34,329 nucleotides of DNA from contig CANRGF010000004.1 in assembly GCA_947630075.1 (NCBI GenBank), positions 1 through 34,329 on the forward strand. The letters run 5' to 3'. The DNA is from an uncultured Clostridia bacterium (GTDB taxonomy: Bacteria > Bacillota > Clostridia > Christensenellales > UBA1242). Made by a program: the position numbers and the translations under genes. Under the pieces are notes generated by a model. The model did not search any database. It saw nothing but the letters and a program-made list of their open reading frames with translations, and was not told the origin of the DNA. Shown here piece after piece: positions 1 through 34,329 of the stretch. Each line of letters begins with the position of its first letter. Position 1 is the first letter of the stretch.

Positions 1-1177
1 CACGATGAATGGTTTTTGCTTCCATTCCGCTAGTTTCACTTAGGCGTTTGCTTGCTCTGCCTGTTGGTGCGCACAATAGCACCTTTTTGTTTTGCTGCTT
101 AAACATCTCCAAAATGCAGCGCACAATGGTCGTTTTTCCCGTGCCAGGCCCGCCCGTGATGATAGACACACCCTTTTTGATGCTTGCCAAAACAGCATCA
201 GTTTGCTCGCCATTTAGTTGAATTTTATTTAGACGCTGATATAGGTTTAAACTATCCAAAAAATCAAATTTGTCATCAAACTGATTGTAGGATAATTTGC
301 ATAGTTTTTTTGCTATATATTTCTCTTGATAATAAAACTTTGTGAGCATGGTGATATTCTCGCCGTGATACGAAAAATTTTTGACCATTGCTTCAATTTG
401 CAAATATTCGGTGCATTTTTCCACCAAACTGCGCTCATTTTCGCTAAAATTTAAAATTTCTATGCAATTATCCACAAGGGCAGAGGTCGGCATATATGTG
501 TGTCCCTCGCGTTCACTCGCAATTTTTAGAGTGTATACGATGCCCGCCTTAACTCTGTTTTCGCCATATAAATCAAGCCCAACTTTAATTGCAATCTTAT
601 CCGCCGTGGCAAAACCCACACCATCAATATCTTCAATTAATTGATAAGGATTATTTTTAACCACTTCTATCGTGTTTTCTTTATATATATTATATATTTT
701 TATCGCCAAATTGGTGGAAATAAAATGCCCTTGCAAAAACATAATTGCAGATTGCATTTCACGCATGTCGTTATAAGCGTTAGAAATTTCTATTGCCTTT
801 TGCTTGCTTATGCCTTTCACACGGCTGAGTTTTGCGGGGTTAAAGGCAAGCACATCAAGTGTGTCCTCCCCAAACTCGTCCACGATTTTTTTTGCTGTAA
901 CCGGCCCAATGCCATAAATTAATCCGCTGGAAAGGTATTTTTCAATAGCTGGAAGGGTGGTGGGCTCAACAATTTTTGCTTCATTCACCTTAAATTGCTC
1001 ACCAAAGCGCTTGTTCACCACAAATTCGCCTTCCAATTCAAGCGTTTGACCCTCATAAACCTCTGGAATATTTCCCACAACTGTGGTCTTTTTGTTGTTA
1101 TAATAAAGATTGATAACGGAATATCCGTTCTCCACATTGCGAAACACATTGCTTTCCACAGTTCCAGTAATCTTCAT
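1..1177 (-). CDS. recD2: RecD2-like ATP-dependent DNA helicase, 5' part (C-terminal part beyond left edge)
   Basis: Reverse-complement reading from ATG at 1177: MKITGTVESNVFRNVENGYSVINLYYNNKKTTVVGNIPEVYEGQTLELEGEF...LPAIEKYLSSGLIYGIGPVTAKKIVDEFG; Walker A GVSIITGGPGTGKTTIVRCIL and APTGRQAKRLSETSGMEAKTIHR near the left edge. Not in the ORF track because it has no stop inside the window. Confidence 0.92.
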   Translation of the reverse strand, partial: MKITGTVESNVFRNVENGYSVINLYYNNKKTTVVGNIPEVYEGQTLELEGEFVVNKRFGEQFKVNEAKIVEPTTLPAIEKYLSSGLIYGIGPVTAKKIVDEFGEDTLDVLAFNPAKLSRVKGISKQKAIEISNAYNDMREMQSAIMFLQGHFISTNLAIKIYNIYKENTIEVVKNNPYQLIEDIDGVGFATADKIAIKVGLDLYGENRVKAGIVYTLKIASEREGHTYMPTSALVDNCIEILNFSENERSLVEKCTEYLQIEAMVKNFSYHGENITMLTKFYYQEKYIAKKLCKLSYNQFDDKFDFLDSLNLYQRLNKIQLNGEQTDAVLASIKKGVSIITGGPGTGKTTIVRCILEMFKQQNKKVLLCAPTGRASKRLSETSGMEAKTIHR

Positions 1178-1184
1178 TCCACAT

Positions 1185-1213
1185 ATTTTATAATAAATTC
1201 AAAAATTTTTCAA
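1185..1213 (-). promoter_or_regulatory. Sigma-A-type promoter of recD2 (TTGAAA-17-TAAAAT)
   Basis: -35 at 1213-1208 and -10 at 1190-1185 (minus strand); ATG begins 7 nt after the -10. Confidence 0.6.
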
Positions 1214-1388
1214 CCATTTGGCTCAAATTTTGCTTTTTGGAGCATCAAATTTAAAAAAATATTAAATTTTAGCAATTTCTTTTCATATTTAATATAGTCT
1301 TTGCGTCAAGATTTTAGCGCTTCACACCGCCTTATTTTTGCGCGTTTTCAGTTTTGCAAAAAATTTTAAAAAAAATTGAAAATGGGTA

Positions 1389-1416
1389 TTGACAAAATTC
1401 ATTTTTTGGTTATAAT
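1389..1416 (+). promoter_or_regulatory. Sigma-A-type promoter of the surface protein gene (TTGACA-16-TATAAT)
   Basis: TTGACA 1389-1394 and TATAAT 1411-1416, consensus hexamers. Confidence 0.75.
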
Positions 1417-1482
1417 ATTGCGTATAGAAGTACGGTTGTAGGGCGATTTTGGCTCAATGCTTCTAAAAAAGAGAGGGAGTTT

Positions 1483-4400
1483 ATGAAGAAATTTTTAATC
1501 TTTCTAGTTGCAATCGTGGTTGTGGTTTGTTTAGGCTTGACCATTTTCTACTTTGTGCGCAACGATGAAGTAATCAATTTCACCACAAAAGAGATTTATT
1601 GCAATGTGGGCGATGTCATCACTCGTGATGAATTGGGGCTCAGTGTTAAGAAAGGCAATAAAAAGACTAAATACAACTATAACGGCATTGCTGAGGACGG
1701 CTCATCACTTAACAACATAAAGTATGATGATGCTCAAGGTTGCTATTTTGTCAACAATAATGCTGAAGGTGGCGATTCTAAAATTGTTATCACCACTTCA
1801 AACAAAAAGTTCCCAAGATTTGAAATAGTTGTTCACATCGGCAACGGAGATGCAGAATCTCCATACTATATCAATGATGTAGAAGATTTGTCAAAAATCG
1901 GCATCAATGGTGGCTACGATGTTTCAAAACACTTTTTAGTTACTAGCGACATTGCACTAGCTGGTTCATTTAGGCCAATCGGTGCAAATGACACTCCTAT
2001 TAACTTCACTGGTGTTTTCGATGGTAATGGCCATTCAATTTCAAATATAACAGTTGCAGATAAGCAAAATTCTGGCTTATTTAACGCTTTAAGTGGAGCA
2101 ACTGTCAAGAATTTAACTTTAAGAAATGTCAACATTTCGAAGTCCACAGTTGCTGGCGCTTTGGCTGCAACAATTTCAAACAGCACAATCGAACGTGTTG
2201 GCGTTGTTGGTGGCAAGATTGAAGGCTCAACGGTTGGTTCTTTAGCCGGCGAGGTTAAGAATTCTAAAGTTACTCGCGCTTATGCAGATGGTGTTGAATT
2301 AACAAGTTCATCTATCGCAGGTGGCTTGGTTGGCGCTTTGGACGAATCAACTTTAAGAGCAACTTATGCAATCACCACAATTAACCCTACTGAAGGTGCA
2401 AGCAGCCTAGTTGGTTTAGGTGGCTTGGTTGGCGATTTCGTAATTTCAACAGTTAATGGCTCAATTCAAGAGTCTTATGCAGTGGCTTCCACTTCTAAGA
2501 ACGGAAATGTTGGTGCATTTATCGGTCGAGTTAGAGAGGTTTCTGGCATTGCAGCAGACGCAAATGAATTAATCTACTTAATTGGTAACTACTGTGTTAA
2601 ACCAGCATTAGCAAGCAAAGAAATTTTAAATAACACAACTTCAAAATTCGCAACCTTAACAGGAGACGGCAAAAACTATATCACAGCCGTTGGCTCTAAA
2701 TCTGAATTAGTTGCAGTTAGAGAGACTGGTTATGTGTTCTATTCATTCTTAAGAAGAGGCGTTGAGCAAAAAGTGAACTGGGACGATTTGGCTTGGAACT
2801 TCCCAACTGAAACCCTTCCAACCTTAAAAATGGTTGATAGCACTTTGCCAGGCATCTCTGTTGAGTTCACAAATAAATCTGCTTCATCTTCTGTTGGCAC
2901 ACTTGGTGGCAGAGAAGAAGAAAACAGAGCCGCTCTAAAAGAGGCTTTGCAAAAGAACGAAAGCATAGAATTGGTTGAGGGCGTAACTTATCACATGGAT
3001 GAAAGCACAGCAATCACCCCAATCAACATTAAAGATATTCTTATACATGGTAACGGCGCAATAATCGATGGATTAGTTGTTAATGGCTCAAGTTTGTTTA
3101 ATAACGTGGATAACTGCGCAATTACTGAAATCACATTCACAAACTTAAAGTTCACAGCAGAATCAAATGGTTTATTTGGCGAGGTTACTTCGACCAACCC
3201 TAACACAAGCTCAACCATAGATGGCATTTCTGTAACTTTCGCAGAGGGCACAATCAATGCATCTGGCGACTTTGGCGGTATCGCAGCTAAGTTGGCAAAC
3301 AAAGCAACAATTAAAAACTGCCAAGTTAAAGGCTTAGATGTAACTTGCAGTGGCGAAAATCTTGCAGGTTTGGTTGCAGTTAATGAATTAGGAGTTTTGT
3401 CAAACAACGAAGTTGAAGCAACTTTGGCTGGCGCAAACAAAGTGGCTGGTTTGGTTGCTATAAACAAAGGCACAGTTTCTGGCAACAGCGGCAGCGTTGA
3501 AATCACTGCAAACAATGCAGAGAGAGTGGCTGGCTTAGTTGCTGTGAACGATACAAATGTTTCAGACAACAATCTTGAAATTTCAATCCAAATCACAAAT
3601 AGCACAAAGAGTGGAGCAATCGTTGGTGGCATAATCGCTGAAAATAGCGACATCCGCGCATTGGCTGAAAATAACACTGTTACAGGCACAGGTATCACAT
3701 TCGACTACACAAATCTATCAAATCTTAACACCTTGTTTGTTGGAGGTATCGTTGGCTTAAATCACGGCACAATAAATAAGGCTTATAATAGAACTAACTA
3801 TGTTGGTCAATTCGGCACAGAACATGACAACATTGCTGGCAAGAATTTCTTCGTTGGCGGTGTTGCGTATGCAAACGAAATGAATGGCACAATTTCTCAA
3901 GTTTTAGTAACTGCTAATATCGCTGGTAACTATGTTGCTGGTGGTGTGGTTGAAATGAGAAATGGCACATTAGACCAGGCTTATATTGGCACTACTTATA
4001 TTGGTGTTCCTTCAAGCGCTCGCGCAACAATCACTGGCGATAAGTTAGTGGCTGGCGTAGCACTCGGCACAGGCGTTGGAAACATTAAGAGAGATAATGA
4101 CACTGCAACATTCGATGGAACAGGTAGTGCAACTATTAGCAACATTCAAACTCACAGCGAAATCGTTGCTAAAGCAGATAGCACAATTTCTTCACTTGTA
4201 CTTTTGTTCTTCCCTAATGGAAACACCTTCCAAAACGGCTTAATCAACAATGCTGCAAGCGGCAAGGGCAAATTATACACTGAAACTTGGACTGATTATG
4301 ATGGTCAACAGAACAACTACAACCTTTATGGCACTCCAGTAGCGGCTGGCGAATTCACAAGCGTTGCAATCAACAACACTCACATCGATTCAGGCATGAC

Positions 4401-4695
4401 AAAAGTTTCTTCATTCTTCACTTGGACATTTGGTAAAATGTTTGAAGGATATCATACATCTTATCATTTACATGATGGCGTAAGCTTCTTCGCTTATGTG
4501 AATGACGATGAGTTTTATGTTTCAACTGCTTGCTCTGGCACATATCAACTTGTTGCTGATGGTGATAGAGATAAGGGTGGAAACACTACCGGTGTTCAGT
4601 TGTGGTATCCAGACACATTTGAACGCACATGGTCATTCAACAATGGCTTGTGGTCAAGAGATGGTGGCTTAACATTGGCTTTCCTAGCAGAGTAA
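1483..4695 (+). CDS. Large N-terminally membrane-anchored surface protein with GLUG/beta-helix-like repeats
   Basis: SD gagaggga upstream; N-terminal hydrophobic anchor MKKFLIFLVAIVVVVCLGLTIFYFV; repeated GGLVG / VAGLVAVN / GTINKAYNRT motifs typical of GLUG-type repeats. Confidence 0.85.
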   Translation: MKKFLIFLVAIVVVVCLGLTIFYFVRNDEVINFTTKEIYCNVGDVITRDELGLSVKKGNKKTKYNYNGIAEDGSSLNNIKYDDAQGCYFVNNNAEGGDSKIVITTSNKKFPRFEIVVHIGNGDAESPYYINDVEDLSKIGINGGYDVSKHFLVTSDIALAGSFRPIGANDTPINFTGVFDGNGHSISNITVADKQNSGLFNALSGATVKNLTLRNVNISKSTVAGALAATISNSTIERVGVVGGKIEGSTVGSLAGEVKNSKVTRAYADGVELTSSSIAGGLVGALDESTLRATYAITTINPTEGASSLVGLGGLVGDFVISTVNGSIQESYAVASTSKNGNVGAFIGRVREVSGIAADANELIYLIGNYCVKPALASKEILNNTTSKFATLTGDGKNYITAVGSKSELVAVRETGYVFYSFLRRGVEQKVNWDDLAWNFPTETLPTLKMVDSTLPGISVEFTNKSASSSVGTLGGREEENRAALKEALQKNESIELVEGVTYHMDESTAITPINIKDILIHGNGAIIDGLVVNGSSLFNNVDNCAITEITFTNLKFTAESNGLFGEVTSTNPNTSSTIDGISVTFAEGTINASGDFGGIAAKLANKATIKNCQVKGLDVTCSGENLAGLVAVNELGVLSNNEVEATLAGANKVAGLVAINKGTVSGNSGSVEITANNAERVAGLVAVNDTNVSDNNLEISIQITNSTKSGAIVGGIIAENSDIRALAENNTVTGTGITFDYTNLSNLNTLFVGGIVGLNHGTINKAYNRTNYVGQFGTEHDNIAGKNFFVGGVAYANEMNGTISQVLVTANIAGNYVAGGVVEMRNGTLDQAYIGTTYIGVPSSARATITGDKLVAGVALGTGVGNIKRDNDTATFDGTGSATISNIQTHSEIVAKADSTISSLVLLFFPNGNTFQNGLINNAASGKGKLYTETWTDYDGQQNNYNLYGTPVAAGEFTSVAINNTHIDSGMTKVSSFFTWTFGKMFEGYHTSYHLHDGVSFFAYVNDDEFYVSTACSGTYQLVADGDRDKGGNTTGVQLWYPDTFERTWSFNNGLWSRDGGLTLAFLAE

Positions 4696-4707
4696 TTAGC
4701 ATTTAAA

Positions 4708-4739
4708 AAAGAGGGCAATTTAATTGCTCTCTTTTTTTT
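4708..4739 (+). terminator. Rho-independent terminator
   Basis: AAGAGGGCAATTTAATTGCTCTCTTTTTTTT hairpin plus T-tract right after the stop codon. Confidence 0.85.
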
Positions 4740-4755
4740 GCGTCTATTTTAGGCA

Positions 4756-4780
4756 TAAAAAAGCCTGCCCGAAGGCAGAC
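4756..4780 (-). terminator. Rho-independent terminator of spoVG
   Basis: Minus strand GTCTGCC-TTCG-GGCAGGCTTTTTT, UUCG-type tetraloop hairpin plus T-tract. Confidence 0.85.
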
Positions 4781-4801
4781 CGAAAATTAAACAAGCACGA
4801 C

Positions 4802-5077
4802 TTACTCTTTTGGCTTATTTTTTTCTTTCTCATAAGCGGCCAAAATTGCGTTGCTGATTAACGTACGAGTTTCAGTGTTTTTTGGGTGAGCAATATCTCT
4901 AAACTCACCATTTGGGCGCTTGTTAGATGGCATGTCAATAAATAAGCCGTTTGTGCCTTCCACAATTCTCACTTCGTGAACGATAAAAGCGTCATCAATA
5001 GTGAAAGATGCGATTGCACGAACTTTGCTGTTTTCATTGCTTAGCAGCCTAATTCTTACATCTGAGATTTCTAACAT
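4802..5077 (-). CDS. spoVG: Septation/sporulation regulator SpoVG
   Basis: MLEISDVRIRLL...VRAIASFTIDDAFIVHEVRIVEGTNGLFIDMPSNKRPNGEFRDIAHPKNTETR matches the SpoVG family; SD agggaagg upstream. Confidence 0.95.
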   Translation of the reverse strand: MLEISDVRIRLLSNENSKVRAIASFTIDDAFIVHEVRIVEGTNGLFIDMPSNKRPNGEFRDIAHPKNTETRTLISNAILAAYEKEKNKPKE

Positions 5078-5219
5078 TTTTACCTTCCCTTTTTAGATTA
5101 ACTACTCATGTAGTTTATTTTATTATAGCTTAATTCAAAAATTTTTGCAATCATTTTTGCGTGCTTTTTAAAAATAAAAGAAAATATAAGTTTAATTTCT
5201 CAAATTATGGCGGACCAAC

Positions 5220-5248
5220 TTGCAAAATCAAATTTTTGCTCATATAAA
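5220..5248 (+). promoter_or_regulatory. Promoter of murC (TTGCAA-17-TATAAA), leaderless geometry
   Basis: -35 at 5220-5225, -10 at 5243-5248; ATG at 5254 coincides with the predicted start site; no SD; in-frame TAA at 5245-5247. Confidence 0.6.
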
Positions 5249-5253
5249 ATGAT

Positions 5254-6483
5254 ATGTTTAAATATAAGTCTATTCTAATGCTTGGTGTTGGTGGGGTGAG
5301 CATGCACCAGTTGGCGCTTGCGTGCAAAAAAAGCGGAGTGATGGTGTTTGGCTACGATTTGAAGCATTCTGCATACACAGATGCAATAGAAAGCGAAAAA
5401 ATTCCATTCACCACCCATTTCAAGAAAGAATTTTTGCAGGTGGAAGCGTGTGTGAAAACAGCAGCAATTAAAGATGATAATAAATATGTTATTGCCCTAA
5501 AAAAGTTGGGCGTCCCCATAATCGACAGAGCGGTTTTTCTTGGCAAAATTTCAAGAGAATTTAAGTGCGTGATTGCCGTGGCGGGCACACACGGCAAAAG
5601 CACCACAGCCTCGCTGATATATGAAATTTTGCGTGCAGCGGGCAAAAAAGTTTCAAGCCACATCGGGGCAGACATTTTTGCACCAAGATTTGAGTTTGGG
5701 GATGAATATCTGGTGGTTGAAGCCTGCGAATTTAACAAAAGTTTTTTAAACATTTATCCAGACATAGCAGTTATCACAAATGTTGAGGCGGAGCATATCG
5801 ATAGCTATAAGTCAATGTTTAACTTGAGGCTTGCGTTTAAGTTGTTTTCCAATCGGGCAAAAATACGCTTTGCCTTTGACGAAAAAAGCACCCGTTTTTT
5901 AGGCAAAAACGCTTATTTCGTGCCAATCACAAAAGCAAAAATATCCCCCAAATTGAAGGGGGAATATAATTTGAAAAATATTAGCCTTGCCCTTGCAGTT
6001 GCCAACTATTTAAAGATAGACGAAAAGTCAACTCTAAAAGCGGTCAATTCGTTTGTTGGATTGCCTAGAAGATATGAATATATTGGGCAGATAGGCAAGC
6101 AAAAAGCATATATTGATTACGCCCATCATCCAAGCGAATTAAGAGCCTTTATTTCCATATTTTTAAGCGAAAATCCAAACGGCACAGTTGTGTTTCAGCC
6201 TCACACATATTCCCGCACAAAACTGCTTTTAAAAGATTTTTTAAGTGTGCTCAGTGGGGTGAATAATTTGATTATCTTTAAGGAATATCCCGCTCGTGAA
6301 AAAAGGGCAGCAGGCTTGACCGCTCACGAACTTTTTAGCTTGGTGAAAGTGCAAAACAAATCGGCTAGGTATTGCGCCTCTGCAAGTGGGCTGGCTCGCT
6401 TGGTTGTGGGCAAAGGCAATTTGGCTTTTGTGGGTGCGGGAGATATTAACATAATTGCGCACAGGCTTGTGGAAAAGTTTTGA
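5254..6483 (+). CDS. murC: UDP-N-acetylmuramate--L-alanine ligase (Mur ligase family)
   Basis: N-terminal LMLGVGGVSMHQLA, P-loop AVAGTHGKSTT, NVEAEHIDSY, YAHHPSE and QPHTYSRT motifs of MurC; 409 aa. Confidence 0.88.
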   Translation: MFKYKSILMLGVGGVSMHQLALACKKSGVMVFGYDLKHSAYTDAIESEKIPFTTHFKKEFLQVEACVKTAAIKDDNKYVIALKKLGVPIIDRAVFLGKISREFKCVIAVAGTHGKSTTASLIYEILRAAGKKVSSHIGADIFAPRFEFGDEYLVVEACEFNKSFLNIYPDIAVITNVEAEHIDSYKSMFNLRLAFKLFSNRAKIRFAFDEKSTRFLGKNAYFVPITKAKISPKLKGEYNLKNISLALAVANYLKIDEKSTLKAVNSFVGLPRRYEYIGQIGKQKAYIDYAHHPSELRAFISIFLSENPNGTVVFQPHTYSRTKLLLKDFLSVLSGVNNLIIFKEYPAREKRAAGLTAHELFSLVKVQNKSARYCASASGLARLVVGKGNLAFVGAGDINIIAHRLVEKF

Positions 6484-6501
6484 ATATCTTTAAAAAAAGT
6501 G

Positions 6502-6530
6502 TTGACAAATGCTTTCGTTTGGGTTATAAT
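6502..6530 (+). promoter_or_regulatory. Consensus promoter upstream of rpmE (TTGACA-17-TATAAT)
   Basis: TTGACA 6502-6507, TATAAT 6525-6530. Confidence 0.85.
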
Positions 6531-6566
6531 AACCACACATAATAATGCGAAAGTTAAGGAGTTGAA

Positions 6567-6785
6567 ATGAAAACAGATATCCAACCTAATTATGTTGAAG
6601 TAACCTTTGTTTGCGCTTGCGGAGCCGAGTTTAAGGGCAAAACATCTAAGCCAAACACAAAGCCTGGCGATGTGATCAAACTTGAAGTTTGCGATAAATG
6701 CCACCCATTCTTCACCGGTCAGCAAAAATTGGTGGACACAGAAGGTCGTGTGGATAAATTTAATAAAAAGCACAAATTAAAATAG
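6567..6785 (+). CDS. rpmE: 50S ribosomal protein L31 (Zn-binding type)
   Basis: MKTDIQPNYVEVTFVCACGAEF...CDKCHPFFTGQQKLVDTEGRVDKFNKKH. Confidence 0.97.
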   Translation: MKTDIQPNYVEVTFVCACGAEFKGKTSKPNTKPGDVIKLEVCDKCHPFFTGQQKLVDTEGRVDKFNKKHKLK

Positions 6786-6791
6786 CAAATT

Positions 6792-6830
6792 AAGTGCGTC
6801 TTTTTTGCATAAGAGGCGCACTTTTTTTTC
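6792..6830 (+). terminator. Rho-independent terminator/attenuator after rpmE
   Basis: AAGTGCGtC...GaGGCGCACTTTTTTTT. Confidence 0.75.
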
Positions 6831-6855
6831 GTCATTAACAGGCTTAAATAAGTTT

Positions 6856-7680
6856 ATGAAATTATTAGATTTGAGAAAGCAGGCAAAATCAAGATTTCGT
6901 GCACTTGGCATTGACGAAGTGGACGCTGATTTTATTATCGCAGAAACCCTAAATTTGCCACACACTTCACTAATAATGATTGATGAAATATCCACATTAG
7001 ATGCCCAAAAAATTGAAAGGAATTTAAAAAAGAGAGAGCAAAGAATTCCTGTTAATAGAATTTTCAATCATGTGTGCTTTTATGGGTTAGATTTTAAGAT
7101 AAACAAAAATGTGTTAGCTCCAAGGCAGGATAGTGAAATTTTGGTGGATGAGTGTTTGAAATTAATCAAGGCAAAAGGGCTAAAATCTACACTCGATGTC
7201 TGCACTGGGTCTGGCTGCTTAGCAGTTGCGCTAGCAAAAAATGCCAACATTTCGGTGTGTGCTAGTGATATATCGTTGCGTGCACTTTCACTTGCCACTG
7301 AAAATGCAGAAAGCAATGATGTCAAAATCAATTTCATTAAGTCCAACATGTTTTCTAAAATTGATGGCAAATTTGATTTGATTTTGTCCAACCCTCCCTA
7401 TATTTGCTCTCATGAAATTGCATCCCTTGATGACGAAGTTAAATTGCAAGACCCGCTCTTAGCATTAGACGGCGGAGATGACGGGCTTAAATTTTATAAA
7501 ATCATTGCAAAACAAGCCCCCAAGCACCTAAACAAAAATGGATATGTTTGCTTAGAAATTGGGGCAACACAGCGCGAACAAGTGCTGCGCATATTTAAAG
7601 ATTATGATTTCATTGATTGCGTTAAAGATTATGCAGGCAAAGATAGAGTGATGATTTTCAAATTGAGGAGTGAAAAATGA
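6856..7680 (+). CDS. prmC: Peptide chain release factor N5-glutamine methyltransferase
   Basis: LSNPPYI motif, LDVCTGSGCLAVALA SAM motif; next to prfA. Track start 6805 lies inside the terminator; ATG 6856 preferred. Confidence 0.93.
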   Translation: MKLLDLRKQAKSRFRALGIDEVDADFIIAETLNLPHTSLIMIDEISTLDAQKIERNLKKREQRIPVNRIFNHVCFYGLDFKINKNVLAPRQDSEILVDECLKLIKAKGLKSTLDVCTGSGCLAVALAKNANISVCASDISLRALSLATENAESNDVKINFIKSNMFSKIDGKFDLILSNPPYICSHEIASLDDEVKLQDPLLALDGGDDGLKFYKIIAKQAPKHLNKNGYVCLEIGATQREQVLRIFKDYDFIDCVKDYAGKDRVMIFKLRSEK

Positions 7681-8744
7681 TTGAAAAATTAAAGTTGATT
7701 AAAGAAAGATTTGACGCTCTCACTGCCGACATTGCCGACCCAGCCGTTTTGGCGGACACGAAAGTGTGGCAAGTTAAAGTGAAAGAGCACTCTTCTTTAA
7801 TGCCATTAATGGAAGAGTATGATAGATATTTAAAATTTGAAAAAGATTTTAACGATGCAAATGCCATGCTTCAAAGTGAAGCGGATAGCGATATGCGTGA
7901 AATGCTGAAAGAAGAAGTGCAGTCAAACAAAGAAAAAATGGCACAGAGTGAGGAAAATCTTAAAATTTTGCTTCTTCCAAAGGATGAAAATGACGAAAAG
8001 AATGTAATCTTAGAAATTCGTGGTGGTGCAGGCGGCGAAGAAAGCAGCCTTTTTGCAGCCGATTTGATGAGAATGTATAAGATGTATTGCGATAGCCACA
8101 AATATAAATTTGAAGTGCTAAATCTTGAAGAAACCGAACTAGGTGGAGTGAAAGAATTGCAGGCAATGATAAAAGGCAAAAATGCCTATGCCAAGTTTAA
8201 ATATGAATCTGGCGTTCACCGCGTGCAGCGCGTGCCAGAAACGGAGAGCCAGGGCAGAGTGCACACTTCCACCGCCACCGTTGCAATCCTTCCAGAAATG
8301 GAGGATGCTGAAGTGGAAATAAACGAAAAAGATATTCGCATAGACTTGTTTAGGAGCAGCGGCGCAGGCGGTCAGCACATAAACAAAACTGAGAGTGCCA
8401 TTCGCATCACCCACTTCCCAACAGGGATTGTGGTTTCTTGCCAAGACGAGCGAAGCCAAACGCAGAATAAAGAAAAAGCATTTGCCATGTTGCGTTCTAA
8501 GTTGTATGACTATTATCAGCGAGAAAAGGAGAGCGAATATAAGCAAAACCGCAAGAGCCAAATTGGCACGGGTGATAGAAGTGAGCGCATTCGCACATAC
8601 AATTTCCCTCAAGGCAGAGTAACCGATCACCGCATCGGCCTTAGCATTTATAATATAGATGGGTTTATGAATGGCGATTTAGATGAAATGATTGAGGCTC
8701 TCACACTTGCTGACCAACAGGCAAAATTAAGTGCGCAAGAATAA
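7677..8744 (+). CDS. prfA: Peptide chain release factor 1
   Basis: SGAGGQHINKTESAIRITH (GGQ), RVQRVPETESQGRVHTSTATVAI; ATGA overlap with prmC. Confidence 0.97.
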   Translation: MIEKLKLIKERFDALTADIADPAVLADTKVWQVKVKEHSSLMPLMEEYDRYLKFEKDFNDANAMLQSEADSDMREMLKEEVQSNKEKMAQSEENLKILLLPKDENDEKNVILEIRGGAGGEESSLFAADLMRMYKMYCDSHKYKFEVLNLEETELGGVKELQAMIKGKNAYAKFKYESGVHRVQRVPETESQGRVHTSTATVAILPEMEDAEVEINEKDIRIDLFRSSGAGGQHINKTESAIRITHFPTGIVVSCQDERSQTQNKEKAFAMLRSKLYDYYQREKESEYKQNRKSQIGTGDRSERIRTYNFPQGRVTDHRIGLSIYNIDGFMNGDLDEMIEALTLADQQAKLSAQE

Positions 8745-8765
8745 GAGGCTTAGGCCTCTTTTTTG
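8743..8765 (+). terminator. Rho-independent terminator of prfA
   Basis: AAGAGGC-TTAG-GCCTCTT followed by TTTTTG; overlaps the stop codon. Confidence 0.85.
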
Positions 8766-8797
8766 TTAAAAATAATGTCGCAACCACTCAAATTTAT

Positions 8798-8826
8798 TTG
8801 ATTAAAACTTTTTGTTGTGATAAAAT
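8798..8826 (+). promoter_or_regulatory. Promoter (TTGATT-17-TAAAAT)
   Basis: -35 8798-8803, -10 8821-8826. Confidence 0.55.
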
Positions 8827-8843
8827 AAACATAGGGAGTTTGT

Positions 8844-10598
8844 ATGGCAAAGTATCTAAAACAAGATAGTGAGCTTGGCTATATTGAAGATAGCGCCGAG
8901 ATAGAATATCTTAAATTAAACAATTTAAGGCATAGCATTTTAGGGAATATGCTAGGCGAGTTTGACGAGCAAGGCTTTTATGTGGTTGATCCGCAAATTC
9001 AAAAAGAGCTAATTTCCATGCGCAAATTTATTGTCAATTCATTAGATAACATTGATATTTGCCACGGCGTGCTTATGCTGGATAAGCCTATCACTTTTAT
9101 GGTTACATTTGAAAGCGATAGGGCAACGCTTTCTCTCGTTGAAAAAATGAGCTATGAGGCAAATCTGGAAATTGATAGTGGCACTTATAGTAATGTGAAT
9201 GAATTTATTTTAGATGAGGTTGAAACTGCTGGCGAAATCAATCGCAACCTTGTGTACAAACGTTGGAACATTGGCGAGTATAACGGCGAAACATTAGATG
9301 TCCGCCACATGGACGAAGAAACTTTGGCACAATTCTTAGGGATTGTGAATAGATATAAATATTTGCTTTGTGCAAACAAAATGTTGCTTCAAAAGGAAGA
9401 GGCTCTTGAAGATATCGAGGCGGAATACACGATTGGAATGTTTGAAGTGCTATCCCGCTATCCTAATTTGAAAAAATTGGTTGATGCGGAAATTAAGTCC
9501 GAAATTAAAGAAAAAAAGCGTTTTATTTTGCTAGACAAAGCAAATTTTGCAAAAACTTTCAACGAAGTGTTAGACCAAGCCATAGACAATGGGCTTTTTG
9601 AATTGAGTGATGAAGAGCAACTTGCTTTCAAAGAGGAAAGGCGCTCTGTTTTGCTGAAAAGAAATATGAAAATGGGCGAGGAGCTGAACATCAAAACAGT
9701 TGCCACCACTGAAGAAGAAAGAAATGTTGTTGAAAATCAAGAAGTTTTTGAAGAGCAAAGCAAAAAAATTGTGCTAGATGTTCCGTTGGAAGATAAACCT
9801 ATCGAGCAGCTTGAAACAGAGATGGATGAGTTGGAAGCATCCACAAGCGAGAGACTGCAAGGTAAGGTTAGTGATTATATAAAAGATAGAGAAAAGCGCA
9901 AGTCAAAAGCAAAACTTACAGACATTGAAGAATTGTATGAAGAGATTGATGGAGTTGATGGTCTTGAGGAGCATTTAGGCGAGGACACAAAGAAAAAACT
10001 CACAGAAATTGAACAGAAGAAGGATGCTGAGTATAAAGTTCCTCCAAAGGCGGAAACTCACGCACCAGCTGTTAGTCCTGCTGCACCAAAAGTTAAACCA
10101 AAACCTGTTTCTAAAGCACCGGTGCGCGCTGCTGCCGGCGTGAAAAAGCCTGCCGCTGCAAGCCCTGCGAAAAGTGGAGGCAAAAAAGCGGATAAAGATC
10201 AAGTGGTTTCTCCTTCTGCCGACTCGTCAAGTTCAAATGGAGAATATGTATATCATGAAAGGTCGGAAAGCCTATTAAAAGAAATCCCTCATCGTAGATT
10301 TGATGGTGCAAAGGAAAAGAAAAAAGACACTAAGCCTGAAACTGATTTAGAGCGCGAAAAGCGTGAAATCACCGAAAGCTTAAATGCTTTAGGTAGGGCA
10401 ATTGATAGAGGTGAAGTAAAAATTAACCGCACAGAATTGAACCCTGTGGCAGAAGAGCGTGCCAAAGCGACTGTGGAGAGCGAAAGAGGGGTTTCTAGAA
10501 GGACTGCAAGAAGGGGAGCACACCCAGAGTTGGAAGAAGACCATTCGGTTAAGCCAAGGAGGCCAGAAGACACTGGCGGGTTAGGAATTGGAATGTAA
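8844..10598 (+). CDS. Hypothetical 584-aa cytoplasmic protein with acidic/coiled region and A/P/K-rich C-terminal half
   Basis: SD aggga; no recognisable domain; C-terminal half APAVSPAAPKVKPKPVSKAPVRAAAGVKKPAAASPAKSGGKK followed by a charged tail. Confidence 0.85.
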   Translation: MAKYLKQDSELGYIEDSAEIEYLKLNNLRHSILGNMLGEFDEQGFYVVDPQIQKELISMRKFIVNSLDNIDICHGVLMLDKPITFMVTFESDRATLSLVEKMSYEANLEIDSGTYSNVNEFILDEVETAGEINRNLVYKRWNIGEYNGETLDVRHMDEETLAQFLGIVNRYKYLLCANKMLLQKEEALEDIEAEYTIGMFEVLSRYPNLKKLVDAEIKSEIKEKKRFILLDKANFAKTFNEVLDQAIDNGLFELSDEEQLAFKEERRSVLLKRNMKMGEELNIKTVATTEEERNVVENQEVFEEQSKKIVLDVPLEDKPIEQLETEMDELEASTSERLQGKVSDYIKDREKRKSKAKLTDIEELYEEIDGVDGLEEHLGEDTKKKLTEIEQKKDAEYKVPPKAETHAPAVSPAAPKVKPKPVSKAPVRAAAGVKKPAAASPAKSGGKKADKDQVVSPSADSSSSNGEYVYHERSESLLKEIPHRRFDGAKEKKKDTKPETDLEREKREITESLNALGRAIDRGEVKINRTELNPVAEERAKATVESERGVSRRTARRGAHPELEEDHSVKPRRPEDTGGLGIGM

Positions 10599-10600
10599 TA

Positions 10601-10628
10601 AAAAAAGCCTAATGATTTAGGCTTTTTT
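10601..10628. terminator. Bidirectional rho-independent terminator
   Basis: AAAAAAGCCTAA-TGAT-TTAGGCTTTTTT, fully symmetrical 12-bp stem between convergent genes. Confidence 0.9.
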
Positions 10629-10629
10629 G

Positions 10630-11115
10630 TTATGGAGTAACGATGTTTTTCTTAAACTTGATTGCGCGATTAATTATTAAATCAAAGCAAACAAAATTCA
10701 CAATGTCATTAAACTCTTTGCATGGTAAAGTTTTATCGTTTTTCGCTTTATATTTATAATTGTCTATCCAATCAGCATTGTCGCTAGAAGATAAAATCTT
10801 TTCAATATCCAATAAAATGTTTTCTAACTTCAATTTATATCCTCTGTCTAGGGCACTGGTCAAAACATCAAGGTATAATGTGGTCAAGAAGAATGTGTAA
10901 CACTCTGTGTCTGCAAGCGAGGCAAATTTTCTAAAAATGAACATACCATCCTTATCTTCTTTCCACAACAAAGGGAAAATCTCTTTTGAAAAGGCTTTGT
11001 CGGTTGGGTTATATTCGTCTTCCGCAGGTTCAAAATAGCGGTTGAACAACTGTTCGTCTGTTAAACTGGATAACTTCTCTTTAACCTCAGTGGATAAAGT
11101 CTGTTTTTTTGCCAT
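10630..11115 (-). CDS. Hypothetical 161-aa protein
   Basis: SD aaaggag before ATG; promoter TTTACA-17-TAAAAT upstream on minus strand; no recognised family. Confidence 0.75.
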   Translation of the reverse strand: MAKKQTLSTEVKEKLSSLTDEQLFNRYFEPAEDEYNPTDKAFSKEIFPLLWKEDKDGMFIFRKFASLADTECYTFFLTTLYLDVLTSALDRGYKLKLENILLDIEKILSSSDNADWIDNYKYKAKNDKTLPCKEFNDIVNFVCFDLIINRAIKFKKNIVTP

Positions 11116-11213
11116 ATTTTTCTCCTTTAAATTTAATTTGCAATCATTTTAGCACACTTTTATTTTTTTGTAAATACCTTTTTTTAAAAATTTTCCAAAA
11201 ATTTTCTGTTTCG

Positions 11214-11544
11214 TTATTTTTTCGTTTTATAGTTTTGAATTTGATATGTTTTGTTCATCACCTTTAAAATGGTTTGAAAACTATCATCTTGTGCTGCTTT
11301 GTTGTTGTGTTCTTGTCCGCATTGAACGCACCTATATTTTATTATATATCCTTTTTTTGTGTTTTGTTCCACATCAATCGGGGCAAGCACTCCTCCACAT
11401 TCGTTTTGCCTATCTCCTAATGTCCAGATGCAGCGAACATAAGCAGAAAGGGCAATGGTCGCGAGAGGAATATTTAAGTGGTCCAACAGATTTTCCGCAC
11501 ACTGCACACACAAACCCGCTGTCATTTTTAATAAAACTTCTCAT
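11214..11544 (-). pseudogene. RNHCP-domain protein gene, frame-disrupted
   Basis: ATG at 11544 reads MRSFIKNDSGFVCAVCGKSVGPLKYSSRDHCPFCLCSLHLDIRR* (stop 11410-11412); the next frame continues GDRQNECGGVLAPIDVEQNTKKGYIIKYRCVQCGQEHNNKAAQDDSFQTILKVMN. Together these match one RNHCP domain. Confidence 0.8.
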
Positions 11545-11550
11545 GCCTTA

Positions 11551-11579
11551 ATTATATAATAAATTGCTGTGTTTGTAAA
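11551..11579 (-). promoter_or_regulatory. Promoter of RNHCP gene (TTTACA-17-TATAAT), leaderless geometry
   Basis: -35 11579-11574, -10 11556-11551, ATG 6 nt further at 11544. Confidence 0.6.
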
Positions 11580-11611
11580 GTTTTATTTTTAAAATTCTAA
11601 ATATATATTAA

Positions 11612-11721
11612 CAATCAGAGTTGCTTAATGCAAACGAAAAACTTGGAAATAACACTCAAGCATTAAAAACGAATTGGATAACGCTCTTGTTGAGGTGGGA
11701 AATAAGGCTAAAATTTCTTAA
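11612..11721 (+). pseudogene. Short coding remnant with homopolymer frame break
   Basis: QSELLNANEKLGNNTQALK in one frame and NELDNALVEVGNKAKIS* in the next, joined across an A5 run; a one-base insertion restores a continuous reading. Confidence 0.4.
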
Positions 11722-11739
11722 AATTTTTCTTAAAAAGGG

Positions 11740-11768
11740 TTGACAAACTCTTTTTTCTTTGCTAAAAT
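11740..11768 (+). promoter_or_regulatory. S10 operon promoter (TTGACA-17-TAAAAT)
   Basis: TTGACA 11740-11745, TAAAAT 11763-11768. Confidence 0.8.
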
Positions 11769-11774
11769 AAAAAA

Positions 11775-12093
11775 GTTAATTCGTGTGGGTTGATGCGTGA
11801 GGTTGCATTTATCAGCCTATGATAGATGGGAATTTACGCTGACCAAAGCCAAGATTGGCGCTAGCGGATAGGTGGGGCTTAAAGCCCAATTTATTTTGAG
11901 AATTAACACTTAACACTCGGGTGCGCGTTAATCATGAGCACTCTCGCCGAGCACTTACTGCTGTTGCAATACTATGCTGGTTGTCGGCACAAGTTGAAAT
12001 GGTTGCAAAGGTTTGGCATAATTGCCTGCGGGTGCAAGCAATTAAAGTTAAGGCGAACGCTAGTTGGTTTGCTAAAATAAAAGGAGAGAAATA
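11775..12093 (+). promoter_or_regulatory. Long structured 5' leader of the S10 operon (candidate autoregulatory RNA)
   Basis: About 320 nt non-coding; long-range stem GTTAATTC (11775-11782)/GAATTAAC (11900-11907); hairpins GGGCT-TAA-AGCCC, CTCGGGTGC.../GCAC..CCGAG, AATTGC.../GCAATT, GCGAAC/GTTTGC. Confidence 0.6.
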
Positions 12094-12402
12094 ATGGCAA
12101 CAACAAAATTAAGAATTAAATTTGCGTCTTACGACACAGGTTTACTCGAAAGTGTGGTTTCAAAGTTTGTTGACACCGCACAAAAGTCCGGATGCAAAAT
12201 TTCGGGCCCAATTCCACTTCCAATAAAGAGAGAGGTGGTTACCGTCCTTCGTTCCACTCATGTAAACAAGGATAGCCGCGAGCAGTTTGAATCTCGCACT
12301 CATTTTAGGATAATTGATGTTTATGCACCTAATGCAAAAGCGGTTGAAACGCTCACCAAGATGAATGTTCCATCTGGTGTGGACATCAAGGTTGAATTAT
12401 AA
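12094..12402 (+). CDS. rpsJ: 30S ribosomal protein S10
   Basis: Family sequence GPIPLPIKREVVTVLRSTHVNKDSREQFESRTHFRIIDV. Confidence 0.97.
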   Translation: MATTKLRIKFASYDTGLLESVVSKFVDTAQKSGCKISGPIPLPIKREVVTVLRSTHVNKDSREQFESRTHFRIIDVYAPNAKAVETLTKMNVPSGVDIKVEL

Positions 12403-12412
12403 GGAGGTTCTC

Positions 12413-13045
12413 GTGGAAAAAGCAATTTTAGGAAGAAAGGTGGGAATGACTCAGGTCTTCACCGATGACGGCAGAGTAGAGCCTGTTACAGTTATTGAGG
12501 CAGGTCCATGCTATGTAACGCAAATTAAAACCGTTGAAAAGGACGGATACAATTCAGTTCAGCTCGCTTTTGGTGAGATTAAAGCCAAAAATGTGAATAA
12601 GAGCCAAACTGGTGCTTTTAAAAAAGCAGGCGTTGAGCCAAAGCGCGTTTTAAAAGAATTTAAGTATAACGACATTTCAAAGTTCGCACTTGGTCAAGAA
12701 ATTAAAGCAGATATGTTTGCTGCTGGTGAAGTTGTTGATGTGCAAGGCGTAAGCAAAGGGCACGGCTTCACGGGCGTAATTAAGCGCTGGAACCAACAAA
12801 GGCTTAAAATGACACACGGTGTTGGCCCTGTGCACAGAGAAGTTGGTTCAATGGGTGCAAACTCAACTCCAAGCAGAGTTTTCAAAGGCAAGAAAATGCC
12901 TGGCCAATATGGTAACGATGTGGTTACTGTTCAAAATTTAAAGATTGTGCGTGTGGATGCGGATAGAAACCTCATTTTGGTTAAGGGTGCAATCCCTGGT
13001 GCTAAAAAGAGCGTGGTGGCTATCAAATCTGCAACCAAGGCATAG
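12413..13045 (+). CDS. rplC: 50S ribosomal protein L3
   Basis: GTG start with SD aaggaggt: MEKAILGRKVGMTQVFTDDGR...; the track start 12365 would overlap rpsJ. Confidence 0.96.
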   Translation: MEKAILGRKVGMTQVFTDDGRVEPVTVIEAGPCYVTQIKTVEKDGYNSVQLAFGEIKAKNVNKSQTGAFKKAGVEPKRVLKEFKYNDISKFALGQEIKADMFAAGEVVDVQGVSKGHGFTGVIKRWNQQRLKMTHGVGPVHREVGSMGANSTPSRVFKGKKMPGQYGNDVVTVQNLKIVRVDADRNLILVKGAIPGAKKSVVAIKSATKA

Positions 13046-13056
13046 AGGAGCGATTT

Positions 13057-13680
13057 ATGGCAAAAGTTAAAGTTTATAATATGAAAAAAGAGGCAGTTGG
13101 CACTATCGACTTAAACGATTTGGTGTTTGACGCCGAATATAACGAGCCGCTTATTCATCAAGTGGTTGTGGCTTTGCACAACAACTCTCGCCAAGGCACA
13201 AAATCCACTCTCACTAGAAGCGAAGTTAATGCAAGCAAAAAGAAAATCTATAGGCAGAAGGGCACAGGTAATGCACGTCATGATGAAAAGAGCGCACCTC
13301 AATTCGATGGTGGCGGCGTTGTGTTTGCTCCAAAGCCAAGGGATTTTAGAGTTAAAATCAACAAAAAGATGAGAGATATTGCATTTTCAAGTGCACTTTC
13401 TCAAAAAATCAAGCAAAACGAGTTGTTTGTTGTGGACAAATTGTCGTTTGCAGATGCCAAAACTAAAAACGCAAGCGAATTTTTAAAGGCTTTTGGTTTA
13501 GACAGGCGCACAATTTTAGTTACTGACGGCAAAGATGAAAATGTTATGCGTGCAACGAACAATCTTGAAAAAGTAACCTGCGTTGATGCAATGTTATTAA
13601 ATGTTGCTCAAGTGGTTGAAAACAGATATTTGGTGTTCACTAAGGACGCAATTAAGAAGATTGAGGAGGCATACGTATAA
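13057..13680 (+). CDS. rplD: 50S ribosomal protein L4
   Basis: RQGTKSTLTRSEV..KKIYRQKGTGNARH. Confidence 0.97.
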   Translation: MAKVKVYNMKKEAVGTIDLNDLVFDAEYNEPLIHQVVVALHNNSRQGTKSTLTRSEVNASKKKIYRQKGTGNARHDEKSAPQFDGGGVVFAPKPRDFRVKINKKMRDIAFSSALSQKIKQNELFVVDKLSFADAKTKNASEFLKAFGLDRRTILVTDGKDENVMRATNNLEKVTCVDAMLLNVAQVVENRYLVFTKDAIKKIEEAYV

Positions 13681-13982
13681 TGATAGCGCAAGAAATTATC
13701 TTAGAGCCTATTATGACTGAAAAGTCTTATGCTGGCATTCCTAATAAGGTTTACACTTTTAAGGTGAATAAATCCGCAAACAAAATTCAAATCAAAAAAG
13801 CGGTTGAAGAACTTTTTGAAGTTAAAGTGGATAGAGTAAACACTTTAATAGTTAAAGGCACAACAAAATCAAGAAGAACTAAAAACGGAGAAGTTACAGG
13901 CAAAACAAGCGACTATAAAAAAGCAGTTGTTTTCTTAAAGCCAGATAGCAAAGCCATAGCCTTCTTCGAGAGTTTGAACTAA
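13680..13982 (+). CDS. rplW: 50S ribosomal protein L23
   Basis: IILEPIMTEKSY...YTFKVNKSANKIQIKKAVEELFEVKVDRVNTL. Confidence 0.97.
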   Translation: MIAQEIILEPIMTEKSYAGIPNKVYTFKVNKSANKIQIKKAVEELFEVKVDRVNTLIVKGTTKSRRTKNGEVTGKTSDYKKAVVFLKPDSKAIAFFESLN

Positions 13983-13994
13983 AAGGAGTGAATT

Positions 13995-14831
13995 ATGGCT
14001 ATAAAGAAATATAAACCCACCTCACCTGCAAGAAGAGGTATGTCCTCTAATTCTTTTGAGGAGTTAACAAAAGGCGCAAAAGTTCCAAAGTCTTTAAGTA
14101 AAGATGTTAAGAAAACAGGCGGCAGAAATAATCAGGGCAAATTGACAGTTCGCAACATTGGCGGAGCTAATAGGCGTCATTATCGCGTTATCGATTTTAA
14201 GCGCAATAAAGATGGCATCCCTGCAAAAGTTGACAGCATTCAATATGACCCTAATAGGACGGCATTTATCGCACTTTTGGTTTATGCTGATGGCGAGAAG
14301 AAGTACATTTTAGCACCAAAAGGCTTAAATGTTGGCGATAGAGTTTTAAGTGGCGTTGGTGCAGAAATCAAGCCGGGCAACGCTCTTCCATTAACCGAAA
14401 TCCCACTTGGCTCTAAAATTCACAACATCGAATTGCAGCCGGGTAAGGGCGGGCAAATGGTTAGAAGTGCAGGTTTATCCGCTCAATTAATGGCAAAAGA
14501 GGGTGCTTACGCAACCATTAGATTGCCAAGTGGCGAGATGAGAAAAGTTCCTGTTATTTGCCGTGCCACAATTGGTGAAATCGGCAATGAAGAGAATGAA
14601 ATCGTTTCGTTAGGCAAGGCTGGGCGCAAGCGTCATCTAGGCGTTCGTCCATCCGTTCGTGGTTCTGCAATGAACCCAGTTGACCACCCACATGGCGGTG
14701 GCGAAGGCAAATCACCTGTTGGACACGCTGGCCCAATGACCCCTTGGGGCAAACCTGCTTTGGGTTATAAAACTAGAAAGCATAAAAAGGCTTCTGACAA
14801 ACTTATTGTCAAGAGGGCTAAGGCTAAATAG
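13995..14831 (+). CDS. rplB: 50S ribosomal protein L2
   Basis: [15 protein letters not shown]...[37 protein letters not shown]. Confidence 0.98.
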
Positions 14832-14839
14832 GAGAGAGT

Positions 14840-15139
14840 ATGAGTAGAAGTTTAAAGAAAAAACCTTTCGTTGAAGAAAAGTTGATGAAACGCGTTCAAG
14901 AAATGAACGAGAAAGGCGAGAAAAAAGCATTAAAAACTTGGTCTAGGTCAAGCACAATCTACCCAGAATTTGTTGGCCACACAATCGCTGTTCACAACGG
15001 CAAAAAGCATATCCCTGTTTATTGCACAGTTGATATGGTAGGCCACAAATTAGGTGAATTTGCACCAACTAGAACTTTCAAAGGGCACAAACAGAAAGAA
15101 GCACCAAAAGGTCCAGCAGTAAAGGGCGCAAAGAAATAA
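14840..15139 (+). CDS. rpsS: 30S ribosomal protein S19
   Basis: [14 protein letters not shown]...[29 protein letters not shown]. Confidence 0.97.
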
Positions 15140-15149
15140 GGAGTGAAGT

Positions 15150-15542
15150 ATGTCAAAGAATATTAGAGAAAAAGCAGAAAAAATCAGAGCAAATAAAGAC
15201 ACTCGCCCTTATGCAAGTGTTCGTTATGTTAGGCTTAGCCCAACAAAAGCAAAAATTGTTATCGACCAAGTTAGGGGCAAAAGTTATGATGATGCTGTTG
15301 CAATCCTATCCAATATGCCTCACGATGCAGCGGCAATCCTTTTAAAGGTTGTTAAGTCTGCTGGCGCAAACGCTGAAAACAATAAGGGAATGAACGTTCA
15401 CGATTTGTATTTGGCTGAAATCATCTTGGGTGCAGGCCCAGTGCGTGTGAACAAGGTGTATTTTAGAGGCAGAGGTCATGGAGCCGAAAGAATAGCAACA
15501 AAAACTAGCCACATCAAAGTTGTGCTAGCAAATAAGGAGTAA
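15150..15542 (+). CDS. rplV: 50S ribosomal protein L22
   Basis: YVRLSPTKAKIVIDQVRGKSYDDAVAIL...GRGHGAERIATKTSHIKVVL. Confidence 0.97.
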   Translation: MSKNIREKAEKIRANKDTRPYASVRYVRLSPTKAKIVIDQVRGKSYDDAVAILSNMPHDAAAILLKVVKSAGANAENNKGMNVHDLYLAEIILGAGPVRVNKVYFRGRGHGAERIATKTSHIKVVLANKE

Positions 15543-15546
15543 GGTT

Positions 15547-16221
15547 ATGGGACAAAAAGTTAATCCAAACAGTTTAAGACTTGGCACAATTAGAACTTGG
15601 AACTCTTTTTGGTATGCCGATAAAAAGAATATCGCCAAAAACATTAAGGAAGATGACACTCTCCGTAAATTCGTCCTTAAAGAGTATAAAAATTGCGCAA
15701 TTTCAAATGTGTTGATTGAGCGCTCTGGCGATAGCGTAACAATTTCAATTTCCACTGCAAAACCGGGCGTTTTAATTGGTCAAAAGGGTGCAGGTGTTGA
15801 AAATCTAAAGAAGAGCATCGAAAAATTAAGCGATGCTAAAAAGGTTAATGTAAACATCGTTGAGGTGAAAAACCCAGATTTGGATGCAAGATTGGTGGCT
15901 GAGGGCATCGCTAGTCAATTAGAAAAGCGTGCTCAATATAGACGCGTTATGAAGTCTGCCATTCAAAAAGTTATGCGTGCAGGTGCTGTGGGAGTTAAAG
16001 TTATGATTTCTGGTCGTCTTGATGGCGCAGAAATTGCTCGCAGTGTGCATGACCATGACGGAAGCTTGCCTCTTCAAACAATCCGCGCTAACATCGACTA
16101 TGCAAATCTTGAAGCACACACAACTTATGGCGTTTTAGGCGTTAAGGTGTGGATTTATAAGGGTGAAATCTTGGGCAAAGTTTCTCAAAGTTCGGTAAAC
16201 CACAAGAAAGGAGATAACTAA
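15547..16221 (+). CDS. rpsC: 30S ribosomal protein S3
   Basis: [28 protein letters not shown] domain; [15 protein letters not shown]. Confidence 0.97.
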
Positions 16222-16223
16222 TT

Positions 16224-16661
16224 ATGGCAATGCTACTACCTAAAAGAGAAAAGAGAAGAAAGCAATTCCGCGGACGTATGACCGGAAGAGCTTTACGCAA
16301 TAACACTGTTACTTATGGAGATTTTGGTTTGCAAGCCACCGAACCTTGCTGGATAACCCCAAATCAACTAGAAGCAGCCCGTGTTGCCGTAAATAGATAT
16401 ATGAAGCGTGGCGGCAAGTTGTGGATAAAAGTTTTCCCACACAAGCCAATCACCAAAAAGCCAGCCGACACTCGTATGGGTAGCGGTAAAGGCGCACAGA
16501 GTGGCCATGTTGCAGTGGTTAAGCGCGATGCAATAATCATTGAAGTTAGTGGCCCAACTGAGGAAGCGTGCCTTGAAAGTCTAAGGCTAGCCTCTCACAA
16601 ACTACCTTGCAAAACTAGAATAGTTCGCAAGGAAAAAGGCGGTGAAAACAATGAAGAATAA
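16224..16661 (+). CDS. rplP: 50S ribosomal protein L16
   Basis: [21 protein letters not shown]...[17 protein letters not shown]. Confidence 0.97.
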
Positions 16662-16851
16662 CTATAAAGATATGACCATGAAAGAACTTGTAGCAGAGGA
16701 AAACAAACTTAGGAGCGAATTGTTTAACTTAACTTTCCAAAACAAAGTTGGTCAGTTGCAAGACACATCTAGAATTAGAATTGTTAAGAAAAACATCGCA
16801 CGCGTTAAAACCGAATTAAAGCAAAAAGAATCTGCTGGAGCAAAGGAGTAG
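16642..16851 (+). CDS. rpmC: 50S ribosomal protein L29
   Basis: [47 protein letters not shown]; start is GTG 16642 or ATG 16651, overlapping rplP. Confidence 0.94.
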
Positions 16852-16855
16852 TGTT

Positions 16856-17116
16856 ATGGAAGAAAAGAAAGTAAACCGCAGAACAATTCAAGGAGTTGTT
16901 GTTTCTGATAAGATGAACAAAACCATCACCGTTTTGGTTACAGGCAAGAAAAAACACCCTATTTATAAGAAATATGTAACTTTCACAAAGAAATATAAGG
17001 CTCACGACGAAAAAGAAGAAGCAAAAGTTGGCGACACTGTGCTTATCCAAGAAACTCGCCCACTTAGCAAAGACAAGTATTTTAGGCTTCTCAGCATCGT
17101 CGAGAGGGCTAAGTAG
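16856..17116 (+). CDS. rpsQ: 30S ribosomal protein S17
   Basis: [21 protein letters not shown]...[29 protein letters not shown]. Confidence 0.97.
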
Positions 17117-17124
17117 GAGGTAAT

Positions 17125-17493
17125 ATGATTCAACCATTATCTACATTAAATGTGGCAGACAACTCTGGCGCAAAAAAAATCATGTGCATCCGTTGCTTAG
17201 GCGGAAGCCTTAGAAAATTTGCAAGTGTTGGCGATGTCATAGTTGCCTCAGTGAAAAAGGCAGACCCAGATGGCAAGGTGAAAAAGGGTGATGTTGTTAT
17301 GGCTGTTATCGTTCGCACCAAAAAGGGCGTGCAACGCACAGACGGAAGTTCAATTAAGTTTGACGATAACGCAGCAGTAATCATCGATAAGCAAAAAGCA
17401 CCAAGAGGCACTCGTGTGTTTGGGCCTATCGCAAGAGAACTTCGTGCTAAGGGATTTACTCAAATAATCTCGCTAGCGCCAGAAGTGTTATAG
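17125..17493 (+). CDS. rplN: 50S ribosomal protein L14
   Basis: [27 protein letters not shown]. Confidence 0.98.
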
Positions 17494-17502
17494 GAGGGCA
17501 AA

Positions 17503-18087
17503 ATGAAATTTAATGTTAAAAAAGGCGATAACGTCCTTGTGTTATCAGGCAAAGATAAAGGAAAACAAGGCGAAGTGCTTGAATTAGACAGAGAAAATAG
17601 GCGTGTTAAAGTGGCTAATGTCAACATTCAAGCGCATCACAAGAAACCAAGAAACAAAGACGATAAAGGTGGCATCTTAAAAACTGAAGGTGCTATCGAC
17701 ATCAGCAATGTTCAGGTTGTTTGCCCAACTTGCAAAAAGGCAACTCGCGTGGCTCATTCACTTGTGGATGGGAAAAGTGTTCGAGTTTGCAAAAAGTGCG
17801 GGGCAAGCTTAGATGTGGCAAAAAAGGCTGTGAAGAAAGCTTCTTCAAAGCCAAAGGCTGAAAAAGTTGAAAAGCCAGCAGAGGTTAAGCTTGCTAAGGC
17901 TGAAAAGCCAGCAACAAAGCCTGCCACTAAGCCTACCGCAACCGCAGCAAAACCTGCCACAAAGGCAGTAAAGCCGGCAGAAAAAAAGGCTGAAAAGCCA
18001 GCAGAAAAACCTGCCACAAAATCAGAAAAATCTACCACCAAAACCAGCAAGCCAGCCGATAAAAAGTCGGTAAAGGCAAAGGCGTAA
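17503..18087 (+). CDS. rplX: 50S ribosomal protein L24 with long K/A/P-rich C-terminal extension
   Basis: KOW core MKFNVKKGDNVLVLSGKDKGKQGEV plus CPTC...CKKC zinc-type cysteines, then about 85 residues of AEKPATKPATKP-type sequence. Confidence 0.96.
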   Translation: MKFNVKKGDNVLVLSGKDKGKQGEVLELDRENRRVKVANVNIQAHHKKPRNKDDKGGILKTEGAIDISNVQVVCPTCKKATRVAHSLVDGKSVRVCKKCGASLDVAKKAVKKASSKPKAEKVEKPAEVKLAKAEKPATKPATKPTATAAKPATKAVKPAEKKAEKPAEKPATKSEKSTTKTSKPADKKSVKAKA

Positions 18088-18097
18088 GGAGTGAAGT

Positions 18098-18655
18098 ATG
18101 GAAAAAGAAATAAATAGAAGACACAAATTCTACAACGAAGTGGTTAGAAAGAGCCTTCAAGAGAAGTTTGGCTATAAAAATGTGATGGAAATCCCAAAGA
18201 TGGAAAAAATCGTTTTGTCCCTTCGCTTGGGCAAAGAGAAGGACAATGCCAAAAGTTTCAATGCAGCAATTGATGAATTAACTTTGATTGCTGGTCAAAA
18301 GGCAGTTATAACCACGGCTAAAAAGTCTGTTGCAAACTTCAAACTTCGCCAAGGTCAAAAAATTGGTGCAAAAGTAACATTGCGTGGCGAAAAAATGTAT
18401 GAATTTTTCGATAGATTAATCTCTGTGGCTCTTCCAAGAGTGAGAGATTTCCAGGGTTTAAGCACCACATCGTTTGATGGCAGAGGAAATTATAGTTTTG
18501 GTGTGAAAGAGCAAATGATATTCCCAGAAATTGTTTACGACAAAATCGTGTCAGTTCACGGGTTTGACATTATGATTATCACCACAGCCAAAACCAATGC
18601 AGAAGCGCTTGAACTTTTAAGGTTAATGGGCGTTCCATTTAAGAAGGTTAAATAG
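18098..18655 (+). CDS. rplE: 50S ribosomal protein L5
   Basis: [18 protein letters not shown]...[29 protein letters not shown]. Confidence 0.97.
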
Positions 18656-18663
18656 GAGTTATT

Positions 18664-18823
18664 ATAGCAAAAGCCTCAAAAGTTTAAAACTCGTGAATAC
18701 ACGAGATGCTCTATTTGCGGTCGTCCTCACGCCGTGCTTAAAAAGTATGGAATTTGCAGAATATGTTTTAGAAACTTGGCTAGCAAGGGAGAGATCCCTG
18801 GCGTTAAAAAGGCAAGTTGGTAA
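18664..18823 (+). pseudogene. rpsN: 30S ribosomal protein S14 (zinc type), start codon and 5' reading frame disrupted
   Basis: Open frame 18668-18823 reads [51 protein letters not shown], clearly S14; in-frame TAG at 18665-18667 and no ATG/GTG/TTG. SD AGGAG at 18654-18658 is followed 5 nt later by ATA GCA AAA GCC TCA AAA GTT TAA in the preceding frame. Confidence 0.85.
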
Positions 18824-18835
18824 AAGGAGGAGTTT

Positions 18836-19231
18836 ATGTTTATAGATCCAATCGCAGATATGCTAACTCGCATTCGCAATGCAAATATGAGCAGGCACGA
18901 GAGTGTGCTTGTGCCAGAGAGCAAAACAAAATCCGCAATCGCTCAAATTCTAAAAGAAGAGGGCTATATTGTGGATTATAAATCTGTTGAGGCAGAAGGC
19001 ATGAAAATGCTTGAAATCACTTTGAAATATGGTCCAAATGGCGAAAAGGTTATTCAAGGGCTTAAAAGAATAAGCAAACCAGGTCTTAGAATTTACGCCA
19101 ACGCAGACCAACTTCCAAAGGTTTTAAACGGCTTAGGCATAGCAATAATTTCAACAAGCAAAGGTATTGTTACCGATAAAAACGCACGCAAATTAAACTT
19201 AGGCGGTGAAGTTATCGCCTATGTGTGGTAG
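18836..19231 (+). CDS. rpsH: 30S ribosomal protein S8
   Basis: [29 protein letters not shown]. Confidence 0.97.
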
Positions 19232-19241
19232 GAGGTGAAAT

Positions 19242-19790
19242 ATGTCGAGAATTGGAAAATTAGCGATAACCATTCCTGCTGGCGTAACAGTTGAAGTGAA
19301 AGACAATTTGGTAACAGTTAAAGGCCCTAAGGGCACGCTTAGTCAAGACTATTCTAAGAATGTTACAGTTGAAGTGAAAGACGGCGCTGTGCATGTTATA
19401 AGAAACGATGAGTCAACAGATAGCAATGCAAAGCAAGGCCTTTATCGTCAACTTATTCACAACATGGTTGTTGGAGTTAAAGACGGGTTCAAAAAATCTT
19501 TAACTGTCAAGGGTGTTGGTTACAAATTGAATAAGCAGGGCAAAAAACTCGTTTTAAGCCTTGGTTATAGCCACCCAATCGAATTTGAAGAGGTTGAAGG
19601 CGTAACATTTGAAATTCCAGACAACAACACAATCATAGTTAATGGTGCAGACAAACAGCTTGTGGGCGAAGTTGCAGCAAAACTAAAAGCGTTGCGTCCG
19701 GTTGAGCCTTATCATGGTTATGGCATTCGTTACACAGGCGAAACAGTTATAATGAAAGCAGGCAAATCTGCTGGTAAGAAGAAAAAGTAG
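19242..19790 (+). CDS. rplF: 50S ribosomal protein L6
   Basis: MSRIGKLAITIPAGVTVEV...VTVKGPKGTLSQ...PYHGYGIRYTGE. Confidence 0.97.
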   Translation: MSRIGKLAITIPAGVTVEVKDNLVTVKGPKGTLSQDYSKNVTVEVKDGAVHVIRNDESTDSNAKQGLYRQLIHNMVVGVKDGFKKSLTVKGVGYKLNKQGKKLVLSLGYSHPIEFEEVEGVTFEIPDNNTIIVNGADKQLVGEVAAKLKALRPVEPYHGYGIRYTGETVIMKAGKSAGKKKK

Positions 19791-19800
19791 GAGATAGGTT

Positions 19801-20169
19801 ATGATTAATAAGATAAACAAAAATAACGAGCGTGTTAAGCGTCATATTAGATTGCGTCATCACCTTTCTGGCACGAGTGAGCGTCCTCGCTTTTGTGTTT
19901 ACAAGAGTTTAAATCATATCTATGCTCAAATTATAGATGACGAAAGCAAAACAACCCTTGTTGCTTGCAGCACCACGCAAAAGGACATCAAAGAGAAAGT
20001 TAAAGATATGACAAACAAAGAGCAAGCCCGATATGTTGGAGAGCAAATTGGCAAGCTCGCTTTAAAGAAAAAGATTAAAACTGTTGTGTTTGATAGGGGT
20101 GGATACCTATACACAGGCAGAGTTAAAGAATTGGCCGATGGCGCAAGAGCCGCAGGCTTGGAATTTTAA
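19801..20169 (+). CDS. rplR: 50S ribosomal protein L18
   Basis: RVKRHIRLRHHLSGTSERPRFCVYKSLNHIYAQIIDD...VFDRGGYLYTGRVKELADGARAAGLEF. Confidence 0.97.
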   Translation: MINKINKNNERVKRHIRLRHHLSGTSERPRFCVYKSLNHIYAQIIDDESKTTLVACSTTQKDIKEKVKDMTNKEQARYVGEQIGKLALKKKIKTVVFDRGGYLYTGRVKELADGARAAGLEF

Positions 20170-20178
20170 GGAGAGATT

Positions 20179-20700
20179 ATGGCACAACAACAAAAACGAG
20201 AATTTAGAAAACCAAGAGTTGAAGAAAAGGACGAATTTGAGAAGAAAATGCTCAATGTCCGCAGGGTTGCCAAGGTTGTTAAAGGCGGCCGCACAATGCG
20301 TTTTTCCGCTCTTGTTGTGGTTGGAGATAAAAAGGGTAGAGTTGGAATGGGCGTTGCCAAGGCAGCAGAAGTTCCAGCCGCTATTGATAAGGCCACAAAA
20401 TCAGCCAAAAAAGCTCTTATCACTGTGCCTGTGATTGACGGCACAATTCCTCATGAAACTGTGGGCAAATTTGCTAAAACTAGCGTTAAGATGCTTCCAT
20501 CAAAGCGCGGTTCTGGTTTAATTGCCGGCGGTGCAGCAAGAACAGTTTTCGAGTTGGCAGGTTTCACAGATATCACTGCAAAGATTTATGGTTCAACCGA
20601 CAAAATCAATGTGGTTAGAGCCACTCTTAATGGTCTTAAGGGATTGAGGACTAAAGAACAAGTTGCCTTGCTTCGTGGCAAGTCAGTTGAGGAAATTTAA
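20179..20700 (+). CDS. rpsE: 30S ribosomal protein S5
   Basis: VRRVAKVVKGGRTMRFSALVVVGDKKGRVGMGVAKAAEVPAAI. Confidence 0.97.
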   Translation: MAQQQKREFRKPRVEEKDEFEKKMLNVRRVAKVVKGGRTMRFSALVVVGDKKGRVGMGVAKAAEVPAAIDKATKSAKKALITVPVIDGTIPHETVGKFAKTSVKMLPSKRGSGLIAGGAARTVFELAGFTDITAKIYGSTDKINVVRATLNGLKGLRTKEQVALLRGKSVEEI

Positions 20701-20710
20701 GGAGGGCAAA

Positions 20711-20905
20711 ATGGCAAAGAAACAAGAAAAAACACTTAAAGTAACTTTGATTAAAAGCCCAATCGGGTTTAATAAAGCCCAATCCAAAATTGTTGAGGCG
20801 CTTGGCTTTAAAAAACTTAATGAAACTCGCATTTTGCCAGACAATGCAAGTGTGAGAGGCAGCATTTTTAAAATAAAACACTTGTTAAAAGTGGAAGAGG
20901 CTTAG
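20711..20905 (+). CDS. rpmD: 50S ribosomal protein L30
   Basis: MAKKQEKTLKVTLIKSPIGFNKAQSKIVEALGFKKLNETRILPDNASVRGSIFKIKHLLKVEE; SD ggaggg before ATG 20711. Confidence 0.95.
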   Translation: MAKKQEKTLKVTLIKSPIGFNKAQSKIVEALGFKKLNETRILPDNASVRGSIFKIKHLLKVEEA

Positions 20906-20914
20906 GAGGGGAGT

Positions 20915-21361
20915 ATGTATATTCACGATTTGAAAAACGCCGAAGGCGAAAAACAATCTAAGAAAAGATTGGGCAGAGGCATAGGCAGTGGCATAGGCAA
21001 AACTTCAGGCAAAGGCCATAAGGGTCAAAACGCTCGCTCAGGCGGTGGCGTTCGCCCAGGCTTTGAAGGTGGTCAAAACCCTCTATATAGGCGTATCCCA
21101 TCAAAGGGTTTTAGCAATGCCAAATTTAAAAAAGTCTATTCAACTGTTAATGTTGCAGATTTAAATAGATTTGAAGCAAACGCAGAGGTTGACGCAATCA
21201 GCCTTCTAGAAATAGGCATTCTTTCAAAAATTGAGAAAGATGGCGTTAAAATTTTGGGCAATGGTGAATTGAAAGTTGCTCTTAAAGTGAAAGCAAACAA
21301 ATTCACAAATTCGGCAAAGGAGAAAATTACCGCAGTTGGTGGAACAGTTGAGGAGGCATAA
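20915..21361 (+). CDS. rplO: 50S ribosomal protein L15
   Basis: [49 protein letters not shown]. Confidence 0.97.
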
Positions 21362-22680
21362 TGTTTAAAACGCTTAAAGACGCCTTTAAAATCAAAGAGG
21401 TTAGAAACAAACTGCTTTTAACACTTGCACTGTTGTTTGTTTATCGCCTCGGGTGCTGGTTGCCAATCCCCGGCATAGATAAGTCCGCACTTGGCTTCGC
21501 CACAACCGACACAAACACTTTCTTGGGCTTGTTGTCTGCTGTGAGCGGTGGTGCGCTTTCTCAGGGCTCATTTTTGGCACTTGGCGTTTCGCCATATATC
21601 ACCGCTTCGATTATCATTCAACTCTTAGCGGCAGTTATTCCAAGTTGGCAAAGGCTTTCAAAAGAGGGTGCAGATGGTCAGCGCAAGATTAGCAAATACA
21701 CTAAGATTGCGGCCTTAATCATATCTCTTGCGCAAGCAATAGGCATTGCGGTCGGGTTTGGCACAGTTGCCGGTGGCACGCAGTTAGATCTATTCTTCGG
21801 CAAAGAATATTTATGTTATTCATTCATTGTGCTTATGTTGGTGGCTGGGTCAATGTTCACCGTTTGGTTGGGCGAAAAAATCACAGAAATCGGCATTGGC
21901 AACGGCATGAGCCTATTAATATTTGTCGGCATTTTGTCTAGTTTTGCAAACGCTATTATGAACAATTTTAGAACCATCTTTAGAGGTGGCGAAGAAGTGC
22001 AAACCGCCGTTTGGCAGTTGGTGATGTTCTTAATCGTGTTGATTGCAATCTTTGCACTTGTTGTGTTTGTTGACGGAGGCGAAAGGCGTGTTGGCGTGCA
22101 ATATGCAAAGCAAATGAAGGGCAGAAAGATGTATGGCGGTCAATCCACTTATATTCCAATTAGGGTTAACGCCAACGGAGTTATGCCAATCATCTTCGCA
22201 AACGCAATTCTCACCTTCCCACAAATGCTCATGAGCATTGTTGCTCCTAATAGCAATAATGGTTTCATTAGATGGTGGAATAATTGGCTAGGCACAGGCA
22301 CTTGGGTTTATGCAATAGTTATGTCGCTTTTGATTTTGGCTTTTGCTTACTTCTACACAATGATCAGTTTCGACACGGACGATATTGCTCGCAATATCCA
22401 GCAAAATGGTGGTTTTATCCAAGGCATACGCCCGGGCAAACCTACTAGCCAATATCTAAATAGCATCAATAAAAAAATCACACTATTTGGTGCAATATTC
22501 CTTGCGTTTATGGCACTTATCCCAACATTGTTGTTCTCAAGCGACCTAATCGGGCACGCTGGCTTAACCTCAGCCTTCACGGCAACAGGTATGCTAATCG
22601 TTGTTTCGGTTGCACTTGAATTTGATAAGCAGTTGGAAGCGCAAATGATGATGCGCAATTATAGAGGGTTTTTAAAGTAG
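21361..22680 (+). CDS. secY: Protein translocase subunit SecY
   Basis: Ten-TM SecY family; RLGCWLPIPGID, ALGVSPYITASIIIQLL, GQSTYIPIRVNANGVMPIIFA. Confidence 0.97.
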   Translation: MFKTLKDAFKIKEVRNKLLLTLALLFVYRLGCWLPIPGIDKSALGFATTDTNTFLGLLSAVSGGALSQGSFLALGVSPYITASIIIQLLAAVIPSWQRLSKEGADGQRKISKYTKIAALIISLAQAIGIAVGFGTVAGGTQLDLFFGKEYLCYSFIVLMLVAGSMFTVWLGEKITEIGIGNGMSLLIFVGILSSFANAIMNNFRTIFRGGEEVQTAVWQLVMFLIVLIAIFALVVFVDGGERRVGVQYAKQMKGRKMYGGQSTYIPIRVNANGVMPIIFANAILTFPQMLMSIVAPNSNNGFIRWWNNWLGTGTWVYAIVMSLLILAFAYFYTMISFDTDDIARNIQQNGGFIQGIRPGKPTSQYLNSINKKITLFGAIFLAFMALIPTLLFSSDLIGHAGLTSAFTATGMLIVVSVALEFDKQLEAQMMMRNYRGFLK

Positions 22681-22690
22681 GGGTTAAATA

Positions 22691-23323
22691 ATGAATATTG
22701 TTCTTCTAGGTATTCAAGGTTCGGGCAAGGGCACTCTTGTGGCGAGCCTTGAAAAAGAACTTGAATTTGACTTGATTTCAACGGGGCAGCTTTTGCGAGA
22801 TGAAGTTGCCACAGGCTCGGCTCTCGGCAAACATATTAAAGAAGTTCAAACGAGTGGCAACTTGGTTGAACTAGACACAGTGCTTAAAACCATTCAAAAA
22901 AAGTTGAAAACCAGTAAAAGACAAAACTATGTGTTTGACGGCTTTCCAAGGAATTTGGAGCAGGCAAGGGAAATGGAAAAGATTTGCGATGTGGATTTAG
23001 TGGTGTATCTAAATCTCACGCAAGAAGTTGCCTTAAAACGCCTATTAAATAGGCTCACTTGCTCAAAATGTGGCAATGTGTTTAGCAAACTTAGAGTTAA
23101 ATCAAATGTTTGCCCAATTTGCAAAGGCAAGTTGGAGCAGCGCCTAGACGACACCCCAGAAGGCATAGCTAAACGCTTTGAAGAATATTTCAGGCAAACT
23201 CATCCACTAATTGAGTTTTATAGAGCAAAACATTTATTAATCAAAGTTGACGCAGACCGCTCGCCAGACAAGGTGGCGGAAGATGTTATGAGGGCAATAA
23301 ATGAACATAACAATAAAAAATAG
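22691..23323 (+). CDS. adk: Adenylate kinase, zinc-LID type, divergent P-loop
   Basis: MNIVLLGIQGSGKGT...ISTGQLLRDEVATGSALG; LID TCSKCGNVF...CPICKGKL; DGFPRNLEQA; position secY-adk-map. Confidence 0.9.
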   Translation: MNIVLLGIQGSGKGTLVASLEKELEFDLISTGQLLRDEVATGSALGKHIKEVQTSGNLVELDTVLKTIQKKLKTSKRQNYVFDGFPRNLEQAREMEKICDVDLVVYLNLTQEVALKRLLNRLTCSKCGNVFSKLRVKSNVCPICKGKLEQRLDDTPEGIAKRFEEYFRQTHPLIEFYRAKHLLIKVDADRSPDKVAEDVMRAINEHNNKK

Positions 23324-24047
23324 CGAACAGATAGGAAAAATGCGCAAAGCCGGCAAGATTTTAAGTGATTGCTTAAAAATGTTGGAAGAGCACATCTTCC
23401 CCGGCCAAACCAGTTTGCGCCTTAACGATTTGGCTTATAAATTCATAATTTCACAAGGCGCAAAACCTTCCTTCTTGCATTATGAGGGATTTCCATTCAC
23501 AATCTGCGCAAGTGTAAACGAACAGGTTGTGCACGGATTTTGCTCAAATGTTCCTCTAAAAGAAGGGGACATAATCAGCATTGATTGTGGAGTGATTTGG
23601 GAAGGATATCACAGCGATGCGGCAAGGACATTTCCTGTGGGAAATGTATCGCTAGAAAAAACAAAACTAATTGAAGCCACAAAGCAAAGTTTCTTTGCAG
23701 GCATTGAAGGCATCAAAGCGGGTTCAAGGCTGGGGCACATCAGCCATCGCGTGCAAGTTTATCTGGAAGAGCGCGGTTATGGTGTGGTGAGAGAGCTCAC
23801 CGGCCATGGTGTGGGCGAAGACCTGCACGAAGACCCACTCGTGCCAAACTATGGCAATTACAACTCTGGCATCGTGCTTCAAGAGGGTATGACAATCGCT
23901 GTTGAGCCTATGTCCACAATGGGCAAAAGGGCGGTGTATTTGGAAAATAATGATTGGACTGTAACCACAGTTGACCATCAGCCAAGTGCACATTATGAAA
24001 ACACCATTTTAATCACAAAAGATGGTGTGGAAATTCTTAGTTTATAG
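23301..24047 (+). CDS. map: Methionine aminopeptidase type I
   Basis: MRKAGKILSDCL...ISIDCGVIWEGYHSDAARTF...LTGHGVGEDLHEDPLVPNY; overlaps the adk 3' end by 23 nt. Confidence 0.96.
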   Translation: MNITIKNSEQIGKMRKAGKILSDCLKMLEEHIFPGQTSLRLNDLAYKFIISQGAKPSFLHYEGFPFTICASVNEQVVHGFCSNVPLKEGDIISIDCGVIWEGYHSDAARTFPVGNVSLEKTKLIEATKQSFFAGIEGIKAGSRLGHISHRVQVYLEERGYGVVRELTGHGVGEDLHEDPLVPNYGNYNSGIVLQEGMTIAVEPMSTMGKRAVYLENNDWTVTTVDHQPSAHYENTILITKDGVEILSL

Positions 24048-24054
24048 GAGTGTT

Positions 24055-24321
24055 ATGGAAACGAATTTTGCCGTTGGAGATGTGGTAAAACCTATTCTTG
24101 GACACAACAAAAATAGATTATTTTTAGTGGTTTCTATTGACAAAAATAATTATCTTGCTATAATAGATGGTAAGGCACGAAAAAAGGATAATCCAAAGCG
24201 CAAAAATCCAAAACACGTTGAATTTGTGGCACATAGTGACGAGTTGATTGAAAAGTATAATTCTTCCACCGTTACTAGCACCGAAATCTACAATCTATTA
24301 AAAGGTTTTAATAAGGAGTAA
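24055..24321 (+). CDS. KOW-domain (L14e/L27e-like) RNA-binding protein
   Basis: [57 protein letters not shown]; located map-KOW-infA; SD taggag before ATG 24055. Confidence 0.85.
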
Positions 24322-24323
24322 GA

Positions 24324-24545
24324 ATGTCGAAAAAAGATGTTATCGAAGCCGAAGGTGAAGTCGTTGAAGTTTTGGGCAACACAAATTTTAGAGTTAAAAT
24401 TATGAATAATCACCTCATCACCGTGTATATCTCAGGCAAGTTGCGCACAAACAATATCCGCATTTTGGTTGGAGATAAAGTTAAGGTTGAGATGAGCCCG
24501 TATGACTTAACAAAGGGCAGAATCGTTTGGCGAGATAAAAACTAA
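24324..24545 (+). CDS. infA: Translation initiation factor IF-1
   Basis: [68 protein letters not shown]. Confidence 0.97.
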
Positions 24546-24566
24546 TTTATTAATAAGGAGAAAAAA

Positions 24567-24680
24567 ATGAAAGTTAGACCATCAGTTAAACCTATGTGCG
24601 ACAAATGCAAGGTAATTAAGCGTAACGGCCGAGTTATGGTTATTTGCGTTAATCCTAAGCATAAGCAACGCCAAGGCTAA
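24567..24680 (+). CDS. rpmJ: 50S ribosomal protein L36
   Basis: Own translation [37 protein letters not shown] (below ORF-track length). Confidence 0.97.
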
Positions 24681-24695
24681 GATTAATTTTGAAAA

Positions 24696-24731
24696 TTGGC
24701 ACAATGTCTCGCGGCATTTTGGCATTGTGTG
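24696..24731 (+). promoter_or_regulatory. Intercistronic hairpin before rpsM (candidate S4 autoregulatory element)
   Basis: CACAATG (24700-24706)/CATTGTG (24723-24729) stem with inner TGTC-TCGC-GGCA; no U-tract, so not a terminator. Confidence 0.45.
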
Positions 24732-24759
24732 TTTATAAAATATTTTTTGGAGGAAGAAA

Positions 24760-25128
24760 ATGGCACGTATATCCGGTGTGGATTTACCAAATGAAAAAAG
24801 AGTTGAAATTGGATTGACCTATATCTATGGTATAGGGCGTGTTTCTGCCAATAAAATTTTGGCAGCCACAGGCATTAATCCAGACACAAGAGTTAAAGAC
24901 CTAACCGAAAACGAAATTGCTTCAATTCGTAAATATATCGAAGCAAATTATGTTGTGGAAGGCGAAAAGCGCAAAGATGTTGCATTAGACATTAAGCGTT
25001 TAAAAGAAATAAGATGCTATCGTGGGCTTCGCCATATTGCAAACTTGCCTGTTCGTGGGCAATCTAGCAAACAAAATGCGCGCACCTGCAAAGGACCTAA
25101 GAAGACGATAGCTAATAAGAAGAAGTAA
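24760..25128 (+). CDS. rpsM: 30S ribosomal protein S13
   Basis: [26 protein letters not shown]...[28 protein letters not shown]. Confidence 0.97.
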
Positions 25129-25138
25129 GGAGTGAATA

Positions 25139-25528
25139 ATGGCCACTAGAAAAGAAACAAAGAAAAAGAAAATTTTAGTTAGCAATGGCGAAGGTGCTGT
25201 GCATATTTTTGCCAATGCAAACAACACATTGGTTACATTAACCGATAGTTACGGCAACGCTTTGGCTCAAAGCAGCGCCGGCGCTCGTGGCAATAAGGGT
25301 GCTAAAAAGACCACCCCTTACGCTGGTCAGGATGCGGTTGAAACAGTTTTAAAGAATGCTCCAAACTTTGGCATCACAAAGTTGGCAATCTATATTAAAG
25401 GCTCTAATCCAGCGCGTGAAGCAGCAATTCGCGCAGTTGGAGCTGCTGGTTTGCAAGTTACAATGATTAAAGATGTTTCTCCAATTCCGCACAATGGTTG
25501 CAGACCACCTAAGAGAAGAAGGTTATAG
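25139..25528 (+). CDS. rpsK: 30S ribosomal protein S11
   Basis: GEGAVHIFANANNTLVTLTDSYGNALAQSSAGARGNKGAKKTTPYAGQ...PIPHNGCRPPKRRRL. Confidence 0.97.
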   Translation: MATRKETKKKKILVSNGEGAVHIFANANNTLVTLTDSYGNALAQSSAGARGNKGAKKTTPYAGQDAVETVLKNAPNFGITKLAIYIKGSNPAREAAIRAVGAAGLQVTMIKDVSPIPHNGCRPPKRRRL

Positions 25529-25536
25529 GAGGAATT

Positions 25537-26154
25537 ATGGCAAAGAATTTATATCCTGATTGTAAGCAATGCCGTAGAGAAGGTTGCAAACTTTTCTTGA
25601 AGGGCGAAAGATGTCTCACAAAATGCTCGTTTGATAAACGCCCAGTCATTCCGGGAGTTCACGCAACAGGCAGAAAGAAAGTTAGCGAATATGGCATTCA
25701 GCTTAGAGAGAAGCAAAAAGTGCGCAGAGCATATTGCATTCTTGAAAAACAATTTAGAAACTATTATGAAAAGGCCACTCGTAGCAAAGAGAGCACAGGT
25801 TGGGCACTTTTAAAGATGCTTGAATTGAGGTTGGATAATGTTGTTTATCGCTTAAATTTAGGTTCTTCAAGAACTGAAGCTAGGCAGATTGTCAACCACG
25901 GGCACATCACAGTAAACGGAAAGAAAGTGAATATACCTTCTTATCAAGTTAAAGTTGGCGATGTGATTGCTGTTAAAGAAAGCAAGCAAAATCTTGAAAT
26001 GTTTGCAAGCCTTAAAGGTTTGAAGGTCAACACACCTAAATGGTTGGAGTTTGACACAAACACTCTCACCGGCAAAGTTTTGGCTCTTCCTGAAAGAGAT
26101 GATATAGATTTGAACATTCAAGAACACTTGATTGTTGAATATTATTCAAGATAA
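25537..26154 (+). CDS. rpsD: 30S ribosomal protein S4 (zinc-cysteine type)
   Basis: CKQCRREGCKLFLKGERCLTKC; LRLDNVVYRLNLGSSRTEARQIVNHGHITVNGKKVNIPSY. Confidence 0.97.
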   Translation: MAKNLYPDCKQCRREGCKLFLKGERCLTKCSFDKRPVIPGVHATGRKKVSEYGIQLREKQKVRRAYCILEKQFRNYYEKATRSKESTGWALLKMLELRLDNVVYRLNLGSSRTEARQIVNHGHITVNGKKVNIPSYQVKVGDVIAVKESKQNLEMFASLKGLKVNTPKWLEFDTNTLTGKVLALPERDDIDLNIQEHLIVEYYSR

Positions 26155-26169
26155 TAGGAGAATAAAAAT

Positions 26170-27126
26170 ATGATGGAAATTGAAAAACCAAAAATACTTT
26201 TAGAGGAGCAAGATGGAGGCTCTCACGCAATCATCACCGTTGAGCCTTTGGAGAAGGGTTTTGGCATAACCTTAGGCAACATGCTTAGGCGCACATTGCT
26301 TAGTTCACTTCCAGGAGCAGCAATCGTGGGCGTGAAGATTAAAAATGTTTTGCACGAGTTCACCACAATCAAGGGTGTAACTGAAGATGTGCCAGACATT
26401 GTGCTTAACCTAAAAGCCATTGCAGTTAAGACCGAAAGCACAGAAGAAGATTTTAAAGGCACTATGACGCTTAAAAAGAAAGGTGCAGGCGTGCTTTATG
26501 CAAAAGATATTGTTTGCGATGACGGCATCACAGTTATGAATCCTGAGCAATATATCTGCACACTTGATGAAGACGCTGATTTAAACATCACAATGTATGT
26601 CGGCAGAGGGCGCGGATATGTGCCAGCTAGCGGCAACAAAAATTTTTCAGATGAGGTGGATTTCGTGGCAATCGATTCACTCTTCACCCCTGTTAAGCGC
26701 GTAAATTTTGAAGTGCAATCTAGCCGTGTTGGTCGTAGCCTAGATTATGACAAACTTGTTTTGGATATCCAAACTCGTGGCACATCAACGGCAAAAGAAG
26801 TGGTGGCTCTTTCTGCAAAACTTTTAAACGATTACGCAACAATGTTTGTTGAATTGGTTGAAGGTATGGATGGTGTCAATATCCTAGTGGCAAGGAAAGA
26901 GGATGAACGCACAAAACTATTTGAAAAACCTATTGAAGAAATGGAGTTGAGCGTTCGCTCATATAATTGCTTAAAGCGTGCCGGAATAGACACTATTGGC
27001 GACTTGGCAAAGAAAACTCGTGGCGAGATGATGAAAGTTCGCAACATGGGTGCTAAATCTATGGAAGAAGTTATAAATAAACTTGAAGCCTTGGGCATTG
27101 TTCTTGAAGGCAACGAAAATTATTAA
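26170..27126 (+). CDS. rpoA: DNA-directed RNA polymerase subunit alpha
   Basis: VEPLEKGFGITLGNMLRRTLLSSLPGAAI; C-terminal SVRSYNCLKRAGIDTIGDLAKKTRGEMMKVRNMGAKSMEEV. Confidence 0.98.
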   Translation: MMEIEKPKILLEEQDGGSHAIITVEPLEKGFGITLGNMLRRTLLSSLPGAAIVGVKIKNVLHEFTTIKGVTEDVPDIVLNLKAIAVKTESTEEDFKGTMTLKKKGAGVLYAKDIVCDDGITVMNPEQYICTLDEDADLNITMYVGRGRGYVPASGNKNFSDEVDFVAIDSLFTPVKRVNFEVQSSRVGRSLDYDKLVLDIQTRGTSTAKEVVALSAKLLNDYATMFVELVEGMDGVNILVARKEDERTKLFEKPIEEMELSVRSYNCLKRAGIDTIGDLAKKTRGEMMKVRNMGAKSMEEVINKLEALGIVLEGNENY

Positions 27127-27137
27127 GGAGAAGACAG

Positions 27138-27647
27138 ATGAAAGTTATGAAATTAGGTCGTCCCACAGAAGAGCGCTTGGCAATAATGCGAAATCAAGCC
27201 ACCGACCTTCTCTGGAAAGGCAAAATTGAAACCACTCTTACAAGAGCAAAATCTTTGAAAAGTTACGCAGAGAAAATCTTAACTCTTGCAATCAACTCTT
27301 ATGAAGATGTGGTAACTGTTCAAAAGAATAGCGTGAATAAAAAAGGTGAAAAGACCACTCGCGAAGTTATGAATGACGGTCCTAAAAAACTTGCTGCTCG
27401 TAGGCGCATTAAGGCTAAATTATACACAGTTAAAGAAGAGCGCAGAAAGGGCGAAAAGAAAGCAGACTATCTTGCGCGTATAGACAACATTAAAGACCCA
27501 TTGTTGGAAAAAATATTTAATGTTTACGCTCCAAAATATGCCGCACGCGCAAAAGAGCTTGGCACAGCAGGTGGCTACACTCGCATTCTTAAAACAGGTT
27601 TAAGAAAAGGCGACAATGCCGAAATGGCAATTATCGAATTAATTTAA
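27138..27647 (+). CDS. rplQ: 50S ribosomal protein L17 (long clostridial form)
   Basis: KLGRPTEERLAIMRNQATDLLWKGKIETTLTRAKSLKSYAEKILTLA...GGYTRILKTGLRKGDNAEMAIIELI. Confidence 0.96.
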   Translation: MKVMKLGRPTEERLAIMRNQATDLLWKGKIETTLTRAKSLKSYAEKILTLAINSYEDVVTVQKNSVNKKGEKTTREVMNDGPKKLAARRRIKAKLYTVKEERRKGEKKADYLARIDNIKDPLLEKIFNVYAPKYAARAKELGTAGGYTRILKTGLRKGDNAEMAIIELI

Positions 27648-27678
27648 TGGGCAATTTTTTGTCCATTTTTTATTTTGT

Positions 27679-27710
27679 GAAAACCAATTCATTGTTGGTT
27701 TTCTTTTTTT
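27679..27710 (+). terminator. Rho-independent terminator of the S10-spc-alpha operon
   Basis: GAAAACCAA-TTCATTG-TTGGTTTTC followed by TTTTTTT. Confidence 0.85.
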
Positions 27711-27825
27711 ATTAAAATGTTTTTTGATAAAAATTTTTAAAAACATATAAAATTTGCGCAAATTTGCGTGATTTTGCCATGATTTTCATATAATTCAAAA
27801 AATTTTTTGTGTTAAATTGCTTTGC

Positions 27826-30111
27826 ATGAGCAAAATTAAAAACTTAAATTTTCAAAACGCCATTAAATATTTTTGTTTGTTTTTCGTCTGCTTAGTGCTT
27901 TCAAACGCCACAATAAATAACCTTTCACCATTTCTATTTGCCTTTTATTTTGCGTGCATTTTTGTTGGATTAAATGAAAAATTGTTGGCAGTTTTCACCC
28001 TTTCTTCTGCCGTGGCAGTTTCGCCAAATTTAAAATCATTTTATGTGGCACTCACAGTTGTGGCGGTTGGCTTAATTGTCTTTTATCTTCATCGAATATT
28101 AAAAAAGCGCATTGCCTTGCTTAGCATATTTCTTGCTTTTGTGGTGTCGCTAATTACATATTTTTATTATAATCGCACAGATATTTTCGCAATCATCTTT
28201 TATCTAATCTTGGGGATTATTTCGCTATATGTGATGATAACCGTTTTGCAAGTGTTGTTGCTTAGAAAAAATTGCTTTAAATTGACCATTGACGAAAGCA
28301 TTTGCTTTTTGTTTGTGGTGGCACTTTTAGGGGTTGGCATGGCTCCGATTAAGATTATGGATTTTGCCGTCTATCGAGCCGTGATAATGCTATTAATTTT
28401 TGTGTTGTTGCGCACTGAAAATTTGCCTATTGCAGTGGCTGTGTCGCTCTCGTTTGGATTGGGAGTGTCGCTTAGTCAAGTTTCGCTCGTGCCGATTGCA
28501 GAATTTGCCATTCTTCTGCTTGTGGCAAACATTTTTCCCGCTCAGAAAAAATTTAGAATTGTTTGCCTCACATTTATTTTAGATGCTTTCATTCAATACT
28601 TTTTTATATCCACTGGAGCGAAAATGTTATACGCATTAGCACCAATCGTTTTGGCGGGGATAATTTATCTTCTTTTGCCAAATAAAATCATGTCGGCACT
28701 AGCAGATTTAGTTTATGTGAAGAGCACGGAAATAAGTTCAAGAAATCTCATCAACACCACACGAAAAAACATACGCAAAAGAATGAGTGAACTTAGCAAT
28801 GTGTTTTTGGATATGAAGCAACTCCACCTAAATATGGTTAAGCGCGAGTTGGGGAAAGAAGAACTGATAAAAATGCTCACAAGAGAAGTCTGCGCAAACT
28901 GCTGTAAGGATTGCTTAGATAAAAACAAATGCACGCGTTCTTTGGGGCTTGACACCCGCTCAAATTTAGAAAATTTAATTGAAATTGCCATAAATAAAGG
29001 CAAAGTTTCGTTGCTAGACATTCCAAGCGGACTTTCTTCTAGGTGCGGGAAATTAAGTTATTTAGTCAATTTAATTAATAGATTGAGCGATGAATATAGG
29101 CAATATAAAAACATGCAAGCCGATGTGAATAATGTGAAGATTCTGCTTGCCGAACAAATGGGTGCGGTGTCCCAACTGCTTTTGGATATAGGAGAAGAGA
29201 TAGACACGAATGTAACCTTTGATATGGCTCGCGAAAATAAAATTGTCTCCCGCCTATTGAGTGCGAATGTTGAATGCAGAGAAGTGCTATTATATGAAGA
29301 AAAAAACAATGATTTTTCCGCTATGTTGGTGGTGAAATCAGGCTCGCCCCATCCCGTTATTGAAAAGGCGGTGAGTGAAGTTTGCCGTTTGCCAATGCAA
29401 ATCACGTCAGCCACACCGATTGAAGAAGGGAATTATGACACAATCACCCTTCACAAACTAAATAAATATGATTGCGTGTTTGGGCTTGCAAGTTGCAATA
29501 AATCTGGCAATGAAGAGAGCGGAGATTGCCATAGCATCATTCGCTTGGGTGGCACAAAATTTTTGCTCGCCTTGTGCGATGGCATGGGCAGTGGAAAATC
29601 TGCACATAAAATGAGTGCCATGACGCTCGGCCTTATTGAAAATTTTTATCGCGTTGGCTTTGATAATGAAATTATTTTAGAGAGCGTGAATAAACTTCTG
29701 GCAATCAACAATCAAGAGAGTTATTCCACTCTTGATGTCTGCCTAATAGATTTAGATAAAAGCCTTGCAGATTTCATAAAGGTGGGCTCGCCTTTTGGAG
29801 TAATCAAAAGGGAGGATAAAATTGAATTGGTGGAAGGAGGAGCGCTTCCTATTGGTGCACTCGATAATATCACTCCTGCCACGAAGAAAACCACCATTTC
29901 CACAAAGGACATAATTATCATGGCAACGGACGGTATAACAGATGCTTTTGCCAGTCAAGAAAACTTCATTGAATATGTTTCAGCTCTAGCCACAAACAAC
30001 CCTCAAAGCATTGCCGAAAGCATTTTAAATGAGGCTATATCATTAAACGAAAATAGCGCAAAGGACGACATGACCGTGCTGGTTGCTCGCACATATCTAA
30101 AAAACAAATAA
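27826..30111 (+). CDS. spoIIE: Stage II sporulation protein E-like serine phosphatase (N-terminal multi-TM, C-terminal PP2C)
   Basis: Multi-TM N-terminal half, then LLALCDGMGSGKSAHKMSAMTLGLIENF, STLDVCLIDL, IIIMATDGITDAF, AKDDMTVLVARTY. ATG 27826 preferred over TTG 27817. Confidence 0.9.
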   Translation: MSKIKNLNFQNAIKYFCLFFVCLVLSNATINNLSPFLFAFYFACIFVGLNEKLLAVFTLSSAVAVSPNLKSFYVALTVVAVGLIVFYLHRILKKRIALLSIFLAFVVSLITYFYYNRTDIFAIIFYLILGIISLYVMITVLQVLLLRKNCFKLTIDESICFLFVVALLGVGMAPIKIMDFAVYRAVIMLLIFVLLRTENLPIAVAVSLSFGLGVSLSQVSLVPIAEFAILLLVANIFPAQKKFRIVCLTFILDAFIQYFFISTGAKMLYALAPIVLAGIIYLLLPNKIMSALADLVYVKSTEISSRNLINTTRKNIRKRMSELSNVFLDMKQLHLNMVKRELGKEELIKMLTREVCANCCKDCLDKNKCTRSLGLDTRSNLENLIEIAINKGKVSLLDIPSGLSSRCGKLSYLVNLINRLSDEYRQYKNMQADVNNVKILLAEQMGAVSQLLLDIGEEIDTNVTFDMARENKIVSRLLSANVECREVLLYEEKNNDFSAMLVVKSGSPHPVIEKAVSEVCRLPMQITSATPIEEGNYDTITLHKLNKYDCVFGLASCNKSGNEESGDCHSIIRLGGTKFLLALCDGMGSGKSAHKMSAMTLGLIENFYRVGFDNEIILESVNKLLAINNQESYSTLDVCLIDLDKSLADFIKVGSPFGVIKREDKIELVEGGALPIGALDNITPATKKTTISTKDIIIMATDGITDAFASQENFIEYVSALATNNPQSIAESILNEAISLNENSAKDDMTVLVARTYLKNK

Positions 30112-30146
30112 ATCAAAAAAATTTTTAAATTATCAAAAAAAACGTT

Positions 30147-30185
30147 AAAAACTGCAAATTTTCATTGATTTTTGCGGTTTTTTTC
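30147..30185 (+). terminator. Rho-independent terminator after spoIIE
   Basis: AAAACTGCAAA...TTTGCGGTTTTTTT. Confidence 0.7.
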
Positions 30186-30204
30186 AAATTTTTAAAAAAT
30201 GCTA

Positions 30205-30233
30205 TTGCAAAATTCTTGTTTTTGTTGTATAAT
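30205..30233 (+). promoter_or_regulatory. Promoter of tilS (TTGCAA-17-TATAAT)
   Basis: -35 30205-30210, -10 30228-30233. Confidence 0.7.
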
Positions 30234-30266
30234 AAAAGCAAAGTTTAATCACAAATGGAGATTGGT

Positions 30267-31610
30267 ATGGAAGGTGTTTTAGATTATATTAAGAAAAACA
30301 AAATGATTAACCGTGGCGAGATAATCGGCGTGGCTTGCTCGGGCGGGCGAGATAGCATTGCTCTATTGCACTATCTCAACTCAATCAAAACTGAGCTGGA
30401 TTGTGAAGTGGTTGCGGTTACTGTTGACCACGGCATTCGCAAGAACAGTGCGGCAGATGTTGAATTTGTTATGCAGTTTTGCAAGGACAATAAAATTCGT
30501 GCCTATAAATTTAAGGGAGAAGCATTAAAGGTTGCCAAGGAAGAAAAATTATCGATAGAACAAGCTGCAAGAAAAGTTAGATATGGTGTGTTTGAAACCT
30601 TAATTAAAAAAGGCTTGGTGGATAAAATTGCACTCGCTCACCACATGTACGACCAAGCAGAAACAGTGCTTTTAAACATTGTGCGCGGGGCATCACTTGC
30701 CGGTGCGCGTGGCATGGAGCCTGTGCGTGATGGAATTTACATCCGCCCATTGTTAAACACTCCACGCGAAGAGATAATGTCGTATCTAGACGAGTTTGGT
30801 CTTGAATATGTGGAAGATGAAACGAATAAGGACAACACTTATTCTCGCAACTACATTCGCAATGTTGTTATGCCAACTCTGCGCCGCCAATTTAGGCAGG
30901 TGGATAGAAGCATCGTTAAGTTTGCAGAATTCTGCGCGAAAGATGACGATTTCATCAATAAGCAAATCAATCTTGGCACGGTGATAGACGGCAAAGATTA
31001 TGTGAAAGTTCCGCTATCTTATTTCTATCAAGATGAGGTGCTTGTAAATCGCATTTTGATGAAGGTGTTTAAGCGTTTTGCCCTTCAGGATATTGAAAGC
31101 AAACATATCAATATGGTGCGCGAATTTGCTTTGGAAGCAAATAATGGCAGCATTATCAACCTTCCTTTCAAATTGAAAGTTTGCAAGGAGTATGACTATA
31201 TAATAATCGGTGCAATAAAAAAGGTTGCAAGCCATGGAGAATATCAATTTAGGCACGGCAAACTAAAAATAGACGATTATGGTGTGATTCGTGCAACGGC
31301 AAGCAAGGTTAAAACCGAGCCAAAGCCACATCAGCACATCGTAGATTACGAAGCAATTCCAGAAGATGCAGTTTGGCGTTTTAGGCAGGAAGGGGACACA
31401 TTTGCGCCACTTGGCTTGAAGGGCAGCAAGAAATTGAAGGACTATTTTATTGATAAGAAAATCCCACAGCGCATGAGGGACACAATTCCTGTGTTGGCGG
31501 TTGGCAACAAAATTTTAATTATCGCAGATATTGAAATTAGCGATGAAGTGAAAGTTACGGATAAAACCACCCAATTCTTCAAAATCAACTACGAAAAAGA
31601 TTTAATTTAA
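30267..31610 (+). CDS. tilS: tRNA(Ile)-lysidine synthetase
   Basis: GVACSGGRDSIALLHYL PP-loop, VDHGIRKNSAADVEFV, HHMYDQAETVLLNIVRGASLAGARGM. SD ggag precedes ATG 30267. Confidence 0.95.
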   Translation: MEGVLDYIKKNKMINRGEIIGVACSGGRDSIALLHYLNSIKTELDCEVVAVTVDHGIRKNSAADVEFVMQFCKDNKIRAYKFKGEALKVAKEEKLSIEQAARKVRYGVFETLIKKGLVDKIALAHHMYDQAETVLLNIVRGASLAGARGMEPVRDGIYIRPLLNTPREEIMSYLDEFGLEYVEDETNKDNTYSRNYIRNVVMPTLRRQFRQVDRSIVKFAEFCAKDDDFINKQINLGTVIDGKDYVKVPLSYFYQDEVLVNRILMKVFKRFALQDIESKHINMVREFALEANNGSIINLPFKLKVCKEYDYIIIGAIKKVASHGEYQFRHGKLKIDDYGVIRATASKVKTEPKPHQHIVDYEAIPEDAVWRFRQEGDTFAPLGLKGSKKLKDYFIDKKIPQRMRDTIPVLAVGNKILIIADIEISDEVKVTDKTTQFFKINYEKDLI

Positions 31611-31630
31611 TAGGTTAGTAAAATAAAAAA

Positions 31631-31675
31631 TTGTCAGTAAATTTGCCAAAATCTATTGACAATTCTTTTTTTTTA
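31631..31675 (+). terminator. Rho-independent terminator of tilS overlapping the str promoter
   Basis: AATTGTCA...TGACAATT 8-bp stem followed by C and T9. Confidence 0.7.
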
Positions 31676-31684
31676 TAATAAAAT
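31656..31684 (+). promoter_or_regulatory. str operon promoter (TTGACA-17-TAAAAT)
   Basis: TTGACA 31656-31661, TAAAAT 31679-31684; same hexamers and spacing as the S10 promoter. Confidence 0.7.
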
Positions 31685-31720
31685 TAATTCGTTATAGTAC
31701 AAAATGCTGTTTGTAAATAA

Positions 31721-31815
31721 CGACCCCCACATTGTAGCGGTGGGGATTCGGCGCTTTGCCCTTAGCAAGTTTCACTTGCGGGCTGCGGCTCATAATTGAG
31801 TTTAGGGCAAGCGAA
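31721..31815 (+). promoter_or_regulatory. Structured 5' leader of rpsL (hairpin plus three-way junction)
   Basis: CCCCAC/GTGGGG hairpin (31725-31745); closing stem CGCTTtGCCCT (31752-31762)/AGGGCAAGCG (31804-31813) enclosing GCAAGT-TTC-ACTTGC and CTCA-TAAT-TGAG hairpins. Confidence 0.65.
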
Positions 31816-31847
31816 GTGATTTATTAACAAATTTTCAAGGAGGAAAA

Positions 31848-32219
31848 ATGCCTACAATTAATCAATTAGTTAAAAAAGGCAGAGTTAAGCAAACTCAAAA
31901 GAGCCAATCTATTCTTTTGGATAAGTGCCCTCAAAAGCGCGGTGTTTGTTTAACTGTTACCACCACCACACCTAAAAAGCCAAACTCGGCATTAAGAAAG
32001 ATTTGCCGTGTTCGCCTTTCAACAGGCAAGGAAACCACTTGCTATATCCCAGGCGAAGGCCACAATTTGCAAGAGCACAATGTTGTGTTGGTGCGTGGCG
32101 GTCGTGTGCCAGACCTTCCAGGTGTGCGTTATCATGTTGTGCGCGGTGCGTTGGATACTGCCGCTGTGCAAAAGCGCAAACAAGGTCGTTCTAAATATGG
32201 CGCAAAAAGGCCTAAATAA
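31848..32219 (+). CDS. rpsL: 30S ribosomal protein S12
   Basis: [57 protein letters not shown]. Confidence 0.98.
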
Positions 32220-32263
32220 TAAATTTGTTAGCACACCAATTAGTGTGGCTGTGTTGAATTTAT
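32219..32263 (+). promoter_or_regulatory. Intercistronic rpsL-rpsG stem-loop (candidate S7 site)
   Basis: ATAAATT (32219-32225)/AATTTAT (32257-32263) enclosing GCACAC-CAATTA-GTGTGGC. Confidence 0.45.
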
Positions 32264-32298
32264 GATTTAAAAATTAAAATTTAAAATAAGGAGAAAAT

Positions 32299-32769
32299 AT
32301 GTCAAGAAGAAATCAGGCTGTCAAAAGAGAAGTGTTGCCAGACCCGCTTTATAATTCAGTTTTGGTCACTAAACTTGTAAATCAGGTGATGATGGACGGC
32401 AAAAAGGGCATTGCACAAACAATCGTTTATAGCGCAATGAAACTCGCTGGCGAGAAATTGAAAGATGAACCACTTAATATTTTAACAGCAGCTATTGAAA
32501 ATGTTAAGCCTAAGCTTGAAACTAAAGCTAGGCGCGTTGGCGGAGCAAACTATCAAGTTCCGCTAGAAGTGTCTGCCGATAGGCAGCAAACGCTCGCAAT
32601 TCGCTGGTTGGTTATGTTTGCCCGCAAGCGTAATGAGCGTGGCATGGAAAACAAACTTTCCGCAGAAATTGTGGACGCATTTAATCAAACAGGCGGCGCA
32701 ATTAAGCGTAGAGATGATATGCATAGGCAAGCAGAAGCAAACAAAGCGTTTGCTCACTTCCGCTTTTAA
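32299..32769 (+). CDS. rpsG: 30S ribosomal protein S7
   Basis: RRNQAVKREVLPDPLYNSVLVTKLVNQVMMDGKKGIAQTIVYSAM. Confidence 0.98.
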   Translation: MSRRNQAVKREVLPDPLYNSVLVTKLVNQVMMDGKKGIAQTIVYSAMKLAGEKLKDEPLNILTAAIENVKPKLETKARRVGGANYQVPLEVSADRQQTLAIRWLVMFARKRNERGMENKLSAEIVDAFNQTGGAIKRRDDMHRQAEANKAFAHFRF

Positions 32770-32783
32770 TTTAGGGGGATATT

Positions 32784-34329
32784 ATGGCACGACAAGTTCC
32801 ATTAGAGAAAGTTAGAAATATTGGTATTATGGCGCATATCGACACGGGCAAAACCACCACAACCGAGCGTATTTTGTTCTACACGGGCATAAATCATAAG
32901 ATTGGTGAAGTGCACGATGGCGAAGCCACTATGGACTGGATGGCGCAAGAGCAAGAGCGCGGCATCACAATCACATCTGCCTGCACCACTTGCAAGTGGC
33001 AAGATTGCTCAATTAATATTATCGACACTCCAGGACACGTGGACTTCACTGTTGAAGTTGAGCGTTCACTAAAGGTTTTGGACGGAGCCGTTGCATTATT
33101 TAGTGCGCGTGCTGGTGTGCAAGCTCAAAGTGAAAATGTTTGGCGTCAAGCAAGCAAATTTAATGTTCCAAGATTGTGCTTTATCAATAAAATGGACATT
33201 AACGATGCAAATTTCTTGAAGGCCGTTCAAAGCATTAGAGACGTGTTGGGCGCAAACGCCGTTCCTCTTCAACTTCCTATCGGTGAGGCGGAAACATTTA
33301 AAGGCATTGTTGACCTAATCAAGATGAAGGCGTATGTTTTCTATGATGATTTAGGCAAAGATTATAGAGAAGAAGAAATCCCTGCTGATATGCTTGCTCA
33401 ATGCAAAGAATATAGGCAAAAAATGATTGAATCTGTTGCTGAAACAGATGAAGCCCTTTTGGAGAAATTCTTCGCAGGCGAAGAGTTGACCATTGATGAA
33501 ATTAAAAAGGGCATTCGCAAGGCAACTTGCACACTTCAAATGTTCCCAGTTCTATGCGGCACTGCTGCCAAGAATAAGGGCATTCAGGAGTTGTTGGACG
33601 CAGTTGTTGACTATATGCCAAGCCCAGTTGATGTGCCTCCAATCAAAGGCAAGCTTCCAGATGGCAGTATGGTTGAACGCAATAATAACGATAACGAGCC
33701 ATTTGCGGCTTTGGCATTCAAAATTGCCACTGACCCTTATGTTGGACGAATCACATTTATCCGTGTTTATAGCGGTAAATTGAGCGCTGGTAGTTATGTG
33801 CTTAATTCCACTAAGGATAAGAAAGAGCGTGTCGGCCGTTTGCTTCACATGCATGCAAACGAAAGAACGGATATCCCAGAAATCTTGGCTGGTGATATCT
33901 GCGCAGTTGTTGGTCTTAAAAACACCGGCACGGGCGACACCCTTTGCGATGAAGACCATCCAATCATTTTGGAAGAAATGGAATTCATGAAGCCAGTTAT
34001 CGAGCAGGCCATTGAGCCAAAAGATAAGGCAGCACAGGAAAAGATGGGCATTGCCATTGCAAAACTTATGGAAGAGGACCCAACCTTTAAGTCTTACACA
34101 AACGATCAAACAGGCCAAACAATCATTGCAGGTATGGGCGAGTTGCACCTAGACATTTTGGTGGATAGAATGCGCCGCGAATTTAATGTTGATGTTAATG
34201 TTGGCAAGCCACAAGTTGCTTATAAAGAAACAATCCGCAAGGCAGTTGAGGCTGAAGGCAAATATATCAAACAATCGGGCGGTCGCGGTCAGTATGGCCA
34301 TTGTAAAATTAAAATGGAGCCATTGCCAC
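32784..34329 (+). CDS. fusA: Elongation factor G (3' end beyond right edge)
   Basis: [35 protein letters not shown]...[23 protein letters not shown]...FINKMD...[18 protein letters not shown]; open to the window end, so absent from the track. Confidence 0.97.

Follow-up and report, generated by a model that had tools for sequence, protein, structure and literature searches.

Does the rpsL-rpsG-fusA operon of an uncultured Clostridia bacterium possess a regulatory RNA in front of its first gene, and, if so, which part of the leader carries the conserved structure? The original prediction, made from the DNA letters, was that the rpsL leader folds into a hairpin plus a three-way junction and that this fold is a candidate str-operon regulatory RNA. 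We analyzed the window (the whole stretch of DNA studied, 34,329 nt) together with related genomes. The contig of the window is part of an assembly of about 1 Mb (88% complete) from an uncultured, Clostridia-like organism with a small genome. The features are listed in Table 1.

Table 1. Features of the rpsL locus in the window
Feature	Position	Strand	Basis
tilS, gene upstream of rpsL	30255-31610		
Promoter: -35 TTGACA, 17-nt spacer, -10 TAAAAT	31656-31684	+	11 of 12 consensus matches
P1, GUUAU..ACAAA-[AUGCUG]-UUUGU..AUAAC, invariant loop core UGCUG	31691-31721	+	conservation, genome-wide specificity
P2, CCCCAC-[AUUGUAGCG]-GUGGGG	31725-31745 (arms 31725-31730/31740-31745)	+	covariation, folding
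P3, three-way junction, variable domain	31752-31813	+	sequence and folding
P3 closing helix, CGCTTTGCCCT/AGGGCAAGCG	31752-31762/31804-31813		
P3 arm 1, GCAAGT-TTC-ACTTGC	31765-31779		
P3 arm 2, (GG)CTCA-TAAT-TGAG(TT)	31787-31802		
GUGAUUUAUUAAC, site of the GG(G)UUG motif of relatives, degenerate here	31816-31828	+	alignment
Shine-Dalgarno sequence of rpsL, AAGGAGG	31837-31843	+	sequence
rpsL (S12)	31848-32219	+	NCBIfam (TIGR00981 and TIGR01029 for rpsL and rpsG)
rpsG	32299-32769	+	NCBIfam (TIGR00981 and TIGR01029 for rpsL and rpsG)
fusA	from 32784, runs off the window	+	translation

Promoter and operon

As shown in Table 1, the leader heads the gene order rpsL-rpsG-fusA, so that the S7 gene is included in the operon. 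The third reading frame is one that we take to be fusA from its translation. A strong sigma-70 promoter precedes rpsL, and the arrangement TTGACA-17-TATAAT is kept ahead of rpsL throughout the genus. The predicted transcription start is at about 31690-31692. Therefore, P1 would be located at the extreme 5′ end of the RNA and the leader would be about 157 nt long (31691-31847). The fold had been described as not terminator-like, and indeed no terminator-like site was found within 31560-31900, that is, none between the promoter and the ATG of rpsL. The -35 box of the promoter is overlapped by an inverted repeat, AATTGTCA/TTGACAATT, followed by a T run (31629-31673), which is a possible terminator of tilS. 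The upstream arm of this repeat is not conserved.

For comparison, RpsL was recovered in 28 of the 34 genomes of the genus and the leaders of these 28 were used. The six genomes without any RpsL match (G002, G005, G011, G024, G025 and G026) include three that are at least 92% complete. In these genomes, either the contig is missing or rpsL is interrupted.

The 5′-terminal hairpin P1

P1, which was overlooked in the original prediction, shows the strongest conservation within the leader and is present in nearly all of the 28 leaders. In the genus, the promoter is generally followed by P1 (GUUAUAGUACAAA-AUGCUGC-UUUGUCUAUA) and, in some leaders, by a small hairpin; the motif GAGGUUGCA and the Shine-Dalgarno sequence come next. 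When genomes of the genus were searched with the P1 pattern, one copy per genome was found exclusively before rpsL in all 15 matching genomes, and the reversed pattern used as a control gave 0 matches in 15 genomes.

Genus members outside the subclade of the window have GGUUGCA, close to the Shine-Dalgarno sequence, as the pairing partner of the P1 loop. In nearly all leaders bearing this motif, 7-8 of 9 positions can pair with the P1 loop (L021 is lower). In a 16-sequence genus alignment, the proportions of paired cells were 90% for P1, 97.9% for the long-range helix and 95.8% for the small hairpin. Because most columns of this alignment are nearly constant, covariation is limited, and the changes in P1 are mostly one-sided. 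In the deep lineage of L025, L027 and L028, the loop is UGCUACC and the long-range pairing is preserved with other bases, including one change from U-A to A-U. In the window, the minimum free energy (MFE) structure of the full leader rearranges P1, and P1 is regained when 31691-31820 is folded.

P2 and a putative contact between the P1 and P2 loops

P2 takes the place of the small hairpin in the subclade of the window (the window, L004, L005, L016 and L017). The P2 loop is (U)UGUAGC[AG], in which GUAGC is constant in five distinct species. The stems are CCCCAC/GUGGGG, CCCUAU/AUAGGG, CCUCGC/GCGGGG and GGUCCAA/UUGGACC; thus, four of the six pairs are altered on both sides across the five species. 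The covariation score of P2 was matched by 1 of 500 shuffles and dropped once the partners were slid. Folding of single leaders predicted P2 in L002, L004, L005, L016 and L017. The combination of P1, P2 and a closed P3 was predicted in L004, L016 and L017, and that of P2 and P3 in the window.

In all members of the subclade, UAGCR in the P2 loop (UAGCG in the window) is complementary to UGCUG in the P1 loop. In this subclade, the P1 loop therefore seems to have switched its pairing partner to the P2 loop. Both loops are near-invariant, so covariation gives no proof here, and we infer the P1-P2 loop contact in the window. The P2 loop sequence CAUUGUAGC is also complementary to GCUACAAUG, presumably a conserved segment of 16S rRNA; we regard this as a lead only. 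A 16S rRNA gene was not found in the 88%-complete assembly.

The three-way junction is variable

The complementary segments proposed for the hairpin and the junction are present in the window, and MFE folding reproduced both elements. The second arm of P3 has two MFE alternatives depending on the segment folded, GGCUCA-UAAU-UGAGUU or GGGC-UGCG-GCUC. The description of the fold as highly stable was overstated: against dinucleotide shuffles, the z-scores were -1.3 to -1.8, and the p values were 0.11 (whole leader), 0.052 (hairpin) and 0.048 (junction). The fold does end shortly upstream of the Shine-Dalgarno sequence, at a distance of 23 nt rather than the proposed 30 nt or so.

Conservation in relatives, which had been proposed as the test of the structure, failed for the three-way junction: apart from the window, a single sister genome (G021) has it, and we rejected it as the conserved core of the leader. 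The two sequences are identical over the entire 750 nt preceding rpsL, a stretch that reaches into the end of tilS. Because the identity covers this entire region, G021 is uninformative on selection, and its identity was rejected as a signal of selection. At the position of P3, L004, L016 and L017 have unrelated closed hairpins, and L005 and most of the genus have none. Since P3 has no sequence relation between species, the junction is, as judged by alignment, the form that a variable insert takes in a single species.

The P3 domain of L004 is built of a TGTCATCCTGAGCGAAG-type repeat, which indicates that repeats can insert into the rpsL leader. The leader of L018 is rearranged. We also considered the junction of the window as a repeated or mobile element and rejected this idea: a second copy was not found in the 88%-complete assembly at E ≤ 0.001. 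Two off-target DNA matches in relatives (L041 and L042) were due to chance similarity of Shine-Dalgarno or AT-rich sequences.

A GGGUUG-loop hairpin upstream of rpsL in the order

To look beyond the genus, we took 100 leaders from the family's other genera and 20 from the order's other families. Directly ahead of rpsL, a short hairpin whose loop reads GGGUUG is present in 16 of the 20 leaders from other families and, under the same criterion, in 37 of the 100 from the family. In a distal upstream segment used as a control, the count was 0, and shuffles with a nearly identical criterion gave an expectation of 1.9 per 100. Pairs 4-7 of the stem, which were not forced in the search, show all pair types and high pairing. 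Since the stem ends were picked to maximize pairing, a fairer control is provided by the counts from shuffles and from the distal segment. The sequence UCAUCC, which could pair with the loop, follows the hairpin in 10 of 63 cases as compared with 0.2 expected. When 61 genomes of the order were scanned for the motif-plus-Shine-Dalgarno arrangement, it was found chiefly at rpsL. Among 24 leaders of the class from outside the order, no GGGUUG hairpin was found except for three U-tailed terminator hairpins. The hairpin is not in Rfam, and it is probably of greater interest than the junction of the window. In the rpsL upstream regions L252-L271 and L123-L251, it lies 20-57 nt before the start codon and its stem varies freely. 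Pairing of the loop with the first codons of rpsL (UCAACC) was considered and rejected, since the choice between AAC and AAT was not clearly different with or without the hairpin.

The corresponding site in close relatives of the window is GGGUUG (L004 and L017), GGGUUA (L005) or GGUUG (L016). The GGUUGCA of the genus, and the GGGUUG of L004 and L017, fit a derived form of the order-wide motif. In the leader of the window, neither a GGGUUG-loop hairpin 20-57 nt before the ATG of rpsL nor a G[GA]TT-type pairing partner was found. Thus, the species of the window appears to have lost the order-wide hairpin. The segment GGGCUGC (31780-31786) differs from GGGUUGC by one mismatch in seven, and this resemblance to a displaced copy is not significant.

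Comparison with known rpsL leaders

At the gathering threshold of Rfam 15, the window and the loci of 37 relatives gave 0 matches (best sub-threshold E value, 3.7). In E. coli, the S7 site that controls the str operon lies between rpsL and rpsG; the operon is the same here and an operon product is likewise the likely ligand, but the structured element is located in the 5′ leader. The original prediction had noted this different arrangement, correctly, although rpsL 5′ leaders have already been described elsewhere (PMC2965389, PMC2704228). By inspection, the rpsL-rpsG spacers of the genus (32-297 nt) contain no common structure corresponding to an E. coli-type S7 site.

Attenuators in rpsL leaders are known from Listeria, Xanthomonas, Pseudomonas and Rickettsia and are "multiform" between lineages (Naville & Gautheret 2010, PMC2965389). 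These are structured rpsL 5′ leaders, as here, but they end in intrinsic terminators with anti-terminators, and no intrinsic terminator of that kind was found within 31560-31900. The Pelagibacter rpsL motif, also a 5′ leader, consists of a bulged P1 stem leading into a three-stem junction and is represented by 659 unique sequences (Meyer et al. 2009, PMC2704228). Its junction is conserved, whereas the junction here is one species' variable domain; the conserved parts here are P1 and P2, and Rfam gave no match to such a family. Among 20 leaders of ribosomal protein operons, which like the present one are small and covarying, none is assigned to S7 or S12 and none lies upstream of rpsL in Clostridia (Eckert & Weinberg 2020, PMC7247131). 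Through P1 and P2, the present leader has what is generally expected of such elements, namely a structure found consistently and specifically upstream of a ribosomal protein gene. On these comparisons, it is an uncatalogued form of the known multiform rpsL leaders, not a new type of system.

Two observations concern the rpsL-rpsG spacer. The spacers of L004, L007, L016 and L018 have in common GAGGGACAAC...CCCTCAT, or a close variant of it, and then a CTCCTTTTCC-like sequence with complementarity to a Shine-Dalgarno sequence; this arrangement is missing from the 79-nt spacer of the window. Outside the genus, L030 and L045 share a conserved, apparently structured spacer of about 190 nt right before rpsG, with the segments GGAATATATT...TAAAAGTAGGCAGTATTCGC...GAGCAAGCGA..GCTTATTTAAGGTAATCCCTTAAA; this spacer is a possible S7 site.

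Discussion

We propose, with a confidence that stands midway between doubt and acceptance, that the leader is a lineage-specific, fast-evolving, cis-acting autoregulatory RNA of rpsL-rpsG-fusA, the P1/P2 region of which is bound by excess S7 or, as the second choice, S12. P1 would open the leader, and its loop would pair over a long range, its partner being the P2 loop in the subclade of the window and GGUUGCA right before the Shine-Dalgarno sequence in the remaining genus. The variable hairpin domain P3 could be inserted between P2 and the Shine-Dalgarno sequence. Binding of the excess operon product to the folded P1/P2 region would then lower translation initiation of rpsL. S7 is most likely the ligand because it is a primary 16S rRNA binder and regulates the same operon in E. 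coli (PMC10931766); S12 is possible. Because the leader has no terminator, translational control is likelier than attenuation. The restriction of P1 to rpsL, the covariation of P2, the pairing of the P1 loop with GGUUGCA and the order-wide hairpin argue for autoregulation, and the weakness of the window's own fold relative to shuffles argues against it. Since the GG(G)UUG of relatives is lost in the window, the mechanism may be altered there. Of the original idea of a str-operon regulatory RNA, the structured and rpsL-specific leader thus stands, on conservation, P2 covariation and P1 specificity; the junction as its core does not.

The main rival explanation involves no feedback: P1 and P2 would form a 5′-terminal cap that keeps 5′ exonuclease and RppH/RNase J from degrading the abundant str mRNA, and P3 would be a neutral insertion. 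Stem-loops at the 5′ end can stabilize mRNAs, and a plain stem-loop is enough for such a role. Two facts agree with this explanation: wherever a genus leader has the conserved promoter, P1 is located at the predicted +1, and P3 is freely replaced among relatives. However, the cap explains neither the restriction to rpsL, as the element is not reused on several abundant mRNAs, nor the conserved loops: UGCUG and UUGUAGC are kept as well as the stems, and a matching partner exists elsewhere in the leader. We therefore give the cap a minor share of the probability. A somewhat smaller share falls to a chance or neutral fold, in which the conserved parts mirror only promoter and start-site constraints. 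The z-scores near -1.5 and the fast change of the region are what such a fold predicts, but the P2 covariation, the conservation and uniqueness of P1 and the order-wide GGGUUG hairpin are not.

Two further explanations assign a function to P3 itself. In one of them, the leader would be a transcription attenuator of the type known for rpsL in Listeria, Pseudomonas, Xanthomonas and Rickettsia (PMC2965389), with P3 acting as the anti-terminator or terminator partner. Leaders of rpsL act in this way in those lineages, and some leaders of the family have UUGUAGCGGUUUUUU-like hairpins that carry a run of U residues. In the window, however, there is no terminator-like site from the promoter to the ATG, and the leaders of the genus, about 60-80 nt long, have no U-tailed hairpin. 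For the window, attenuation is already mostly refuted and we consider it very improbable. Least credible of all is the idea that the three-way junction binds a protein by mimicking the S7 junction of 16S rRNA. Complementarity and MFE folding back the junction as a structure, but no other species of the genus examined has it apart from the sister genome, whose identity over 750 nt is uninformative, and the stability of the junction reaches only p of about 0.05.

Beyond the genus, we tentatively suggest, while holding it to be improbable on balance, that the order-wide rpsL leader is an ancient, undescribed S7 (or S12) site. Its original form would be the GGGUUG hairpin beside the Shine-Dalgarno sequence, with or without a UCAUCC pseudoknot. 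The partner would have been re-wired to the loop of the 5′-terminal hairpin in the genus of the window and then to the P2 loop in the subclade, and the ancestral motif would have been lost in the species of the window. If this is true, a regulatory RNA has been caught swapping its parts. Control of the str operon beyond E. coli is poorly understood, and the published rpsL leaders have no common structure. Within this single order, the forms found before the same gene range from a conserved hairpin of simple design to several that are rearranged. This series lets one ask which part the regulator recognizes and how fast such sites are replaced.
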